A DNA stretch of 64,000 bases from Magnetococcales bacterium (GTDB lineage Bacteria > Pseudomonadota > Magnetococcia > Magnetococcales > DC0425bin3). This document shows positions 1 to 64,000 of this stretch, in pieces (positions within the stretch are counted from its first letter, which is position 1; each line of letters begins with the position of its first letter). The stretch spans positions 1 through 64,000 of the forward strand of contig JADGBZ010000009.1 in NCBI GenBank assembly GCA_015231175.1. The letters are read 5' to 3'. The position numbers were made by a program, and so were the translations under genes. The notes beneath the pieces are model-generated. The model was given only the letters and a program-made list of their open reading frames with translations, had not been told where the DNA came from and did no database searches.

Positions 1-297
1 GTCAGCTCTACGGTCAACACCTCATTCGTTGAACGTCACAATGGGACAGATCGTCATCAGAATGCCCGTAAAGCTCGAAAAACATTAAAATTTTCTAAAG
101 ATTGGGATGTTCACAACGCATTGACGTATTTTGTCGGGTACAGCTACAATTTTTGCTGGCCGGTCCGAACACTGCGTGTCAAGGAACTGGGACGGTGGAA
201 AGCCCGGACACCAGCTATGGCAGCAGGTTTTGCGGATCATGTATGGTCAACTGAAGAGTGGGTTTTGTTCCCGGCTAGACCAGTTAGGTCAACGTAG
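1..297 (+). CDS. DDE-type transposase, C-terminal part (cut by window edge)
   Basis: Frame 1 is open from the first base and ends with TAG at 295-297, so 98 C-terminal residues of a gene starting outside the window are visible. Near the start, TSFVERHNGTDRH resembles the integrase-core block that carries the third catalytic acidic residue (Glu). It is followed by a basic stretch and YSYNFCWPVRTLR, then PAMAAGFADHVW close to the end. This layout fits the end of a DDE/integrase-core transposase; the exact IS family is not identified. No terminal inverted repeat could be recognised between the stop codon and the repeats that begin near 312, so the right end of the element is unknown. Confidence 0.6.
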   Translation, partial: VSSTVNTSFVERHNGTDRHQNARKARKTLKFSKDWDVHNALTYFVGYSYNFCWPVRTLRVKELGRWKARTPAMAAGFADHVWSTEEWVLFPARPVRST

Positions 298-311
298 GAC
301 ACCACCAAAAA

Positions 312-522
312 AAAGCCTGGACAGGAAAGCCTTTGTCAGGGCTGCGCCTCGAACCCCACCAGGGCGCTGCCCTGGACCAAGACAGGGAGCCAGCCCCCTG
401 GACCCCGATGCGTGGTCGGGTGTTGAATAGTGACTGATAGCCTTTGTCAGGACTTCGCCCCGAACCCCACCAGGGCGGCGTCCAAGGCCCTGACAAGAGG
501 CCAGCCCCTGGATCCCGATTTG
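312..522 (+). repeat. Two head-to-tail copies of the GC-rich intergenic repeat
   Basis: Copy 1 runs from about 312 to 434 and copy 2 from about 437 to 522. Both show the family layout: GAAAGCCTTTGTCAGGG-like start, CCCCGAACCCCACCAGGG, a run of short CCAGGG/CCCTGG palindromes, and a CCCCGAT end. Copy 1 ends in a decayed terminal motif (GTTGAATAGTGAC). Short ORFs across these copies on both strands are by-products of repeat composition. Confidence 0.8.
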
Positions 523-553
523 TTTTGCCCCGGCCAACGAGAGAACCCGACAT

Positions 554-1237
554 ATGCAACACACTTCATCCGGTCACACAACCCATCGCGCCCTGGCCGC
601 CCTGCTGGGCGGCGGCTTCCTGCTGGGATGGGCGCTGGTCATGCACCTGATCGACGCCGCCGACCACCCGGGTGCGGAAGAAATCGCCTACCTTGCGCAG
701 TTCGCCGTCACCGGGCTCGGCCTGGGCGGCGCCTGGCTCGTGTACCGCTGGATCCGGCACCTGGATCCGGAGGACGACCTCCACCACCCCGGCTGGCCGG
801 ATCTGGCCGCCCTATGGCTCCTGGAACGTTACGAACGCACCTTTCCCAAAGGGCCCGTCTACCCGGACCGGCCCCGCACCCGGCAGTATATCCATGCCGC
901 CAACCGCGGATTTCACAGCTTCCTGACCGACTCCATCGTCGAACTCGAACGCCAACCGCCCCCCGCCAACAACGATGCAAACCCGTCTCATGACGCAACC
1001 CCCCTGAATATCCCCGGGTCTGCAACCCCCGACCCGGGAGCCCGCCCGCTCCCCCACTCCGCGACAACCACACCGCCCGACCAGCAGGATCCCCGCCCTG
1101 CACGAGCAACAGAAAACCTCAACGCCATGCGTCTGCGTCGTCGGCAGGCGATCTCTCCGGTCCAACCTGACGCGCCAGCCATATCCCCTGCACGAGCAGA
1201 AACACAAGCATCAAGCCCAACGAACCGAACATCTTGA
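554..1237 (+). CDS. Small membrane protein with proline-rich tail
   Basis: A 227-residue protein not recognised as a known family. Residues about 13-33 and 45-65 form two hydrophobic segments separated by a short acidic loop, so it is probably anchored in the inner membrane with a cytoplasmic tail. The middle (about 70-130) is a compact region rich in Trp, Tyr and Arg; from about 135 on it is a low-complexity Pro/Ala/Thr tail. The last 119 bases overlap convergently with yciB, so the C-terminal end may be shorter in reality or tolerated as overlap. It directly follows the two repeats. Function unknown. Confidence 0.5.
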   Translation: MQHTSSGHTTHRALAALLGGGFLLGWALVMHLIDAADHPGAEEIAYLAQFAVTGLGLGGAWLVYRWIRHLDPEDDLHHPGWPDLAALWLLERYERTFPKGPVYPDRPRTRQYIHAANRGFHSFLTDSIVELERQPPPANNDANPSHDATPLNIPGSATPDPGARPLPHSATTTPPDQQDPRPARATENLNAMRLRRRQAISPVQPDAPAISPARAETQASSPTNRTS

Positions 1238-1742
1238 AATGGACCCAGACCGACTCGTCATAACGCCAGGCTATCCAGAGGTTCAATCCGCCCGAAAAGA
1301 TAAAAAAAACCACCCATGCCCGATTCAATACCTCCCACTGCGGGGGAAACAACGCCACCTGACCACCCAATAAACGCTGCACCAAAGGTGGCCGCCGACC
1401 CCAGGCGCTGAAAAAGAACACCAGCGCCAGAATCCAGTTCAACACGGTTGGCTTCAGCTTGATGAAATCCGGATCCCGCAAAATCAACGTGGCCCCGCCA
1501 AAGATCCACACCAGCAAAGTCATCCCACCCTGCACGGCGGATAGACGCCCCGTTTGCAACCACATGTATCCAGCATGGAACGTCATGCCGGCCATGAGAA
1601 CCCCCGTGGCCGTGTAGATGCCATCCAGGCGATAGGCGACAAAAAACAACACCAGCGGCAACAGCTCCAGAATCAGCCGCAAGCCACTCCTGCGGACAGA
1701 TGCCGTATGGACCACCACCCCTTGACCAACGTCAGCACCCAC
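1119..1742 (-). CDS. yciB: Septation protein A family (YciB/IspZ) inner-membrane protein
   Basis: A 207-residue polytopic protein with five or six hydrophobic segments. LELLPLVLFF near the N-terminus, the central DPDFIKLKPTVLNWILA block and the WVVFFIFSGGLNLWIA segment are characteristic of the YciB/IspZ family, linked to cell-envelope synthesis and septation. The start is a GTG with GGGG seven bases upstream; that ribosome site lies just before the stop of the TPR-SPOR gene, 12 bases away, so the three minus-strand genes from 4864 down to 1119 probably form one operon. The 3' end overlaps the convergent membrane-protein gene. Confidence 0.85.
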   Translation of the reverse strand: MGADVGQGVVVHTASVRRSGLRLILELLPLVLFFVAYRLDGIYTATGVLMAGMTFHAGYMWLQTGRLSAVQGGMTLLVWIFGGATLILRDPDFIKLKPTVLNWILALVFFFSAWGRRPPLVQRLLGGQVALFPPQWEVLNRAWVVFFIFSGGLNLWIAWRYDESVWVHFKMFGSLGLMLVFLLVQGIWLARQVGPERSPADDADAWR

Positions 1743-1754
1743 ATCAGATCCCCT

Positions 1755-3677
1755 TTACCAATCTTTGGTCGCCTGGTGCATCTCCAAACCTGTCATGCCC
1801 CCATCACCGCGCAACCGGACCATGGCACGTTGTGCTGCACCCTCTTCGCTGTAAGGACCGACAAAAACACACGTCAACTGGCCACCGCGTACATGCACCC
1901 GGGTATAAAATCCTGGCAAGGCAAGCTGCTTGATCCGATCCCTGGCCTGGTGCAAAAATTCACTCTCACCAAAACAGCCCGTGGAGAGATAATACTCGTT
2001 CCGCCGTGGCATACGCCCCGAACCCTCTCCACCACCCATCCGACCCCGATCATCGTGGATCTCTCTCGACCCCTGGAGAGGCGCATGACTGCCTGGCGAT
2101 CCCCTCGTATCGGGACTGTTTCTCCCTGTACCCTCCGGGATGACCCCGGAAGGGGTTGAGACGATCGACGCACGCGCTGGCCGTTCCAGGTTGGGTTTCT
2201 CGACCATGGCCGAGGTTGGGGGGGGCGCACCCCCCCCCTGATACGGCACCCCAGCCGACACCGGAAAGGCTGCCATCTGGTCGGAAACCTGTGTCACGGC
2301 AGAGATCGGCGCTTCGACCGCTGCATCGGACCCCTCCTGTAGCGGTGCATCGTCGATCTCGATATCCTCGGGCTCCCAAACGGGGTCATCCACCTCGCCG
2401 GACATCTCCTGCGCCTCTCCTGTGGGACCATCGACCCCCGATGCCGCCTCCCCCTGGACCACTTCCCGGGCGCCAGGCCTTGACGGCGCCCCCGCTGGAC
2501 CCGTGGGAGAAACAGCACCGGCACCGCGTCCGGGCCTGTTCGACACGCCCGGCACCCGCATGGCGGCTCCGGAAGGCGGTGTGGAAACCGGCTTCCTCTC
2601 CCCCTCAGACCAGGTCTGAGGATCGCGTGCCGACTCCCCCTTGTGGGTGAAGACCACCCCCTTATGCAACGTTTCCAGGTTGCGCCGAATGGCCTTGATC
2701 AACCCATTGGCAGGGTCAGACCCATACTGCCTCCCGGCACTTGCCAGCGCCTCGTTCAACAGGAGCGATGCCTGGGCATAATCGCCGTTTTTGTAGTGCA
2801 GACGCCCCAGATTGCTCAACCACACAGCCAAACGGGCCGGCTCATTGCCATAAATGGCCCGGGCTTCGTTCAGGGCCTGCTCTCCAAGTTGGCGCGCCTG
2901 GGCCTCTCGACCGGTCCGCCAAAGCATGATCCCCAGCTGACCCCGGATCTGCGCCTTTTTCAAACGGCCCGCATCTCCCTCGATGCCAGGCCATTGCAAG
3001 GCACGTTCGTACCAGCTTTCGGCCTGGGCCATATCACCCCGCTCCGTGGCGATCTCCGCCAGGCCGATCATGGCATCCTCACGTTTGCCATCCGCCGGCG
3101 CATGGATGCGATCCAACAAGGCCAAAGCCTCCCGGAACAAGGTTTCCGCCCGATCCAACAACTTGAGTCGCTGGTAGAGACGGGCGCTGTTCCCCATGTA
3201 GTCGGCCAACAGGGGGTGTTCCCCTCCCAGGAGGCGCCGCCGCCCCTCCAACGTGGCCCGCAACACAGGCTCGGCGTCGTCCATCCGCTCATCGGCAATG
3301 TAAAAAGCCGCCAAGGCCTCCAACGCATCCACCGTTTTCAGGTGCTCCCGCCCATAAACCCGCTCCCGGATCGCCAACGACTCGCGCAACATCCCCTCGA
3401 CCTTGTCCCACCGGTTATGAAGAAAATGAAGCTTGGCCGTCATGCTCAAAGCCTCGGCATGGTTGGGGTGGCCCTTGCCCCACTGGCGACGCGCCCAGGT
3501 CAAAAAATTTTCCGTGGCCTCCAGCACCTTGTTGACATCCTGCTCCTGGTGGAGAGCGTCGATCTCCGCCACCCGCTGATTCCAGGCCTCGCGATCCGAC
3601 GCCGCCCATCCCGGAAGGGAACTTGCAGCCGTCCAGAGGGTCAACAATATGACCAACGATTTGGCTTTGACACTCAT
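1755..3677 (-). CDS. Secreted TPR protein with C-terminal SPOR domain
   Basis: A 640-residue protein when started at the ATG at 3677, which opens a clean signal peptide (MSVKAKSLVILLTLWTAASS, cleaved near PGWA). A longer frame extends upstream but is a shadow of the neighbouring gene. Residues about 40-300 are TPR/kinesin-light-chain-like repeats (DDAEPVL, LDRAETLFREAL, YAQASLLLNEAL). A long Pro/Gly/Glu-rich linker follows (about 310-530), and the last 75 residues, with YYLSTGCFGESEFLHQA and CVFVGPYSEEGAAQ, match the SPOR peptidoglycan-binding fold. A periplasmic, septum-associated scaffold is likely. It is followed by yciB, a septation-linked gene. The linker includes a G8/C9 palindrome at 2217-2238. 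Confidence 0.8.
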   Translation of the reverse strand: MSVKAKSLVILLTLWTAASSLPGWAASDREAWNQRVAEIDALHQEQDVNKVLEATENFLTWARRQWGKGHPNHAEALSMTAKLHFLHNRWDKVEGMLRESLAIRERVYGREHLKTVDALEALAAFYIADERMDDAEPVLRATLEGRRRLLGGEHPLLADYMGNSARLYQRLKLLDRAETLFREALALLDRIHAPADGKREDAMIGLAEIATERGDMAQAESWYERALQWPGIEGDAGRLKKAQIRGQLGIMLWRTGREAQARQLGEQALNEARAIYGNEPARLAVWLSNLGRLHYKNGDYAQASLLLNEALASAGRQYGSDPANGLIKAIRRNLETLHKGVVFTHKGESARDPQTWSEGERKPVSTPPSGAAMRVPGVSNRPGRGAGAVSPTGPAGAPSRPGAREVVQGEAASGVDGPTGEAQEMSGEVDDPVWEPEDIEIDDAPLQEGSDAAVEAPISAVTQVSDQMAAFPVSAGVPYQGGGAPPPTSAMVEKPNLERPARASIVSTPSGVIPEGTGRNSPDTRGSPGSHAPLQGSREIHDDRGRMGGGEGSGRMPRRNEYYLSTGCFGESEFLHQARDRIKQLALPGFYTRVHVRGGQLTCVFVGPYSEEGAAQRAMVRLRGDGGMTGLEMHQATKDW

Positions 3678-3709
3678 GACCACACTCCACCACCAAACCC
3701 GAATCCGGG

Positions 3710-4864
3710 CTAAACCGCGTTGCGGCCCAAAGATCGGCTCTCCGAGATCACCACAACCATGACCTGCACGACAAACCAGACCAACCCTACCACGGCCAGA
3801 TAGACCGACCAACCCTCTCCCGCTGCCATCGCCACGCCCGACCCCAAAAAAATCAGGGTGCGCCACCGGCTGCCTCGGGCCAGAACCTGCCGATCCCGGG
3901 CATGAAAACCGGCGGAGCCATCCCCCTGCCGCAACCAGAGCGGCAGCAGATAACCCAACGCTCCCGTGACCAATGGAAACAGGAAAGCCATGAAAAACAG
4001 GGGAACCATCCGTGCCGGATCCATCCACCCCAAAGCGACGGGAAGCCCGGACAACATCAGAGAAAGATAACCCAGCAGCGCTCCGAACAAAGGAAAAAGC
4101 CCCCCCCCTTCAAACCAGATGCGTGGCCGGTGACGCAATACGGAGACCGCCAAATGTACAACAGGAATCAACCAACACGCCAAACCAACCAAGGAGAGAG
4201 GCCGAAACCACGCCGCCCCGACCGCAGCCCCCAGGGTACCCATCACAGCATATTTGTAATCCAGTTGCAAACGCCGCCCGGAATCAGCGTCGGTGTAGCC
4301 CCCAACCGTCGGCAGCAAAACCTGCAATGTACCCACCGCCGCCATCCCCAAAAATCCCAGCAAATTGCAATGCAGATGCACCCCGCGCAACACCAGCCAG
4401 CGCTCCGGCAGCTGTAAGCCAACCTCCATGGCCAACATGGCCACAACCAGAAACATGGCCGATCCCTGATACCAACGCAAACCCGGATGCACACCACCCA
4501 ACGCCTGCCTGGCGCATTTATGCATCCAGGCAAGCAGGATCAACCCAATCAACAACCCCAATGGAGCCCCCACCAACCCGATGCGACGATCAAAACCCAC
4601 GGTCAATACAGCCATAAGCCCCACTACCATGGCCAACACAGGCAACCAGGCCACCAAACCCTCGGCTTGCCGACTGCGCGTCAAAACAGATGTGAAATGG
4701 ATCATCATGGCAGTCAAAAGCGGAAAAACGCCCACCCCAAGGACAATATGAACCACCAGCGCTACCGACCATGTCCCTGTCAAGGCGCCAACGCTCACAA
4801 AGCTCAACAAGGTCACAACCGCCAGAACCGCAAGGCGTTTGCCATGAACGACACCGTGCACCAC
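3710..4864 (-). CDS. Polytopic membrane protein with conserved histidines (NnrS/oxidase-subunit-like)
   Basis: A 384-residue protein with about eleven or twelve hydrophobic segments. It starts at GTG 4864, preceded by GGAGG at a seven-base spacing, which settles the start. Histidines sit inside membrane segments: HIVLGVGVFPLL near residue 40, MMIHF near 54 and LHCNLLGFLGM near 170. This pattern recalls the NnrS family and heme-copper-oxidase-subunit-I-like proteins, which bind heme or metal through such histidines. The assignment is tentative; no quinol- or nitric-oxide-related gene lies next to it. It is the first gene of the run leading to the TPR-SPOR protein and yciB. Confidence 0.5.
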   Translation of the reverse strand: MVHGVVHGKRLAVLAVVTLLSFVSVGALTGTWSVALVVHIVLGVGVFPLLTAMMIHFTSVLTRSRQAEGLVAWLPVLAMVVGLMAVLTVGFDRRIGLVGAPLGLLIGLILLAWMHKCARQALGGVHPGLRWYQGSAMFLVVAMLAMEVGLQLPERWLVLRGVHLHCNLLGFLGMAAVGTLQVLLPTVGGYTDADSGRRLQLDYKYAVMGTLGAAVGAAWFRPLSLVGLACWLIPVVHLAVSVLRHRPRIWFEGGGLFPLFGALLGYLSLMLSGLPVALGWMDPARMVPLFFMAFLFPLVTGALGYLLPLWLRQGDGSAGFHARDRQVLARGSRWRTLIFLGSGVAMAAGEGWSVYLAVVGLVWFVVQVMVVVISESRSLGRNAV

Positions 4865-5182
4865 TGCCGCACCTCCGCACCACTGGTTGTACCCACCCAG
4901 CCACCCCTGTCAAAAACCGTCGAACAGGCGAAGCTCTCCAGGCCAAAGCCTAAAACAAAGCCCTGGGCCTCAGCTCATTGACACCCATCACTTGCGCGGC
5001 AGTGGTCAGGCAAAACCTGGGCCATGTCTCCAGAGCGGCACGCATTGACTTTTCTTCCCGATTCAGGATCTTTATCGGCACGGGACATGCTAGCGAAGGC
5101 GAAGCTCCCCTGCTCCGCGCAGAGGAGCCTACCCTTCCCTCGTGGCGTTGGAAATACGTGACGGATCCAAGGCAGAATCATC
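4865..5182. other. Intergenic region, no gene seen
   Basis: This 318-base stretch separates the divergent membrane-protein and PilZ genes and must hold both promoters. I could not fix a convincing -35/-10 pair with good spacing. Short ORFs on both strands here (about 73-78 codons) have no recognisable features. Confidence 0.4.
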
Positions 5183-5860
5183 ATGGCGGAATCAGATGAC
5201 GACGATGTCACCCTCGTGCATGCCCGGGGCGTCCACAGCCCCGATAAACAGGGTCAAGGAGAAGAAAGGCGGCGCTTTCCCCGGCCCCACTTCCGCTCCC
5301 CTTCGATCCTCAGCATGGCATCGGGCGCCATTCTGAAAGGAACAACGCAGGATGTCAGCTATCGTGGCATCCGCTTTCAGCCCGCCAGCAGCTCAAAACC
5401 CAGCCTCGCCGTAGCCAAGGGGGATCCAGGAGTTGTCCGCATCTCGCTCAACCCCCTGCTGCCCATCAACGCATGTTTCGTTGACATCCATTGCGTCGTC
5501 GTCCGTGCAGAAGAAGATTTTTTGGCCTTGCAAATCCAGCATGCCCCCGTCAAAACACCAACGGACCAATCTTTCCCGAAAGTCTTTGTGCGCCGCAGCA
5601 GCGGCACTCTTGAGCCAGGCTGGGAAATCCTCCCTCAGGACGCCACTCTCCCGGAAGATGTCCTCCGGCGCATGCGCAAACATGAGAAAAAATACGCCGA
5701 GCACGGCCCGGTCGCCGTGGTGTGCCGCAAACGCGGTGGCAAACCCGAAGATGACCTCTATAAATTGCACAATATTCAATATCTTAAGGAAATACAAGAG
5801 TTCGCCACCCGCGACCATGACCCCGCCAAGGTATACGACCCCCCTACCGGTTGGAGTTGA
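5183..5860 (+). CDS. PilZ-domain protein (putative cyclic-di-GMP receptor)
   Basis: A 225-residue soluble protein. Residues about 29-60 carry the PilZ signature: an arginine-rich RRRFPRPHFR block followed by DVSYRGIRF, matching RxxxR and (D/N)xSxxG, which bind cyclic di-GMP in this family. The beta-barrel part continues to about residue 125 (VDIHCVVVRAEEDFLALQI). The C-terminal 100 residues are charged and unrecognised. It could link c-di-GMP to motility or surface behaviour; no target is evident nearby. The end overlaps the convergent small gene by 17 bases. Confidence 0.75.
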   Translation: MAESDDDDVTLVHARGVHSPDKQGQGEERRRFPRPHFRSPSILSMASGAILKGTTQDVSYRGIRFQPASSSKPSLAVAKGDPGVVRISLNPLLPINACFVDIHCVVVRAEEDFLALQIQHAPVKTPTDQSFPKVFVRRSSGTLEPGWEILPQDATLPEDVLRRMRKHEKKYAEHGPVAVVCRKRGGKPEDDLYKLHNIQYLKEIQEFATRDHDPAKVYDPPTGWS

Positions 5861-6257
5861 CGGCTTCCAACAACGCCCCAACCGCCTGACGCACCCCCTC
5901 CGGCAGCCCCGCACAACCGGAACGCAGCTTCCCCAGCACACGCCCCTGGAGCATTTCCTCCTTCTCCCCTGACAAATTTTCCTCTGACAAAACCGGGGAG
6001 TGATTCCGGCTCGGATCCCTCTCCCCCTGGTCCACCACACCAAGACCTCTGCACCCCCTGTCGCGTTCCCACAGTACCAATCGCTCCGCACCCTGACGAT
6101 TCCATGCCAGTTGGAGCGTCACGACCCGACCCTCCCCGTCCTCCCAGACGAACAGGTCAAAATCATCATCCTGAAACCAACGCCGCCAAAGCCCGCTCCC
6201 AGCTTCCTGCCAGCGACCCGATCTGATTTCCTGCAACATGATCCTCAGCCCACACAC
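5844..6257 (-). CDS. Small Trp-rich hypothetical protein
   Basis: 137 residues as the longest frame; an internal ATG seven codons in (6239), preceded by GAGG, is an equally good start and would give 131. The N-terminal half is compact and aromatic (WRRWFQDDDFDLFVWED, LQLAWNRQGAERLVLWERDR), which looks like a real folded beta-rich domain. The C-terminal third (LPEGVRQAVGALLEAV) looks like a helix. Family not recognised. It is flanked upstream by a fragment of the repeat family and converges on the PilZ gene. Confidence 0.45.
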   Translation of the reverse strand: MCGLRIMLQEIRSGRWQEAGSGLWRRWFQDDDFDLFVWEDGEGRVVTLQLAWNRQGAERLVLWERDRGCRGLGVVDQGERDPSRNHSPVLSEENLSGEKEEMLQGRVLGKLRSGCAGLPEGVRQAVGALLEAVNSNR

Positions 6258-6268
6258 ATCCCTTTCTG

Positions 6269-6325
6269 CGCCCTGACAAAGGCTTTCCTGTCCAAGCTTT
6301 TCTTGAAATGGTGGTGAATAGTTAC
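6269..6325 (-). repeat. Truncated copy of the intergenic repeat, terminal part only
   Basis: Only the outer end of the element survives: CCCTGACAAAGGCTTTC, a short spacer with AAGCTTTTCTTG, and an intact terminal motif GTGGTGAATAGTTAC ending at 6325. The GC-rich core is missing. The intact end makes this copy useful for defining the element boundary. Confidence 0.75.
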
Positions 6326-6401
6326 GAAAACCCTCTATATGCCGCCAAATATACTGTCAAAAAAATAAGAGCAGTCGGACGTGAGTGACAATACCGCCCT
6401 A

Positions 6402-6833
6402 TCACGCTGCATCCTGAATGGAAATCACCAATCGCTTGCCGAGCACAGCCAGGGCCTGCTCCAACTGATCCATCTTTGATTTGTGGCGGAGATCCAAAAG
6501 TCGAGATACCTGAGGCGGGTGCCACCCCAGCCTCCGTGCCAGTTCCGCCTGCGGCATTCCGGAGTTCTGCAAGGCCAGATACAACTCAACCTTGGCTGCA
6601 CTGACCGCCGACAGGCTGACAGTCGGGCGGCGCTTCGCGGCAGATGGGTGCGGAATGGGGCGATTATCGGCCACAGCTGAGGATACCATTGTCTCCAATA
6701 GATCCTGCGCCATAATCAAGGCTTCATCTTCAGTGTCGCCGAAGGTCTCGGTGGCGTCCCAATCCGGGAAGATGGCGCGGATTGAACCGTCTTCTTCAAT
6801 AAAATCAACTGGATAACTCAATCTGTTTTTCAT
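6402..6833 (-). CDS. hicB: HicB-family antitoxin with XRE helix-turn-helix
   Basis: A 143-residue protein. The N-terminal half (YPVDFIEEDGSIRAIFPD, TFGDTEDEALIMAQDLLET) is the HicB partial RNase-H fold. The C-terminal half, with MPQAELARRLGWHPPQVSRLL, is a helix-turn-helix DNA-binding domain that should repress its own promoter. The ATG at 6833 has GAGGGG at eight bases' spacing and is preferred to the GTG at 6842. The gene starts 12 bases after the hicA stop and the two are surely co-transcribed. HicB neutralises HicA by direct binding. Confidence 0.88.
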   Translation of the reverse strand: MKNRLSYPVDFIEEDGSIRAIFPDWDATETFGDTEDEALIMAQDLLETMVSSAVADNRPIPHPSAAKRRPTVSLSAVSAAKVELYLALQNSGMPQAELARRLGWHPPQVSRLLDLRHKSKMDQLEQALAVLGKRLVISIQDAA

Positions 6834-6845
6834 TTCTTTCACCCC

Positions 6846-7043
6846 TCACAGATCTTTCGGATCGATACCGAGTCGACGGCATATCCTGCAGATAGTGCCG
6901 GTCGGAACACCTCTGTTGCCGTGCCTCGGGATGTGAGAAATTTTCCCATTCAGCATCACTTTAGCGTGCGAACCCTTACCATGGCTGACGTCGACCTCAA
7001 CGCCCATTTTCTCCAGCTTCCGCAGGAGTTCGTTGCTGTTTAT
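6846..7043 (-). CDS. hicA: HicA-family mRNA interferase toxin, non-canonical start
   Basis: A 65-codon frame immediately upstream of hicB reads NSNELLRKLEKMGVEVDV, then SHGKGSHAKVMLNGK with the HicA catalytic histidine in GSHxK, IPRHGNRGVPTGT and IDPKDL before TGA. This is a complete HicA, a small dsRBD-fold toxin that cleaves mRNA. No ATG, GTG or TTG lies between the upstream in-frame TAA and this sequence. The codon where Met is expected is ATA (7041-7043). The first ATG is internal (7007) and would remove the first helix. Either ATA or an internal codon serves as a weak start, or the start has been lost and only the antitoxin is functional. Confidence 0.75.
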   Translation of the reverse strand: MNSNELLRKLEKMGVEVDVSHGKGSHAKVMLNGKISHIPRHGNRGVPTGTICRICRRLGIDPKDL

Positions 7044-7182
7044 GCTGCAATATTAACAGAACTGTTAATGCCAGTCGACCACTTTCATTCGAAGGTATCT
7101 CCCATGGCTGCGGTGGAATGTCCCGTCAAAAGTACCGCCAAAGGATCTGGTTGCCAACAGACATCCCAGCACACGGCAGGAT

Positions 7183-7214
7183 AAAAAAACCCCGTGTTTT
7201 TACGGGGTTTTTTT
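7183..7214. terminator. Bidirectional intrinsic terminator
   Basis: A perfect 13-bp stem pairs 7183-7195 with 7202-7214 around a six-base loop: seven A, CCCCGT, loop, ACGGGG, seven T. It lies 25 bases downstream of tRNA-Val on the minus strand and can end that transcript. On the plus strand the same T-run would work in the other direction. Confidence 0.85.
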
Positions 7215-7238
7215 ACATAGACCTGTAAAAATCATGAC

Positions 7239-7314
7239 TGGTAGGCGGAACAGGGCTTGAACCTGTGACCTCCGGCTTGTAAGGCCGATGCTCTCCCAGC
7301 TGAGCTATCCGCCC
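7239..7314 (-). tRNA. tRNA-Val (anticodon TAC)
   Basis: The minus strand folds into a standard cloverleaf: acceptor GGGCGGA/TCCGCCT, D-arm TAGCTCAGCTGGGAGAGC, anticodon loop CTTACAA giving TAC, T-arm with GGTTCAAGCC, and an encoded CCA. It lies just downstream of hup. Confidence 0.97.
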
Positions 7315-7354
7315 CCTCCCCCCTCCCGGAGGAGTGAGGGCCTCGGGAAAAACC

Positions 7355-7633
7355 CTACTTGCCGTCCACGGCGTCCTTCAACCCCTTGCCGGGACGAAAC
7401 TTGGGCAGACGTGCGGCAGCGATCTGAATTTCTGCCCCCGTGCGCGGATTACGCCCGGTCCGGGCCGCACGTTCGGAAATCGAAAACGTGCCGAAACCAA
7501 TCAAGCTGACCGTCTCTCCCGCCTTCAGGCTGGAAGTAATACCACCCATCACGGCATCCACCGCCGACGCCGCATTGTCTTTGGTCAACCCAGCCGTTTT
7601 CGCCACATGGTCAATCAAATCTGTCTTGTTCAA
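7355..7633 (-). CDS. hup: HU-family nucleoid DNA-binding protein
   Basis: 92 residues starting at TTG 7633, where GGAGG sits eight bases upstream and the protein begins [11 protein letters not shown] as HU proteins do. An ATG further upstream would add 14 residues without homology. The body carries [21 protein letters not shown], the DNA-minor-groove arm with its Pro, and ends [14 protein letters not shown] dimers bend and compact DNA. Its position after lon is the common proteobacterial arrangement. Confidence 0.95.
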
Positions 7634-7772
7634 GGTTCTCGCCTCCTCGGAAATGGATAAATCCAGTGATTTCAAACCGATTTTGCCTTATATCGGGTTA
7701 CAACCCCTTCTGTCAAGCGGCAGTGCGGCCCTTCATACACTTTTCACAACGTGACACAACTCTGAGATCACT

Positions 7773-10268
7773 TCAATGGGTTATGGAGGGGGATTCGACA
7801 GGCGGCTCCGTTGGCTCCACCGCTGTCTGGACCACGCTCAGGGCATCGCCATCCTCCTCACCGGTCTCACCACCCTCACCCTCCGGTTCCTCCTCCGTCC
7901 CCTCCCGGGAAACATCCTTGGGCATATGAACCAAAGCCAAGGCCAAGACCTCATCCATGTGCCCCACAGGATGAATCTCCAGATCTTTCAAAATCGTCTG
8001 GGGAACCTCCTTGAGATCTTTGACATTTTCCTGGGGAATCAAGACATGACGAATCCCGCCCCGATGCGCGGCCAGAAGCTTCTCCTTCAGACCGCCGATG
8101 ATCAGGACGCGCCCCTGCAACGTGATCTCCCCGGTCATGGCCACATCCTTGCGGATGGGAACGTTGGTCAGGGTACTGACAATGGCGGTACAAATGGCAA
8201 TGCCCGCCGATGGGCCATCCTTGGGGGTGGCCCCTTCTGGAGCGTGGATATGAATATCCTTGGTTTGAAAGAAATTTTTCGGCAGCTTCCAATCTTTGGA
8301 GCGGGAACGTGCATAGCTCATGGCCGCCTGCACAGACTCCTGCATGACATCGCCAAGCTTGCCGGTGATGGTCAACTTCCCCTTGCCCGGCAATTGAATC
8401 CCCTCGATGGAGAGCAACTCACCGCCTACGCTGGTCCAGGCCAACCCCGTGGCCACGCCCACCAGATCCTTCTCTTCCGCCAAACCAAAACGGTAGGTCC
8501 GCACACCCAGGTATTTACCCAGATTGCTGGTTCCCACAGAAAAACGGGTCCGTTTTTTCTCGGTCAGAAGGGCTTTGGCCGCCTTGCGGCAAAGCGTGGC
8601 AATCTCCCGTTCCAGGTTCCGCACCCCTGCCTCACGGGTGTAATACCGGATGGTCTCCACCAATGCAGCATCCGAAAGGAGATACTCCCCTTTCTTCAGT
8701 CCATGCGCCTCCATCTGGCGCGGAACGAGATAACGCTTGGCAATATGGATCTTTTCATCTTCCGTGTAACCCGCCAGACGGATCACCTCCAGGCGGTCCA
8801 GCAAGGGACGCGGTACGGAAAGGCTGTTGGCCGTGGTGATGAACATGACCTTGGAGAGGTCAAACTCCACCTCCAGATAGTGGTCCGAAAAGGTGTTGTT
8901 CTGTTCCGGATCCAATACCTCCAGCAAGGCCGAGGACGGGTCACCACGAAAATCGGCACCCACCTTGTCGATCTCGTCCAACAGAAAGAGCGGATTGTTG
9001 CTGCCCGCCTTCTTCATGGATTGGATGATTTTGCCGGGCAGAGATCCGATATAAGTACGCCGATGACCACGAATCTCCGCCTCATCACGCACACCGCCCA
9101 GCGAGATCCGGACATAGTTGCGCCCGGAAGCATGGGCAATGGATTTGGCCAGAGAGGTCTTACCCACACCAGGAGGGCCCACCAGACACAGGATCGGCCC
9201 CTTGATCTTTTCAACCTTCTGTTGCACCGCCAAATGCTCGACGATACGCTCCTTGACCTTCTCCAGACCGTAGTGATCCTCCTCCAGGATGCGCTCCGCA
9301 TCGCTCAGATCGTGTTTGAGCTCCGTGGTTTTGCTCCAGGGCAGACTCACCAGCCAGTCGATGTAGTTGCGCACCACCGTGGCTTCCGCCGACATTGGAG
9401 ACATCTGCTTGAGTTTTTTCAGCTCCGAATCGGCCTTCTTTTTAGCCTCCTCGGACATTTGGGCCGCTTCGATCTTTTCCGCCAGATCGGTCATCTCATC
9501 CTTTTCGCCCTCATCCTCCCCCCGATCCCCCAACTCCTTCTGGATGGCCTTCATCTGCTCGTTGAGGTAATAGTCCCGGTGGCTCTTCTCCATTTGCCGC
9601 TTGACCCGGCCCCGGATACGCTTCTCCACCTGTAGGACATCGATCTCCTGCTCCAGGGCCACGAAGAGACGTTCCAGACGGGCCACTACGGAAGGCAGCT
9701 CCAGAAGCGCCTGCTTGTCCGCCACCTTGAGGTTCAGATGGGTCGCTGCGGTGTCCGCCAAACGCGAGGGATCCTCGATGGTCTGGAAGGTCATCAAGAC
9801 TTCGGGAGGCACCTTCTTGTTCAGCTTGGCAAAAGCTTCGAATTGGCTGATCACCGACCGCATCAACGCTTCCGCTTCGTTCGGATTGTGAGCAGCATCC
9901 TCAAGCAACTGGGCTTCGGCGATGAAATGAGGTTCCTGCTGCAAAAGACGCTGGATCTGCACACGATGGGAACCTTCGACAAGAACCTTGATGGTTCCGT
10001 CCGGCAGTTTCAGCAACTGCAACACCGTCGCCAACACCCCGACCTGATAGATGTCCTCCTCCTCCGGATTGTCCGTGGAAGCATCCTTCTGCGATACCAG
10101 CAGGATGCGACGGTCGTCATCACGCCCCGAGACTGCCTCCAAGGCGCGGATGGACCGGTCCCGACCCACAAAAAGGGGGACGATCATGTGGGGAAAAACG
10201 ACAATATCCCGCAAAGGCAGCAACGGCATGCGAAAAAGGGTGTCGAGGTCCATCTTTTTGGGATCCAT
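7773..10268 (-). CDS. lon: ATP-dependent protease La
   Basis: 831 residues, the normal length for Lon. The start is ATG 10268 ([12 protein letters not shown]) with GGAGG seven bases upstream. The N-terminal substrate-binding domain spans about 1-310. The AAA+ module has Walker [16 protein letters not shown] near 360 and Walker B FLLDEIDK near 425. The C-terminal protease domain carries the Ser of [10 protein letters not shown] near residue 685 and the catalytic Lys about 43 residues later. It degrades misfolded and regulatory proteins in the cytoplasm. The acidic Glu/Gly-rich tail (about 795-831) is a modest extension. Confidence 0.97.
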
Positions 10269-10283
10269 TGCCAATCCTCCCTC

Positions 10284-11552
10284 TTATGCCTTGGCTTCCA
10301 TGGGGGCATCCCCGTAAATCAAAAGGGGCTCCGCCTGATTTTCAATCGCCTCCCGATTGATGACCACCTCGGTCACACCGGTGGAAGAAGGTATGTCAAA
10401 CATGACATCCAGAAGGACCGTCTCCAGGATGGCGCGCAAACCGCGTGCGCCGCTCTTGCGCTTGATGGCCTTGCTGGCCACGGAGCGCAGGGCATCATCC
10501 GTAAAGGTCAGTTTGACCCCCTCCATCTCCATGAGCTTCTGGTACTGTTTGATCAGGGCATTCTTGGGCTGTGTCAAAATGCGGACCAGGGCTTCCAGGT
10601 CCAGATCCTCCAGGGTGGCCACCACCGGCAGACGGCCTACAAACTCAGGAATCAAACCATATTGCAGCAAATCCTCCGGTTCCAACAATTTCAGCAGCTC
10701 ATTGACCTTCCGGTCCGATCCACCCATCCGGACCTGCGCCCCAAAACCGATCCCATGGTAAAGGGCCGAACGACGCTCGATCACCTTCTCCAGTCCGTTG
10801 AACGCGCCACCACAAATCACCAGAATGTTGGTGGTGTCGACCTGTAGGTACTCCTGCTGGGGATGCTTGCGCCCACCCTGAGGAGGAACACTGGCAATGG
10901 TCCCTTCGATGATCTTCAACAGAGCCTGCTGCACCCCCTCCCCGGAAACATCGCGGGTGATGGATGGGTTGTCCGACTTGCGGGAGATCTTGTCGATTTC
11001 GTCAATGAAAACGATGCCGCGCTGGGCCTTCTCCACGTCGTTGTCGGCTGCCTGGAGCAGGCGCAGAATGATGTTCTCCACATCCTCGCCCACATAACCC
11101 GCCTCGGTGAGCGTGGTGGCATCGGCGATGGTGAAAGGCACTTCCAACAAGCGCGCCAAAGTCTGCGCCAGGAGCGTCTTGCCGGAACCCGTGGGACCAA
11201 TCAACAAGACGTTGCTCTTGATGATCTCCACCTCGTCCTTGTCCACCTCCCGATTTTCCAGACGTTTGTAGTGGTTGTAAACCGCAACGGACAACACCCT
11301 CTTGGCATGATCCTGGCCAATGACGTACTCGTCCAACACCTTTTTGATTTGCGACGGGTTGGGAACGCCCACCCTCTTTTCGGCAAGCAGCGTCCCCTTG
11401 TCCTCGCGAATGATCTCCGTGCAAAGGTCCACGCACTCATCGCAAATGAACACGGACGGACCCGCAATCAGCTTGCGCGCCTCGTGCTGATTCTTGCCGC
11501 AGAAAGAACAGTGCAAAATGCTGCCCGACTCGGGGGGATTCTTGTTGCCCAT
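10284..11552 (-). CDS. clpX: ClpX, ATP-dependent unfoldase of ClpXP
   Basis: 422 residues. The N-terminal zinc-binding domain is intact (HCSFCGKNQ and [10 protein letters not shown] supply four Cys). Walker A is [15 protein letters not shown] and Walker [11 protein letters not shown]; pore-loop and sensor regions follow, including [16 protein letters not shown]. ClpX recognises tagged substrates and feeds them to ClpP. It lies 97 bases downstream of clpP and 15 bases upstream of lon, all on one strand. Confidence 0.97.
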
Positions 11553-11649
11553 GGATCTTTCTTCAAACCTGTGCCGATGGATGGATCCGATACCAGGCCG
11601 CCGTCATGGATGGCAGCAGCTCGCCGCCGTCATGGATGGCAGTGGCTCC

Positions 11650-12255
11650 TCAAGTCTCGGCGTTTTCGGGCAGCTCCCGCCGCATGATGACCCGATCCGC
11701 CAGACCGTACTGACAGCACTCCTCACTGGTCATGAAATAATCCCGCTCCACATCCTGAGCAATGCGCTCCAGAGGCTGGCCCGTATGGTCGGCCAGGATA
11801 TGGTTCAGACGCTCCCGCATGCGCAACATCTCCCGGGCGTGGATCTCCACGTCCGTGGCCTGCCCCTGATACCCGCCCGAGGGTTGATGAATCATGACGC
11901 GGGAGTTCGACAAAACAAGACGCTTCCCCTTGGCGCCAGCCGCCAACAACAAGGCACCCATGCTGGCCGCCTGGCCAATGCACAGGGTACTGACATCGGG
12001 GCGAATGAACTGCATGGTGTCGTAGATGGCCATCCCCGCCGTGACGACGCCGCCAGGGCTGTTGATGTAGAGGTGGATATCCTTCTCCGGGTTCTCCGAC
12101 TCCAAAAACAGCAGCTGCGCGACCACCAGATTGGCACTGGCGTCGTCAATCCCTCCGACGATGAAAACGACCCGCTCCTTCAACAACCGGGAGTAGATGT
12201 CGTAAGCCCGCTCGCCCCGGTTGGTGGTCTCTATGACCATGGGAACCAAATTCAT
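11650..12255 (-). CDS. clpP: ClpP proteolytic subunit
   Basis: 201 residues started at ATG 12255 ([19 protein letters not shown]), with an AAAGGG ribosome site eight bases upstream; a longer frame adds nine unlikely residues. The catalytic Ser is in [13 protein letters not shown], the His in [11 protein letters not shown] and the Asp in the later [16 protein letters not shown] region. Fourteen copies form the proteolytic barrel that works with ClpX. Confidence 0.97.
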
Positions 12256-12454
12256 CGGTGTGTCCCTTTCCTTGTGTCGCACCGCGTCCCTGAAACATCT
12301 CTAGCCGGTACAGTACGCTACACCCCCCGCAAGTTCAATGCCATGCTTGTCACACGCCAGCCCAAGCCCACCACAGCCGGCCTCCACATGTCAGAAACCA
12401 TCGCCCAGGTGCAAACACTCAAACCAGCCAGGAACCATTAAGCATGTTCGGAAT

Positions 12455-13774
12455 TCAATTGGCAACAGCTTTCTGCCGTTCCTTCAACTCCTCCAGGGTG
12501 CAAGGCTCCTCGGTGACCTCCCCATGTTCCACAAGCCAATCCAGAACCTTGTGTTCCAGCACGATGCCGACAATCTCCTCGCGCCGCTCCCGATTTTCTT
12601 CAAAATACTTGCGCATCTGCTGCGCATGCTCACCAAACTGGAGCACCATCTTGTCCAGATAGGCAGAGATGGAAGCTTCGTCGGCCTGGATGGACTCCTT
12701 CCGGGAGATGGCGCCCAACAACAGCCCCAGGGTAACCCGCCTCTCGGCGTCCGGGCGTTGCTGCTGGCGAACTTCCGCCTCGATGACCGCATCCCGTTCC
12801 GGCGACTGCCCGGTCTTGGCGCGTTGCACCAAACCCTCCAACTCCCGATCCACCAACTGGCTGGGCAACTCAATCTGGTTTTCGCGCACAAGGACATCCA
12901 AAACCTGCCGCCGAACGACCTGCTCCACCAGATCACGGGCAGATTCTTCCAGCTGGTTGCGCACATTCTGCCGCAACTGCGCCAACCCACCTTCCTTGAC
13001 GCCGGCCTTGACGGCGATGTCGTCGTCCATGGGTGGCAGCTCCGGTCGCCGGACCTCCCGCACCTTGCAGGCAAACCTGGCTTCCTTCCCGGCCAGCTCG
13101 TGGTGGTGATACGTTTCGGGAAAAGTCACCGCAACCACCCGCTCCTCGTCCGCCACTGCGCCCAGCAACTGCTCCTCAAACCCCGGAATAAACCGGCCAC
13201 TTCCCAGAACAAGGCTGAATCCTTCGGCTTGTCCCCCTGAAAACGGCTGGCCATCCACGCTGCCATCAAAGTCGAGCAAAAGCTGATCCCCGTCAACAGC
13301 CTGACGACCCGCCTCTGCATGATAAGTGGCAAGGCTCTCGCGCATCTGTTCCAGAATCCGGTCGACATCTGCGTCGGCCAATGTCACCCGAGGCCGTTGC
13401 ACAGAAATCCGCTGATAATTTTTGGGTTCCACTTGGGGATAAACCTGCAACGTGGCGGTATAGACAAACGCCTCGCCGCGCTGAATGTTCCCCAGGTTGA
13501 CTTTCGGCATATCCACCGGCAACAGCGACTCCTGCTCCAGGACTTTCAGGTAGGAGCCTTTGAAAAGCTGTTCAGCCACACCAGCCTTGACCTCCTGGCC
13601 AAAACGCGCCTCCAAAAGGTGCCGAGGAATCCGGCCAGGACGAAAGCCCGGCATGCGCACCGAGTGGGACAGACGGCCAAACTCGGCATCCAGCAAAGAA
13701 GTCACTTCGCTGTCTGGTATGCGAACAACAACCTGCCGATCAAAAACACCGCATTTCTCAACCGTAACTTCCAT
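12455..13774 (-). CDS. tig: Trigger factor, ribosome-associated chaperone
   Basis: 439 residues. The N-terminal ribosome-binding signature is present as MPGFRPGRIPRHLLEARFG near residues 38-58. The PPIase (FKBP-like) domain covers about 150-240 (GDQLLLDFDGSVDG, FIPGFEEQLLGA), followed by the helical C-terminal chaperone domain. It binds nascent chains at the exit tunnel. It is the first protein gene of the tig-clpP-clpX-lon-hup block. Confidence 0.96.
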   Translation of the reverse strand: MEVTVEKCGVFDRQVVVRIPDSEVTSLLDAEFGRLSHSVRMPGFRPGRIPRHLLEARFGQEVKAGVAEQLFKGSYLKVLEQESLLPVDMPKVNLGNIQRGEAFVYTATLQVYPQVEPKNYQRISVQRPRVTLADADVDRILEQMRESLATYHAEAGRQAVDGDQLLLDFDGSVDGQPFSGGQAEGFSLVLGSGRFIPGFEEQLLGAVADEERVVAVTFPETYHHHELAGKEARFACKVREVRRPELPPMDDDIAVKAGVKEGGLAQLRQNVRNQLEESARDLVEQVVRRQVLDVLVRENQIELPSQLVDRELEGLVQRAKTGQSPERDAVIEAEVRQQQRPDAERRVTLGLLLGAISRKESIQADEASISAYLDKMVLQFGEHAQQMRKYFEENRERREEIVGIVLEHKVLDWLVEHGEVTEEPCTLEELKERQKAVAN

Positions 13775-13817
13775 GTTCTCTCTCGCCGCAATGGTGAATG
13801 GTTGTGGCCGCAGGTGA

Positions 13818-13902
13818 TGGTGCGAAAGGGGGGAGTTGAACCCCCACGCCTTACGGCACTGGATCCTAAGTCCAGCGCGTCTGCCAGTTCCGCCACTTTC
13901 GC
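13818..13902 (-). tRNA. tRNA-Leu (anticodon TAG)
   Basis: An 85-base cloverleaf on the minus strand with a class II long variable arm: acceptor GCGAAAG/CTTTCGC, anticodon stem CTGGA/TCCAG enclosing loop ACTTAGGA (TAG), T-arm GGTTCAACTCC and encoded CCA. It sits 43 bases upstream of tig, after the terminator at 13942-13978, so it may belong to the tig transcript. Confidence 0.96.
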
Positions 13903-13941
13903 AAGCCGGCGGGCAACACGGGAGTGGGCGCGGCCAAACAG

Positions 13942-13978
13942 AAAAAAACAGCCCGGTCCTGCCAAAAACGACCGGGCT
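13942..13978 (-). terminator. Intrinsic terminator between tRNA-His and tRNA-Leu
   Basis: A nine-bp stem (AGCCCGGTC at 13950-13958 with GACCGGGCT at 13970-13978) is followed on the minus strand by a run of seven T (plus-strand A at 13942-13948). It should end the Pro-Arg-His tRNA transcript ahead of tRNA-Leu and tig. Confidence 0.75.
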
Positions 13979-13995
13979 TGCGCCTCAGAAAAACT

Positions 13996-14072
13996 TGGGG
14001 CGAACGACGAGGCTCGAACTCGCGACCGCCGGAGCCACAATCCGGAGCTCTACCAACTGAGCTACGTCCGCC
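13996..14072 (-). tRNA. tRNA-His (anticodon GTG)
   Basis: A 77-base minus-strand cloverleaf including the extra 5' G (G-1) opposite C73 that marks tRNA-His. The anticodon loop is ATTGTGGC (GTG), the T-arm has GTTCGAGCC, and CCA is encoded. Confidence 0.96.
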
Positions 14073-14131
14073 ATAATGCACAATCAAGGCCAAACCACAC
14101 CATCCACCCGGTCTCGAACCACGATCCGCCG

Positions 14132-14207
14132 TGGCGCGCCCGGCAGGACTCGAACCTGCAACCTACGGCTTAGAAGGCCGTTGCTCTATCCGTTGAGCTA
14201 CGAGCGC
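14132..14207 (-). tRNA. tRNA-Arg (anticodon TCT)
   Basis: A 76-base minus-strand cloverleaf: acceptor GCGCTCG pairs with CGGGCGC, D-arm TAGCTCAACGGATAGAGC, anticodon loop CTTCTAA (TCT), T-arm GGTTCGAGTCC, encoded CCA. Confidence 0.96.
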
Positions 14208-14283
14208 CTGGACCGCCGGATACCCCATCGCAACCCATGACCCGGGACCGAATCCCGCCGCACAAACGTCCATCGTCAAGCAA

Positions 14284-14360
14284 TGGTCGGGGTGAGAGGA
14301 TTCGAACCTCCGGCCCTCGGTTCCCAAAACCGATGCGCTACCAGACTGCGCTACACCCCG
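14284..14360 (-). tRNA. tRNA-Pro (anticodon TGG)
   Basis: A 77-base minus-strand cloverleaf: acceptor CGGGGTG/CACCCCG, D-arm TAGCGCAGTCTGGTAGCGC, anticodon loop TTTTGGGA (TGG), T-arm GGTTCGAATCC, encoded CCA. It is the first of the Pro-Arg-His group. Confidence 0.96.
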
Positions 14361-14698
14361 GGCAAACCCGCAAAGCCGATGCCTGTCCAGCCAAACGGGG
14401 AGGCAGCATACGCCATTTCCCCATCCCAGGCAAGGTGGCAGTCGGAAAATTGCTCATCGGATGTATGCAACCTCCTTGCCGTTTGGCCGCACCACCCCCG
14501 GCAACTCTTGCTCCATGGCGACCATGCAGCTCCCTTCCACCTCGATCACCCATCCGATCGACACCATTCCCGCAACTGGCATGTATATTGCGATCAAAAA
14601 AACAAATGCGGTGGAGAAGGTCACTCTCGCCAATCATCGACCACTCCCCCTTGCGCACGCCCGCGCCATGGACAACAAAAAAAATGGGGTCTGCCACC
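14361..14698. other. Intergenic region with presumed divergent promoters
   Basis: 338 bases between tRNA-Pro (minus) and the next plus-strand gene. It must contain the tRNA promoter. A TATATTGCGATCAAAAAAA stretch near 14583 is locally AT-rich, but no promoter could be assigned with confidence, and no gene is seen. Confidence 0.35.
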
Positions 14699-15442
14699 AT
14701 GAAAAGCTCCGCCTCACGCCTACCTTCCGCTTCCCCCCCTGCATCCGCGGGCATGTCGCGCTACCTGAGAATGGTGGATACCGCCGACGACATGTCAGCC
14801 AAACCGTCCATCCGGGAAATCCTGCCGGACTGGACCATCGGCCATCTCCACTCCCGCAACATCCCGGACGCCGAGGTCGAACTGTTCGCCGATCTGATCC
14901 ACCGCGCACGCACCAACACCACCCACAACAGCGCCCTGGGCTTTCTTGCGACCCTCTCCCGGCGGGAACTCCTCATCCTGACCAGGGTTCATGACCTGAC
15001 CCAGCCTCTCCGAATCGAAACCCTGGACGAGGCCCAGGCCATGCACCTGCTGAACCCGTTCGCCGTGGCCCCGGGACAACTTCCCGCCACCACCTTCCCC
15101 CCTCCCAACGCCCCCGCTCCGGTCCATCGTGCCTGGTCCGAAGCCACAACGGGTCAAAACAGTCTGGAACTGCTCGACAGTATGGCCCCTTTCCTGGCGC
15201 AAAGCGCTGCCAACAACACCCTCTACGATGCACAAAACAACCCCATCGGTTGCATCTCTCCAGCCGATTCGAACTACTTCGATATCTACACCGAGGAGAG
15301 CTTCTCCTACCTGGACCAGATCACCTTCCTCATGGAAGCCCTGAAATTTTGCCGGCCATTCCTGGAACCCAACACCTACCTCAAACGCAGGGGATTCCTG
15401 CTCCACTATCGCCTGGCTCTGAGCGACGGACTCTACGTTTGA
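14699..15442 (+). CDS. Hypothetical soluble protein
   Basis: 247 residues from ATG 14699; ATG 14753 (MSRYLRMVDTADD) is an alternative. A longer open frame upstream crosses tRNA-Pro in antisense and is not credible. The protein is acidic and mostly helical, with DAEVELFADLIHRARTNTTHNSALGFLATLSRRELLIL in the middle, a Pro/Ala linker, and a C-terminal part ending in LKRRGFLLHYRLALSDG. No family recognised. A second small unrecognised gene follows after 34 bases and probably shares its transcript. Confidence 0.55.
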   Translation: MKSSASRLPSASPPASAGMSRYLRMVDTADDMSAKPSIREILPDWTIGHLHSRNIPDAEVELFADLIHRARTNTTHNSALGFLATLSRRELLILTRVHDLTQPLRIETLDEAQAMHLLNPFAVAPGQLPATTFPPPNAPAPVHRAWSEATTGQNSLELLDSMAPFLAQSAANNTLYDAQNNPIGCISPADSNYFDIYTEESFSYLDQITFLMEALKFCRPFLEPNTYLKRRGFLLHYRLALSDGLYV

Positions 15443-15476
15443 TCCAATACGGCGTGAAAAAAAACAGGCGATCCCG

Positions 15477-15761
15477 ATGGATATACAAACACCCCCCTCC
15501 CCATTCCTCAACCCGTCCGCCAACAGGTCGTATCAGGCAACACACGGCGGATTCCTGCCCCCGCCCGATACCCGCATCGACACGGCAACATCCGGAACCT
15601 TTGTCCGTGACAAGGTCACCCTCCACGCAGCAGATTCGGTACGCCAGGTTGCCGACCAACTGGCGGACCAGAGCCTGGCCAAGGTGCTGTTGACCAAAAT
15701 TCCATCCGATGGCCACAGCATGCCCACGGGAATGCCACTTCATATCGATGTCATGGCCTGA
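15477..15761 (+). CDS. Small hypothetical protein
   Basis: 94 residues. The first 40 are Pro/Ser/Thr-rich and likely disordered; the rest (RDKVTLHAADSVRQVADQLADQSLAKVLLTKIPSDG) looks like one or two helices. No family recognised. Its position 34 bases after the preceding hypothetical gene suggests a shared function. Confidence 0.4.
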   Translation: MDIQTPPSPFLNPSANRSYQATHGGFLPPPDTRIDTATSGTFVRDKVTLHAADSVRQVADQLADQSLAKVLLTKIPSDGHSMPTGMPLHIDVMA

Positions 15762-15851
15762 TACAAAATGCGAAAAATGAGTCTGGTCAGTACCCTTGCA
15801 AAAAAAGCCAGTACGTGGAGACTGTTCAGCACACTTTTCGCCTTTCCTTTC

Positions 15852-17627
15852 TCAGGCATGCTGTCGGGCTGGCACAAATGCCTGTAACGCTGCCCTGACC
15901 TCCTCCACCACATCCCCCCACACATGGCTGCGTTCCTGCCAAAAAAGCCGCATGACCCCTGGATACCAGGGGGAGTCGGGGCGCGGCTCCAACCAACGCC
16001 AATCCGTGCCAAAACAGGGCAGCATCACCCAGGCAGGCTTGCCCAGGGCCCCCGCCAGGTGCAGTACTGCCGTATCCACCCCGATCACCAAGTCAAGTTG
16101 TGCCACAATGGCCGCCGTATCGGCAAAATCCCGCACCTGCGCTCCCAAATCCACCACAGGTTGCCCAGGCAGATGCACACGCTCCGGTCGATCCGCCAAA
16201 CCAGTCTGTAGACTGATCAACACCACACCCGGCACCTGCCACAGCGGCGCCAACGTCGCCAAACCTGGCAAGGAGCGGTGAGCATCGTTCAAATGCCCCG
16301 GATTTCCCTGCCATACCAGACCGACGCGACACCCCCCCTGCGGCATCCGCTCCGCCCACCAGGCCATCCGTTCCGGCGAAGGGTGCAGATAGGGCAACGT
16401 CGCCGGAAGATTGTCCAGCGTGATGCCAAGATGCAAAGGAATGCTAAGCAACAAGGTCCAGGCGTCATGCTGCGGCATCCCGTCAACATCCAGATCATCC
16501 TGTGTCAAAACCCGATCCACTGCCAACCCTTCAGCAAACAACGGCAACAAAGGTTTTTTGCATACCACGGTCAGATACTTGACACCCAACGCCTTGAGCA
16601 GGGGCAAGAAACGACAAAACTGTATCTCGTCGCCATAACCCTGTTCCTGCAACACCAGCAAGCTCTTGCCGTTAAGATCCTCGCCACGCCATTGCGGAAA
16701 AGGAAGATCGGGCAGAAGCAGAATCGGCTCCTTTTTTCCCACGTTGTAACGATTTTCATAAAGCGGCCACCCCTCGGCAAACCGGCCCTGGCTCAGCAAG
16801 GTGAGGCTCAAGAAGAACAAAGCATCGGCATCCTGGGGCCGCCGGCGCAAGGCCTCCAGGTAAGCCGTGATGGCCTCCGGATAGCGGCGCTGTTTGTCAT
16901 ACAATCCCCCCAGGTTGAGATAACCAACAACCTGCTCAGGTCGCATACATACCGCCTGTAGGAAACAGGTCTCAGCCTCATCATAACACTCTAGTTTCTC
17001 AAGTAAATTCCCATAATTATTACTGGCATCGACATCATCGGACCGCAAGCGCAAAGCCTGTTGCAACGCCGCCTCGGCCTCAACCAGACGCCCCTCGCCA
17101 TGCAACAAACTGCCAAGATTGCTGTACGCCTCGACAAAATCCGGACGCAAACGCAATGCCTCCCGGTAGGCCTCCTCGGCCTCCCGGTACCTTTTGCGCG
17201 TCTGCAACAGGTTACCCAAATTTAAACAAGCCTCGGGATAGTCCGGTCGCAGGCGCAACGCCGTGCGAAAAAATGCCTCGCCTTCGTCAAAACGTTGTCG
17301 ATCATGCAGCAAAATCCCCAGATTGTTGTGCATATCCGCCCCATCCGGAGCAAGCACCAAGGCCCGCCGCCAATACCCCTCCGCAGCAGCCAACTCCCCG
17401 GTGCGTACCGCACAAATGGCCGCCAGATTCAACAACGGTGCATGGTCAGGCTCTTGCGCCAATCCCAACCGAGCCGCTACCAGGGCCTCGGCTGCCTCTC
17501 CTGCCGACAGCAAGGCCGATACCTGGTCGAAGAAACAAGGCACAGGTTCCCATGGCAGGTCAGGTGGCTGCGATGAAGGTAGCTGCGGTGAAGATCGTTT
17601 TTTGTGGGTTGGCTTGAGAGAACTCAT
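15852..17627 (-). CDS. TPR protein with C-terminal GT9/heptosyltransferase-like domain
   Basis: 591 residues. Residues about 35-300 form seven or eight TPRs (NNLGILLHDRQRFDEGEAFF, ACLNLGNLLQTRKRYREAEE). The second half is a GT-B-type domain: LLVLQEQGYGDEIQFCRFL, VGLVWQGNPGHLNDAHRSL, and LVIGVDTAVLHLAGALGKPAWVMLP, the last resembling the donor-binding block of glycosyltransferase family 9. Such fusions are common in environmental proteobacteria and are presumed to modify surface or flagellar glycoconjugates; the acceptor is unknown. GAGG lies ten bases before the ATG. The gene at 18509-20440 is a paralogue with a different C-terminal addition. Confidence 0.8.
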   Translation of the reverse strand: MSSLKPTHKKRSSPQLPSSQPPDLPWEPVPCFFDQVSALLSAGEAAEALVAARLGLAQEPDHAPLLNLAAICAVRTGELAAAEGYWRRALVLAPDGADMHNNLGILLHDRQRFDEGEAFFRTALRLRPDYPEACLNLGNLLQTRKRYREAEEAYREALRLRPDFVEAYSNLGSLLHGEGRLVEAEAALQQALRLRSDDVDASNNYGNLLEKLECYDEAETCFLQAVCMRPEQVVGYLNLGGLYDKQRRYPEAITAYLEALRRRPQDADALFFLSLTLLSQGRFAEGWPLYENRYNVGKKEPILLLPDLPFPQWRGEDLNGKSLLVLQEQGYGDEIQFCRFLPLLKALGVKYLTVVCKKPLLPLFAEGLAVDRVLTQDDLDVDGMPQHDAWTLLLSIPLHLGITLDNLPATLPYLHPSPERMAWWAERMPQGGCRVGLVWQGNPGHLNDAHRSLPGLATLAPLWQVPGVVLISLQTGLADRPERVHLPGQPVVDLGAQVRDFADTAAIVAQLDLVIGVDTAVLHLAGALGKPAWVMLPCFGTDWRWLEPRPDSPWYPGVMRLFWQERSHVWGDVVEEVRAALQAFVPARQHA

Positions 17628-17978
17628 CTAAATCACACCTCAACGACCGAGATACAACGCCCATCTCCACAATGACCGACTCCTGACAAGAGCATCCAGA
17701 ATCGGTGCCAAACCGTAAATCGTCAATGTTATGTCGATCTTGTGTCGATCCATGGTTTACTTGACGGATTGACGATGATAAATGGATGGTTCTGCGGCAA
17801 ACGAAAAGGCGATTTCGTCATCGGTCACACCGTCTTCAAAAACCAGCAAAAAAATGAACTCTGAAGACAAGGAAAGGGTGCTGCGCGTCAAGGCCGAGTA
17901 TGAAGGAAGGCAGAAAATAAAAAATCCTTTCATCGTGATGCTTTCATCCTCGATACCACCGAAAACATTTGCGTCCGC
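17628..17978. other. Intergenic region with possible frameshifted 5' part of XRE gene
   Basis: 351 bases. An open frame of 66 codons at 17782-17982 overlaps the next gene in another frame and may be a decayed coding remnant (MNSEDKERVLRVKAEYEGRQ). From 17904 on, the frame of the XRE gene is open and reads convincingly (SFHRDAFILDTTENICVR) but has no start codon. Confidence 0.35.
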
Positions 17979-18191
17979 ATGAAAGAAAATGGCATTACCA
18001 GGGCAGAACTTGCCGATCGTCTTGGGAAGAGTGAATCCTTTGTGTCCCAGGTGCTGAGCGGCCATCGCAACATGACCCTGGAAACCTTGGCTGATATCGC
18101 CTACACCCTGGACCTGAAAGTGAAAGTTGATTTCGGACGTGACGATTGGGTGGGCACTGAACCCTTGAAACACCCCGGTCAAACACTTTGA
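17979..18191 (+). CDS. XRE-family helix-turn-helix protein, possibly 5'-disrupted
   Basis: 70 residues from the first available ATG, with a helix-turn-helix: ITRAELADRLGKSESFVSQVL then MTLETLADIAYTLDLKVKV. This is the antitoxin-type or phage-type XRE class. The same frame is open upstream to a TGA at 17901-17903 and reads SFHRDAFILDTTENICVRM, sequence that normally belongs to this family, but contains no start codon. An ATG two bases out of phase at 17900 (MKEGRK then TAA) suggests a frameshift in the A-rich run at 17912-17924. The product may therefore be shortened. No toxin partner is evident. Confidence 0.55.
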   Translation: MKENGITRAELADRLGKSESFVSQVLSGHRNMTLETLADIAYTLDLKVKVDFGRDDWVGTEPLKHPGQTL

Positions 18192-18507
18192 CATGAAAGC
18201 CTTTGTCAGGGCTTCGACCCGAACCCTGTGAGAAAAGCCAGGATATGAAAGCCCTTGTCAGAGCTTCGCCCCGAACCCTGTGAGAAAAGCCAGGATATGA
18301 AAGCCTTTGTCAGGGCTTCGCCCCGAACCCCACCAGGGCGCTGCCCTGGACAAAGCCAGGGAGCCAGCACCCTGGACCCCGATGCGTGGCCCAGTACTCG
18401 AAAAATCAGGATATGAAAGCCTTTGTCAGGGCTTCGCCCCGAACCCCGCCAGGGCGCTGCCCTGGACAAAGCCAGGGAGCCAGCACCCTGGACCCCGATG
18501 CGTTATC
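18192..18507 (+). repeat. Cluster of four repeat copies, two truncated and two full
   Basis: Two 50-55 base partial copies (about 18194-18245 and 18246-18300), each ending in GAACCCTGTGAGAAAAGCCAGG, precede two full cores (about 18299-18397 and 18414-18507). The repeated GAAAGCCTTTGTCAGGG starts show head-to-tail accumulation. Terminal GTAAC motifs are not preserved. The cluster fills the space between convergent genes. Confidence 0.8.
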
Positions 18508-18508
18508 G

Positions 18509-20440
18509 TCACACGATTGACCGTTTCCCCACATGCACGCCCGGTTCCGGTTGCCTCCAGCTTAAACCGTGCCGACGAAACAAAGTCTCCAGACTGCGAC
18601 AGGTATGCAACACGGCCAAACCATTGCGCGGCGTATAGGCCGGAAAGACCAGAGCATTGGCCTCCTCGGGGGCCGCATCCAGGGCAAGCAAAAGCGTGCC
18701 TCCGGGCGCCAGAATGGCAGTCAACTCCTTGAGAAAAACGTCGGGCCAGGGGTGACGGTGCAAAGTATCGACCAAAACAATGACCCCAAAAGGCGCCAAA
18801 TGGCTGACGAAAGGCAAAAGTTCCTGGAACGGTTCCCGACACAACAACTGCCAGCCCCCTCCCTTTTCGCTGCCCTCCCAAAATTCAATTACGCTGTCGA
18901 TGACCAGAATTCGGTGAGCGTCCGGGCCAGGAGCCAACCAGGTTTGTAAAATGGTCCACAAGCGTTGCCGTGGATCGGCGCGACCCGGTGCGGCCAAAGT
19001 ACGCAAGGGGTCAACGGCAGATTGATGCAGACGGGCAGGTTCCCACAGGTCAAAAAAGCGGGTCATCCGGCAACCACAGCGCGGACAGTGATAATAATCC
19101 ACCGGCGTCCCGGCATGGGGCAGATGCAGGCCAACAGCATCGGCCTGGCAACGGGAAAAATCCACCGCTGCCGCCCAACGAGCGTGCGCCTTGCAACACC
19201 GACAGGCCATCTCTTCCTGCAAGGGGGGCTGGGGTGGAAAAAAAATACCGGTTGGCCAACGCCATGGCGAACCCTGCCGTAAGGGATCCCAGGCAGCAGG
19301 ATCACGAGCGGAATGAGCCGACTGGACGGCAACAGTCATTGGGGTTGCCGTCCAAACCTCCCACGCCGCAACAACCCGATCCATCACCTCCGACCAATCA
19401 TCCGGGGTCTGCTGGCGAAACAACCGCATGCTCGGATACCAGGGTGAATCCGTGCGCTCCAGCAACCAGCGCCAATCGGGTACCCGAGGCAACAGGGTCC
19501 AGACGGGTCGGCCCAACGCTCCGGCCAAATGGGCCGTGGCCGTATCCACCGTCACAATCAGGTCCAATGCCATCATGGCGGCTGCCGTGGCGGCAAAATC
19601 CACCAATACGTCACTGACCTCCAACACACCGGACTGAAGGATCTCCGGCGACGGTTTGGGAAGTTGCAACGATACCAGAGTCGCATCCGACAACCGGCAT
19701 AAGCGGGAAAAAACCGGCCAGGGTATCGAACGCCGCCGATCATGCGCATGGGTCGGGCGACCTGCCCAAACCACCCCAACGGCCCAGCGTGTCGTCACCG
19801 CCTGGCGCCGCCAGGAGCGCCACCGCTCCACTTCAGCAGGGTCGGCCCACACATAAGGAACCGGCAGCGCAGCAAGCAGGGCCAGATCCGCACCCACCAA
19901 TCCGGGCAAGTCGCTGACCGGAACCTGCCAATCAAATGGCCCTGCTGCAACCGGATTGCTGACCACCGGCGCCTCACCCGGCAAACTCAGCAACAAACGC
20001 TGCAAAGGGGGCGAACACCCTACCACAATCTTCCCCTCCCCCCTTGTCCGCAGCAAAGGAATGAAGCGGGCAAACTGAAGGGTATCGCCAAACCCCTGCT
20101 CACCAAACACCAACAGGGTTTTTCCAGCCAGGTCACCCCCCTGCCAATACGGTTGGGCCATCCCGGGAAGCAATTTCCTGGCATACTCCATCCGGTAACG
20201 CCAGGCATAGCGCGCCCACCCCTCCGCAAACCGGCCCAACAACAACAACAACTGTCCCAACATAAAGTTGGCTTCAGGTTGATCCGGCGCCACGCTGAGC
20301 AGGGTGGAGAGAACCTCCCGGGCACCATGAAAGGAGCCGTTCTCCCACAGATGCGCGGCAAGATCGTAACGCAACTGCAAATCCTGGGGCGCCCTGCTCA
20401 AAGCCGCTGTCAGGCGCCGTTGCTGATCGTCGTTGGACAT
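18509..20440 (-). CDS. TPR + GT9-like + zinc-ribbon/methyltransferase-like fusion protein
   Basis: 643 residues. The first 85 residues hold about two TPRs. Residues about 90-370 are a GT9-like domain (TLLVFGEQGFGDTLQFARF, VGVVWAGRPTHAHDRRRSI, IVTVDTATAHLAGALGRPVW), similar to the gene at 15852-17627. The C-terminal third adds CRCCKAHARWAA and YYHCPRCGCRMTRF, a likely zinc ribbon, then a Rossmann-like region (RILVIDSVIEFWEG, FGVIVLVDTLHRHPW, GGTLLLALDAAPEEAN) resembling class I methyltransferases found next to glycosyl-modifying enzymes. The SAM-binding GxGxG is not clear, so the methyltransferase call is an inference. Confidence 0.72.
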   Translation of the reverse strand: MSNDDQQRRLTAALSRAPQDLQLRYDLAAHLWENGSFHGAREVLSTLLSVAPDQPEANFMLGQLLLLLGRFAEGWARYAWRYRMEYARKLLPGMAQPYWQGGDLAGKTLLVFGEQGFGDTLQFARFIPLLRTRGEGKIVVGCSPPLQRLLLSLPGEAPVVSNPVAAGPFDWQVPVSDLPGLVGADLALLAALPVPYVWADPAEVERWRSWRRQAVTTRWAVGVVWAGRPTHAHDRRRSIPWPVFSRLCRLSDATLVSLQLPKPSPEILQSGVLEVSDVLVDFAATAAAMMALDLIVTVDTATAHLAGALGRPVWTLLPRVPDWRWLLERTDSPWYPSMRLFRQQTPDDWSEVMDRVVAAWEVWTATPMTVAVQSAHSARDPAAWDPLRQGSPWRWPTGIFFPPQPPLQEEMACRCCKAHARWAAAVDFSRCQADAVGLHLPHAGTPVDYYHCPRCGCRMTRFFDLWEPARLHQSAVDPLRTLAAPGRADPRQRLWTILQTWLAPGPDAHRILVIDSVIEFWEGSEKGGGWQLLCREPFQELLPFVSHLAPFGVIVLVDTLHRHPWPDVFLKELTAILAPGGTLLLALDAAPEEANALVFPAYTPRNGLAVLHTCRSLETLFRRHGLSWRQPEPGVHVGKRSIV

Positions 20441-20461
20441 TCGATTGAAAAACTGGGATGG

Positions 20462-20549
20462 AGGTCCAGGAGGAAGGGCTGCGCCCTTCCTCCTGGTGGG
20501 GTTCGGGGCGAAGCCCCGACAAAGGCTTTCATATCCTGGCTTTTCTTAA
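20462..20549 (-). repeat. Old truncated repeat copy
   Basis: A reverse-oriented partial copy: GGAAGGGCTGCGCCCTTCC palindrome, then CTGGTGGGGTTCGGGGCGAAGCC and CCGACAAAGGCTTTCATATCC. It has lost its left terminus and directly abuts the better-preserved element at 20558. Confidence 0.75.
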
Positions 20550-20557
20550 AAGAATAC

Positions 20558-20728
20558 GTAACTATTCACCACCCGCCAACGAATCGGGGTTCAGGGGGCT
20601 GGCTCCCTGGCTTAGTCCAGGGCAGAGCCCTGGCTTTGTCCAGGGCAGCGCCCTGGTGGGGTTCGGGGCGAAGCCCTGACAAAGGCTTTCACATCCTGGC
20701 TTTTCCTGCAAGGGGGGCAAATAGTTAC
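20558..20728 (-). mobile_element. MITE-like element with GTAAC inverted ends (171 bp)
   Basis: The left end is GTAACTATTCACCAC and the right end is GCAAATAGTTAC, giving a perfect nine-bp terminal inverted repeat. The flanking octamers AAGAATAC (20550-20557) and AAAAATAC (20729-20736) match at seven of eight positions, consistent with a target duplication. The core contains the GC-rich repeat plus an extra CCAGGGCAGAGCCCTGG palindrome. No coding capacity. GTAA ends with 8-bp duplications are typical of IS66-family elements. Confidence 0.75.
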
Positions 20729-20809
20729 AAAAATACTGAAACAGTTACGGTTTCTCTTGCAAGGACGCCGAATGGTCAAACCATTTTTTTCCGGTGGCGC
20801 CGGGCTGTT

Positions 20810-21703
20810 TCACGGTCGGCTGACCGGATTGGGTTGAAAGCCAGCCAACTGTAGGAGCCGCTGCCCCGTCACCCCCATGACCCACTGGATGAAGGTCGCC
20901 ACATCTCCCTTGGGTTTTCCGAGGGTATAGAGGAAAAGGGGGCGTGTCAGGGGATAGGTACGGGCATTCACCGTCTCTGGACTTGGCGCCAGGCAGGAAC
21001 CGCCCGTCCCCTGCATGAGGCACAACGGCTTGACCTTGCCCCCAACAAATGCCATGGCCGTAAAACCGATCGAGCAGGGGTTGGAGGCCACATGCTGGAC
21101 CAGATCCCGGCTGGTCATGAAAGTACCCAGTTCCCGGCCCATGCGCCGCTTGTCCCGCATCAGTAAATCCCGCATGAAGGCGTAGGTACCAGACTTGTTT
21201 TTCAAGCTGAGCAGGCCGAGGCGCTGGCCTACGCAACCGGGCACGGTCACTCCCAGGTCGGTCCAGCGCCGAATGTGCGGGTGTATCCCGAAAATGTCAC
21301 CCAACTGCTCGACATGGACCCCCTTCAGGGGGTTGTCGGGATGAACGATGAGAACCACCGCATCCCAGCCAACAATCGTCTCCACCGGCTCGTCATGGCC
21401 CCGTTTGACAGCCAATTGCTTCTCCCGGATGCGAATGGGACGGGAGGAAGCCGCAATATCCACATGGCCATTGATCAGGCTGGCAACCCCGTTATCGGCG
21501 CCCCTCCCCTCGACGGACAGAAGCACGCCGGGATACTCGGCACGAAACCCTTCGGCCCATCCATAAAGCGCCTCGGCCATGGTCTCGGAACTTCGGATGC
21601 GTACCCGGGCAACGGTCTCATCCTCCCCGGCCCAGGCCCAGCCGCCCAAGCCACCCGACCCGAACGTCAATCCGGCCAAGAGAAGCAACCAGAGGTTTTT
21701 CAC
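20810..21703 (-). CDS. PstS-like periplasmic substrate-binding protein
   Basis: 297 residues from the GTG at 21703, which has GGAGG six bases upstream; an ATG two codons earlier sits too close to that site. A signal peptide is clear (NLWLLLLAGLTFGSGGLGG, cleavage near AWA). The mature part begins VRIRSSETMAEALYGWAEGF and includes GRGADNGVASLINGHVDIAASSRPI and GWDAVVLIVHPDNPLKGV, the pattern of PstS-like phosphate-binding proteins. There is no transporter membrane or ATPase gene beside it, so it may be an orphan receptor or bind another oxyanion. Confidence 0.8.
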   Translation of the reverse strand: MKNLWLLLLAGLTFGSGGLGGWAWAGEDETVARVRIRSSETMAEALYGWAEGFRAEYPGVLLSVEGRGADNGVASLINGHVDIAASSRPIRIREKQLAVKRGHDEPVETIVGWDAVVLIVHPDNPLKGVHVEQLGDIFGIHPHIRRWTDLGVTVPGCVGQRLGLLSLKNKSGTYAFMRDLLMRDKRRMGRELGTFMTSRDLVQHVASNPCSIGFTAMAFVGGKVKPLCLMQGTGGSCLAPSPETVNARTYPLTRPLFLYTLGKPKGDVATFIQWVMGVTGQRLLQLAGFQPNPVSRP

Positions 21704-21955
21704 ATCCATCCTCCGTAACCCGCCGTGGGCATTCCAGTGGTACAGGGAGAGACTGCTGGACGAAAATTCGGGACCAAGAGCCCATCACCGCCAGAATAGC
21801 ACGATCCCGGGATGCGGAGCAACACGACGATCACCCACCGAACCCTGGGCCATGCATCCCATTGCAGAAATTCCTCTGGACAAACACACCGGCTAGCACG
21901 AGAATCAGGGGTTCGTCCTGGATCACCAGCATCAGCCCTGTCAGGATGCCAGACG

Positions 21956-23608
21956 GTGAAATCGGAACACACGGTCAACCACTTTCGCCAAATCATTCTC
22001 TGGCCCCTGCAATTGATGCCCCTGGCAGACAACGCCGGACAGCACCACTGGGAACTGCTGGAACAAAACCGAAGCGACAGCCCATGGCGCCGGGTCGAAA
22101 ACAAATTCACCGGCAACAAACGCAGCGGCGGACCGGGATTTCAGGAGAGGTATTACAAAGAGTTTGTCACCTTCCCCCCTTACGTACAGCGCTTTCTCTA
22201 TGGCGAAAGCCGCAGCCTGAACATGCCCCACACCGAGGATCCCCCGGGAGACTCCGCCTTAAAAATATTCCGAAGGCACGACGTGGCAGCCTTGCGTCTG
22301 ACCTTGCATACGGACGCAGCCCCCATCCTGCTGGCAGTCCCCTTCGTTGGCCTCTATTTTTTTGACGACATCGATGTCGTCTTCCTCAAAGTCGAGGTGA
22401 CGGCCAGCCACCTCCCTCTCACCACCGTCCGCGACATCATGTATCGTTTTGGACGCGCCTATCCAACAGGGTGGGACGATGTTGGCCAGGGGGTCCATAA
22501 CGCGGCCAAAGTCGAGTGGCTCGCGACGGATGGCCATTGCATCGCCTCGTCCGATTTCGACAACCGGGATAAATTTCTCTCCTTCACCCGTTGGCATCGT
22601 GCGCCCTGTTCGTCATCCCATTGGGCCTTTCTGCTGCGCCCCCTGGCCCTGGATCCCTCCGAAGAGGTGGGCGAGATCCGTTACCGGCAGATCGAACACC
22701 ACCGCATGCCACTGATGGCCTATGTCGCCGTCGATGACCCCCGCAGCATCTCCCGGGAAGAGTGGATCCGCCTTGGTCTCATCGCCACCCTGCACCCGGA
22801 AGAGCCCATTCCCATCCACGATTCGGACGTGACGGAATTCAACATCCGCTATTGCTACGACCGCTTCTGGACCAATACCGATACCGGCTCCAACACCCGC
22901 TACCTGTGCAGCGGACGCGCCCTCATCGTGGTCGGCGATGCCCGCGAAAGCTATTTTCTCAACAGCGATCGCGGCATCCTGGCCCATTTCCGGCACCAAT
23001 ACTTCATTCTCTTCCTGATTGCCCACCTGCATCGAGCCGCCCTGTTGATTTTTTCCGACCGCCTGGTCGACGCCATCCACGACATGGATATCAAACAAGC
23101 CAGCTCCGTCAACAAATTCCGGCAACGGATTCATTCCAGTTTCGATGCATTCCTGCGTTTTACCCATCGCTACTGGTTTCATGAAATCTCTGAACGCCCA
23201 CACATGCAAAGCCTCTTTCGCCTCTGCTCCAACTGGCTGGGCAACGACGCCCTTTATGACGAGGTCAAGGAAGAGTTGCGCGATATGAGCCAATATCTCG
23301 ACAGCGACGCGCAACGCCGCCAATCCACCACCGTGGTGCGCCTGACTGTCGTCACCACCATCAGCCTGGTCGGCACAGTGGCCACCGGCTTTCTGGGCAT
23401 GAACATCATCGATGAAGCGAATGCACCCATCCTGCTGCGTTGGAGTTATTTTTTCCTCACCATCCTGGGAACGGTGGCATTTGTGTTGTTTTCCATCATG
23501 AAATCCAGGCGGCTCTCCGAACTCATGGATATCCTCTCCGACAACCGCACCCCTTTGCGCACACGCTTTGCCCTGATCGCCGCATCCTCCCGCCAACCTC
23601 GCCCATAG
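21956..23608 (+). CDS. CorA-like divalent-cation transporter family protein
   Basis: 550 residues if started at GTG 21956 (KSEHTVNHFRQIILWPLQL), where AGGA lies nine bases upstream; the open frame runs further upstream but that part looks non-coding. A large cytoplasmic N-terminal domain is followed by a long helical region (about 380-470) and two C-terminal membrane segments. The first of these ends in GFLGMNII, matching the GMN selectivity motif of CorA Mg2+ channels, but the loop after it lacks the usual acidic MPEL. A distant CorA homologue is the best reading; the transported ion is unknown. It may begin the plus-strand run of genes to 30105. Confidence 0.6.
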   Translation: MKSEHTVNHFRQIILWPLQLMPLADNAGQHHWELLEQNRSDSPWRRVENKFTGNKRSGGPGFQERYYKEFVTFPPYVQRFLYGESRSLNMPHTEDPPGDSALKIFRRHDVAALRLTLHTDAAPILLAVPFVGLYFFDDIDVVFLKVEVTASHLPLTTVRDIMYRFGRAYPTGWDDVGQGVHNAAKVEWLATDGHCIASSDFDNRDKFLSFTRWHRAPCSSSHWAFLLRPLALDPSEEVGEIRYRQIEHHRMPLMAYVAVDDPRSISREEWIRLGLIATLHPEEPIPIHDSDVTEFNIRYCYDRFWTNTDTGSNTRYLCSGRALIVVGDARESYFLNSDRGILAHFRHQYFILFLIAHLHRAALLIFSDRLVDAIHDMDIKQASSVNKFRQRIHSSFDAFLRFTHRYWFHEISERPHMQSLFRLCSNWLGNDALYDEVKEELRDMSQYLDSDAQRRQSTTVVRLTVVTTISLVGTVATGFLGMNIIDEANAPILLRWSYFFLTILGTVAFVLFSIMKSRRLSELMDILSDNRTPLRTRFALIAASSRQPRP

Positions 23609-23750
23609 CCCCTCCTCCCAGGCCGGTGCATTTTCCTGCATGCAAACGCAAGCTCGCCGTGGACTGTTGGTTCAGGAAGGCCTATCTTTATCGCCCGGTG
23701 TGCGATGCGTAAGTCGTGACATGCTACCCATTCCCGATGACGGATCAACC

Positions 23751-24206
23751 ATGGTCCAATTGCGTCCTGCCTGCGTGGCGGATATCCCCAACATGGAACA
23801 GATTGAAAGGGCCTGTTTTGCGACGGATCGCCTGGCCGGGAAACACTTCCGCCACTTGTTGACGCGTGGCCATGCCATCACTCTGATCGCCCTGTTGGCG
23901 ACACGAATTCAGGGCTACGGCCTGCTGCTTCTGCGCCGCAACTCCCGCTCTGCCAGACTTTATTCCCTGGCGATCCATCCCGCTGAGCGCCGGGCGGGCC
24001 TTGGCCGAATCGTGCTGTCCGGTCTGGAAGAGATCGCCATCTCCCATCAACTGACAAGTATCCACTTGGAGGTTCGTGTCGACAATGCACCAGCCATCGC
24101 CTTCTACCACGGCCTGGGCTACCGCTCATGCGCGATCCTTGCCGGCTATTATGCCGACCACCAGGATGCCTACCGCATGAAAAAAAGGCTGGATGACAAA
24201 CACTGA
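23751..24206 (+). CDS. GNAT-family N-acetyltransferase
   Basis: 151 residues from ATG 23751 (MVQLRPACVADIPNMEQIE); an ATG ten codons earlier is possible. The acetyl-CoA motif is LYSLAIHPAERRAGLGRIVLSG, a Q/RxxGxG/A variant, followed by LEVRVDNAPAIAFYHGLGYRS as in RimI-type enzymes. It overlaps the start of the RimK-like ligase gene by 14 bases. GNAT plus RimK-like ATP-grasp pairs are a known association in peptide- and amide-forming systems. Confidence 0.8.
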   Translation: MVQLRPACVADIPNMEQIERACFATDRLAGKHFRHLLTRGHAITLIALLATRIQGYGLLLLRRNSRSARLYSLAIHPAERRAGLGRIVLSGLEEIAISHQLTSIHLEVRVDNAPAIAFYHGLGYRSCAILAGYYADHQDAYRMKKRLDDKH

Positions 24207-25719
24207 AACCATGGGCACTCCCACCAAACACCGTTACACCATCGTCGTTGACCGAAGCCCGGACTGGAAATGGAATCCCGAGGGTTTTCATATTCTGACA
24301 GCGGATGACTTCCTGGCCCAACCCCTGGTCCAGGCCAAATCCGCCGGCCCTGGCCGCATCATCAATCTATGCCGCGACTACCACTACATGAGCGGCGGTT
24401 ATTACTGCTCGCTCCTGGCCGAGGCCCGGCGGCAACTCCCCATGCCAACCATGGCAGACATTCTGGATCTCTCCGGGAAAAAGCTCTACGCCTTCGCCCT
24501 GCCGGAGCTGGAAGCATCCTTGACCCGCATCCTGAAACGTCTGGCCGACCCGCCAAGCCAGGATTTCTCTCTGCATGTCTTTTTCGGTCATGTGGACGAC
24601 GCCCGGTTCCGCATCCTCGGCGACAAGCTGTTCGATACCTTCCGTTTCCCCCTCATCAAAATACGCATCCGGCGCAAAACCAAACGTTGGGCCATCACCT
24701 CGATCCGTCCCCTGGGATTGCATCAAGTCTACACGGCGCAAAGGGCCTTCTTTGAAACCAGCCTGCGCAGCTATACCCGAGCCCCCGCCCGCCCCAAAGC
24801 CAATCGGGTGCCGGAGTTGTACAATCTGGCCATTCTGCATGACCCCCACGAAGCCCTTCCCCCTTCCAATCCCAAGGCCCTGGAGAGATTTATCCGTGTC
24901 TCACGCGCCCTGCGCATGGAAGTGGAACTCATCACCCGCAAGGATTATCACCGCATCCCCGAGTTCGACGCCCTGTTCATTCGCGAAACCACTGGCCTGA
25001 ATCACCACACCTTCCACTTTGCCCGTAAAGCCGAACAGGAAGGACTGCCGGTCATCGACGACACCAGCTCCATCATCCGCTGCGCCAACAAGATATTTCT
25101 CTTTGAACTGCTCTCCAGCCATGGCCTGCCCACGCCAAAATCCATGTCCCTGGACCGGTTTTTCTTCAATCTGGAACGGATCACCGCCATGGAGGAGTGG
25201 CTCGGATATCCCATGGTCCTGAAAGTGCCGGATGGCTCCTTCTCACGCGGCATCCACAAAGCCAACAATCGCACCGAACTCGAAGAACACGCCGCCCGCC
25301 TGTTCGTGGAGTCGCGCCTGATCCTGGCCCAGGAGTACATGTATACGGCTTTCGACTGGCGCATTGGCATCCTCAACGGTCGACCGCTCTTCGCCAGTCA
25401 ATACCACATGTCCCGCAACCATTGGCAGATCTATCGCCACCGGCCCGACGGCTCGGTGGCGGGAGGTGGTTTCCGCACCATGCCGGTCGAAGAGGCCCCA
25501 GCCGATGTCGTCGAAACCGCGCGCCGCGCCGCCACCCTGCTGGGAACCGGATTGTACGGCGTCGATCTCAAACACAACAACCGTGGCGTCCACGTCATCG
25601 AGGTCAACGATAACCCCAATATCGACCATGGCATCGAAGACAAGGCCATCAAAGATCTCCTGTATACCCGCATCCTGAAAGAGTTCATCGAACGCATTGA
25701 GGCTGGCCGACGAGGATAG
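24193..25719 (+). CDS. RimK-like ATP-grasp ligase with N-terminal RLAN-type domain
   Basis: 508 residues. The first 180 residues (RYTIVVDRSPDWKW, VQAKSAGPGRIINLCRDYHYMSGGYYCSLLAEA) match the RimK-like-associated N-terminal domain. The ATP-grasp module occupies about 215-490: CANKIFLFELLSSHGLPTPKS, YPMVLKVPDGSFSRGIHKA with the ATP-binding lysine, QEYMYTAFDWRIGILNGRPLF, and YGVDLKHNN...VIEVNDNPNIDHGIED with the metal-binding Glu/Asn. Such enzymes join amino acids or carboxylates through acyl-phosphate intermediates. The substrate is unknown; the overlapping GNAT gene suggests joint amide chemistry. Confidence 0.85.
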   Translation: MTNTETMGTPTKHRYTIVVDRSPDWKWNPEGFHILTADDFLAQPLVQAKSAGPGRIINLCRDYHYMSGGYYCSLLAEARRQLPMPTMADILDLSGKKLYAFALPELEASLTRILKRLADPPSQDFSLHVFFGHVDDARFRILGDKLFDTFRFPLIKIRIRRKTKRWAITSIRPLGLHQVYTAQRAFFETSLRSYTRAPARPKANRVPELYNLAILHDPHEALPPSNPKALERFIRVSRALRMEVELITRKDYHRIPEFDALFIRETTGLNHHTFHFARKAEQEGLPVIDDTSSIIRCANKIFLFELLSSHGLPTPKSMSLDRFFFNLERITAMEEWLGYPMVLKVPDGSFSRGIHKANNRTELEEHAARLFVESRLILAQEYMYTAFDWRIGILNGRPLFASQYHMSRNHWQIYRHRPDGSVAGGGFRTMPVEEAPADVVETARRAATLLGTGLYGVDLKHNNRGVHVIEVNDNPNIDHGIEDKAIKDLLYTRILKEFIERIEAGRRG

Positions 25720-25765
25720 TACCTGCACACGCCGGCTAAAAGATCGCTTCCGGAGAGCCTGACCC

Positions 25766-28219
25766 ATGTCCGATCATCGCAAAGCTCGGCAAAGACATGT
25801 TCAGCACGCATCCACTTCGTCGCCAACACCCGTCCGACAATCGGCCTTCGACCTCTATGCCGAAGGCAAGCTGGCCGCAGCCTTGGCAACGGCGGAGATC
25901 GCCCTGCGTGCGCACAGACAGGATGTCGACCTGCTGAACCTCGCCGCCTATTGCCATGGGCAGTTGGGCAACCCGCAGCAGGCCTTGGACCTTTGGCAAC
26001 AGGCCCTCCGGATCAAGCCAGATTATGCCGATGCCTATTTCAATATTGGCAATTTTTTGAAACAACTCGGCCTTGTCAAAGAAGCCGAAGCAGCCCTCCG
26101 CCAGGCCCTGCACTTCAAGCCCAACCATGCGGACTTCCACAACAATCTGGGCAACCTGCTGAAAGAACAGGGGCGTCTCGACGAGGCCGAGACCATCTAC
26201 CGGCAGGCCCTGCACCACCAACCAGACCACGCCGATCTGCATGCCAACCTGGGGGTACTCCTCAAAAAACAGGCTCGCTTCGAGGCGTCCGAGCTGGCCC
26301 TGCGACAGGCCCTGCGCATCCGCCCGGATCACGCCAACGCCCTCTACAACCTGGGAAATCTTTTGCAGGAACAAAACCGCCTTGCCGAGTCGGCAGAGGC
26401 CTACCAACAGGCGCTGCACCACCACCCAAACCATGTGGATGCGCTGAACAATCTGGGCAGCGTTTTGCACAAACAGCACAATTTTGCCGCAGCCGAGACC
26501 ACCTACCGGCAGGCCTTGCAGATCAGGCCGGAAGATGCAGATATCTGCAACAACCTCGCCAACCTCCTGAAAGAGATGCAGGCCTGGGAGGCCGCCGAGG
26601 CCCTCTACCGGCAGGCCCTGCGCAGCAGACCCAACCAGGCCGATCTGCACTCCAACCTGGGTGTCCTCCTGAAAAAACAGGCCCGCTACGCCGAGGCGGA
26701 ACACGCCTTCCGGCAAGCCCTGGCCATCAGGCCGGATTTCGCCCATATCCACTACAATCTGGGCACGCTCCTGCAAGAGACCCAACGCTTTGCCGAAGCC
26801 GAGTCCGCCTATCGGCAAACCCTCCTGCACATGCCCGATCACGCCGATGCCCACAACAATCTGGGCAATATTCTGAAAATTTTCAAACGCTACGATGAGG
26901 CCGAGGCGGCCTACCGACAGGCCATGCTCTGCCGGAACAACTTTGCCGAAGCCCTCAGCAATCTGGGCTCCCTCCTCCAGGATATGCAACGTTTCGACGA
27001 GGCCGAAGCCGCCTATCGGCAGGCCCTGCACCTGCAACCCGACAACTCCGGCGCTCACAACAATCTGGGCGTTCTCCTCCTGGATGTGGGGCAACCCGAT
27101 GCAGCCATCCTCTCCTTCCGCCAGGCCATTGCCATACAGCCGAATCTTGTAGCGGCCCACCGTCACCTCGCCTTCACCAAACGGTTCAAACAAAGCGACC
27201 CGGACCTGTTGGCCATCGAAAAACTGTTGTCACAAGAGGCCCTCTCCGATGGAGAGATGGCCCAGTTGCACTATGCGATCGCCAAAGCCAAAGCGGATCT
27301 CGGCACCTTCGATGAGGCCTTCTCGCACTACCTGCAAGGCGCCCGTTTGAAACGCAGGGAGTTCGATTATCATATCACGGAAATTCAAAGTTATTTCAAT
27401 GCCATCACCCTCCGTTGCACGGCCAGGTGGATCGAAACGCATGCCAGGAAAGAGCGATCCGGTCCCATTCCGGTGTTCATCGTCGGCATGCCCAGGTCCG
27501 GCACCACCCTGGTCGAGCAGATTCTTGCCAGTCACCCCCTGGTCCACGCCTCGGGTGAACTGGAATTTTTTCGGAAGATGATCGATGAACACTACCTCCG
27601 CCCCGAACAAACCTGGCCCGACTGGCTGGAGAGTCTCTCCACGGAAGAGTTGGCGCAACTGGGCCAAAAATACCTGCAAGCCTTGACGCAGCCGGCACAA
27701 GGCAAAAAGTGGATCACCGACAAAATGCCAAGCAACTTTCAATATCTTGGCTTGATAGTGGCTGCCCTGCCCCAGGCACGCATCCTTCATGTCCAGCGGG
27801 ATGCCGCCGACACCTGCCTCTCCTGTTTTACCAACTATTTTACCCATGGACAGGCCTTCTCTTATGACCTGACCGAACTGGGCATGCACTATCGCGCCTA
27901 TGCCGGCCTGATGGACCATTGGCGCAGCGCCTTGCCACCCAACCGGATGTGGGAGATCCGGTACGAACAGTTGATCGCGAATCCAGAACCGATGATCCGC
28001 GACCTGCTGGCTTTCTGTGGATTGACGTGGCACCCGGCCTGCCGTGAATTTTATCACACCAAAAGGCCGATCCAGACCGCCAGCGCCTTGCAGGTGCGCC
28101 AACCTCTGTATCAAACCTCCGTGCAGCGCTGGCGCGTCTATCAGCAGCAACTGGCACCTTTGTTTGCGGCCCTGGGACCATGGGCCCCGCCGGAGTGGTC
28201 TCTGGCGCGCAAAGGGTAA
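25766..28219 (+). CDS. TPR protein with C-terminal sulfotransferase domain
   Basis: 817 residues. About 14 consecutive TPRs of the NNLGNLLKEQGRLDEAE type span residues 25-470. The last 270 residues form a sulfotransferase domain: PVFIVGMPRSGTTLVEQILA is the PAPS 5'-phosphosulfate loop, and VQRDAADTCLSCFTNYFTHG is the 3'-phosphate region. It would transfer sulfate from PAPS to an unknown acceptor, with the TPRs perhaps holding a protein substrate. GGAGAG eight bases upstream supports the ATG. It follows the RimK-like gene by 46 bases and precedes the pyruvate kinase by 20. Confidence 0.88.
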   Translation: MSDHRKARQRHVQHASTSSPTPVRQSAFDLYAEGKLAAALATAEIALRAHRQDVDLLNLAAYCHGQLGNPQQALDLWQQALRIKPDYADAYFNIGNFLKQLGLVKEAEAALRQALHFKPNHADFHNNLGNLLKEQGRLDEAETIYRQALHHQPDHADLHANLGVLLKKQARFEASELALRQALRIRPDHANALYNLGNLLQEQNRLAESAEAYQQALHHHPNHVDALNNLGSVLHKQHNFAAAETTYRQALQIRPEDADICNNLANLLKEMQAWEAAEALYRQALRSRPNQADLHSNLGVLLKKQARYAEAEHAFRQALAIRPDFAHIHYNLGTLLQETQRFAEAESAYRQTLLHMPDHADAHNNLGNILKIFKRYDEAEAAYRQAMLCRNNFAEALSNLGSLLQDMQRFDEAEAAYRQALHLQPDNSGAHNNLGVLLLDVGQPDAAILSFRQAIAIQPNLVAAHRHLAFTKRFKQSDPDLLAIEKLLSQEALSDGEMAQLHYAIAKAKADLGTFDEAFSHYLQGARLKRREFDYHITEIQSYFNAITLRCTARWIETHARKERSGPIPVFIVGMPRSGTTLVEQILASHPLVHASGELEFFRKMIDEHYLRPEQTWPDWLESLSTEELAQLGQKYLQALTQPAQGKKWITDKMPSNFQYLGLIVAALPQARILHVQRDAADTCLSCFTNYFTHGQAFSYDLTELGMHYRAYAGLMDHWRSALPPNRMWEIRYEQLIANPEPMIRDLLAFCGLTWHPACREFYHTKRPIQTASALQVRQPLYQTSVQRWRVYQQQLAPLFAALGPWAPPEWSLARKG

Positions 28220-28239
28220 CCGTCGACAAGGAATTGTTC

Positions 28240-30105
28240 ATGGACAGACCGGAAACTTTGCAAAAAATCCATCGTCTGATCGAGGCTGTCTCCACTCTGC
28301 GCCAGCGGTGCCTGCTTCACGAACAGGCCCACGCAGAGGCCGTCGCGGAGATTACACCGAATGATCGTCCAAGCGCACGAAATTTGCTGCACTATCTGGC
28401 GCTGCGTCAAAATGACCTCGGCACACTACAGGAGGCGCTCTCCTCACTCGGCCTCTCATCGCTTGGCCGACTCGAAGCCCATGCCATGGCAACCCTCAAT
28501 GCCGTGCTGAAAACCTTGCACCGACTGGCCGAGCAACCGCCCCCGCACATCAACCCCGATGATGCCCCGGTCGATTTCACATCGGGGCCGCGACGGCTGC
28601 GCGAACACTCCAAGCAACTCCTGGGTCCAGAACCTGTCAACCACTCCGAACGCATCATGGTCACCCTGCCGACGGAAGCTGCACACTCCATGGATCTGCT
28701 CAGAAACCTGTTGGCAGTCGGCGTCAACATTGTCAGAATCAATTGTGCCCACGACGGACCCAAAGAGTGGGTTGCCATGGTCAACAATCTGCGTGCTGCG
28801 GAGCAATCCCTCGGTCGCTCCTGCCTCGTTCTCGCCGACCTCTCCGGGCCAAAACTGCGCACCGGCGCCATCCTCCTTCCGGATCCGGTCATCAAGATCA
28901 AACCGCGCCGAACCTACGATGGCGCCCTGGTTGCACCCGCACGCATCTGGATCACCCCGGCAAACGCACCCACGCCCCCCCCCGGGGGTAACCCTGATGG
29001 ACAATTGTGGGTGGAGGGCCCATTGCTGGCCAACGCCCGGCCCGGCCACTTGATCGGTATCGAGGAGCGACGAGGCCGCAAACGAACCCTGACTGTCAGC
29101 GAGTGCAACCGAGGCTCGTGTTGGGCCCTCTCTGACTATACCCTCTATGTGGCAGAAGGGGCCGCCCTCACCCTGCGAGATGCGGATGGACACATCCTGG
29201 GCATGGGCCACGTCGTTGGCGTGCCACAGGTGCAGGAACCCCTGCTGCTCCAACGCAACGACACATTGATCCTGACGCGAGGGGAGGAACCAGGTCATCC
29301 GGCACGCAGGGACAGCGATGGAGAGATCCTGGAACCCGCCCGCATCTCATGTACCCTGGATGCCGTCTTCGAGTGCATTCGACCTGGAGAACAGGTGTGG
29401 TTGGATGACGGTACCATCGGCGGCATAACCCGGGCCGTCACCGAGGATGAGATCACCGTCGAGATCACCTACGCCAAGCCCAAAGGGTCCAAACTTCGGG
29501 CCGAAAAAGGCATCAACCTCCCCGACACCGAACTCCATGTTCCCGCCATGACCGAAAAGGATTTCGCGGACCTTGACGTGGTTTTCCCCTTGATCGACAT
29601 GGTGAGCCTCTCCTTCGTACAAAGACCGGAAGATATCTACACCCTGGAACGACGCATCAAAGAGATGCATGGCAAACATATCGGCATTGTCATCAAAATT
29701 GAAAATGCCTCAGCCGTGGATCGTCTCCCGGCACTGTTGCTGGCCGCTTTGCGCTCACCGCCGGTCGGCGTCATGCTGGCGCGCGGCGATCTCGCCGTCG
29801 AGGTCGGTTTCGAGCGTCTGGCCCAGGTTCAGGAGCAGATTTTATGCCTCTGCGAAGCCGCCCATGTGCCGGTCATCTGGGCCACCCAGGTGCTGGAAGA
29901 GCTGACCAGAACAGGGCGGCCTTCACGATCCGAAGTCACCGATGCCGCCATGAGCGGACGCGCCGAATGCGTGATGCTCAACAAAGGCCCCTACATCGTC
30001 GATGCCATCAAATTTCTGGATGGAGTACTCGCCTACGTGGACAAACATCAGTCGAAAAAATCGTTCCTACTCAGACGGTTGGGCGTGTTTGATGTTGCAA
30101 AATGA
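28240..30105 (+). CDS. pyk: Pyruvate kinase-family protein, atypical long form
   Basis: 621 residues from ATG 28240, with AAGGA seven bases upstream. A helical N-terminal extension of about 135 residues precedes the catalytic barrel. Barrel motifs: VTLPTEAAHSMDLLRNLLAVG, NIVRINCAHDGP, LADLSGPKLRTG, VWLDDGTIGG, GINLPDTELHVPAMTEKD, SFVQRPEDIYTLE, the catalytic Lys in IVIKIENASA, and VMLARGDLAVEVGFERL. The protein ends soon after the barrel (YVDKHQSKKSFLLRRLGVF) and lacks most of the usual C-terminal effector domain; the B-domain region is unusually long. It converts phosphoenolpyruvate and ADP to pyruvate and ATP if active. Its 3' end overlaps the convergent gene by 35 bases. Confidence 0.8.
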   Translation: MDRPETLQKIHRLIEAVSTLRQRCLLHEQAHAEAVAEITPNDRPSARNLLHYLALRQNDLGTLQEALSSLGLSSLGRLEAHAMATLNAVLKTLHRLAEQPPPHINPDDAPVDFTSGPRRLREHSKQLLGPEPVNHSERIMVTLPTEAAHSMDLLRNLLAVGVNIVRINCAHDGPKEWVAMVNNLRAAEQSLGRSCLVLADLSGPKLRTGAILLPDPVIKIKPRRTYDGALVAPARIWITPANAPTPPPGGNPDGQLWVEGPLLANARPGHLIGIEERRGRKRTLTVSECNRGSCWALSDYTLYVAEGAALTLRDADGHILGMGHVVGVPQVQEPLLLQRNDTLILTRGEEPGHPARRDSDGEILEPARISCTLDAVFECIRPGEQVWLDDGTIGGITRAVTEDEITVEITYAKPKGSKLRAEKGINLPDTELHVPAMTEKDFADLDVVFPLIDMVSLSFVQRPEDIYTLERRIKEMHGKHIGIVIKIENASAVDRLPALLLAALRSPPVGVMLARGDLAVEVGFERLAQVQEQILCLCEAAHVPVIWATQVLEELTRTGRPSRSEVTDAAMSGRAECVMLNKGPYIVDAIKFLDGVLAYVDKHQSKKSFLLRRLGVFDVAK

Positions 30106-31642
30106 CGCATTTTTCGGGCGAAGATATCCACCTTTCCGCCACACCCCACATCAAACCGGCAACGTTGAACGAAAGCAGTGGCAACCAGTGGCCAACATGG
30201 TGCGCGGCGACCCAGACCACCACACTGAACAACGTCACCACCACAACCGCCACCCCTTTGAACAAACCGGAAACATGCCGGGATCGGCTGCACAGCAGGG
30301 CCGTCAGGGCCACTGTCTGCACATGCAGGTCGATCCACAACAATGAACCGGGACCAGCCAGGGCGACCACGATGGCCATGCCGATCCCGGTCAACAGCAA
30401 ACTGATCCCACCAGCCAGCGGCAGAGAGACAAGCACCACACCGGCAATAACGGGAATGACCCCAACCCGCCAACCCATGAACTCCGCCAGCGCCTGCCAT
30501 TCGCGAGGATCGACCACAATCCGCTCCCCGTGTACCAGCATCGCCCGATGCAGATCCGCAACAGCCTGGATCGCCGCACCCCCGGCGCTCTTCTGTGCCA
30601 AAAGCTCTCCCAGCGCCCTCTGACTCTCCGGCCAGCGCTGCGCCGCGAGCAGGGCGCGACCCAACCCCTCCCGGGCCAGTGCAGAGGTGGCATCCCTGGC
30701 CAACACATCCGAAAAAATGGCGAGGGCCTCCGCAACCTGTCGGGAACGGAGTGCAAGCCAACCCAAACCACTCCGGGTATCTTCCAGGTGCAGATTGGAG
30801 CGCAACGCCTGTTGAAACCGCGTTTGGGCCTCGACATCACTCCCGTGTTGGTACAAAACCCACCCCAGGCCATCCAGGGCATGAGCGTGGCAGGGATCGC
30901 GTTGCAGCGCCTGCCGGAAGGCCCGACCAGCGGCAGAATAGTTGGCCAGCTTGAACTCCGCCCACCCCAGACCGTTCCAGAACTCTACCTGTTCCGGGGC
31001 AGCGGTGACCAGCGCAAGAAACGCCTCCCTGGCCTGTGGATAGCCCCTCTCGCCATAAAGTTGCCACGCCTTGGTCAGCCGCTCGACCTGAACGGGCCTG
31101 GCATGCAACGATCCCTGCGGGAGAGGTAACGTGGCTGCCGGCGGCGTCATCTGATGGTACAAATGATCAACCCAGGCGATCCCCCGCTGCACAGGCAACA
31201 CCGCCCAGGTCAGGCCCATGGCAACGAGCAGAAAAGGAATGGTCAGGGGCGACAAACCGATGGGTGCATCTCCCCAAGGATACACCATGCCATCCAACAA
31301 CCAGGCCGCCAGCCAGGCCGCCAACACCGTCAACACCACAGCGCCCACCGGATGGGAAAAGTGCCATGCCACCAAAAAACCACACAAAGCACCATTGACC
31401 CCATACCACCCGGTCACCAACAAGCGGCGGTCACGCTGGCGCCAAAAGGGCCAGAGCGTCGCCACCCATGCCCCCAGAAAAGACAAACCGCACGCCGTCA
31501 AGGAAAAAGGGGCGATGCAAAGGGTCAACAACACCCCCGCCACTCCGTGGCGGCAAAGCGCCAGCTGGGCCATGCCCGTCAAAGTGGCCGAAGCGAATAA
31601 CCGAAGGCTAGTGGACCAACCGACTTGATTTGAAGTGCTCAC
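30071..31642 (-). CDS. Urea-transporter-like membrane protein with internal TPR region
   Basis: 523 residues from a GTG start. Residues about 10-165 are hydrophobic and carry GWYGVNGALCGFLVAWHF and SPLTIPFLLVAMG, which resemble the GLYGFNGxLVGLAL and LTAPFVL blocks of urea transporters. A soluble region of about 220 residues with four or five TPRs follows (EFWNGLGWAEFKLANYSAAG, HALDGLGWVLYQHGSDVEA). Residues about 385-510 return to membrane segments, including GPGSLLWIDLHVQTVALTALL and LLSFNVAGLMWG. It looks like a urea-transporter fold split by a TPR insertion. It is the last gene of the minus-strand cluster and follows the asparagine-synthase-like gene. Confidence 0.65.
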   Translation of the reverse strand: MSTSNQVGWSTSLRLFASATLTGMAQLALCRHGVAGVLLTLCIAPFSLTACGLSFLGAWVATLWPFWRQRDRRLLVTGWYGVNGALCGFLVAWHFSHPVGAVVLTVLAAWLAAWLLDGMVYPWGDAPIGLSPLTIPFLLVAMGLTWAVLPVQRGIAWVDHLYHQMTPPAATLPLPQGSLHARPVQVERLTKAWQLYGERGYPQAREAFLALVTAAPEQVEFWNGLGWAEFKLANYSAAGRAFRQALQRDPCHAHALDGLGWVLYQHGSDVEAQTRFQQALRSNLHLEDTRSGLGWLALRSRQVAEALAIFSDVLARDATSALAREGLGRALLAAQRWPESQRALGELLAQKSAGGAAIQAVADLHRAMLVHGERIVVDPREWQALAEFMGWRVGVIPVIAGVVLVSLPLAGGISLLLTGIGMAIVVALAGPGSLLWIDLHVQTVALTALLCSRSRHVSGLFKGVAVVVVTLFSVVVWVAAHHVGHWLPLLSFNVAGLMWGVAERWISSPEKCVILQHQTRPTV

Positions 31643-31647
31643 TTTTC

Positions 31648-31773
31648 GTGCCTATTCCGCACTCTTTCAAGAAAAGCTTGGAAATGAAAGCCTTTGTCAG
31701 GGCTTCGCCCCGAACCCCACCAGGGCGCTGCCCTGGACTAAGCCAGGGAGCCAGCCCCCTGGACCCCGATTCA
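31648..31773 (+). repeat. Intergenic repeat copy inside the PqqD/ATP-grasp cluster
   Basis: A full GC-rich core in plus orientation. The left end GTGCCTATTCCGCACTCTTTCAAG is a decayed form of the GTAACTATTCACCAC terminus; the right terminus is lost after CCCCGATTC. It separates the asparagine-synthase-like gene from the TPR urea-transporter-like gene. Confidence 0.8.
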
Positions 31774-31810
31774 TGGCTTGCCTGCACATCAAATCAACAC
31801 GGTTGAGCCA

Positions 31811-33310
31811 CTAGCGGCGAAAGAGTGCAAGCAACGGCTCCCCATGGTAACCGGTAAAGTCATGGTATCTCCCGGCATCCGACCAGATGGCCTGGTTGGG
31901 GTTGGCCAGAGGAAAACAGGTCCGCCACCAGGGGAAAAATGCCCGGCTCTCCGGGTCATCTCCCCCCCAGCCGGCTGCATCCCCACCCCCAGCCGGCTGC
32001 ATCCTGGCCAGATCGAATCCCGCAACACCGCTCCCCTCGACCAGAGGAAGCTTTTGCCGCCATTGGATCGCAGGTGGCAACAAGCCAGCCGCCGCCTCCC
32101 GCAAGACCCATTTGCTCACCCACTCCCCCCGATGACGGCGCAACCTGGCCTCCATGGGCAGGTTGAGCGCCCTCTCCGCCACAGCCTGATCCAGAAAGGG
32201 CACACGCAGTTCAAGGCCATGCGCCATGGTGACCCGATCGACTCGTTGCAGTTCCGTGCGGTGCAGGTTGTTGAAACCGTACTCCATGGCCTGCGGCCAC
32301 TCCCGGGGCGGCAACCGGGCCAGATAGTCATATCCGGCGAACAGCTCGTCAGCTCCATCGCCACCCAGCACCACCTTGCAGGCCTGGCTCGCAACCTGCG
32401 ACAATAAATAAAGTGGAATGGCATTGCGCACCATAGTTGGATTGAAGCTCTCCAAGGCGGCGATCACATCAGGCAAAACCGTGCGCACCTTCTCTTCCGT
32501 GACCCGTAAGACCTGATGGCGGATCCCCAGATGGGCCGCCACTTCGGCTGCCGGAACCTCATCGGGAGAACCCGGCAAAACCACACTGTAGGCCACGATA
32601 TCTGGCCGGATCCGAGCAGCCAGGGCCGCTATGACACTGCTGTCGAGCCCGCCACTGAGAAAAACCCCGCAAGGGTCGCTCTCCGGCAGGTGGGAAGCAA
32701 CGGCCTGCTCCAAAAGTTGCCGCAGGGATGGCCGACGCCACGTCGGGAAACGCCCGGGAAACCGATACCATCGTGCACCACCCCGCGCCGTGAGAAAATG
32801 CCCGGGGGGCAAAAATTGCGGCTGGCAGGAAAAAGAGGCAAATGCCTTCAGTTCCGAAGCCAACGCGACTCCCCCCGCCAACCGGGCATGATAGAGCGGT
32901 TTGATGCCATAGGGATCCCGTACCGCCACCCAATCCCCACCGGCCAGATCGGCCAGAATAAACGCATACATGCCGCGCAGGCGCTGCAATCCCGCCAACC
33001 CGTCCCGCGCCAGCAGGGGAAAGATGACCTCTCCATCGGACCTGGTCCGGAAGGGATAATCGGCAAATTCGCGGCGTAAGGCCTGGTGGTTGTAAATCTC
33101 GCCATTGAACGCCAACACCCAACGACCCTGGCCGCACAAAGGAAGAGGATCGCCCACCCGTCCGACAATCGCCAGACGGTGCATACCGATGTGGATCCCC
33201 TCGCCCTCGGCGCTGCCGCTCTCGTCAGGTCCGCGATGTCCAAGGGCGCCAAACAGGGTCGTAAAAGTGTCGGCATCCCGGATGCCGATGGTGGCGGCTA
33301 TGCCACACAT
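31811..33310 (-). CDS. Glutamine-dependent asparagine-synthase-like amidotransferase
   Basis: 499 residues. The start is fixed at ATG 33310 because the next residue is the nucleophilic Cys of MCGIAATIG, with GGAG eight bases upstream. The N-terminal glutaminase has HRGPDE, MHRLAIVG and LAFNGEIYNHQALR. The synthetase half carries the ATP-pyrophosphatase loop CGVFLSGGLDSSVIAALA near residue 225 and GGDGADELFAGYDYLAR near 325. It is shorter than typical AsnB. Given its neighbours (ATP-grasp, PLP decarboxylase, PqqD-like), it more likely amidates or cyclises a pathway intermediate than makes free asparagine. Confidence 0.88.
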   Translation of the reverse strand: MCGIAATIGIRDADTFTTLFGALGHRGPDESGSAEGEGIHIGMHRLAIVGRVGDPLPLCGQGRWVLAFNGEIYNHQALRREFADYPFRTRSDGEVIFPLLARDGLAGLQRLRGMYAFILADLAGGDWVAVRDPYGIKPLYHARLAGGVALASELKAFASFSCQPQFLPPGHFLTARGGARWYRFPGRFPTWRRPSLRQLLEQAVASHLPESDPCGVFLSGGLDSSVIAALAARIRPDIVAYSVVLPGSPDEVPAAEVAAHLGIRHQVLRVTEEKVRTVLPDVIAALESFNPTMVRNAIPLYLLSQVASQACKVVLGGDGADELFAGYDYLARLPPREWPQAMEYGFNNLHRTELQRVDRVTMAHGLELRVPFLDQAVAERALNLPMEARLRRHRGEWVSKWVLREAAAGLLPPAIQWRQKLPLVEGSGVAGFDLARMQPAGGGDAAGWGGDDPESRAFFPWWRTCFPLANPNQAIWSDAGRYHDFTGYHGEPLLALFRR

Positions 33311-33349
33311 GACATAAACTCCAATCACAACGATTCAAAACCATTCCAA

Positions 33350-33462
33350 AAAAAACTTGGATATGAAAGCCTTTGTCAGGGCTTCGCCCCGAACCCCACC
33401 AGGACTCCGTCCTCGACCTGCCAGGGAGCCAGTTCCCTGGACCCCCATGCGTGGCCGGGTGC
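33350..33462 (+). repeat. Intergenic repeat copy inside the PqqD/ATP-grasp cluster
   Basis: Plus-oriented full core beginning ATATGAAAGCCTTTGTCAGGG and ending CCCCCATGCG. It fills the gap between the M23/urea-transporter gene and the asparagine-synthase-like gene. Terminal GTAAC motifs are decayed. Confidence 0.8.
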
Positions 33463-33468
33463 CGTCGT

Positions 33469-35658
33469 TCATATCGCCTCATCCCACCCCTCGACACCAT
33501 TGTCGCTCTTGAAACCGACCCGGAGCAATCGGGCATCGACCCCAACCCCTTCCCCATGCAACGAAAAACCAACAACCCCAACCCCCTCACGGATGAAAGC
33601 CTCGCTCCGGCATCGCCACAAGGTCCGTCTGGAGAAAATCAGAGCATGCTCCCCCACCTGCCGCCAAGCCTTGCTCGTGCCATCCCATCCCCGCTGATAG
33701 CGGCTCTCGGCCACCACCAACCCTGGCAACAGCCAGGCCCATGCCTGAAGGCGCCGAGGCAGAGGAAGCAACGCCGTGGGCGGAGCATCCCGCCATTCGG
33801 CCTCAACCTCGATCAAGGGTGTCAGCCCCAAGGCCAGGACAAAGGCGTCGAAGGCCGTATCCGGAGTGCCAAAACGCTCGTAAAGTGCCAGGAGGTTGTC
33901 CGTCTCGACCAACAAAACACGCGCACCACTCTCCGCCACAAAGCCAAAATGGTTTGTCGGGTCGAGATCCACTTCCAAAACCATCTCGCGCTGACCGACA
34001 ACATAGACCAAGCGGCGCCCGATCTGGATGTGCAAACTGCGTTTCAGGGCTGCGCCGACATGCGGTACAGTCACCTGATCCCCTTCCGTAGGGGTGCTGT
34101 CGAGGAGAAATTGCCGACCGATGCATACACCGCTCAAATGAAACGGTCGTGTCGGACTCCCCAGGTCATGACCGGTCTGCACATGCAGATGGATGTGCGG
34201 CTGGGGAGAACGGCCCGAATTGCCACACTGACCGATGACCTGACCAGGCACAACGTGCTCATACCAGGCAACCGTGATGCTGTTCTGGCGCAGGTGACCG
34301 ATCAAAACATGATCATCCCCGCCGATGGCCAGCAAAACATAATTGCCCCAACAATTGACCGGATCCACCTCTCCGGGTGGCAAATCGGGCAGATCGGAAC
34401 GTTGCGCCACCACCTGACCCCAGGCCGGAGAACGCACAACCTCGCCAAAACAGTAAAAATCCTCCAGGGCTGCACCATCACCACGATAAGCCTGGCCATG
34501 CACCAGACGATGGAAATCCAGTGCATGTCGCCAAGGCCCCTGGTGCGTATGGGCGCCTTGAAATCCCTGGTAGACATGCCATCGGCCCAAAAAAGGGGCC
34601 CGCAGGGCAACGCTGTGCCGCGATACCCCCCTGGCCTCGGCCTGACGGTTTCTCTCCAGGCTGCGCTCGGGCAGGGACTCGTCCATCCAATAACGAGCCC
34701 AGAGCGCACCCCGTTCAGGACGTAACGTCAACATCACCAGCCAAGTCACCGAGAGATAGGGCAGTGCCAATGGCAGCAAATACATGTAGTAGAAAACATT
34801 GAACAGCGCCATGCTGACGACACAGGCGCAAGCAGCGGCAAACAGGGCAACCGCCACGGCCCGCATCCCGGGCATGGCAAACAACCCCCCGGTCATGATG
34901 GCCGCCATCACAGCGGCACTCCCGGCGACACTCCCGGCCAGTCCCGACACGGGAATGGCAAAACCCATCAAGATCAACTGGGAAACGAGGTGGGCCAGAA
35001 GGGCCAGCATCGTCATGGTACGCGAAGAGAGCGCCAGTGCCGCCAGGACAAAGGCCCCCCCCTCGGGAGTACGCATCAGGTAGATGCCCCCCAGAGAGCG
35101 TAAAAACTCATGCAGTGGCACCGGCAACCATGGATGCGCAACCGGCAAAGGTGGCAAAGGGGCATACGGCAGAGCCGCAGCGCGCCCCATGGCCAGAAGA
35201 AGGGTTCCCACCACAACAAACGACCCCGACAACAATGGCAGGTTGCGACGGTGCAGAATTTCACCCATCCACGCCGAAACAAGGATGGCCAGGGGTCCGG
35301 CATACAGGGCCAAGGCCAGGGTCTTCCAGCCGGGCGCAAAAAAAAGGCCGACCAACAGGCCCGACAGAATGCCATTGACCACTTCCAACCCGCCGTGCGT
35401 CACGGCAGAGAGCCCCAACAAACGGCGACACGACAAAGTGGCCACACCACCCACCATGCCAAAAATACCCACCCAGGGCCGCATCATGGTGCAGGCAACC
35501 AGAAGCAGATTGGCTGCCGGGCGGGTAAAGAGCATGAACGAGCCATAACCATAGACCAGTTCATGCAAAAAGAGGCGGTATGGGTGATTTTCCACTGTCT
35601 GGAGAACAGACGTCACCAACCGGTGGCGCTCGGGGTGTTGACCCCGTGGTACCGTCAT
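33469..35658 (-). CDS. Urea-transporter-like membrane domain fused to M23 peptidase domain
   Basis: 729 residues from ATG 35658, which overlaps the decarboxylase stop as ATGA. The first 320 residues are a polytopic domain with urea-transporter features: YGYGSFMLFTRPAANLLLVA, GGLEVVNGILSGLLVGLFF, FLRSLGGIYLMRTPEGGAF. The following domain has the LytM/M23 zinc motifs HALDFH (HxxxD) and PHIHLHVQTG (HxH) with NCWGNYVLLAIGGDDHVL between. About 240 C-terminal residues are unrecognised. M23 enzymes cut glycine-containing peptide bonds, usually in cell-wall peptides. A transporter coupled to a peptidase suggests import or export of a peptide-linked product of this cluster. Confidence 0.8.
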   Translation of the reverse strand: MTVPRGQHPERHRLVTSVLQTVENHPYRLFLHELVYGYGSFMLFTRPAANLLLVACTMMRPWVGIFGMVGGVATLSCRRLLGLSAVTHGGLEVVNGILSGLLVGLFFAPGWKTLALALYAGPLAILVSAWMGEILHRRNLPLLSGSFVVVGTLLLAMGRAAALPYAPLPPLPVAHPWLPVPLHEFLRSLGGIYLMRTPEGGAFVLAALALSSRTMTMLALLAHLVSQLILMGFAIPVSGLAGSVAGSAAVMAAIMTGGLFAMPGMRAVAVALFAAACACVVSMALFNVFYYMYLLPLALPYLSVTWLVMLTLRPERGALWARYWMDESLPERSLERNRQAEARGVSRHSVALRAPFLGRWHVYQGFQGAHTHQGPWRHALDFHRLVHGQAYRGDGAALEDFYCFGEVVRSPAWGQVVAQRSDLPDLPPGEVDPVNCWGNYVLLAIGGDDHVLIGHLRQNSITVAWYEHVVPGQVIGQCGNSGRSPQPHIHLHVQTGHDLGSPTRPFHLSGVCIGRQFLLDSTPTEGDQVTVPHVGAALKRSLHIQIGRRLVYVVGQREMVLEVDLDPTNHFGFVAESGARVLLVETDNLLALYERFGTPDTAFDAFVLALGLTPLIEVEAEWRDAPPTALLPLPRRLQAWAWLLPGLVVAESRYQRGWDGTSKAWRQVGEHALIFSRRTLWRCRSEAFIREGVGVVGFSLHGEGVGVDARLLRVGFKSDNGVEGWDEAI

Positions 35659-37034
35659 ACCGGCGTCCGCAGGTGGGGTGGCAGCCGGTCGTGCCGGCAC
35701 ATGTCGTCCAACCCTTCGGCCTCCCGGATCACCGACACCTCGCCGGTCGTATGGATGAGAACCACGGCGGGCCGGTATTCAATGAATTGAAGCCATTGGG
35801 TATTGTTGTAAGCCCCGGCAGGGTTGAACACAAGCCGGTCCCCCACACTCAAGGGGGGCAGGTGAACCGTATGCCGCATGACATCGATGTTCATGCACAA
35901 CGGGCCGTACAACACGGTATCGACCGGCTCCCCCGGCTTGGGTCTGGTGAGCTTGACCGGGTGGTGGTACCACAACGCCGTCAGCATGGTGTTGATACCA
36001 GCATCCAGGACAGCAGCGGCGCGGCCATCAGCCAGCCGCTTGGTTCCCACCACGGTGGTGGCCAAGGAGATGGCATCGTCCACCACGGCGCGGCCACTCT
36101 CGATGATCAAGGTCGGACGCGGGGCGGCACGGTCGGCAAGAGAGGCCTCCAACGCCGCACAGATCGTTGCGCCATACTCCTCCACAGCCGGTACCGCCTG
36201 TTCCGGGGGCAGATAGATGCCCTGCAGGGCATTGCGGGAAGGCACCCCCCCACCGATATCCAGGGTATCGATGACAATCTTGCCATCGGCTTCAATCGAT
36301 TTCATAAAATCACACATCAACCGGACCTGCTCGGCAAAAGCGCGTGTCTCCAGGATGAAGGTGCCGATATGGCTGTGCAGGCCAGTCAGCCGCAAATGGG
36401 AGCTGCATTTGATCCGGGTCACGGCACTGTGCGCCTGACCCGACTCCAGGTTGAAACCAAAACGACTCCAGGGATCGGTATAGCCGGTGTTGAAATTGAG
36501 ACGCAGGGTGACGGGCACCACCTTACCCCGCTCGCGGGCAATCCTTTCGATCAATTCCAACTCATCGAGGTGATCGATGTGCAGCCGCGCACCCTCGCTG
36601 ATGGCACGTTCCAAAATGGCACGCGGCTTGTTCGGACCGTTGAATATGATGCGCTCGCCAGGCACGCCAAGAGAGCGGGCCTTTTCGTATTCAAAGGCCG
36701 AAACCACCTCGGCCCAGGATCCCTCCTGATGCACAATATTGCAAACGGCGCTGATATAGTTGGTCTTGTAGGACCAGCCATGGATCACGGGACTGTAGTG
36801 TCGCTCAAAAGCGCCCCGCACCCGGCGCACATTGTCCCGCAACCGCCGCTCGGAGGCGATGAACAGAGGCGAGCCGAAACGCGACAGCAGGTACTCCACA
36901 TCGATGCCATCGATCTGCTGCCAACAATTATCCCGGGCAGCCCGACGGCCAAACTTGCTGTTGTCGTGCCGATGGGGAGTGATATAGGGAGGTTCCCAAC
37001 CACGCGGGATATCGACATCTTTGGCCATACTCAA
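35655..37034 (-). CDS. Type III PLP-dependent decarboxylase (Orn/Arg/DAP family)
   Basis: 459 residues from TTG 37034, six bases after GGGAG; ATG 37028 is the alternative. Alanine-racemase-fold features are present: the PLP lysine in GWSYKTNYISAV near residue 85, LHSHIGTF, DIGGGVPSRNALQG for the phosphate, IIESGRAVVDDA, and CMNIDVM...VFNPAGAYNNTQW near the end, where the second-subunit catalytic Cys and aromatic residue sit. These enzymes decarboxylate ornithine, lysine, arginine or diaminopimelate. The substrate here cannot be told by eye. The ATGA overlap with the next gene shows translational coupling. Confidence 0.87.
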   Translation of the reverse strand: MSMAKDVDIPRGWEPPYITPHRHDNSKFGRRAARDNCWQQIDGIDVEYLLSRFGSPLFIASERRLRDNVRRVRGAFERHYSPVIHGWSYKTNYISAVCNIVHQEGSWAEVVSAFEYEKARSLGVPGERIIFNGPNKPRAILERAISEGARLHIDHLDELELIERIARERGKVVPVTLRLNFNTGYTDPWSRFGFNLESGQAHSAVTRIKCSSHLRLTGLHSHIGTFILETRAFAEQVRLMCDFMKSIEADGKIVIDTLDIGGGVPSRNALQGIYLPPEQAVPAVEEYGATICAALEASLADRAAPRPTLIIESGRAVVDDAISLATTVVGTKRLADGRAAAVLDAGINTMLTALWYHHPVKLTRPKPGEPVDTVLYGPLCMNIDVMRHTVHLPPLSVGDRLVFNPAGAYNNTQWLQFIEYRPAVVLIHTTGEVSVIREAEGLDDMCRHDRLPPHLRTPV

Positions 37035-37063
37035 CTTGCGCTCCCTGGTCGCTTCGGTGTCCG

Positions 37064-37192
37064 GTAACGAATCGGGGTCCAGGGGGCTGGCTCCCTGGCA
37101 AGACCAGGACGGCGTCCTGGTGGGGTTCGGGGCAAAGCCCCGACAAAAGCTTTCATGTCCAAGCCTTTCTTGAAAAGGTGCTGAATGGTGAC
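37064..37192 (-). repeat. Intergenic repeat copy inside the PqqD/ATP-grasp cluster
   Basis: A 129-base reverse copy beginning GTAACGAATCGGGG and ending TGAATGGTGAC. The GTAAC joins the core directly, indicating a small deletion of the left terminal region. It lies between the ATP-grasp gene and the decarboxylase gene. Confidence 0.8.
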
Positions 37193-37232
37193 CCGAATCG
37201 TCACTTGCAACGAGGCGTATCCCTGAAAACTT

Positions 37233-38339
37233 TCAGGCAACGCGGTTTTTATCACAGGGGGTCACCAGAACACCATTCACCATCATGGCCTGGAACTGTT
37301 CCAACGATGTGATCAACTCCTCGGCGTAACGAATGAACAGGGTACCGGGACGTGGCCGGGGCATATCGGTTGGCCGGTCATCAGCGAGCAGGCGCAGCAC
37401 CACCTGTGGCAGGTTGCACCCAACTCCGTGGGTCAGATAGACCCAGGCAGGGAAGCGTGGATTGATTTCGATCAGATAGAGGCGGCCATCGGTCGCACGC
37501 AAGGCCTCCACCTCCAACGGACCACGCCAACGGAGGCCGGAGATGATGGTGCGGCCCAACTCTTCCAACTCCTGGTCATCGATGGAAATGCCAGCCCAGG
37601 CCTTGCCTTTGTCGGTCAACGCCCGCTTACGCATCATCACCGGACCGAGCATCTCCCCCCGACCGTCGCCAACGGCAGTCAAGTTGATCTCGTAGCCACC
37701 CACAAACTTCTGGACAAGAAGCGGATATCCCCACTTCAGTGCAATGCGATGAAACGCAGACTTGGCCTCCTCGGGGGTATCGGCGACCACAGCGTCATAA
37801 TAGACACCCTTCACCACCAGGGGATATTCCCAACCCTCATCCCGACAACGATCAAAAAAGGCGACATCGGAGACTTTCTGTGTCTCGGGGGTGTCAAGAC
37901 CCAGTTTGCGGCACAGAATACCCAGGTTATCCTTGGCCCGCTCCCGCAACTGCTCCAACGTGGGAAGCAGCATGCGCATGCCCGACGCAGCCAGTAGCGC
38001 TTCGTTGTGGGCAAAGGTGCTCAATTCAGCGTCCAGACAGGGGATGACCACATCCAGGCGTTCGGCGGCATGAATTTCCAGCAGACGCTCCAACTGCCCT
38101 TCACTGCCACAGGAGGGATAAGGGAGCAGATAACCAGCATCGAAGATGGCACCACTGTAAAGGCCAGGGTCCAAAACCTCATACCCCAAGCCAACCAGCC
38201 TCCCGGTAAACCCCATCACCTCGCGCAGGCACCTTCCGACCGCCAACCCGGGCCCCGGATTGTCGGGGCGGGCGTTCATTCCGGTGATGCCGATGGTCCA
38301 GCGGCGCCAGTCGGCATGACCCTTTTTGAAAGGTATCAT
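37233..38339 (-). CDS. ATP-grasp family ligase
   Basis: 368 residues. The N-terminal pre-ATP-grasp domain has WTIGITGMNARPDNPGPGLA and RLDVVIPCLDAELSTFAHN. The ATP-grasp fold carries AKDNLGILCRKLGLDTPET, YPLVVKGVYYDAVVA with the ATP-binding Lys, GYPLLVQKFVGGYEINLTAVGD, and GPLEVEALRATDG...LIEINPRFPAWVYL with metal-binding Glu and Asn, in carbamoyl-phosphate-synthase-like style. It should activate a carboxylate as acyl phosphate and join it to an amine. The ATG overlaps the pqqD-like stop as ATGA, so the two are translationally coupled, which fits a ligase working on a PqqD-bound substrate. Confidence 0.87.
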   Translation of the reverse strand: MIPFKKGHADWRRWTIGITGMNARPDNPGPGLAVGRCLREVMGFTGRLVGLGYEVLDPGLYSGAIFDAGYLLPYPSCGSEGQLERLLEIHAAERLDVVIPCLDAELSTFAHNEALLAASGMRMLLPTLEQLRERAKDNLGILCRKLGLDTPETQKVSDVAFFDRCRDEGWEYPLVVKGVYYDAVVADTPEEAKSAFHRIALKWGYPLLVQKFVGGYEINLTAVGDGRGEMLGPVMMRKRALTDKGKAWAGISIDDQELEELGRTIISGLRWRGPLEVEALRATDGRLYLIEINPRFPAWVYLTHGVGCNLPQVVLRLLADDRPTDMPRPRPGTLFIRYAEELITSLEQFQAMMVNGVLVTPCDKNRVA

Positions 38340-38611
38340 GCCAGGTACCGGGCCAATTGCCGAATAAACACCTCAACAGCACCCAGGACCACATCACCCG
38401 GAACATCATACCTTTTGGCCAACTCGGCAACCGTGTTCTCCACACTGCCGTTCGCCAGCAACAACTCCACGGTGTCCACACCGGTATGATTGACGGTAAA
38501 GCTCTGCCCGGAGCGGGGGTCGAAGGCAAAACCATTGGCGCTGATGGCCAAGGCCGGCAGCCTCTCCTTGCCTATCAGATCCCGCAAAATATCACCCAAT
38601 TCAGCAGACAT
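38336..38611 (-). CDS. PqqD-like peptide-binding protein (RRE fold)
   Basis: 91 residues from ATG 38611 (MSAELGDILRDLIGK); longer frames upstream have no supporting features. FAFDPRSGQSFTVNHTGVDTVELLL followed by SVENTVAELAKRYDVPGDVV and FIRQLARYL matches the PqqD fold: three strands with a conserved N-x-T-G, then a three-helix winged-helix. PqqD and related RiPP recognition elements bind a precursor peptide and deliver it to modifying enzymes. It leads the operon and overlaps the ATP-grasp gene by four bases. Confidence 0.75.
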   Translation of the reverse strand: MSAELGDILRDLIGKERLPALAISANGFAFDPRSGQSFTVNHTGVDTVELLLANGSVENTVAELAKRYDVPGDVVLGAVEVFIRQLARYLA

Positions 38612-38666
38612 GTTTCCAAAACTCCAAGGTATTTCCCATAACCAAACCGACACCGACAGCGACTGG

Positions 38667-38798
38667 TCATTGACCGAAGCCCATGATGAGCCAGGCAACG
38701 CGGGAGAAGAAGCACACCGCCCCACAAACCCCGACCAGCCACAAAAGGGGATGATACGCGCCTGAATGAGCATTTTCAATACCAGCCAAACCATCCAT
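38667..38798 (-). CDS. Small membrane peptide ORF upstream of pqqD-like gene
   Basis: 43 residues from ATG 38798, preceded by a purine-rich GGGGGTGGGAA. MDGLAGIENAHSGAYHP forms a short hydrophilic start and LLWLVGVCGAVCFFSRVAWL a single membrane helix. It lies 55 bases upstream of the pqqD-like gene on the same strand. It could be a small membrane subunit or, less likely because it is so hydrophobic, a precursor peptide for the cluster. It is too short to judge from coding statistics. Confidence 0.35.
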   Translation of the reverse strand: MDGLAGIENAHSGAYHPLLWLVGVCGAVCFFSRVAWLIMGFGQ

Positions 38799-38849
38799 TT
38801 CCCACCCCCACGACAGAAGAGCAGTACACCGCATCCACAACCCCGCCAA

Positions 38850-38884
38850 GAAAAATCGGGAGCAGGATCGCCCCTGCTCCCGAT
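38850..38884 (-). terminator. Intrinsic terminator of the FecR/beta-barrel operon
   Basis: A perfect 12-bp stem pairs 38855-38866 (ATCGGGAGCAGG) with 38873-38884 around six bases. On the minus strand it is followed by a T-run (plus-strand A at 38851-38855). It sits 26 bases after the FecR gene stop and isolates that operon from the PqqD/ATP-grasp cluster. Confidence 0.88.
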
Positions 38885-38910
38885 ACCGGAAAAGCCTTTT
38901 CCGCCTGATA

Positions 38911-40947
38911 CTACCGATGCGGCACGATGAACGGCATCACATTGGTTGGTGGTGGCGGCGCCGCAAAATGCGGGAGCGTCGGCGGAACGACAGGTTGGAC
39001 CAACGGCATCACCCTCGTGGTCGGGGGGGGTTGCACGGGAGTCGTAGCCGGGTTTGTCACCGTGGACACGGGCGGCAATCCGCCTGTTCCCGTCGGCGCC
39101 ACTGGTGCAGTCATGACTGTCGGCGAGGTTGTCCCACTCGTGGTTGGCGCCTGCGTGCCACCACTGGTTGCCGGTTGCGTGCCACCACTGGTTGCCGGTT
39201 GCGTGCCACCACTGGTTGCCGGTTGCGTGCCACCACTGGTTATTGGCTGCGTGCCACCACTGGTTATTGGCTGCGTACTGCCACTGGTCGCCGGTTGCGT
39301 GCTACCACTGGTTATTGGCTGCGTACTGCCACTGGTCGCCGGTTGCGTACCAACACTGGTTATTGGCTGCGTGCCAACACCGATCGGTGCCTGCACCCCG
39401 CTACCCGTTGGCACCTGCGCACCACTACCGATTGGCGCCACCTGCACCCCGCCACCCGTCGGCGCCTGCGTGCTACCACCGACCGGCGTCGATATCCCAC
39501 CACCCAAGGTTGGCGTCTGTTGCGTCCCACCCAAGAACGGAGATATCACGCCACCTCCACCTGGAGCCGTCACGCCACCAAAGGTCGGTCCCACAGAACC
39601 TGCCCCTGGTTGCGTCCCGCCTGCTGCCGGACCTTGGCCACCCGCTGTCGGCGCCTGGCCGCCTGCCGGACCTTGGCCACCCGCTGTCGGCGCCTGGCCA
39701 CCTGCCGGACCTTGGCCACCTGCCGGACTTTGGCCACCCGCTGTCGGCACTTGGCCGCCCGCCAGACCCTGGCCACCCGGCTGCAACTGAGGCGGTAACT
39801 GCTTGATCACATCGTTGTGAATCTGGTTTTGCATCTGGCCCTGAGCCGGTGGTGGTGGCGCACTTGTCGCGGGAGGCGGAGCTGTCCCCCGAACACCGAT
39901 GGAGAACCCTCCACCCAAAGGAAGGCCGAAGGGTATCCCGCCCGCGCCCATGGGTGACAGATTCGGTCCAGCCCCTCCCATAGGTCCGGAAGGTCCGATC
40001 GGACCGCCCGGCCCACCCATGGGTCCGGTTGGTCCACCCGGCAGACCCGCCGCTCCGGCAGGTCCGACAGGTCCACCTGCACCGACGGCTCCCCCCTGAC
40101 CACCCGGTCCACCCGGTCCACCCGGTCCACCCTGGCCACCCGGTCCACCCTGGCCACCCTGATCACCGGGTCCAGCCCGGTCACCTGGGCCAGCCGGCCC
40201 ACCCTGGTCACCCGGGCCGCCTTCTCTCTGCCCACCTCTCTCTCCAGCACCACCCGACCTGGCACTTTCACTCGATGATGCAGATTTGCCGTCCGCACCT
40301 CGCTGTCCTGCCGGTTGCAAAACCGCTGCCTGGCTGGTGAACTGCGGTCTTTGGGTAAAACCTGTCACCATGGCGTTCTGCCCCGGTCGCAACTGCAAAG
40401 CACCGGCGCCATTCGCCAGGGTCACGATCCCCTCCTGCACGGAAACGTGCAACCTCTGTCCAACATTGACAGAAAAGTTGGTGCCTCGTACCCCCAAAAC
40501 AGCAAACCTGGTACGCAACTGATATTTCTTCTCTCCTTCCTTGCCTATGTGCCCGGTCAACGCACGAAACTGACCCGTGATCAGCTTGAGATATGACCGG
40601 TTGCCGGGTGCATCCTGCCCCGCATAGTGGTAATCCTCGATGGCAAAGGTGGAGTTGGCGTAGACGGAGATCAGACCGCCGTCGGAAAACCGCAACTGGG
40701 CCTGTCCATCCTTGGCCTCAATGATATCCCCGGAGAAAAGTTCACTGCCCTTTTGCAAGGGTTGGGATCGGTGATCGCTCTTGCGAATGGCCAGGATCTC
40801 ACCTTGTACAGCCACAACCCTGGCGGAAACACCCCCCCCATCCGCCCCCCAGGAAGGATTTGACTGGAGCAAAACCAGGATCGGAACCAACAGAAAACCG
40901 ATCATGGTGGACAAAAAACGCATGGAAACCGAACGAATCTGGGTCAT
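38911..40947 (-). CDS. FecR-domain protein with collagen-like and Thr/Gln/Pro repeats
   Basis: 678 residues from ATG 40947, overlapping the upstream gene as ATGA. A signal peptide or anchor occupies about 10-35 (MRFLSTMIGFLLVPILVLLQ). The FecR domain covers about 45-200: VVAVQGEILAIRKSD, LFSGDIIEAKDGQAQLRFSD, and FAVLGVRGTNFSVNV. Then come a Gly-X-Y stretch of about 90 residues, a GGQAPTAGGQGPA region, and roughly ten copies of an eight-residue SGGTQPAT/ITSGSTQP unit. The C-terminus is Pro/Val-rich. This is an exported, probably surface-displayed protein with a long extended stalk; the beta-barrel partner upstream may place it in the outer membrane. Confidence 0.8.
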   Translation of the reverse strand: MTQIRSVSMRFLSTMIGFLLVPILVLLQSNPSWGADGGGVSARVVAVQGEILAIRKSDHRSQPLQKGSELFSGDIIEAKDGQAQLRFSDGGLISVYANSTFAIEDYHYAGQDAPGNRSYLKLITGQFRALTGHIGKEGEKKYQLRTRFAVLGVRGTNFSVNVGQRLHVSVQEGIVTLANGAGALQLRPGQNAMVTGFTQRPQFTSQAAVLQPAGQRGADGKSASSSESARSGGAGERGGQREGGPGDQGGPAGPGDRAGPGDQGGQGGPGGQGGPGGPGGPGGQGGAVGAGGPVGPAGAAGLPGGPTGPMGGPGGPIGPSGPMGGAGPNLSPMGAGGIPFGLPLGGGFSIGVRGTAPPPATSAPPPPAQGQMQNQIHNDVIKQLPPQLQPGGQGLAGGQVPTAGGQSPAGGQGPAGGQAPTAGGQGPAGGQAPTAGGQGPAAGGTQPGAGSVGPTFGGVTAPGGGGVISPFLGGTQQTPTLGGGISTPVGGSTQAPTGGGVQVAPIGSGAQVPTGSGVQAPIGVGTQPITSVGTQPATSGSTQPITSGSTQPATSGSTQPITSGGTQPITSGGTQPATSGGTQPATSGGTQPATSGGTQAPTTSGTTSPTVMTAPVAPTGTGGLPPVSTVTNPATTPVQPPPTTRVMPLVQPVVPPTLPHFAAPPPPTNVMPFIVPHR
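39153..39376. repeat. 24-bp coding tandem repeat in the FecR gene
   Basis: About nine consecutive 24-base units related to GTGCCACCACTGGTTGCCGG on the plus strand, each encoding eight residues on the minus strand. Units alternate between two types (ending in GTTGCCGGTTGC or GTTATTGGCTGC) and include ACT/ACC variants, suggesting duplication of a two-unit block. Copy number is likely to vary between strains. Confidence 0.85.
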
Positions 40948-42302
40948 TGGCCAAACCCCCACTGGAGAGCCACCGATGCAGAGACCCGATCGAAGGCATT
41001 GATGGGCACATTGGAATCACTGTGTATATACGAAACCTTGGGTAGCAGACTGAAAGATTTGTCGATCGTATAGGTCGCACTCAGGGTTGCCTGCACTTGA
41101 TTGTCAGTCCGGCGTTGGTAGTAGAGATTCTCCATGTCTGGATGGTAGCGATACTCGTAACCGACATTGCCGGCAAAGGACCAGGTGGGGTCAAGATACA
41201 TGGCCGTCCCCAACGTGAGCCCGGCAAAACGGAACCCCGCCTCGGGGGAAAGCGTGTCCTTGGCCATCTCCCTGCCGCCCGTCAAAAGCTGGTAATACGT
41301 GAACCGGCTCTCCGGAGCCTTGTAGGTGTGGGTAAGCCCCAGGGCAAGACGATTGGTATCCGCAGGATGGTAATCAGGAAAGGTGGTATCCAGAAATTGC
41401 ACATAAGAGGCCAGGGACTGTTTCTCGTTGAGAGGCTTGGCCACGTTGACCTGCGCACCCCAATAACGCTGGAAGAGCGTATCCTCCAAAAAATAGTTCT
41501 GGACATACCCCACGGGCGTGACGGTCACGTCACCGAAGGTCAGCGCCACTCCGGCATAGGCGTTACCATACCCCTCTTCCTTGTCCTTGCGCTGCCAATC
41601 CTTGGTTTGATAAAGGCTCAACCCCCCGATCAGGGTTCTGGACGGATCCAGGGTGTGAGAAATGGCCAACACCCCGCTCAGGGAGTTGACCCAATCGGGG
41701 TGCGATTCGGCTTTGCCCAGAGAGATGGGATAGGTGCTGGAAATGGCCGGAATGATATAGACCCCATCGTTGGGGCCGGAGGTGATGTTGTTGTCCCGAC
41801 CTATACTGGCCTGAATACTCCCCGAGACCTTGGTCTTGCTGGGTGCAGGAGCGGCAGCAGCAGCCGGCGCAGGAGCGATCATCTCCTGCCACTCCCGCGT
41901 CAACACCGGAGAGAGGCGGTCCAGATGCAAATTGGCAGCCTCGGCCAAGGCCCGGGTCGTCTCCCCGGACCGATACAGCGACATGGCCAATAACAAACGG
42001 GCAGTCTCGTTGCCGGGTTCATACATCAGGAGCCGCTCCAAAGGAAACATCGCCGCCCCATAATCCTTGAGGTGGTATTGCACCGACCCCAACACCAGGT
42101 CAAAAGCCGGATTCCCCACATGCTTCTCCTCCAGGGGAGTCAACACAACCAGGGCCTGGGCATACTCTCCGGCGTATAGATGGTCCAGGGCCGCTTGCCA
42201 GGGCAGCCCCCCTTTCCCCCCCGCCCGAAGTTGCCCCGGAAGAGCGACCAGAAAAGCGAAAACCATGACTCTCTTCGCCATCATCGTCTTGGTAAAAATC
42301 AT
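40944..42302 (-). CDS. Outer-membrane beta-barrel protein with N-terminal TPRs (SLAM-like layout)
   Basis: 452 residues from ATG 42302, which opens a signal peptide (MIFTKTMMAKRVMVFAFLVA, cleavage near LRA). Residues about 30-150 contain TPRs (LYAGEYAQALVVLTPLEEKH, YGAAMFPLERLLMYEP). An Ala/Pro linker at 165-175 leads into a barrel region of alternating strands (GSIQASIGRDNNITSG, TVTPVGYVQNYFLEDTLFQ, FTYYQLLTGGREM) that ends in an aromatic terminal strand, ASVALQWGFGQ. The TPR-plus-barrel layout is that of surface lipoprotein assembly modulators. It overlaps the FecR/collagen gene by four bases and may help move that protein to the surface. Confidence 0.75.
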   Translation of the reverse strand: MIFTKTMMAKRVMVFAFLVALPGQLRAGGKGGLPWQAALDHLYAGEYAQALVVLTPLEEKHVGNPAFDLVLGSVQYHLKDYGAAMFPLERLLMYEPGNETARLLLAMSLYRSGETTRALAEAANLHLDRLSPVLTREWQEMIAPAPAAAAAPAPSKTKVSGSIQASIGRDNNITSGPNDGVYIIPAISSTYPISLGKAESHPDWVNSLSGVLAISHTLDPSRTLIGGLSLYQTKDWQRKDKEEGYGNAYAGVALTFGDVTVTPVGYVQNYFLEDTLFQRYWGAQVNVAKPLNEKQSLASYVQFLDTTFPDYHPADTNRLALGLTHTYKAPESRFTYYQLLTGGREMAKDTLSPEAGFRFAGLTLGTAMYLDPTWSFAGNVGYEYRYHPDMENLYYQRRTDNQVQATLSATYTIDKSFSLLPKVSYIHSDSNVPINAFDRVSASVALQWGFGQ

Positions 42303-42545
42303 GACACCCCCACCATTGCATGACAAACACCGGTACCGGTCACCTGCGGGCAACCAGCATCGATCAACCGACTTCGTCCGTTTGCGATTTCCATCCTTGG
42401 CCGAATCCTGTCGGAAAAGCCACGGAACAACCAAGTCCGGAATTGGACCCGACACCTAAACCATACCCCTGCAAAACGCAAGGTTTTTTGGTCAGGAAAC
42501 TCACGCAAAGCTCACGACCACCTCCATGTAATACCGCTGGCAGAT

Positions 42546-42872
42546 TCAAGCCCCAGGCCACCAACCCGACCCTCCTCCTCCATCAATGCTGAAATAGAGC
42601 TCAAACTTGGCCGTGGCCAATATTTTCCGCACAAACGGGCCACAGTTGACCAGATGAATCCTGGCCTTCTCCTCGCCGCAATGGTTGCGCAACATGAGGA
42701 GCATGCCCAAGGCCGAACTGTCAAACAATGACACATCCTGAAAATCAATAACATAAGTCAATCCGGGATCACGCTGTTGGTAACACTCCCGAAACGCATT
42801 ACTCAGCCTGAAGTTAAACTCTGCCGGCAAGCGCAGCACCACTTGCTCTTTCGACTCCTCCACCACAATCAC
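42546..42872 (-). CDS. STAS-domain anti-sigma-factor-antagonist-like protein
   Basis: 108 residues from a GTG start with a G-run upstream. VVLRLPAEFNFRLSNAF, YVIDFQDVSLFDSSALGMLLML and ARIHLVNCGPFVRKIL form a STAS fold; the Ser in FDSSALG is at the phosphorylation position of anti-anti-sigma factors. It could be a switch in a partner-kinase/phosphatase pathway; the SpoIIE-type phosphatase at 49098 is a possible partner elsewhere in the window. It follows the MaoC-SDR gene by 15 bases. Confidence 0.83.
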   Translation of the reverse strand: MIVVEESKEQVVLRLPAEFNFRLSNAFRECYQQRDPGLTYVIDFQDVSLFDSSALGMLLMLRNHCGEEKARIHLVNCGPFVRKILATAKFELYFSIDGGGGSGWWPGA

Positions 42873-42887
42873 AACATCACCCCCCCC

Positions 42888-44432
42888 TCATCCTGTTGAC
42901 ACGGCGTCCTGTAGGGTGTGAGTCGGCATCGCATGCATCGCCTCGACCACCCGCAGCATCTCCGGCAATGGCGCTGCCACCGGACGTTGGATCAATCCCA
43001 CCGTCTGGTCCGTCGCCAGACGCGGCAAGCGGCACGTCAAAATGCGCAAACCCGGCATATTCCGAGCCATATGCCGGCACAAAACCTCACCGGCGGCTTT
43101 TGCGATGATATACTCGACATGTTCGCGCGGCAGTTGCTCCACAAATATGCTTGATGGGTAGAATACACTCAGATCACCGGATATTTTTTTTCGCAACATC
43201 CCTACGAGCCGGACAAAATCTGTGACAAATATTTTGTTGAAACGCGCCAGGCGAAGCGGGTCAAACGTGCCCCCCCCCCCTCCGCCAACCGTGGGAGCGG
43301 CAAAATAGTAGAGATGGGTGGGTGAGACATGGGCCAACAAGTCAGTCATGGCTGCGTCCGGTTGCTCCACATCCAGCGCCACTATCCGCCCTCTTCCACC
43401 CCAGGTCAGGATCTCCTCGACCACACGCCTGGCATCAGCAAGACCCCGCGCATGGGTGACAATCACCTCGCCACCACCTGCCGCAATGATTTTTGCGGTC
43501 ATCTCGCCAAGCCCACGCGAACCCCCCACAATCAAAGCCACCTGACCAGCAAAAGATCCGGGCGGCACCTGGGCAGCGACATCCCCCATCAACGCCTGTG
43601 CCACCGGGGCCGGACGCACAAAAGCCACCAACCGACCCGCCATGCCTCCCCCCCGGACAGCCATGTGCAACGGGGCCTGCGGCACACTGTGCCGCTCCAC
43701 CTGCCAGGCGATGCCAGGTGATGTCTCCGCACCATCCAGGCGTATATCCACACCGGAAAACAGCGCATGCAACCCGGGACAAAACATCCCCACCAAACGC
43801 GAAAAACCCAACAGAGTGGCCACCACGTGCATCCCCAACACCCGACACGCATCCGGAAATGCACCCTGGATATCCCCAGGCAGGGCCAACAGCGGCAAAT
43901 AACCGGTCGCACCCTTCAACTCGGCGAAAGCATGTTGCTCGGGCAAAGCCCGTTCTGGCCGCGCCGGAACAAAACCAACCTCCAGAGCGGCACTCTCCCC
44001 ACAGGTCAGCAGAAGAGTCATGACGGTATCGTCACCCCGCTGGACTGCCAAACGCCTCTCCTGCCCCTCCGCCGTCTCCACCCTCAGGGCAAGATGCTCC
44101 CCGGTCAAAACCGGACGCGGAAAGGCCACCGCCATGGCGACAGGAGAAACTCCACCAGCCGCACACCAGACATCCAACGCCCAGGCCAAAAGATACATGC
44201 CATGGACAATCACCTCCCCGGTCAATAACCGGCGGGCGGCGACGGCATCCACATGAATCGGGTTCCAGTCGCCGGAAGCCGCCGCAAACCACATCAAATC
44301 TTCCGGGGCAAAATGGCGATGGGCCAGTGTCCCTGGCGGACAGATCGCCACAGAACCGGAACAAGGATCCGGGAGAAAAGAGTGCGCCTCGATCCCCGAC
44401 GGGGTTTGGAGCTGAGACCTGTCAAAGTCCAT
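42888..44432 (-). CDS. MaoC-like hydratase fused to short-chain dehydrogenase/reductase
   Basis: 514 residues from ATG 44432 (MDFDRSQLQTPSG), with AAGG nine bases upstream; the longer open frame is unlikely. Residues about 45-160 are a MaoC hot-dog domain: FAAASGDWNPIHVDAVAARR with the catalytic Asp/His and VIVHGMYLLAW. The SDR domain begins near 285: ALIVGGSRGLGEMTAKII for NADP, SVFYPSSIF for the active Ser and HVEYIIAKAAGE for Tyr-x3-Lys. The pair resembles hydratase/ketoreductase chemistry on acyl chains. An 11-base C run at 43270-43280 encodes a Gly tract within the SDR part and is a potential slippage site. Confidence 0.82.
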   Translation of the reverse strand: MDFDRSQLQTPSGIEAHSFLPDPCSGSVAICPPGTLAHRHFAPEDLMWFAAASGDWNPIHVDAVAARRLLTGEVIVHGMYLLAWALDVWCAAGGVSPVAMAVAFPRPVLTGEHLALRVETAEGQERRLAVQRGDDTVMTLLLTCGESAALEVGFVPARPERALPEQHAFAELKGATGYLPLLALPGDIQGAFPDACRVLGMHVVATLLGFSRLVGMFCPGLHALFSGVDIRLDGAETSPGIAWQVERHSVPQAPLHMAVRGGGMAGRLVAFVRPAPVAQALMGDVAAQVPPGSFAGQVALIVGGSRGLGEMTAKIIAAGGGEVIVTHARGLADARRVVEEILTWGGRGRIVALDVEQPDAAMTDLLAHVSPTHLYYFAAPTVGGGGGGTFDPLRLARFNKIFVTDFVRLVGMLRKKISGDLSVFYPSSIFVEQLPREHVEYIIAKAAGEVLCRHMARNMPGLRILTCRLPRLATDQTVGLIQRPVAAPLPEMLRVVEAMHAMPTHTLQDAVSTG

Positions 44433-44686
44433 CGTGTCGAACCTTTTGGCCAAGGAAGCTGAACAGCCCTGACAATTCCATCCTCCATGGATGAATCTGC
44501 CAGCGCTATCCCACCAAAAATCTGAGGAAAGAGGGCGCACTCCACAAGTGAAACGATACGGCTTCCAGCTCCAGAATTCAAGATGCACATGTTACACTCC
44601 ATCCTCGCCATCAGGATGCTTGGCGGCTTGATACTGTCTCATGCAATCATCGTTGTGCTATAAAGGCCTCTCCGCTCCACCGAGGA

Positions 44687-45448
44687 TCAGAATGGGAATA
44701 ACCTTGTGGTGTCGCCCAAAGGCCTCCCGGCAAAGAGCTGCTGGGAAAGAGATTCTTCCCCGGAAGCACCATCCAGGAACAGGGGAGTGTCCAACAAGGG
44801 GGGAATGGTGTGGTGCGGCGTGGTTTTGCAGGCAGTGACCAGGATCAGGGCGACTGGATGGTTCGGACGCGGATGCACCCGAAACAAACGCCATGGGGTC
44901 AGGCCGTTGTGCGCCAACGTTGCTGCCATTTCGGCCCAGCGTTCCGGGCGATGCACCACATGACACTGACCGCCCGGACAAAGCAGATCCGCAGCACAGA
45001 GCACAAAATCCTGCAAGGTGGCCGTCATCTCGCAACGGGCCTGGGAACGCACCGGATCGGGGGAGAGCCGTCCCTCACCTGGCCGGAAGTAGGGAGGATT
45101 GAAAAAAACCTGGTGGTAGCTGCCGGAGGAAATAACCGGTGGTGGGCGCCGAACGTCGCCGGCCCAGGGCTGAATGGTTGCTGCAAGGTTGTTGCGCTGA
45201 ATGTTTTCCCGGGCGAGTTGCACGAGAACAGGTTGCAGTTCCAGGGCATCCACCAGAACGCCCGGGGAGCGATCCGCCACCACAAGGGATGCCGCTGCGC
45301 AACCAGCCCCCAGCTCCGCCAGGCGTTCCCCAGGTGTGGCTTGAACCAGGGCCGCCAATAAACGGCTGTCAACCGATGCCCCGGTACGTCGGCACAGGTC
45401 GCCACGTATCGTCAGACGGCGGGTCAGATTCCAAACCTTCTCTGGCAT
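44687..45448 (-). CDS. TrmN6-like tRNA adenine-N6 methyltransferase
   Basis: 253 residues from ATG 45448 (MPEKVWNLTRRLTIRGD), with AGAGGA five bases upstream. A Rossmann methyltransferase fold is visible: LAELGAGCAAASLVVADRSP as the SAM-binding motif I, VDALELQPVLVQLARENIQ as motif II, and FFNPPYFRPGE carrying the NPPY catalytic motif of N6-adenine methyltransferases. The family (YfiC/TrmN6) methylates A37 of tRNA-Val, and this is the likely but unproven role. Confidence 0.82.
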   Translation of the reverse strand: MPEKVWNLTRRLTIRGDLCRRTGASVDSRLLAALVQATPGERLAELGAGCAAASLVVADRSPGVLVDALELQPVLVQLARENIQRNNLAATIQPWAGDVRRPPPVISSGSYHQVFFNPPYFRPGEGRLSPDPVRSQARCEMTATLQDFVLCAADLLCPGGQCHVVHRPERWAEMAATLAHNGLTPWRLFRVHPRPNHPVALILVTACKTTPHHTIPPLLDTPLFLDGASGEESLSQQLFAGRPLGDTTRLFPF

Positions 45449-45575
45449 GTTTTTCCTCTTTTTCGCATGACTGATGGATGACAAAACAGACCATGGCAGG
45501 TAGAGTGGCTCGCTGGCGCTCTCCTTGAAAAGGCTTTTCTTGAAAAGGCGCTGGCCCGTTTTTCAATCGTCTTTT

Positions 45576-45722
45576 GTAACTACTCACCACCCGGCCACGA
45601 ATCGGGGTCCAGGGGGCTGGCTCCCTGGCAGGTCCAGGACAGAGTCCTGGTGGGGTTCGGGGCGAAGCCCTGACAAAGGCTTTTATGTCCAAGCTTTTCT
45701 TGCAAGAGTGGTGAATAGTTAC
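45576..45722 (-). mobile_element. MITE-like element with 15-bp inverted ends and 8-bp target duplication
   Basis: The best-preserved copy of the repeat family, 147 bp. The left end is GTAACTACTCACCAC and the right end GTGGTGAATAGTTAC, a 15-bp terminal inverted repeat with one mismatch. It is flanked on both sides by the identical octamer CGTCTTTT (45568-45575 and 45723-45730), a clear target-site duplication. The core holds the GC-rich palindromes and no gene. GTAA ends and 8-bp duplications are the hallmark of IS66-family transposition, so an IS66 transposase elsewhere probably moved it. It lies just upstream of cysQ. Confidence 0.88.
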
Positions 45723-45756
45723 CGTCTTTTTGGCAACTTGATCGGAAATGTGCCCC

Positions 45757-46578
45757 ATGTCTGTCAGCGAGACCGAATTATCGCGCATGGTTGATGCAGC
45801 CTGCCAGGCGGGGAGCGCTGCCATGCGTTACTTTCGCCTGGGACAACGGGTCTCCCAGGCCGCCGACGTGCGGGATAAGGGGTTTGACAACCCCCTGACC
45901 AACGCCGATCTGGAGGCCAACCGCATTCTGCACGACCTGCTTATCGCGGGGCGCCCCGATTGGGGGTGGCTCTCCGAAGAGACCGTCGATGATGCCTCTC
46001 GCCTGCAACATGAACGGGTCTGGGTGGTGGACCCCATCGATGGCACCAAGGAGTTCATCGCCGGCTTTCCCCAGTTTGCCGTGTCGATTGGATTGGTGGT
46101 GGCCGGTCAACCCGTGGCAGCCTGCATCTATAATCCGGCCAGTACGGAGTTGTTCACGGCCCGCCGGGGCGCCGGCGCCTGCCTCAATGGCAAACCCGTC
46201 CGCACCAGCGACCGGGACCAACTCCTGGGAGCAACCTGCCTGGCCAGCCGTTCCGAGACCCAACGGGGGGAGTGGGCGCCCTTTGAGACCGAGTTTCGTC
46301 TGACCACAATGGGCTCCATTGCCTACAAATTGGCGCTCGTTGCGGCGGGCCGTTATGATGTCACCTTTACCCTCTCACCCAAAAATGAGTGGGATTTTTG
46401 CGCCGGGCTCTTGTTGGTCGAAGAGGCCGGGGGGCGTGTCACCACGCGCGAGGGGGGCGCGTTTTCGTTCAACCAGATCAAAAGCCGTACCAACTCCCTG
46501 CTTGCCAGCAATGGCCGGCTGCATGCGTCCTTGCTGGAACGGCTGGGTTCAGTGCCATTGGTACCGGATTGGCAGTGA
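45757..46578 (+). CDS. cysQ: 3'(2'),5'-bisphosphate nucleotidase / inositol-phosphatase family
   Basis: 273 residues from ATG 45757, 34 bases after the mobile element; ATG 45748 is an alternative. Metal-binding motifs of the Li+-sensitive phosphatase family are complete: LSEETVDD (Glu), WVVDPIDGTKEFI (DPxDGT) and NEWDFCAGLLLVEEAGG (WD near the C-terminus). CysQ removes PAP, the product of PAPS-dependent sulfation, and could serve the sulfotransferase in this window. The kinase gene follows after 41 bases. Confidence 0.85.
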   Translation: MSVSETELSRMVDAACQAGSAAMRYFRLGQRVSQAADVRDKGFDNPLTNADLEANRILHDLLIAGRPDWGWLSEETVDDASRLQHERVWVVDPIDGTKEFIAGFPQFAVSIGLVVAGQPVAACIYNPASTELFTARRGAGACLNGKPVRTSDRDQLLGATCLASRSETQRGEWAPFETEFRLTTMGSIAYKLALVAAGRYDVTFTLSPKNEWDFCAGLLLVEEAGGRVTTREGGAFSFNQIKSRTNSLLASNGRLHASLLERLGSVPLVPDWQ

Positions 46579-46619
46579 AGCCGCTCCATCAATTCTTTTG
46601 CTCGGAAGGGATGACCACC

Positions 46620-47600
46620 ATGACCCAGTATCACGTTTATGGCGTCGGACATGCGTTGGTTGACATGGAACTGGAGGTGGATAACCCGTTTTTGGCCCGC
46701 ATGGGTTTGGAAAAGGGTACCATGACCCTGGTGAATGAAAAAAAACAGGAGGAACTTCTGTGCGCCCTGCCCAAAGCGCCGGTGCGGCGTTCGTGTGGAG
46801 GATCCGCCGCCAATACGGTGATCGGCGTGGCGCAGTTTGGCGGACGGGCTTTTCACTCCTGTCGGGTGGCCGGGGATGAGGCGGGCGCTTTCTATGCCCA
46901 GGATCTGCATGCCAACGGCGTGGACAACACCCTGGACCACACCGGTCCGGGTGCCACGGGTCGTTGTCTGGTCTTCATCACCCCGGATGCCGAACGAACC
47001 ATGTGTACGCATCTGGGTATCTCCGAACAAATCACCCCAACATCCCTGGTTCCTGAGCGCCTGGCAGCCTCCGCCTTCCTCTACGTCGAAGGCTACCTGA
47101 TCTCCTCCCCAACAGCCTTGCAAACAGCTTTGGCGGCCATCGCCCTGGCACGCCAACATGCAGTGCAGGTTGCCGTGACCTTTTCCGATGTCAGCATGGT
47201 GCGCTATTTCCGTCCCGGGGTGGAGGCCCTGCTCCAGGGAGGGGTTGATCTTATTTTTTGTAACGAAAACGAGGCTCTGGAATTTTCTGCGACAAGCGAT
47301 GTCAACCAGGCTGCGCGGCAGTTGCGAAGTGTGACCCACTCGTTGGTCATCACCCGGGGTAGCCAGGGCGCCCTGATCGATGACGGTGACGGGCCCGTGT
47401 CGATACCAGGACGGGTCGTGCAGCCCGTCGATACCAATGGGGCAGGAGATCTTTTTGCCGGTGCCTACCTCTATGGCATCACGCAGGGGATGGCGGCTGC
47501 CGAGGCTGCCCGCCTCGCCTGCCATGCGGCTTCGGTTTTGGTGACCCACTTCGGGGCCCGACTGGCGCCGGGGCAAGCCCAGGATATATTGCGGATGTGA
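46620..47600 (+). CDS. PfkB-family carbohydrate/nucleoside kinase (adenosine-kinase-like)
   Basis: 326 residues from ATG 46620 (MTQYHVYGVGHALVDMELE); ATG 46611 is possible. Both PfkB signatures are visible: RSCGGSAANTVIGVAQFGG near residue 57 and PVDTNGAGDLFAGAYLYGI near 275 with the catalytic Asp. The N-terminal GVGHALVDME and the FITPDAERTMCTHLG segment resemble the adenosine-kinase-like branch. It phosphorylates a sugar or nucleoside with ATP; the exact substrate is undecided. Confidence 0.85.
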   Translation: MTQYHVYGVGHALVDMELEVDNPFLARMGLEKGTMTLVNEKKQEELLCALPKAPVRRSCGGSAANTVIGVAQFGGRAFHSCRVAGDEAGAFYAQDLHANGVDNTLDHTGPGATGRCLVFITPDAERTMCTHLGISEQITPTSLVPERLAASAFLYVEGYLISSPTALQTALAAIALARQHAVQVAVTFSDVSMVRYFRPGVEALLQGGVDLIFCNENEALEFSATSDVNQAARQLRSVTHSLVITRGSQGALIDDGDGPVSIPGRVVQPVDTNGAGDLFAGAYLYGITQGMAAAEAARLACHAASVLVTHFGARLAPGQAQDILRM

Positions 47601-48043
47601 AACGGGTTTTTCTGAAACACCTGGAACACCCGTGGAGAATATCAACTCGATCGATGCTGGGAGAAAAAGTGGGTAGGAACCGTACAAGATTCCGTGCGGC
47701 AGCACTCTTTATGATTCTCGTGATTGCAGGAATTCTATTTCTCTACATCGATGGAAATATGGACGACGTTCTTTCCGAGGGTGATATACATATTTTCAAG
47801 ACGTTTCCTCTTGATCATATCTGTCAAAATCACGATACATTTAATAATGAAATCAATTATCTAGAATGTATTCATGACAAAATAAATCTGCACCTTAACG
47901 ATGTATGCAACACAGACGCTTTGTTGCAAAATAAAAATTTGCTTATACTTTACGGCATATATTCCAGACATGGCCATTTTTATTCGTCGATATTCAATAT
48001 CTCTTCGGAATTTTCATGGCGGCAAATATTGTATAATTTTTAA
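47597..48043 (+). CDS. AT-rich hypothetical membrane-anchored protein
   Basis: 148 residues if started at the GTG overlapping the kinase stop; a GTG at 47669 with GGGAG upstream is an alternative. A single membrane segment (AALFMILVIAGILFLYIDG) is followed by about 95 Asn/Ile/His-rich residues with four Cys (DHICQNHDTF, YLECIHDKI, NDVCNTD). Codon and base use from about 47740 to 48040 is far more AT-rich than the rest of the window, suggesting foreign origin. Family not recognised; it may be a small periplasmic-facing protein. Confidence 0.45.
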   Translation: MKRVFLKHLEHPWRISTRSMLGEKVGRNRTRFRAAALFMILVIAGILFLYIDGNMDDVLSEGDIHIFKTFPLDHICQNHDTFNNEINYLECIHDKINLHLNDVCNTDALLQNKNLLILYGIYSRHGHFYSSIFNISSEFSWRQILYNF

Positions 48044-48089
48044 CAAACCATCCAACTCCGCTCAAAACTCTCCCTGGAGGGGTACTGAC

Positions 48090-48875
48090 ATGAAGAGGCC
48101 TCAACCAGCAGTCCAGGAAACACCCCATCTCTCCCTGGAGGATCGTCGGGGTCTTTATCGTACCATCCTTGGGCGAAGGGACGTGCGGGGGGAGTTTCTG
48201 CCCGATCCGATTCCCGATGCCGTGCTGAGCCGGATCCTGGTAGCGGCCCACCACGCCCCCTCGGTAGGATTCATGCAGCCATGGAACTTTCTTGTTATAA
48301 CAGATCCTGCGGTCAAAAATCGCGTACATGAAGCCTTTCAAACCGCCCATGCCGAGGCAGCAAAGCTCTTTGCCGGTGAAAGGGGCGATCTTTATCGTTC
48401 CCTCAAGCTGGAAGGCATCCGTGAGGCTCCCGTCAATATTTGCGTCACCTGCGACCGTGACCGGGCCGGACCGGTGGTCATCGGACGCACCAACGACCGT
48501 CGCATGGATCTCTACAGCAGCGCTTGCTGCGTGCAAAACCTCTGGCTGGCAGCCCGGTCAGAAGGAGTCGGAGTCGGTTGGGTGAGCATCGTGCATCCCG
48601 AAGCGCTGCACGCTGCCCTGGGCATTCCTCCGGCTATCGTGCCCATCGCCTATCTTTGCCTCGGCTGGGTGGCCCGATTCTTCGCACGTCCGGAGTTGGA
48701 GAGCGCCGGATGGCTGCCGCGCCTGCCCCTGGATGAACTGATCAGCTTCAACCACTGGGATCGCAAGGCTGATCCCAGTGGTCACGCCCTCCTGGAACAG
48801 GTGCGGGAAGACATGGAGGCAGTCAAGAGTGGCGCATTCGTCCCCCGACGCCTGGACGCCAACGATGAAACATGA
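48090..48875 (+). CDS. bluB: 5,6-dimethylbenzimidazole synthase (BluB)
   Basis: 261 residues from ATG 48090, with GGAGGGG seven bases upstream; a longer frame upstream belongs to AT-rich non-homologous sequence. The BluB form of the nitroreductase fold is clear: YRTILGRRDVRGEFLPDPIP, HHAPSVGFMQPWNFLVI, YSSACCVQNLWLAARSEGVG and GWVSIVHPEALHAALGIP. BluB converts reduced FMN to the lower ligand of vitamin B12. No other cobalamin gene is in the window. Confidence 0.92.
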   Translation: MKRPQPAVQETPHLSLEDRRGLYRTILGRRDVRGEFLPDPIPDAVLSRILVAAHHAPSVGFMQPWNFLVITDPAVKNRVHEAFQTAHAEAAKLFAGERGDLYRSLKLEGIREAPVNICVTCDRDRAGPVVIGRTNDRRMDLYSSACCVQNLWLAARSEGVGVGWVSIVHPEALHAALGIPPAIVPIAYLCLGWVARFFARPELESAGWLPRLPLDELISFNHWDRKADPSGHALLEQVREDMEAVKSGAFVPRRLDANDET

Positions 48876-48883
48876 CGACCAAG

Positions 48884-48928
48884 AAAGGCCTTGACATGAA
48901 AGGCCTTGACATGAAAGGCCTTGACATG
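48884..48928 (+). repeat. Three tandem 15-bp units AAAGGCCTTGACATG
   Basis: Three perfect copies occupy 48884-48898, 48899-48913 and 48914-48928; a fourth, diverging unit starts the neighbouring intergenic repeat. Each unit contains TTGACA, the consensus -35 hexamer. The unit derives from the outer part of the repeat family (GGACATGAAAGCC). Confidence 0.9.
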
Positions 48929-49037
48929 AAAGGCCTTTGTCAGGGCTTCGCCCCGAACCCCACCAGGGCGCTGCCCTGGACCCGCCAGGGAGCCAGCCCC
49001 CTGGACCCCGATTCGTTGCCGGGCGCTCAATGGTTAC
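48929..49037 (+). repeat. Intergenic repeat copy
   Basis: Plus-oriented full core from AAAGGCCTTTGTCAGGG to CCCCGATTCG, with a decayed right terminus CTCAATGGTTAC ending at 49037. It sits between the convergent bluB and receiver-phosphatase genes. Confidence 0.8.
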
Positions 49038-49097
49038 TGTCATGGGGTGTCTGAACGATTACCCTGGCCCCCGGTTCCTGCCTGGTGTCGATGCTTT

Positions 49098-50231
49098 TCA
49101 CACCCGCGCCTCGATGATGGTGATGTCATCCTCGTGGCTTGAGGAGCCAACATGGTCATTAAGCCGGACGAGCAGGTCATGCAGGGTGTGCCGACCCTGG
49201 GCCACACCGACCAGAAAGCTTTCCAGATTGTCCATGCCGAACACGTCGTCTTGGCTGTTTCTTGCCTCGATGACGCCATCGGAGAAAACATACAGGCAAT
49301 CCTCCCCGGCCAGCGGGATGCCGACCGCGCCGGAAGCGATATCCAGTTGCCTGGAGATGCCCAGCGGCGGCAAAAGAGAGGGAAAATGGGACAGGACGGA
49401 ACCTTGCCGAACCATGATGACGTCCGGCAGGCCGGCATTCCAGAGGGTGGCTTGGGTACGTTCGGGGGATATTTCCAGCAGGGTGACGGCAAAAAAAATG
49501 CCCGTTGGCAACCTCAGACAAAGTTGATCGTTGATCTCGTTGAGAATTTCTGCTCCAGAAACGTTGTTCCTGGCCAGTTTGTGAAAAATGTAGGTCACCA
49601 AAGGAGAACCAATGGCTGCGGGCAAGCCGTGGCCAGTGAAGTCTCCCAGCAAGACCAATTGGCGTGCATCGGGAGTGAAGGTGGCGAGCAGCATGTCCCC
49701 GGCGGTCATGTCCACAGGGCAGGTCAGGTGTTGCAGATGGCGCGTATCAAAGGTGTCCGCATGCCGCATTTTAAGGACGATCCCCTCGATGATCTCCTTC
49801 TCCTGTTGCAACAACCGGTTTTGTTCGTCCAGTTTCAGTTTGGCGGCCCGCAGGGCGAGGTGGGTTTTGACCCTGGCCTGCACGATGGGCGTACTGAAAG
49901 GCTTGGTGATGTAATCCACGGCGCCCAGAGTCAGTCCGGTGATTTCATCATCCACCTCCGCTTTGGCCGTGACGAAAATAACCGGAATATCCCGGGTGAC
50001 CGGATCGTTCTGCAACCGTCGGCACACCTCGTAACCATCCATTTCCGGCATCATGATATCCAACAGGATCAAATCCGGCATGGGTTGGATCTTGACGACC
50101 TTCAAGGCAATCTGGCCTTTGATGGCAGGGCGAACCTGGTAGTTGGCGCTCAAAGCCTCCCTGAGCACATCGATGTTTTCCGGCGTGTCATCAACCACCA
50201 GGATGACAGGCTCGTGATTGGGGTCACGCAT
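49098..50231 (-). CDS. Response regulator with SpoIIE/PP2C-type phosphatase output
   Basis: 377 residues. The receiver domain (about 8-125) has [13 protein letters not shown], phosphoacceptor Asp in [13 protein letters not shown] and Lys in YITKPFS. A short coiled coil ([20 protein letters not shown]) leads to a PP2C/SpoIIE domain: [44 protein letters not shown] and [10 protein letters not shown] with metal-binding Asp residues. Such RsbU-like proteins dephosphorylate STAS proteins when activated. The start overlaps the hybrid kinase stop by eight bases, so the kinase is the likely donor. The STAS protein at 42546 is a candidate substrate. Confidence 0.9.
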
Positions 50232-53200
50232 CGTGGGCCGTCAGGTCGATGTGCAGGGCTTGGGCGCAGGCCCGCAAGGTTTTTGCAGCATCTTCAAAGT
50301 CATATTGGCCAATTTGTTTCTCCAACCGGGTCGTCCAGGTCACCATCTCCCCAGATAACGCCGATGCGCCCAGGTTGGCCAGGGTCTCTCCAACGCTGGC
50401 ATCATACATTTCCAGTTGAATGGCCATTTTCCTCAGCAAGGTATCACGAATGTGGGTGGATGCCACGCTCTCTTCCCCTGTGGGTTGCGAATGCTCCCGG
50501 GGCCGCACGGCGGAGAAGGCGTGTCGCAAGGCAGCGCATACCTGTTGCAGTTCATGGCCTGCGTCGCGCAGCAAACCGTCAACCTGTTCGGGAGTACACG
50601 TTGTTTTGAGGGCGGCTTCCAAGGCCCCGGCCTGGGCCGCCAGGGCGTTGGCGCCGATGGTGGCCGAAACCCCTTTCAAGGTGTGTGCCAGACGGATGGC
50701 CGTTGCCGCATCGTTGGCCGAGAGCGCTGCCTGTATGGCGACGGGACTCCCCCCCTGGTTGGTGCAAAACTTGGTCAACAGTTTCAAATACCCCTGGACA
50801 TTCCCCCCCATGCGTTGCAGGCCCGCCCCGGTATCCACACCGGGTACCGTGGGCAAAACGCATGCGCTCTCTGCCGGATGGTCCGAATGGTCAGGATGCT
50901 CCAGATGGTCCGAATGGTCAGGATGGTCCGCATGGGTGGGCAGGGCAGGTTGAGGCTTGGGTTGGGAGGATCGGGGTTTGATCCATTGGGCCAGGGTTGC
51001 GTACATCTCATCCGGATCCACCGGTTTGGCAATGTGTCCCTGCATGCCCGCTTCCAAACACCGCTCCCGATCACCGGACATGGCGTTGGCCGTCATGGCA
51101 AGGATGGGCAGGTTGGCAAAACGGGCATCCCGACGAATCTCCCGGGTGGCCGTCAGACCGTCCATGACCGGCATTTGTACGTCCATCAGGACAATGTCCA
51201 GGGATTCCTTGCAAACCAGCTCGACGGCTTTCTGGCCATTTTCAGCCAACAGCACGGTGGCCTGGGCTTGTTCCAACAACTCTTGCGCCACTTGCTGGTT
51301 GATTTCATTGTCCTCGACCAGAAGGATTCTGGTCCCGGCCAGCGAGGCTTTGGCGTAACCAGGGGCGTTGTGATGGGACGCCGTGTACCGACCGTGGGTA
51401 TCGGTCTGGCCGAAGGCCTCCATGATGGTTTCAAACAACAGGCTCGGATGGATGGGTTTGACGAGGAAACCGTTCACCTGAGCCTCTTGGACAGCTCTCC
51501 TGACGACATGTTCTTCCCCATAGGCAGAGGCCATGATGACCACAGGAAATCGGCTCAAGGTCAATTCGTGACGCATTTTGGCGACGGCGGTGATGCCATC
51601 CATCCCGGGCATCATGAAATCGGTGACGATCAGATCGAAGGGCTCTCCCGTCAAGTCGGCTTCCTGAACGGCGCCAATGGCTTCCTGGGCATTCCGGGCT
51701 TTGGTGACTTTGAACGTGAAGGATGTCAAATAATCCGCCATGACGTTGCGGGCACTCTCGTTGTCATCCACAGCCAGCACCTTCAGACCGCGCAGATCAA
51801 GGGTCGGGAGCAGGGATTTTTTTGTGGCCTGTCGGGAGATGCCCAATCGAACGTCGAAGATGAAACGGGATCCCTGACCGTATACGCTTTCCACGCGAAT
51901 TTTTCCATCCATCCTGTCGATCAAAAGTTTGGCGATGATCAAACCCAGACCGGTTCCGCCATATTTGCGGGTGGTGGATGTATCCGCCTGGGTAAAGGCC
52001 TGGAACAGTCTGGCCTGTTGCTCCGGCGTCATGCCGATGCCCGTATCCCGCACAGTAAACCGCAGGCGGACAAAGTCGTCGCTTTTCTCGCCAAGCTCTA
52101 CAATGACCGCGACCTCGCCTGTCTCCGTAAACTTGATGGCATTGTTGGCCAGGTTGATGAGCACCTGACTGAGCCGGAGGGGGTCACCGACCAGGCTCGG
52201 GGGGATGTCAGCCGCCGTTTCCAGGAGAAATTCCAGATGTTTTTCCTGTGCCTTCAGGGAAATCATGGTGGCCATGTTTCCCAGCACTTCCTCCAGAGTG
52301 AAGTCAACGGACTCCATATCCAGTTTACCCGCCTCGATTTTGGAAAAATCCAGAATGTCGTTGATGATGCGAAGCAGGGAAGTGGCGGCGTGATACACCT
52401 TGCGGATGTAATCCTTCTGGCGAACCGTCAGTTGGGTTTGCAGGCAGAGATGGCTGAGGCCGATGATGGCGTTCATGGGGGTACGAATTTCGTGGCTCAT
52501 GTTGGCCAAAAATTCGGACTTGCCTTGATTGGCGATGTCGGCAGCCTGCCGGGCCTCGACCAGTTCGCGTGTTCGTTCCGCCACCCGTTGTTCCAACTCC
52601 TCCTGATGGGTGCGCAAGGCCCTGGTTTGTTGGTCAAAGGTTTGGGCGAGCATCTCCAGCTCATCGCCCGTACCGATCGGCGAGCAGGCCTCTTTGCCGT
52701 AACTGCGCACCCTTTGGCACAGAGTGAGAATGGGATGGGCCAGATTGTTGCCCATACGCACAGCGACCAGGCCAGCCAGAAAGACAAACAGCAACCCCAG
52801 GGATCCGAAACGAAGCAGGGCCCGGTGGATGGAGGCTTGATGGATGGACACGGGAACGCTTAATGCCAACGTCACCCCCATTTTTTCCAGCCAGGGCATC
52901 TCGCTGCCATCGGCCTCGACCTGGGCGGAAATCATGTGCTCCGGGTCTGCATTCTGGAGAGTGAAGAGTGTCTGCCGTGCGTCCGCTATCCGGTAGCTGA
53001 CATTTTTTTCTCTCTGCAAAAGGCGTTGCACGATGCGGTACAAGTCAAATTCCACCACCACCGCGCCCTGGATGGTCTTGTAATATTCGATGGGAACGAC
53101 CGCCATCAGGGTTTTGCCGGCGGTGATGAACAGGCTGGCGCGACCCATGGCCAAGGCCTGCCGGAGTTGCGGGAAACTGTTGTAATCGGGAGGTTCCCGG

Positions 53201-53577
53201 GCCTGGACAAAAACCGCCCGGCCATCAAAATCCACCAGAGCAAAGGAGAGAAGATCCCGGTTTTGGGCAAAATCTTCTGCCAATCTTGGCAAATGGGTCT
53301 GGCGGTTTTCGGCGTCGATCATGCCGTTGATGATCAGGTGGCTGCTGGTCAGCGCCTGGGTGGTTTCCATGAGATAAGCAACACGCTCCTCCAGGCGTTG
53401 CAGCTCCAAAAAGGCAATTCTGTGCAGGGTGTCGCGGCTCTCCTCCTCCAGCTGGATCTTGAACAACCCACCCACCGACAGTGCAGAGAGCCCCACAACC
53501 AGGACAAAAAGCAACCCGATTTGCCAGACGAGGCGCTTTCTGAGGCTTTTTCCCGAACCTGGCGGGGATGTGGTCAT
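50224..53577 (-). CDS. Hybrid sensor histidine kinase with two receiver domains and Hpt
   Basis: 1117 residues. Membrane segment near 15-38, a periplasmic sensor region to about 255, a second membrane segment, HAMP and a coiled coil. The HisKA box has [18 protein letters not shown] with the phospho-His; the ATPase domain has [13 protein letters not shown] and [14 protein letters not shown]. Receiver 1 has [15 protein letters not shown], receiver 2 [15 protein letters not shown], and the Hpt domain [17 protein letters not shown] His/Asp-rich linker ([20 protein letters not shown]) lies between receiver 2 and Hpt and could bind metal. Upstream it overlaps the binding-protein gene as ATGA; downstream it overlaps the phosphatase gene. 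A multistep phosphorelay is expected. Confidence 0.93.
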
Positions 53578-55730
53578 GGGGGGGCTCCGGAAAGCTGGGG
53601 TACGATGTGGCCGGAGGCGTCGAAGCGGGCCATGAAATAGTCGTTCCGGTCGAGAGCATCGTGCCTGTCGGAGGTGAATGGTGGATGATAGTCCTTGATC
53701 AACCCTTTGTAGTCGGCAATGTGTTCCAGGGCATCGCGTATGGCTTGACGGTTTGTGGTGCCAGCCTGGTGTATGGCGCGGGCCAGGAGGTGAACCAGAT
53801 CGTAGGCCTGGGCGAAACCGGACAAGGGGAGAGTCATATCCTGAAACCCCGCGCCAAACAGATCCCCATACGACTTCTGTAGCGCTCGAAGGCGGGCCTC
53901 CTGGGCACGGGCCGGGGAAAAGGTTTGCAGAAAGGTCAGCTCCACCTTGTCGAGCGCATGCCGGGTTTTGGCAAAAAAATCGCCCCCGATGATGCCCCAG
54001 TGGGAGACGATGGGCAGGGTGGGTTTATGGATCGCCACAGCTTGCAACCACGACACACTCTCATCGGCATTGACCACCAAAACAACCACATCGGCGCCAC
54101 TGTCCCGCATGGCCTGCATATGGGTGGTGAAATCATGTTCACCCCGGTTGATCCATGCCACCAGAACCGGGGTGATGTTGCGTTGTTTGCAATGGTTTTG
54201 CAAATGGGGAAGCATGTTGCGACCCCAGGCGGTCTCCTCCAAAACCAAAGCCACACGCGACCCTTTGGCCAGAGCGGCGTCAACCAGGAACGGACCGGCC
54301 AGACGATCATTGGCGGAGATGCGGAAGGAAAATGGGGAAAGACGGTCGGTATGTTCCACCACGCCAGCCGCAGCGGCCCTGGCCACGAGGAAGGGAATCT
54401 TGAGCTCATCGGCCAGCTCCGATTGGGCCAGAACGACCGGGCTGTTCGTGCCGCCCAGAATGGCCACCACGGCATCCTGTTTGGCCAGAAAGCGGAAATG
54501 ATCCACACCTCGGGTGGGGATGGCCATGTCGTCAAAAGCCAGCAAGGCCAAAGGTCGCCCCAAAACGCCACCAGCCTGGTTGATCTCGTGCATGGCCAGC
54601 CTGGCGCCCTGTTTGATGGCCAGACCGGCACGGGCCCGTGTCTGGGAAAGCGCCGTATCCAATCCGACGACGATCTCGTTTCCCTTGCCCTGACGTGACT
54701 GCCAGTTGAAAAGCAACTCCTCGGTTTTGGAAATGATGTCACTGCCGATCACCTCCTCGAATTGCAGGGAAAGATGGCGCAATTTTCGGGTAAAGACGGC
54801 GCGTTCCTGTTCGGTCAGGCGGTTGATCCTGACCCCGGCTTGCCGGATTTGCTGGAGGAACTGCTCTTCCCTTCGGGCGGTCTCTTCGCGTTGAAAGGGT
54901 GTGATGGTTTTGGCTGTCTCCAACAACAAGGTTTGCTGTACATGCGGCAGGCGCGCAAGAAGGGTCTCACTGATGGCCAGGACATAGGCAAGATAGGCAT
55001 GATCACTCAAAGTCAGGTGAGATTGCACCTGATGAATGCCCATGGCCGCGATGGCAGACAGGGGGTTTTCCTGGGCCTCCACCACCCCATCGGCCAGGGC
55101 CTGGCGGATTTCGCGAAACTCGATGGGAATGGGTTTGGCGCCCAGATCGGCGTATTGATCCATGATAAGGCGGCTTTGCATGACCCGCACCTTGAGATCA
55201 TGAAAATCTTCCGGGGTATGAATGGATCGATTGGCAGTGAATTGCTTGAAACCGTTGCCCCAGAAGGTGGCGCCCACAAGACCGACGGCATGCAGTTTGG
55301 ACAACAGCAATTGACCAGGTTCGCCATCCAACATGCGGTAGAGCATGTCCGGCGATGAAAAATAGAACGGCAGGTCCACATATTGGAGGGCAGGTAGCAG
55401 GATACTCATCTTGGCCGTGGGAATGAGGACGATATCCAACTCGCCATCGCGGGCCATTTCGGCCATTTTCAGATCGTTGCCCAGCTGGCCTTCAGGAAAA
55501 ACATCCACACGCAACGCGCCATGGGTTTGCGACCCGATGGTCTGGGCAAAGCGTTCCGCAGCCACTCCCATGGCACTGTCTTGCGGCATGTTATGCCCAA
55601 ACCGCAGGGCCGGTCGGGCTGTGTGGGAACTGTCGCCCGGTGGGGATGAGGAGGGATGGAAGGCCGGCCACCACGCCCAACCGATCAGCGCAAGAATGAC
55701 AGACAGAGCAACGACGTGGGCATATCTCAT
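53574..55730 (-). CDS. Fused DctP-type and ABC-type (LivJ-like) substrate-binding protein
   Basis: 718 residues from ATG 55730; an upstream GTG at 55760 is less likely. An N-terminal hydrophobic segment ([17 protein letters not shown]) exports or anchors it. Residues about 38-330 are a TRAP-type DctP domain ([59 protein letters not shown]). Residues about 355-690 are a type I periplasmic binding domain ([40 protein letters not shown]). No transporter partner is present. Coupled by ATGA to the hybrid kinase, it probably serves as the periplasmic sensor for that kinase, possibly detecting two different ligands. Confidence 0.85.
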
Positions 55731-55775
55731 GGGTGGGGACAGCTCGGCGCCTGACAACACATGGTTACTTTACTT

Positions 55776-56834
55776 TCATTCAAGCTGTTGTGCATGAGTA
55801 TGAGAGTATTGGTGTCGTTCGCTGGCAAAACGGATGGCGCGCGCCAGCTTTTTGGCGTTCAGTTCGCTTTTGCCCAAAAAGTCTTGTGCACCCTCATGGA
55901 CAGCCTGGGAACCCAGGGAACTCTCCTCCAGGCCTGTCAACACCAGAATGGGAACGTCGGAGAAGGAGTCGTGAAACCTCAGGAAAGTATCCAACCCCTG
56001 ACTATCGGGAAGATTGAGGTCCAACAGGATGAGATCATAATTGTCCCGGCGCAAGGAGTAGAAGGCACTGGCCAGATCGACCACACAGTTGACGGAGAGT
56101 CCTGCCGGAAGCATGAACTCTTCCGGATTGCGGCGGGCGTTGCTCAACCAAGCGCGGACCAGGTGCGAAAAGTCGACATCATCATCCACCATGAGAATTT
56201 GGAACTGGCCCATCATGTCCATGTCCTCCTTGTGAATCTCCGCATAACCGGTGAGCATGGCCTTGATCTGGGCGGTGACCGGCCTGCCGGTAAAGGACAT
56301 GTAGACATGGAGAATCAGAAAGCTGAGAAGAAGGTAAGCCATGGCTTCATGGATGCCGGCGATGACCCGCAAGGATAAAAACCCCAACCCTGTCTGTTCC
56401 CACTGGAAATAGTACATGTACAACAGGCCTGTTCCCCATATCGTTGGGGTCAGCAGGACATTCAGCAGAAGATAGGTAAAACGTTGCAGGGGGTTGTGTT
56501 TCAACCGGGGCGTTGTTCTGAACGGATGACGATGTTGCGTGGGGTTGAATATGCCTTTGGAGTAATAATGCACCATGGCACGCATCTTATGCCTGGTCGG
56601 AATGTATTGCTGCCACTCTCCGGTGACCAGAAACCAGAAAATGGTAAAAATCCACAACCAGATGAGGGTACGGGCAAAGATGATGTGCCAATGAGCGGCG
56701 AGGGCAAAATCCATGACCACGATCTGGCTGGAGGCGTTCAGGCCAGTTACCATCAGGCCGATCATCAGAATGGCCTGAGACCAGTGCCAGAACCGTTCAT
56801 AGCGCGTGTAGAGCAACGCCTTGCGCGTGGTCAA
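55776..56834 (-). CDS. Membrane b-type cytochrome fused to a response-regulator receiver domain
   Basis: 352 residues from TTG 56834, six bases after GGAGA. The first 205 residues are a four-helix cytochrome b of the b561/hydrogenase type, with heme-ligand candidates His in RFWHWSQAILMIGLM, HWHIIFARTLIWLW and GIHEAMAYLLLSFLILHVYM. Residues about 213-345 are a receiver: FQILMVDDDVDFSHLV, phosphoacceptor Asp in LILLDLNLPDSQG, and Lys in FLGKSELN. There is no output domain after it. The gene starts four bases after the octaheme cytochrome stop, so it should pass electrons between the quinone pool and that cytochrome while being able to accept a phosphoryl group. Confidence 0.88.
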   Translation of the reverse strand: MTTRKALLYTRYERFWHWSQAILMIGLMVTGLNASSQIVVMDFALAAHWHIIFARTLIWLWIFTIFWFLVTGEWQQYIPTRHKMRAMVHYYSKGIFNPTQHRHPFRTTPRLKHNPLQRFTYLLLNVLLTPTIWGTGLLYMYYFQWEQTGLGFLSLRVIAGIHEAMAYLLLSFLILHVYMSFTGRPVTAQIKAMLTGYAEIHKEDMDMMGQFQILMVDDDVDFSHLVRAWLSNARRNPEEFMLPAGLSVNCVVDLASAFYSLRRDNYDLILLDLNLPDSQGLDTFLRFHDSFSDVPILVLTGLEESSLGSQAVHEGAQDFLGKSELNAKKLARAIRFASERHQYSHTHAQQLE

Positions 56835-56837
56835 GTC

Positions 56838-58478
56838 TTATCTCCGTTGCAGGCCGGGAAGGAGAATACGCAGCGCGCCATGAATGACCACGCTGACCAG
56901 AGTCAACAGAACCAACAGACCCCCGAGGCGACGAATCCAGGGGGAAGAGTCCCGACCCAGGAGGTAGAAGTCGGTCAAATCCTTCAAGCGGCTGTTGGGA
57001 TCATGGCAATCCCGGCATTGCAGAGCGGACTCCTTGGGAGCCACCATGTGGGTCAGGGGAAAATACATGGTGGCATCCACGAAACCCACCTGCCCGCTGA
57101 AAGGTGGAGCGCCCGGACTCTTCATGCCGGCGGCAACGGAACGGGACCAGTCGAAAGAACGGTAGAAGGCCTCCTTGTCCTCCACGGAGTCGACAACGGC
57201 ATGGTTGATGACCATGTTTTTATTGACCGGATCGTAGGGCATTTTGGATTTCATGACTTTGAAAGGCCAAATGCGGGACTTGCCATCTCCATGGCGTCCG
57301 GAAATGCGATTGAGCGGAACCGGAGAGGTGTCGTCGATTTTATCATGCAGCAGGGTGTAGTCCACCTGGCCGTCGAACCATGCGTACTGAGGAACAAGGT
57401 TCTCCCCCCAGGTGATGACGCCGTGCTGCCGGGAGTAGGTCGCGGGGTGGGTTGCGGCGACTTCGGCAGGTTCGGGGGGCAGTTTGTTGTCACGGGCGGG
57501 GCGACCGGCCTGACTCCAATCCCAGGAGGTTTTGGTTTTGACCCCGCCACGCGCATAGAGGGGAATATGGCAGGTCTGACACGCGATCCGATAGGTGTGG
57601 TCGTTCAGCAGGGGTTGCGACCGGTGCGACGTTGCGCCATGGCAGGATTCACAGGAGGAGAGCGTGTTGTCAACGTGGCCGGGCCGTTTGATCCCCCGGG
57701 TGTCGTGGGCTTTCATGGCGTAACGACTGCCGGCGATTTGGTGCTCCTGGGTTGTGTGGCACACGCTACAGTTGAAGTTCAAACCATCTTTGGCCATGTG
57801 AACATCGACGTTGCGACCGGGAGTCACCAGAGAGGAGTCCAGATCACCATGTTTGGCGCCATCACTGGCGCCACCATGGAAGTGACAGACACCACAATTG
57901 TGCCGGGTGGAGCGTGCAACGCTGTGGGCCATGGCCGGCAAGTCAGGGATGAGTATGGGCTCCCCCTTGGACATCAGGACAGCGTATCCATAGGGGTATT
58001 TGCGGTAGTTGCCGGTTTGCTCGTGACAGACCAGGCAATCCACCTGCTCCTCGGAGGATCCAACCACCTCTGGATCCTTCCATCCATACCCGACGTGACA
58101 GCGGGCGCAGAGCTTCCAATTGGATTGAACCGAACCGCAAAAAGCGTTGGTCACATGCTGCTTGCCGTAGGTGCGCCGGGCATCCTTGGGGGCATATTGC
58201 CAGGTCCAGTGGGTTGTCTTCATGACCTGGCTGGCCGCCTCGGTGTGGCAGTGCAGACAGGCCCGCGTGACCTCCTGTCCTGACGCAAAGGGGCCGTCAA
58301 GTTCCTTGAGTTTACTGTGCCTGGCGGTGGAGAAGGCCGCTTTATAGGGATCCTGCACCACCCCGGCTGCTGCCGTCGCACACCAGAATGACAGGAAGCA
58401 CAAAACGACTCCCAAAAGGGTTCTCAGCCTGGGAGAGAGTGACATGCCTGCCCGCAAGCCAAAATTTTTTGTCACCAT
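56838..58478 (-). CDS. Octaheme c-type cytochrome, tetrathionate-reductase-like (OTR family)
   Basis: 546 residues from ATG 58478 (MVTKNFGLRAGMSLSP); an export signal covers LLGVVLCFLSFWCATAAAG. Eight CxxCH heme sites are present: CLHCH, CARCH, CLVCH, CGVCH, CSVCH, CESCH, CQTCH and CRDCH. The C-terminus carries a membrane anchor (GGLLVLLTLVSVVIHGALRI). Eight hemes, the length and the spacing match octaheme tetrathionate reductase and its relatives, which can reduce tetrathionate, nitrite or hydroxylamine in vitro. The true substrate cannot be told from sequence. It heads the minus-strand operon down to 49098. Confidence 0.88.
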   Translation of the reverse strand: MVTKNFGLRAGMSLSPRLRTLLGVVLCFLSFWCATAAAGVVQDPYKAAFSTARHSKLKELDGPFASGQEVTRACLHCHTEAASQVMKTTHWTWQYAPKDARRTYGKQHVTNAFCGSVQSNWKLCARCHVGYGWKDPEVVGSSEEQVDCLVCHEQTGNYRKYPYGYAVLMSKGEPILIPDLPAMAHSVARSTRHNCGVCHFHGGASDGAKHGDLDSSLVTPGRNVDVHMAKDGLNFNCSVCHTTQEHQIAGSRYAMKAHDTRGIKRPGHVDNTLSSCESCHGATSHRSQPLLNDHTYRIACQTCHIPLYARGGVKTKTSWDWSQAGRPARDNKLPPEPAEVAATHPATYSRQHGVITWGENLVPQYAWFDGQVDYTLLHDKIDDTSPVPLNRISGRHGDGKSRIWPFKVMKSKMPYDPVNKNMVINHAVVDSVEDKEAFYRSFDWSRSVAAGMKSPGAPPFSGQVGFVDATMYFPLTHMVAPKESALQCRDCHDPNSRLKDLTDFYLLGRDSSPWIRRLGGLLVLLTLVSVVIHGALRILLPGLQRR

Positions 58479-58526
58479 TCGGTACTCTTCAAAAAGCTCT
58501 CGGCACGGCAACCACTCGGCACCCTT

Positions 58527-58806
58527 TCAAGAAGATCCTTTGGCACGAAAGACTTGATCCGGGCTTCGCCCCGAACCCAACCGGGTTCAGGCCCGTGGTG
58601 GCGCCTTGCCGTTACAGGCAGGTCGCGTAAAACGAGGGCGGATTTCCCTTGGATGACGCGAAACGTGTCACGCAAAACCTGACGGCCACCCCTTCCGCCA
58701 AGGAACCACTCCAGATCGGATCCATTGAAGTTGGCATTGGGACAATAGTCAAGCAAATGTTTTTCAAAAAGCCTGGACACGAAAGCCCTGGTCAGGGCTT
58801 CGCGGC
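58527..58806 (+). repeat. Two degenerate fragments of the intergenic repeat
   Basis: 58527-58612 keeps ACGAAAGACTTGATCCGGGCTTCGCCCCGAACCC-like sequence but with an altered palindrome (CCGGGTTCAGGCCCG). 58765-58806 keeps only AAGCCTGGACACGAAAGCCCTGGTCAGGG. Between them about 150 bases show nothing recognisable. The region lies between the octaheme gene's 5' end and the DGMHR gene's 3' end and presumably contains the octaheme promoter. Confidence 0.6.
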
Positions 58807-58807
58807 G

Positions 58808-59452
58808 TCACGGTCGCAAATGCCCGGGATTGCTGCGTGGCCGCTGTTTTTGCACCCCCGGAAACACCTCGTTGAAGTCGCGGAACAGAGATTTATAGTT
58901 TTCTGGATCCCGATAGGATTTTTTGACAAACCCCTCCGGCAATTCGGTCAGTTCCTGGACATCGGACCAGCCATTGGGCAAAGCATAGGCATAGTAGGGA
59001 AATTCGCCGGGTACGTTGTGGACCATGACCACGTTGATGAGACTCTCCAGACGCATCGCCGCATAGACCCGATGCATGCCATCATTGATCAGGGGGAGTT
59101 CCCGTCCATCGGGTTCCCGGGAGATCTCCACGACAGGCGGTGTCAGGGGGATGGGACCGATCTCCGTGTCGGGGTTTTCCGGATCCTTCATCCAGAACAG
59201 GATACCCCCATCCAGGCTGAAAATGTTCACACCCTGTTGGCGAAACGCTTCATGCAGTTCCAGAATGCGATCCAGATCATCGCGCAAAATGTAACGCTGC
59301 GCCGGGAAGAGGCTCAAGGGGTGAGTGCGTCGGGCCAGGGTCAGTTGGGCCTCTTCGTAGATCATGAGTTGCCCATGACCCTTCAGGCGCGTCCGTTGCA
59401 GGCGATACAGCAGTTCGTCCTCGGTGATGACTTCATGACGAGTGATGCGCAT
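58808..59452 (-). CDS. DGMHR-motif protein (ParB/sulfiredoxin-like fold suspected)
   Basis: 214 residues. LPLINDGMHRVYAAMRLESLINVVMVHN in the middle resembles the DGxHR box of ParB-like and sulfiredoxin folds, which binds nucleotide phosphate. Upstream lie ILRDDLDRILELHEAFRQQGVNIFSLDGGILFWMKDPE and a Pro-rich strand region. There is no helix-turn-helix, so it is not a chromosome-partition ParB. AAGGAG precedes the ATG by 11 bases. Possible NTP-binding or modifying enzyme; function unknown. Confidence 0.6.
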   Translation of the reverse strand: MRITRHEVITEDELLYRLQRTRLKGHGQLMIYEEAQLTLARRTHPLSLFPAQRYILRDDLDRILELHEAFRQQGVNIFSLDGGILFWMKDPENPDTEIGPIPLTPPVVEISREPDGRELPLINDGMHRVYAAMRLESLINVVMVHNVPGEFPYYAYALPNGWSDVQELTELPEGFVKKSYRDPENYKSLFRDFNEVFPGVQKQRPRSNPGHLRP

Positions 59453-59479
59453 GGTTGTCGGGACTCCTTCTCAAGAAAA

Positions 59480-59698
59480 GCTTTTCCGCGAAAAATTTTG
59501 TCAGGGAAAAATTTTGTCAGGGTTGCGCTGCGAAGAAAGCCGGGACACAGGTCGCCTTCAACACCCTTGCAAGAAAAGCCTGGACATGAAAGCCTTTGTC
59601 AGGGCTTCGCCCCGAGCCCCACCAGGGCTCTGCCCTGAACCCGCCAGGGAGCCAGCCCCCTGGACCCCAATTCGTTGGCGGGTGGTGAATAGTTACCA
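59480..59698 (+). repeat. Intergenic repeat copy with intact right terminus plus a partial one
   Basis: A partial duplicate at about 59480-59535 (AAAAATTTTGTCAGGG twice) precedes a full plus-oriented core from about 59565 that ends GGTGGTGAATAGTTAC at 59698. The left end (GTCGCCTTCAACACCC) is diverged. The intact right end abuts the stop of the thymidylate-synthase-like gene. Confidence 0.8.
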
Positions 59699-59702
59699 TT
59701 TT

Positions 59703-61244
59703 TTATCCATCGTCCTGCACGCGATCCACATGCCGCGCAATCTCCCTGCCCAGGTAGAGGGCGTGGGAGATATCCGCCACGGCCATGTCGCGTACCAGTT
59801 GCCGCTCCAGCTCCATGGGGGTGCGTCCCCGATACTCGGTCAGGCGTTGCCCCTCGAAAGAGTGTTGGAGAACGATCTCACGGGTGACCGGATCCGTCGT
59901 GATCTGGAACTCACCGTGCGGGTCGGGCCGCAGGCCGTGGGGGGCGGCCTCGGGATCCAGGCCACCGGCGTCGCTCCATGCTTTGGCCACCGCCTGGGCC
60001 CGCTCCATGGCCAGAGGATCGACGGAGATGGAGTGGCTGAAGATGGTCAAGGGTCCACAGGGCAGCGCCACCGCCTCGGCAATACGGGCCTGGATGGCCA
60101 TGAGGCCATAACAGTTTTCCGGCCAGGCATCCATGGCGTTGTGGCTGCGGAAGGTGGCGGTCAGGTGCAAGGCGCCAGCAAATTTGCGCAAAAAAAGCGT
60201 GACCAGACAAGGGTGGCCGTGCGTCTCCGGCAACAAATCCCGGCTGTTGTCCCACAGGGAGATGTAGGCATTGCGGGTTTCCGGATCGGCGCGCAGGTGG
60301 GTGATGGCCAGTTCCAGCCCATCCAGGGGTGCGGCCTGCCCCTCTGCCGGGAACCCCCAGCCGGGGATCGCCGCGGCATCGGGATCGCCCGTATCGGCAA
60401 GGGTAGGTCGAAAGTATCCACGCAGGCGGTTGCCGTAGGTATAGGACTCCTCCTGCGGCGGCGTCGGGTCCATGATTCTTTTTTGGTAGGCGCGAAAACG
60501 GTCCAGGGAGAAGCCGTGCCGGGAGAGTGTCTCGGCGGTTTCCTCCACGGGACGCTTGACGATCACCTTGACGTTGGGGAGTTCGATACGCTCGCCCTTG
60601 CGCAGCCGTGTACGGTGCCCAAAGCGGACGATGCGAAAGATCAATTCACGCCAGGCCGCCATGGGTGTCAGGCCGACCACCGTATGCGCCAAAGGCTCCG
60701 ATGGATGGTGTTGGACCGTGAGGACGGGCAGGGGAAAGTCAAGGCGTTCACCCTGCACGGGTTGCGGGGGGGGGAGATGGGCAAAAAAATGCGCGACCCC
60801 GGGCTGGGTTTCCGGATCACGCAGGGATCCCAACGGAGTCACGGCGATCCGCCCGCCAAACAGTTCCGGTGTGACCAGCCCATCAATCTTGCGTTGTGTA
60901 CCCACGATGCGCCAGGTGGAGGTGCCCAGGAAGAGGGTCGTTTCCAGGCCGGCATGAAAAAAGGCGGTCAACTCCTCGCGGGATCCGGACAGGTTGCGAC
61001 CCAGCACGAGCAGGTGGCGGATTTGCGGGTTCCAGGCCAGATTGCGCAACAGCTCGGGGAGACCGTTGCCGTAAAGATTGCCCATGACGGCAACTCGGGA
61101 TGTCTCCGGTTGCAGGTCGACCGACCAGGCGACAAACTGTTGGCGAACCCTCTCCACGGGGGTCCACAAGGTCACCACCCCAACATCTCCCAGTGGGTTG
61201 ATGGCCTGTAGGCGGTCCTTGAAGTAGAGGGGAAGAAATTCCAT
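59703..61244 (-). CDS. Thymidylate-synthase-like protein with MtrA/DUF4346-like N-terminal region
   Basis: 513 residues from ATG 61244 (MEFLPLYFKDRLQAINP); ATG 61280 or earlier is possible and no clear ribosome site decides. The N-terminal part (VAVMGNLYGNGLPELLRNL, WNPQIRHLLVLGRNLSGSREEL) resembles the DUF4346/MtrA-type domain. The C-terminal third has GHPCLVTLFLRKFAGALHLT, FRSHNAMDAWPENCYGLMAI and IFSHSISVDPLAMERA, which follows the thymidylate synthase layout: PC, RS-D and the central Asn. The full catalytic set was not verified, so it may be a TS-related C1-transfer enzyme rather than ThyA. Confidence 0.65.
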   Translation of the reverse strand: MEFLPLYFKDRLQAINPLGDVGVVTLWTPVERVRQQFVAWSVDLQPETSRVAVMGNLYGNGLPELLRNLAWNPQIRHLLVLGRNLSGSREELTAFFHAGLETTLFLGTSTWRIVGTQRKIDGLVTPELFGGRIAVTPLGSLRDPETQPGVAHFFAHLPPPQPVQGERLDFPLPVLTVQHHPSEPLAHTVVGLTPMAAWRELIFRIVRFGHRTRLRKGERIELPNVKVIVKRPVEETAETLSRHGFSLDRFRAYQKRIMDPTPPQEESYTYGNRLRGYFRPTLADTGDPDAAAIPGWGFPAEGQAAPLDGLELAITHLRADPETRNAYISLWDNSRDLLPETHGHPCLVTLFLRKFAGALHLTATFRSHNAMDAWPENCYGLMAIQARIAEAVALPCGPLTIFSHSISVDPLAMERAQAVAKAWSDAGGLDPEAAPHGLRPDPHGEFQITTDPVTREIVLQHSFEGQRLTEYRGRTPMELERQLVRDMAVADISHALYLGREIARHVDRVQDDG

Positions 61245-61479
61245 GGCGATAGATTGCAATGAATTTGCCAACAGGGCCATCGCATTTGAAAAAACGTGCC
61301 GCCGACCCCAATTTTTGCAAACCTGCAATATGTCTCGCAAACCTGCAATACGTCCGCCTTCTGGCGCAAAAAGACGCGCCAGAAGGCGGACCATGGCCCG
61401 TCGCCCCTTAAGCCTTTTTTGCAAACAACGCAAAAAAGGCCTGGGAGAAGGGGGGCGAACAACAACAAAACGGGGCGCT

Positions 61480-61548
61480 GCCCCGGACCCCGCAAGGGCG
61501 CTGCCCTTGACCCGCCAGGGAGCCAGCCCCCTGGACCCCAATTCCAAA
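61480..61548 (+). repeat. Partial intergenic repeat core
   Basis: GGGGCGCTGCCCCGGACCCC, then GCAAGGGCGCTGCCCTTGACCCGCCAGGGAGCCAGCCCCCTGGACCCCAATTCC. The outer parts are missing. Confidence 0.75.
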
Positions 61549-61654
61549 AAACGATCATGGCTTTGGGTATGCCCACTTCAAATGCGATTGTCCTGGGGAC
61601 AAGCCACCAAGGTGGCAGCGGTGTCAGAGGATATGATAGCCTGAGAAACCGTTC

Positions 61655-61792
61655 AGCGATCGGTAACGCATCGGGGTCCAGGGGGCTGGCTCCCTGGCAG
61701 GGCCTAAGACAGCGTCCTGGTGGGGTTCGGGACGAAGCCCTGACAAAGGCTTTCATATCCAGGCTTTTTTTGCAAGGGTGCCGGATGGTTAC
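61655..61792 (-). repeat. Intergenic repeat copy
   Basis: Reverse-oriented full core: GTAACGCATCGGGGTCCAGG through TGACAAAGGCTTTCATATCC, ending CCGGATGGTTAC at 61792. The termini are diverged. It sits 30 bases upstream of the ACP gene and may carry or influence its promoter. Confidence 0.8.
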
Positions 61793-61821
61793 AAGCTGGA
61801 TTCAACAAAAAGGAGTCGGTC

Positions 61822-62127
61822 ATGCCACCAGGGGCGGAAGAGATCTTGGCAACAATCTACGGATGCGTCGATGAGATCAATCGGCAACTGCCAAAAAATG
61901 GACAACTGCAAAAGTCCCCCGCCAGCATCCTGATCGGTGCGGGCGGGGTTCTGGATTCGTTGGGACTCATCACGTTGTTGGTGGCCCTGGAGGATGCCCT
62001 GAAAAAAAAACTGGGCCTTGCCTGTTTTTTGCTGGACGAAAAAATTCTCGTCGATCCCCAGGGACCGTTTCATACGATAGATGGTCTGTTGCAATGGATC
62101 ATCGCCAGCCAAAACAAGGGGGGGTGA
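61822..62127 (+). CDS. Acyl carrier protein
   Basis: 101 residues. AAGGAG six bases upstream fixes ATG 61822. The four-helix carrier layout is visible, with the phosphopantetheine Ser in GGVLDSLGLITLLVALEDAL. FHTIDGLLQWI closes the last helix. It is followed after three bases by an FkbH-like gene, so it is a dedicated carrier rather than the fatty-acid AcpP. Confidence 0.85.
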   Translation: MPPGAEEILATIYGCVDEINRQLPKNGQLQKSPASILIGAGGVLDSLGLITLLVALEDALKKKLGLACFLLDEKILVDPQGPFHTIDGLLQWIIASQNKGG

Positions 62128-62130
62128 GGT

Positions 62131-63807
62131 ATGGCCGCGTTGGCGCTCGACCTGATCGCCGATTTCAATGCCGAACCCCTGGCGCGCTATCTGCGGCATG
62201 CGCAGAGTGCGCTGGACCTGACGGTCAGGGTGGCCCCTTATGGGCAGGTCTACCAGTCGCTGCAAAGTGATGCGGCGGCGGGGTGGGGTGGGATCATCTG
62301 GACCCTGCCGGAACGGGTGCTTCCCGGTTTTGCCAGAGCCATGCAGTTTGCCGAGAGCGACTGGTCACAATGCCTGGCCGAGGTGGACCATTTTGCCGCA
62401 GCGGTCCGGCATGCGGCGGGGCTGCGTCAACATCTTTTTGTGGCCAGTTGGGTGTTGCCCCCGGATTATCGTGGCTACGGCATGCTGGATTGGCGCCCCG
62501 GCATCGGCCTTGCCAATCTGTTGGCGCAGATGAACCTGCGCCTTGCCGAACGGTTGGCAGGAGAGGGGAATATCCATCTGCTCGATGCCGGGCGTTGGTT
62601 GTACGCCGCCCCCCGTCCCCACATCCCGAAATTGTGGTATGCGACCAAGGTGCCCTATGCCGGGCCGGTCTTCGAAAAGGCCGCCGGGGATATACGGGCA
62701 GCCATCCTGGCTGTGTCGGGGCGTGCCAAGAAATTGATTGTCCTGGATCTCGACCATACCCTGTGGGGCGGTGTGGTGGGGGAGACCGGCTGGGAAGGGA
62801 TCCGTCTCGGGGGGCACGATTTTGTCGGCGAGGCCTTCTGCGATTTTCAGCGGGCCCTGCTGGCCCTTGCCGAACGGGGCATCCAACTGGCCATTGCCAG
62901 CAAGAATGACGAGGCCGTTGCCCTGGAGGCGATCGACCGGCATGACGCCATGATTTTGCGTCGCCACCATTTTGCCGGTTGGCGCATCGATTGGCACGAC
63001 AAGGCCGAAAATATCGCCTCCCTGGTCGCCGAACTGAATTTTGGTCTGGAGGCGGTGGTCTTCATCGACGACAACCCGGCGGAACGGGCCCGGGTACAAG
63101 GCGCCCTGCCGGAGGTTTTGGTGCCGGAGTGGCCGGCGGATCCAACGGAATATGTCCAGGCGTTGTGGGCGTTGGACTGTTTTGATGTCGCGGCCCTCAG
63201 TCAGGAGGATCGGCAACGCACCGCCATGTATGTAGCGGAACGTGATCGCCGCGCAACGCGGAAAGAGGTCGACTCGCCCGAGGCGTGGTTGCAACAACTG
63301 GCCATGACGCTGCGTGTTGGCCGTGTTGACACATCCAACCTGGCCCGGGTGACGCAGCTTTTCAACAAAACCAACCAGCTCAACTTGAGTACGCGCCGCC
63401 TGGGAGAGAAGGAGGTGCTGGCCTGGGCGCTGGAGCCGCGCCACGCCCTGCTTGCCCTGTCGGTGACGGATCGGTTCGGGGATATGGGGTTGGTGGGGGT
63501 GGTCGGTATTTCGGTAAACGGAACCCGGGGAGAGGTGGTCGATTTTATCCTGAGTTGCCGGGCGATGGGCCGCCGGATCGAGGCGGTGATGCTGCACCTG
63601 GCCATGCAGGAGGCGCGGCGCCTGGGTGCGCAGGAGATCGATGTCAAATATGTGCCAACTGCCCGGAATCGCCCTACCCTGGACGTTTTGCGCCAGATCG
63701 GCCTGAAGGAGGTGACGGAACACCTTTTCCAGGCATCCTGTCAGGATGTTGTTCCCCTGCCGGAGGCCATCCAGGTTGTTGTCGATGCGCCGGCAGGATC
63801 GCCATGA
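62131..63807 (+). CDS. FkbH-like HAD-superfamily enzyme
   Basis: 558 residues. An N-terminal region of about 200 residues (LFVASWVLPPDYRGYGMLDW, YAAPRPHIPKLWYATKVPY) precedes the HAD core: KLIVLDLDHTLWGGVVGETG with the nucleophilic Asp near residue 204, LAIASKNDEAVALEAI, and VVFIDDNPAERARV. The C-terminal 200 residues have NKTNQLNLSTRR and RFGDMGLVGVVGIS, the GNAT-like part of FkbH proteins. FkbH enzymes move a glyceryl unit from 1,3-bisphosphoglycerate to an ACP. With the adjacent ACP and acyltransferase this suggests decoration of a surface polysaccharide or secondary metabolite. Confidence 0.9.
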   Translation: MAALALDLIADFNAEPLARYLRHAQSALDLTVRVAPYGQVYQSLQSDAAAGWGGIIWTLPERVLPGFARAMQFAESDWSQCLAEVDHFAAAVRHAAGLRQHLFVASWVLPPDYRGYGMLDWRPGIGLANLLAQMNLRLAERLAGEGNIHLLDAGRWLYAAPRPHIPKLWYATKVPYAGPVFEKAAGDIRAAILAVSGRAKKLIVLDLDHTLWGGVVGETGWEGIRLGGHDFVGEAFCDFQRALLALAERGIQLAIASKNDEAVALEAIDRHDAMILRRHHFAGWRIDWHDKAENIASLVAELNFGLEAVVFIDDNPAERARVQGALPEVLVPEWPADPTEYVQALWALDCFDVAALSQEDRQRTAMYVAERDRRATRKEVDSPEAWLQQLAMTLRVGRVDTSNLARVTQLFNKTNQLNLSTRRLGEKEVLAWALEPRHALLALSVTDRFGDMGLVGVVGISVNGTRGEVVDFILSCRAMGRRIEAVMLHLAMQEARRLGAQEIDVKYVPTARNRPTLDVLRQIGLKEVTEHLFQASCQDVVPLPEAIQVVVDAPAGSP

Positions 63808-64000
63808 TCGAGATTCGTCGTTGCCGGGGGGACGAGGTGGATCGGGTCATGACCTTTATCGACCGGCATTGGCAGCGGGGCCATGTTCTGGCTGTCAGCC
63901 GCGCCCTGATGGATTGGCAACATGGCGCCGCAGATGGCAGCCATGACTACCTGATCGCCCAACAGGATGGCCAACTGTTGGGCATCCTGGGCTACATTGC
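63804..64000 (+). CDS. GNAT-like acyltransferase, 5' part (cut by window edge)
   Basis: The ATG overlaps the fkbH stop as ATGA. The visible 65 residues (IEIRRCRGDEVDRVMTFIDRHW, DGSHDYLIAQQDGQLLGILGYI) resemble the beginning of GNAT acyltransferases, with the first strand, helix 1 and the strand pair. The coenzyme motif lies beyond the window. Probable third gene of the ACP-FkbH operon. Confidence 0.6.
   Translation, partial: MIEIRRCRGDEVDRVMTFIDRHWQRGHVLAVSRALMDWQHGAADGSHDYLIAQQDGQLLGILGYI

What the first reader, a model, noticed from the sequence alone, without database searches (positions are those of the whole stretch)
45576..45722. Intergenic GC-rich repeats are IS66-like MITEs with intact ends and target duplication
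The copy at 45576-45722 has 15-bp inverted ends starting GTAAC and is flanked by identical CGTCTTTT octamers. The copy at 20558-20728 has nine-bp perfect ends and octamers matching 7/8. IS66-family elements are known for GTAA-beginning ends and 8-bp duplications. About fifteen copies or fragments lie in this window, nearly all intergenic, so what looks like a REP-type palindrome family is a decaying mobile element.
Basis: partly seen in the sequence, partly recalled or inferred. Interest (0 to 1): 0.78.

Follow-up and report, generated by a model that had tools for sequence, protein, structure and literature searches.

The report
IS66-type mini-transposon riddling a Magnetococcales genome
The short GC-rich repeats between the genes of this Magnetococcales bacterium (the group that includes magnetotactic cocci) are mostly remnants of a 147-base gene-less transposon that appears to be moved by IS66-type jumping genes found in related bacteria; its hairpin core, however, also sits in copies with entirely different ends.

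Summary
Window 45576-45722 is 147 bp with 15-bp inverted ends (14/15, not perfect) and identical CGTCTTTT octamers; 20558-20728 has ends and octamers as described. The end motif occurs 253 times in the 3.81-Mb genome, against 0 for the reversed control. In a 740-kb sample, 11 of 15 two-ended copies have 8-bp duplications (control about 1%). Pooled, 28 of 49 copies have exactly 8 matching bases and none 9. Uninterrupted homologues of two disrupted transposase genes give empty-site evidence. The parent kind was found: single-ORF IS66 transposases (ISBst12 type) in other Magnetococcales and other phyla carry the same GTAACTATTCA ends and 8-bp duplications. The window's own genome holds only a truncated copy with the matching left end. 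So these are IS66-group MITEs, now without a visible complete helper. It occurs without GTAAC ends in related genomes, and window copy 31650-31777 lies inside a second, CTA/TAG-flanked (IS630-like target) MITE. Only 2 of about 18 window places keep two ends plus a duplication. New detail: neighbouring elements sit end to end exactly 7 bp apart (6 of 12 close pairs).

The parts
45568..45575 (+). left copy of the 8-bp target duplication CGTCTTTT
45576..45722 (+). full-length 147-bp IS66-group MITE: 15-bp ends plus three GC-rich hairpins
   Evidence: DNA fold z -4.7
45576..45590 (+). left terminal inverted repeat GTAACTACTCACCAC
45708..45722 (-). right terminal inverted repeat GTAACTATTCACCAC (read on -)
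45723..45730 (+). right copy of the 8-bp target duplication CGTCTTTT
20558..20728 (+). second two-ended MITE copy (171 bp, one hairpin duplicated), octamers AAGAATAC/AAAAATAC
308..434 (-). decayed MITE, one end 13/15
435..524 (-). core-only fragment next to it
6270..6325 (+). half MITE with a perfect right end
18181..18508 (-). array of four partial copies without ends
20462..20553 (+). core hairpins without GTAAC ends, in another wrapper (CTGGGATGGAGGTCCAGGAGG-type)
31611..31811 (.). different MITE: ends GTGGACCAACCGACTTGATTTGAA / GTGGCTCAACCGTGTTGATTTGATG, flanks CTA/TAG, carrying a truncated IS66-group MITE at 31650-31777
33329..33462 (-). decayed MITE (one end 10/15, other lost)
37060..37192 (+). 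decayed MITE, right end 13/15
48906..49037 (-). decayed MITE, one end 12/15
59557..59696 (-). MITE with one perfect end, other lost
61645..61792 (+). decayed MITE, ends 10/15 and 12/15, no duplication left

Best explanation
The repeats are copies, most of them decayed, of a 147-bp non-autonomous element (MITE). It has 15-bp ends GTAACTATTCA(C/G)CAC of the single-ORF (ISBst12-type) group of IS66 insertion sequences and makes an exact 8-bp target duplication. An IS66 transposase made by a full-length element with the same ends most likely recognised the MITE ends in trans and moved or copied the whole unit into new sites. The genome kept about 600 copies and fragments, while its only visible helper of that type is now a 5' remnant. 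Shown: the ends, the duplications, empty sites (at protein level), and helper elements with the same ends in relatives. Inferred: that this transposase acts on the MITE in trans, and that the helper was lost or is missing from the assembly. The interior is a GC-rich triple-hairpin cassette shared with other repeats of the order; it also rides inside a second, CTA/TAG-flanked MITE. The MITE is therefore a composite of IS66-type ends and a widespread hairpin module.
For: Copies and ends. Exact 8-bp duplications. Empty sites: a MITE splits a transposase gene at C93 and an IS1-like transposase gene at C32, while uninterrupted homologues span the junction in G014 (86%), G028 (66%) and same-genus G001 (83%). 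Helper: IS66 transposases (Pfam PF03050, NCBIfam NF033517 at 294 bits, cut-off 180) lie in 1.72-1.74-kb elements with ends GTAACTATTCA(C/G)CACC and TSD 8/8 (L073, L074) or 7/8 (L072). Relatives in Desulfobacterota, Gammaproteobacteria and others have GTAACTAYTCAGC-type ends, many with 8/8 TSDs. Own remnant with the left end at the expected offset. The MITE right subterminal region resembles the IS left subterminal region at the same distance from the tip (about 1 of 500 shuffles reach the score). ISDge4, an ISBst12-group IS66 element seen to transpose, has TIRs GTGACTACTCAGCA/GTAACTGCTCAGCA and an 8-bp DR (PMC12898284). In G039 the MITE (L036, TSD 7/8) and the type-A IS coexist.
Against: No complete helper with these ends in the own assembly. 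The two IS66 relatives present have other ends: C1 GTAGTCGTTCAGAGACCCC / GTAACCGTTCAGAGACCCC, and C27 GTAACCGTTCACCAG. Beyond about 40 bp the MITE interior shows no evident similarity to the IS. The core occurs without these ends elsewhere. No transposition was observed.
Confidence: 0.93

Rival explanations
1. The repeats are a REP-type hairpin family (structural or regulatory, spread by a RAYT-like or other route); the GTAAC ends on some copies are incidental.
For: The core hairpins exist without GTAAC ends in G001, G020, G034, G036 and G042 and in 20 of 173 own-genome hits. They fold better than shuffles (z -4.7 as DNA, -3.9 as RNA).
Against: In the own genome 89 of 94 core-spanning copies carry outer MITE segments on at least one side (79 on both). 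Ends and 8-bp duplications define the mobile unit. It may still hold for the core in relatives.
Confidence: 0.05
2. The element belongs to another transposon family with 8-bp duplications (for example ISAs1, IS1 or IS4-group).
For: Target duplication length alone does not identify a family.
Against: The ends match those of intact IS66 transposase elements letter for letter in Magnetococcales, closely in other phyla, and resemble those of ISDge4.
Confidence: 0.02
3. The 7-bp-spaced tandem copies arise from circular or dimer intermediates rather than from a second insertion beside a resident end.
For: Fixed 7-bp spacers between abutting ends resemble IS circle junctions.
Against: The spacer repeats the local flank, and in four of six pairs one partner has an exact 8-bp duplication made of the spacer plus the neighbour's terminal base. 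That fits a sequential insertion; at two sites the outermost octamers do not match each other.
Confidence: 0.2

Closest known systems
ISBst12 group of the IS66 family (for example ISDge4, PMC12898284)
   Same: single transposase ORF; ends GTAACTRYTCAGCA-like; 8-bp duplication; IS66 DDE domain in the helper elements found here
   Different: the window element has no transposase ORF, is 147 bp, and carries a hairpin cassette not found in the IS
Bacterial IS-derived MITEs (MITECca01 of IS982, PMC9769881; MITEPsy1, PMC3189936; MITEAba12, PMC6382973)
   Same: short, gene-less, IS-type ends; MITECca01 also shares a short subterminal stretch with its parent IS; mobilised in trans by inference
   Different: parent family is IS66; about 600 copies and fragments; no full parent left in the assembly; core shared with a second MITE family
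REP / palindromic intergenic repeats
   Same: GC-rich hairpins, mostly intergenic, many copies
   Different: full units have transposon ends and target duplications; no RAYT-type partner was looked for
IS630/Tc1-type MITEs (for the 31611-31811 element)
   Same: CTA/TAG flanks, as expected for TA duplication at CTAG (IS630 preference in the title of a reference listed in PMC2170065)
   Different: no DDE_3 gene in the own genome; ends not matched to a known IS

Membership tests
MITE (non-autonomous IS derivative) | short, no transposase gene, terminal inverted repeats | tested here: met
   147 bp, 15-bp ends
MITE (non-autonomous IS derivative) | target-site duplication at insertion | tested here: met
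   8 bp exactly; control 1%
MITE (non-autonomous IS derivative) | empty sites exist | tested here: met
   uninterrupted homologous genes at two insertion points; (protein level, homologues rather than alleles)
MITE (non-autonomous IS derivative) | moves with a transposase supplied in trans | not testable with these tools
   inferred from identical ends
IS66 family, ISBst12 group (ends) | ends GTAA..., here GTAACTATTCAGCA-like, equal to those of an IS66 transposase element | tested here: met
   ISDge4
IS66 family, ISBst12 group (ends) | 8-bp duplication | tested here: met
IS66 family, ISBst12 group (ends) | complete IS66 element with matching ends in the same genome | tested here: not met
   only a truncated copy with the matching left end (C17:36886 onward). 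Not required for MITE status
REP-type palindrome family | hairpin unit that is itself the repeat, without transposon ends | tested here: inconclusive
   true of the core in relatives and of 20 of 173 own hits; not of the main form
IS630/Tc1-type MITE (31611-31811 only) | TA duplication, preferably at CTAG | tested here: met
   10 of 11 copies flanked CTA/TAG
IS630/Tc1-type MITE (31611-31811 only) | IS630 transposase element with the same ends | tested here: not met
   no PF13358 match in the own genome; relatives not searched

The most novel reading that the evidence does not exclude
An order-wide GC-rich triple-hairpin cassette is a transferable module that has been combined with the ends of two unrelated transposase families (IS66-type and CTA/TAG, IS630-like), and the IS66-type version prefers to insert exactly 7 bp from the end of a resident copy, using the resident's terminal base as part of its 8-bp target. 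That would point to a cassette selected for its own effect and to self-end targeting by the IS66 transposase.
Probability: 0.3. Interest if true: 0.55.

Novelty: new member of a known kind. Interest (0 to 1): 0.42.

Why it matters
No IS66-derived MITE turned up in the literature search made here. This one occurs at roughly 160 copies and fragments per Mb and covers about 1.7% of the sampled genome, so most of these intergenic repeats should be annotated as transposon debris rather than as REP-type repeats. The insertions with intact duplications and the helper elements in relatives make an experimental test of poorly studied IS66/ISBst12 transposition possible, with a 147-bp donor. The shared core between two MITE families and the fixed 7-bp tandem spacing are small, testable puzzles.

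Tried and rejected
Own IS66 relatives at C1 and C27 as direct helpers: their ends differ. C17 contig start as an IS copy: it is a MITE. First profile mixed orientations of the near-palindrome; it was rebuilt with oriented copies. Rfam match: none (the 3.1-kb locus around the element only). IS630 gene in the own genome: none. Dimer or circle origin of the tandems: less consistent than sequential insertion. Literature for IS66 MITEs: nothing found in the open-licence library, which is not proof of absence.

Full report
WHAT IS THERE. The 147-bp unit at 45576-45722 has ends GTAACTACTCACCAC / GTAACTATTCACCAC (14/15) and identical CGTCTTTT octamers. It lies between an ORF on - ending near 45484 and one on + starting at 45748, so it is probably intergenic. 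The 20558-20728 copy has 9-bp perfect ends, octamers matching 7/8, and one extra hairpin. A profile built from 28 oriented full-length copies finds 21 segments in about 18 places in the window. All but these two have lost one or both ends, or the duplication.

GENOME-WIDE TEST. The assembly has 3.81 Mb in 175 contigs. The end motif with up to one mismatch occurs 253 times, the reversed control 0 times. In 864 kb (the window plus forty 20-kb stretches) there are 173 hits. Of 23 copies with both ends at least 13/15, 16 have 7 or 8 identical flanking bases, 12 of them all 8; mismatched left-right pairs give 1.0%. Three stretches were chosen after hits on their contigs were known. Without them and without the window, the figures are 120 hits in 740 kb (162 per Mb, 1.7% of bases) and 11 of 15 with duplications. 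The figure of about 600 copies and fragments genome-wide is this density scaled up. Over 49 pooled copies, 28 match over exactly 8 bases and none over 9. The pooled set includes best-scoring copies, so it measures duplication length, not frequency.

EMPTY SITES. After removing the MITE and one octamer, a broken transposase gene at C93 and an IS1-like transposase gene at C32 read through (the family names are my reading of the sequences). Uninterrupted homologues span the junction in G014 (86% identical, 412-aa frame), G028 (66%) and same-genus G001 (83%). The evidence is at protein level, from homologues rather than allelic sites.

THE HELPER. The own genome has two IS66-domain genes found by Pfam, both with other ends. 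The C1 element ends in GTAGTCGTTCAGAGACCCC and GTAACCGTTCAGAGACCCC with octamers GTAGATTC/GTAGACTC (7/8, read from the sequence); it is 65% identical to a transposase in G013 whose six listed copies have related ends, five of them with TSD 8/8. The truncated C27 element ends in GTAACCGTTCACCAG. Other genomes of the order hold a third type, here 'type A': 1.72-1.74 kb, one ORF, ends GTAACTATTCA(C/G)CACC, TSD 8/8 in L073 and L074 and 7/8 in L072. Its protein is IS66 by Pfam and NCBIfam. The named collection shows these hosts are Magnetococcales MAGs, and that relatives in Desulfobacterota, Gammaproteobacteria and other groups have the same kind of ends, many with 8/8 duplications. Published ISDge4 (ISBst12 group, IS66) has ends GTGACTACTCAGCA/GTAACTGCTCAGCA and an 8-bp repeat (PMC12898284). 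In the own genome a type-A remnant begins at C17:36886 with GTAACTATTCACCAC; its coding match (70%, residues 26-119 of the query) follows the end at about the spacing seen in L073 and stops shortly before a 10-N scaffold gap. A full copy may therefore have been lost, or may be missing from the assembly. G039 holds both the type-A IS and a MITE with TSD 7/8.

ORIGIN OF THE MITE. Beyond the 15-bp ends, the MITE's right subterminal stretch (TCAAGAAAAGCCTGGACA) resembles the left subterminal stretch of type A (TCACGAAAAATCCTTGACA) at the same distance from the tip; about 1 of 500 shuffles score as high. This is suggestive, not proof of descent. The MITE interior is hairpins, not recognisable IS sequence.

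The hairpin core (profile about 29-98) occurs in relatives without GTAAC ends, in other constant wrappers. In the own genome 20 of 173 hits are core-only, and 13 of 173 lie in a second MITE. That element is usually about 200 bp, with ends GTGG(A/C)(C/T)CAACCGNNNTGATTTGA. Ten of 11 copies are flanked by CTA/TAG, and it carries a truncated IS66-group MITE with a decayed GTGACTATTCCGCAC end inside. Window copy 31650-31777 is such a passenger (31611-31811). Similar elements with the core but without that inner end occur in G036 and G042. The flank fits IS630 (CTAG preference, reference listed in PMC2170065), but no IS630-type gene was found in the own genome.

TANDEM SPACING. Of 12 outward-facing end pairs within 60 bp, 6 are exactly 7 bp apart (chance about 2e-8 if gaps were uniform). 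These pairs come from the sample plus stretches fetched around known copies. Exact-motif pairs in G000 (three) and G041 (one) are all at 7. In four of the six, one partner has an exact 8-bp duplication consisting of the spacer plus the neighbour's terminal base. The reading is that a second element inserted beside a resident end; this is inferred.

INTERGENIC BIAS. 88% of sampled bases fall in long ORFs by a crude greedy call, but only 28% of hits lie mostly inside ORFs; since the MITE itself contributes open frames, 28% is probably too high.

VERDICT. IS66/ISBst12-group MITE, about 0.93 confident. Mobilisation in trans is inferred, not shown. It is a new member of a known kind, with two side observations worth a test (shared core, 7-bp tandems).

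Noticed in passing
window 31611-31811: A second MITE family (ends GTGGNYCAACCG...TGATTTGA, CTA/TAG flanks) with a truncated IS66-group MITE inside; 11 copies in 864 kb.
   Followed up: partly
L095:16720-17020, L093:3899-4199, L094:10660-10960, L164 near 932: Neighbouring MITEs stand end to end with exactly 7 bp between them.
   Followed up: partly
own genome C1 about 60300-61995 (L033:4290-5995): Intact-looking 530-aa IS66-family transposase with a third kind of ends (GTAACCGTTCAGAGACCCC) and octamers 7/8; six listed copies of a sister element in G013.
   Followed up: partly
own genome C27:4778-5757 (L034): Truncated IS66 element, ends GTAACCGTTCACCAG / GTAACCGTTCATCAA, no matching octamers.
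   Followed up: no
window 20462-20553 and L094:18415, L105:19841: Core hairpins in another constant wrapper, GAAAGACTGGGATGGAGGTCCAGGAGG-like.
   Followed up: no
window 39083-39442 and 26081-27082: A 24-bp tandem array, and 102-bp (34-codon) repeats inside an ORF that look like TPR repeats.
   Followed up: no

Follow-up and report, generated by a model that had tools for sequence, protein, structure and literature searches.

In Magnetococcia, the membrane cytochrome b that accompanies the octaheme tetrathionate-reductase-family cytochrome c (OTR) bears a receiver domain in the same polypeptide, and this fusion (cytb-REC) is conserved and has a single origin. Each half belongs to a known family, and it is the combination that is new. 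The fusion gene was recognized in a 64,000-nt stretch of DNA from a Magnetococcales bacterium (GCA_015231175.1, contig JADGBZ010000009.1, positions 1-64,000), hereafter referred to in its entirety as the window, whose relevant features are collected in Table 1. A first-pass annotation had described the gene product as a four-helix b-type cytochrome with histidine ligands joined to a complete receiver in one chain, and both Pfam and AlphaFold2 (AF2) confirm this description. The same annotation knew of no comparable system, and no published description of a cytochrome b or b561 fused to a receiver was found in the open-access literature, outside which most subscription papers lie.

Table 1. Positions of the fusion gene, its neighbours and repeat elements in the window
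Feature	Positions	Strand	Basis
Cytochrome b-receiver (cytb-REC) fusion gene, 352 aa	55776..56834	-	ORF; PF01292 and PF00072; AF2 model mce6140ee9fd6, pLDDT 84
Cytochrome b domain, residues 1-200, four TM helices	56235..56834	-	Pfam, alignment, AF2 model, loop charges
Receiver domain, residues 211-334	55833..56204	-	PF00072; AF2 and VIA-align
Phosphoacceptor Asp272 codon	56019..56021	-	Alignment; Asp kept in 18/19 fused loci
GGAG, Shine-Dalgarno-like site for the TTG start of cytb-REC	56842..56845	-	Sequence
AAGGAGG directly 5' of in-frame ATG codons at the cytb-REC linker	56228..56234	-	Sequence
OTR, octaheme tetrathionate-reductase-family cytochrome c, C-terminal TM helix	56838..58511	-	TIGR04315; PDB 1sp3; 8 CXXCH
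DctP + Peripla_BP_6 double periplasmic binding protein	53574..55760	-	Pfam; 15 nt downstream of cytb-REC
TorS/BarA-like hybrid histidine kinase: HisKA, HATPase, 2 REC, Hpt	50224..53577	-	Domain matches; adjacency not conserved
Receiver-SpoIIE phosphatase-type response regulator	49098..50231	-	Pfam
Interspersed repeat sites	310-524, 18171-18503, 20491-20729, 31655-31782, 33334-33461	both orientations	Sequence
Interspersed repeat sites, continued	37046-37193, 45576-45723, 48898-49025, 59557-59684, 61645-61793	both orientations	Sequence
24-nt tandem array and degenerate 18/21-nt repeat array	39083-39442 and 39619-39779		Sequence
102-nt (34-aa) repeats, unit length as in TPR proteins	26081-27082		Sequence

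The interspersed repeat listed in the table is about 100-140 nt long (GAAAGCCTTTGTCAGGGCTTCGCCCCGAACCCCACCAGG...) and occurs at about ten sites in the 64 kb, its copies being 60-99% alike.

Architecture of the fusion gene and its cytochrome b half

Translation of cytb-REC starts at a TTG codon (56832-56834), with GGAG located 7 nt upstream. The only Pfam matches of the chain are PF01292 (Ni_hydr_CYTB; residues 9-196, E 1.7e-22, 80.5 bits against a gathering cut-off of 30.1) and PF00072 (residues 213-334, E 1.9e-14, 54.2 bits against a cut-off of 30.2); with neither a DNA-binding nor a known enzymatic output domain among them, the protein is not a classical response regulator. The AF2 model, with a mean pLDDT of 84.4, contains four long helices (11-34, 43-71, 115-140, and 155-181) and a complete (beta-alpha)5 receiver, whose comparison with known receivers (residues 208-352, VIA-align) gave Z values of about 17-20. 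The match lists returned by Foldseek and VIA-align consist entirely of receivers and therefore do not test the cytochrome part, for which HyaC (E 0.0036) was the sole match in a PDB profile search.

Alignment of 40 homologues revealed invariant His17, His50, His162, and His176, all of haem-ligand type, together with an invariant H113. As judged from sequence and model, the PF01292 half is a di-haem cytochrome b in which two His pairs are the predicted haem ligands. Because positive charges fall on the TM2-TM3 loop (8 K/R, the remaining two loops having none), an N-in/C-in topology is predicted, which would place the receiver in the cytoplasm. At the linker, the AAGGAGG motif and the in-frame ATG codons that follow it suggest that a free receiver might also be made in this organism. 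This arrangement is present in the window only and absent from the other fusions compared, and an internal start was thus rejected as a family-wide feature.

The receiver half

All five catalytic residues (D217, D218, D272, T300, and K322) are found in the window receiver, which on alignment carries a canonical phosphorylation site; loss of the phosphoacceptor, considered earlier as a possible objection, is not seen, Asp272 being retained. Across the family, the only fused locus without this Asp is L123, which has Asn in its place. The full five-residue set is present in nine of the 18 complete fused receivers (the window, L118, L018, L045, L041, L039, L119, L120, and L121), while at least one catalytic residue is missing from the remaining nine (L124, L132, L046, L125, L043, L021, L040, L122, and L123). 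The Thr is replaced by Asn, His, or Ala in L124, L132, L046, L125, L043, L021, and L040, the Lys by Arg in L132, and an acidic residue is missing in L122, L123, and L021. All nine fall under the definition of pseudo-receivers given in PMC12632262. Since half of the complete receivers depart from the catalytic set, phosphorylation of fused receivers is not universally required.

The fused receiver is nevertheless under purifying selection, including in paralogues with degenerate sites. The dN/dS values of linker plus receiver range from 0.03 to 0.18 in the fused pairs with computable values, which are rough estimates because several pairs approach saturation at synonymous sites, and those of the receiver in degenerate lineages (L132/L124, L132/L046, and L125/L021) lie between 0.08 and 0.11. 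In the receiver tree, 17 of the 18 fused receivers group together with modest support (87/95), the divergent L122 being unplaced. Their nearest relatives outside the fusion family are Magnetococcia cNMP-binding-REC proteins and a REC-plus-unknown group, and no close paralogue of the fused receiver was detected in its own genome. The cNMP-binding-REC proteins (L028, L029, L030, L031, L032, L033, and L037) have the REC near the C-terminus and lack an output domain; in L034-L036, from family f6 of Magnetococcia, about 150 aa that Pfam does not recognize (as checked in L034) come after the REC.

The octaheme reductase partner

The OTR gene, which probably starts at the ATG at 58478, is located directly upstream of cytb-REC, with 3 bp between them. 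Its product scores 554.6 bits against TIGR04315 (cut-off 375) and matches PDB 1sp3 with an E of 8e-100; it contains eight CXXCH motifs, and its DGAKHGDLD and NAFC motifs align with the catalytic-haem Lys, Asp, and Cys of 1sp3. These three active-site residues are kept in every fused member having an OTR. Counting on the 1sp3 alignment places the catalytic-type Lys in the KHGD motif, whose K we take to be Lys153 of the 1sp3 paper. The OTR catalytic-type Lys is described in PMC4484225, and the function of the family has been described as cryptic (PMC11024163). The C-terminal TM helix of OTR contains an invariant His, mostly as HG/HA-xxR, in every OTR sequence compared, the Arg at the fourth position after it being mostly conserved. 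This His is a possible additional haem ligand or quinone-site residue.

Wherever the upstream region was inspected, the cytochrome b subfamily directly follows OTR, with the exception of L046 in genome G028, where no OTR adjoins cytb-REC and one is instead located separately on contig C156, an arrangement that possibly reflects reciprocal loss between duplicated loci. According to Pfam, representatives of three other genera (L119 in G003, L120 in G016, and L121 in G005, whose chain ends inside OTR at the contig end) encode OTR, its anchor helix, the cytochrome b, and the receiver as a single ORF, with Pro/Ala-rich linkers that differ from one another; the AF2 model of an OTR-cytb-REC chain has a pLDDT of 69, corresponding to modest confidence for domain packing. 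Unfused OTR-cytochrome b pairs without a receiver are found in many bacteria as well as in other Magnetococcia. The earlier label of b561-type cytochrome is thus right as to a b-type membrane cytochrome, but the protein is not a free-standing b561; it is a conserved OTR partner, and in the three other genera it is part of the OTR chain.

Distribution and origin

Of 48 Magnetococcia genomes, 15 contain the fusion, at a total of 19 loci distributed over families f1, f3, f6, f13, and f14. The fused cytochromes form one clade (99/94), corresponding to a single change on the cytochrome tree, and under midpoint rooting their nearest neighbours are unfused cytochromes of Magnetococcia family f11. The length of the linker between cytochrome b and receiver is near-constant among the fusions. 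Outside Magnetococcia, no fusion was observed among the matches in a sample of 398 Pseudomonadota genomes, which cover essentially the cytochrome alone, or among the non-Magnetococcales loci in the best 80 of 298 relatives from a GTDB scan of 84,980 species genomes, in which again only the cytochrome was covered. A two-domain relative would be expected to rank higher in the latter scan. Both searches covered relatives of this cytochrome family, so that an independently evolved fusion involving a different family of cytochromes could have escaped them.

The neighbouring kinase module

Since the genes for the double periplasmic binding protein (DctP-PBP), the hybrid kinase, and the receiver-SpoIIE protein lie close to cytb-REC in the window, with 15 nt separating the first of them from the fusion gene, co-transcription of all four is possible. 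The first-pass annotation had looked to the Hpt domain of this kinase as the partner of the receiver, a proposal that did not withstand comparison. In the sister species G002, contig C5 carries the DctP-PBP/kinase module and contig C140 cytb-REC, and in G016 the two are likewise separated (C90 and C115, respectively); no kinase is conserved beside cytb-REC in the fused loci compared, and the genome itself has 64 HisKA matches. Because the linkage is not conserved, the neighbouring kinase was rejected as the evolutionary partner of cytb-REC, and DctP-PBP and kinase probably constitute a separate module. Relatives of DctP-PBP occur in 28 of the 48 Magnetococcia genomes, most of them spanning both binding modules, and the sensor region of the kinase adjoins DctP-PBP at all five loci checked. 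Together, the two proteins resemble a sensor of the TorT/TorS type equipped with two binding modules.

Proposed role and alternative explanations

To judge from the sequences, the receiver is most likely a cytoplasmic docking or switch domain on the OTR respiratory complex, phosphorylated in its canonical members. A more specific proposal, to which sequence and model lead us to give an even chance, is that cytb-REC would serve as the membrane subunit on the quinol/quinone side of the OTR complex and that signalling would set electron flow post-translationally. The two b haems would carry electrons between OTR and the quinone pool, and, in trans, a histidine kinase or an Hpt would phosphorylate Asp272 or dock on the receiver, altering the complex in its activity, its assembly, or its binding of partners; in degenerate receivers, the same surface would be a phosphorylation-independent docking site. 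That a phosphorelay gates the respiratory chain directly, receiver phosphorylation switching electron flow to the periplasmic octaheme reductase inside a single complex and without gene regulation, is put forward more tentatively. In terms of direction, output control of the enzyme is favoured over sensing by the enzyme or tethering.

If the signal ran the other way, the redox or quinol state of the cytochrome would alter the receiver, which would inhibit, activate, or drain phosphate from a kinase, and the complex would be a sensor. Such a flow has precedents in an ammonium transporter-histidine kinase (PMC5764959), the SLC5-STAC kinases (PMC9100948), and FixT (PMC7078487), and the fused receiver, like its cNMP-binding-REC relatives, has no output domain after it; however, no partner kinase was found, in the membrane precedents a kinase, not a receiver, is the fused module, and FixT stands alone as a single-domain protein, so that we consider this direction rather unlikely. 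Lower still is the probability we assign to a receiver that simply localizes or assembles the OTR complex independently of phosphorylation, any phosphorylation being incidental. The degenerate half of the complete receivers, which depart from the catalytic set yet keep low receiver dN/dS values, would fit such a tether, as would the atypical receiver of FrzS, used for polar localization (PMC1974792), but a pure tether would be expected to lose the Asp more often, whereas only one of the 19 fused loci has done so, and all five residues persist in the window lineage.

It is improbable that the fusion is neutral, an adjacent receiver gene having lost its boundary with no coupling between the halves. 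The internal start in the window, with its AAGGAGG and in-frame ATGs, could still yield a free receiver and speaks for this explanation, whereas its absence from other members, the single origin kept across five families, the near-constant linker length, and, in three genera, the incorporation of OTR into the chain as well speak against it. A sequencing or assembly frameshift joining two genes, against which the first-pass annotation had cautioned, has almost no likelihood and was rejected: no point in its support was found, and the same fusion recurs in different assemblies, at 19 loci of 15 genomes, with no internal stops and dN/dS well below 1 under purifying selection.

Relation to known systems and significance

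OTR (SO4144, PDB 1sp3) and its cytochrome b partners resemble the window locus in the upstream position of the OTR gene, the eight CXXCH motifs, and the catalytic-type Lys, and the window cytochrome b is about 45-50% identical to unfused OTR partners from other Pseudomonadota and other Magnetococcia. In contrast to the known pairs, the Magnetococcia cytochrome b bears a receiver predicted to be cytoplasmic, and in three genera it also shares its chain with OTR. To our knowledge, the PF01292 cytochromes HyaC and PhsC/FdnI are bare subunits without a receiver. HyaC (4gd3) and PhsC/FdnI share with cytb-REC the four-helix di-haem arrangement, the His pattern, and the N-in/C-in topology. Membrane proteins joined to two-component modules are also known from the Kuenenia ammonium-transporter histidine kinase (PMC5764959) and the SLC5-STAC kinases (PMC9100948), but these carry a kinase, whereas cytb-REC carries a receiver and its membrane part is an electron carrier. 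FixT (PMC7078487) likewise combines a receiver and a redox cofactor in one polypeptide; unlike cytb-REC, it holds an Fe-S cofactor inside the receiver and acts as a single-domain inhibitor of the kinase FixL. Response regulators with enzymatic output, such as the receiver-SpoIIE protein of the window, also unite receiver and effector in one chain, but their soluble effector follows the receiver, whereas in cytb-REC a membrane respiratory subunit precedes it. The cNMP-binding-REC proteins, with about 40-44% receiver identity to the fused family, have the REC as a C-terminal module as well, joined in their case to a soluble cyclic-nucleotide-binding domain at the N-terminus.

The best-known roles of two-component systems lie in the control of gene expression and second messengers. 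With the permanent presence of a receiver on the membrane haem protein of OTR, a respiratory enzyme may be open to direct docking or control by signalling proteins. With a receiver long fixed to a respiratory membrane subunit, direct and fast phosphorylation control (or reading) of anaerobic electron flow becomes testable, and cytb-REC offers a physiological handle on the cryptic role of OTR in Magnetococcia.
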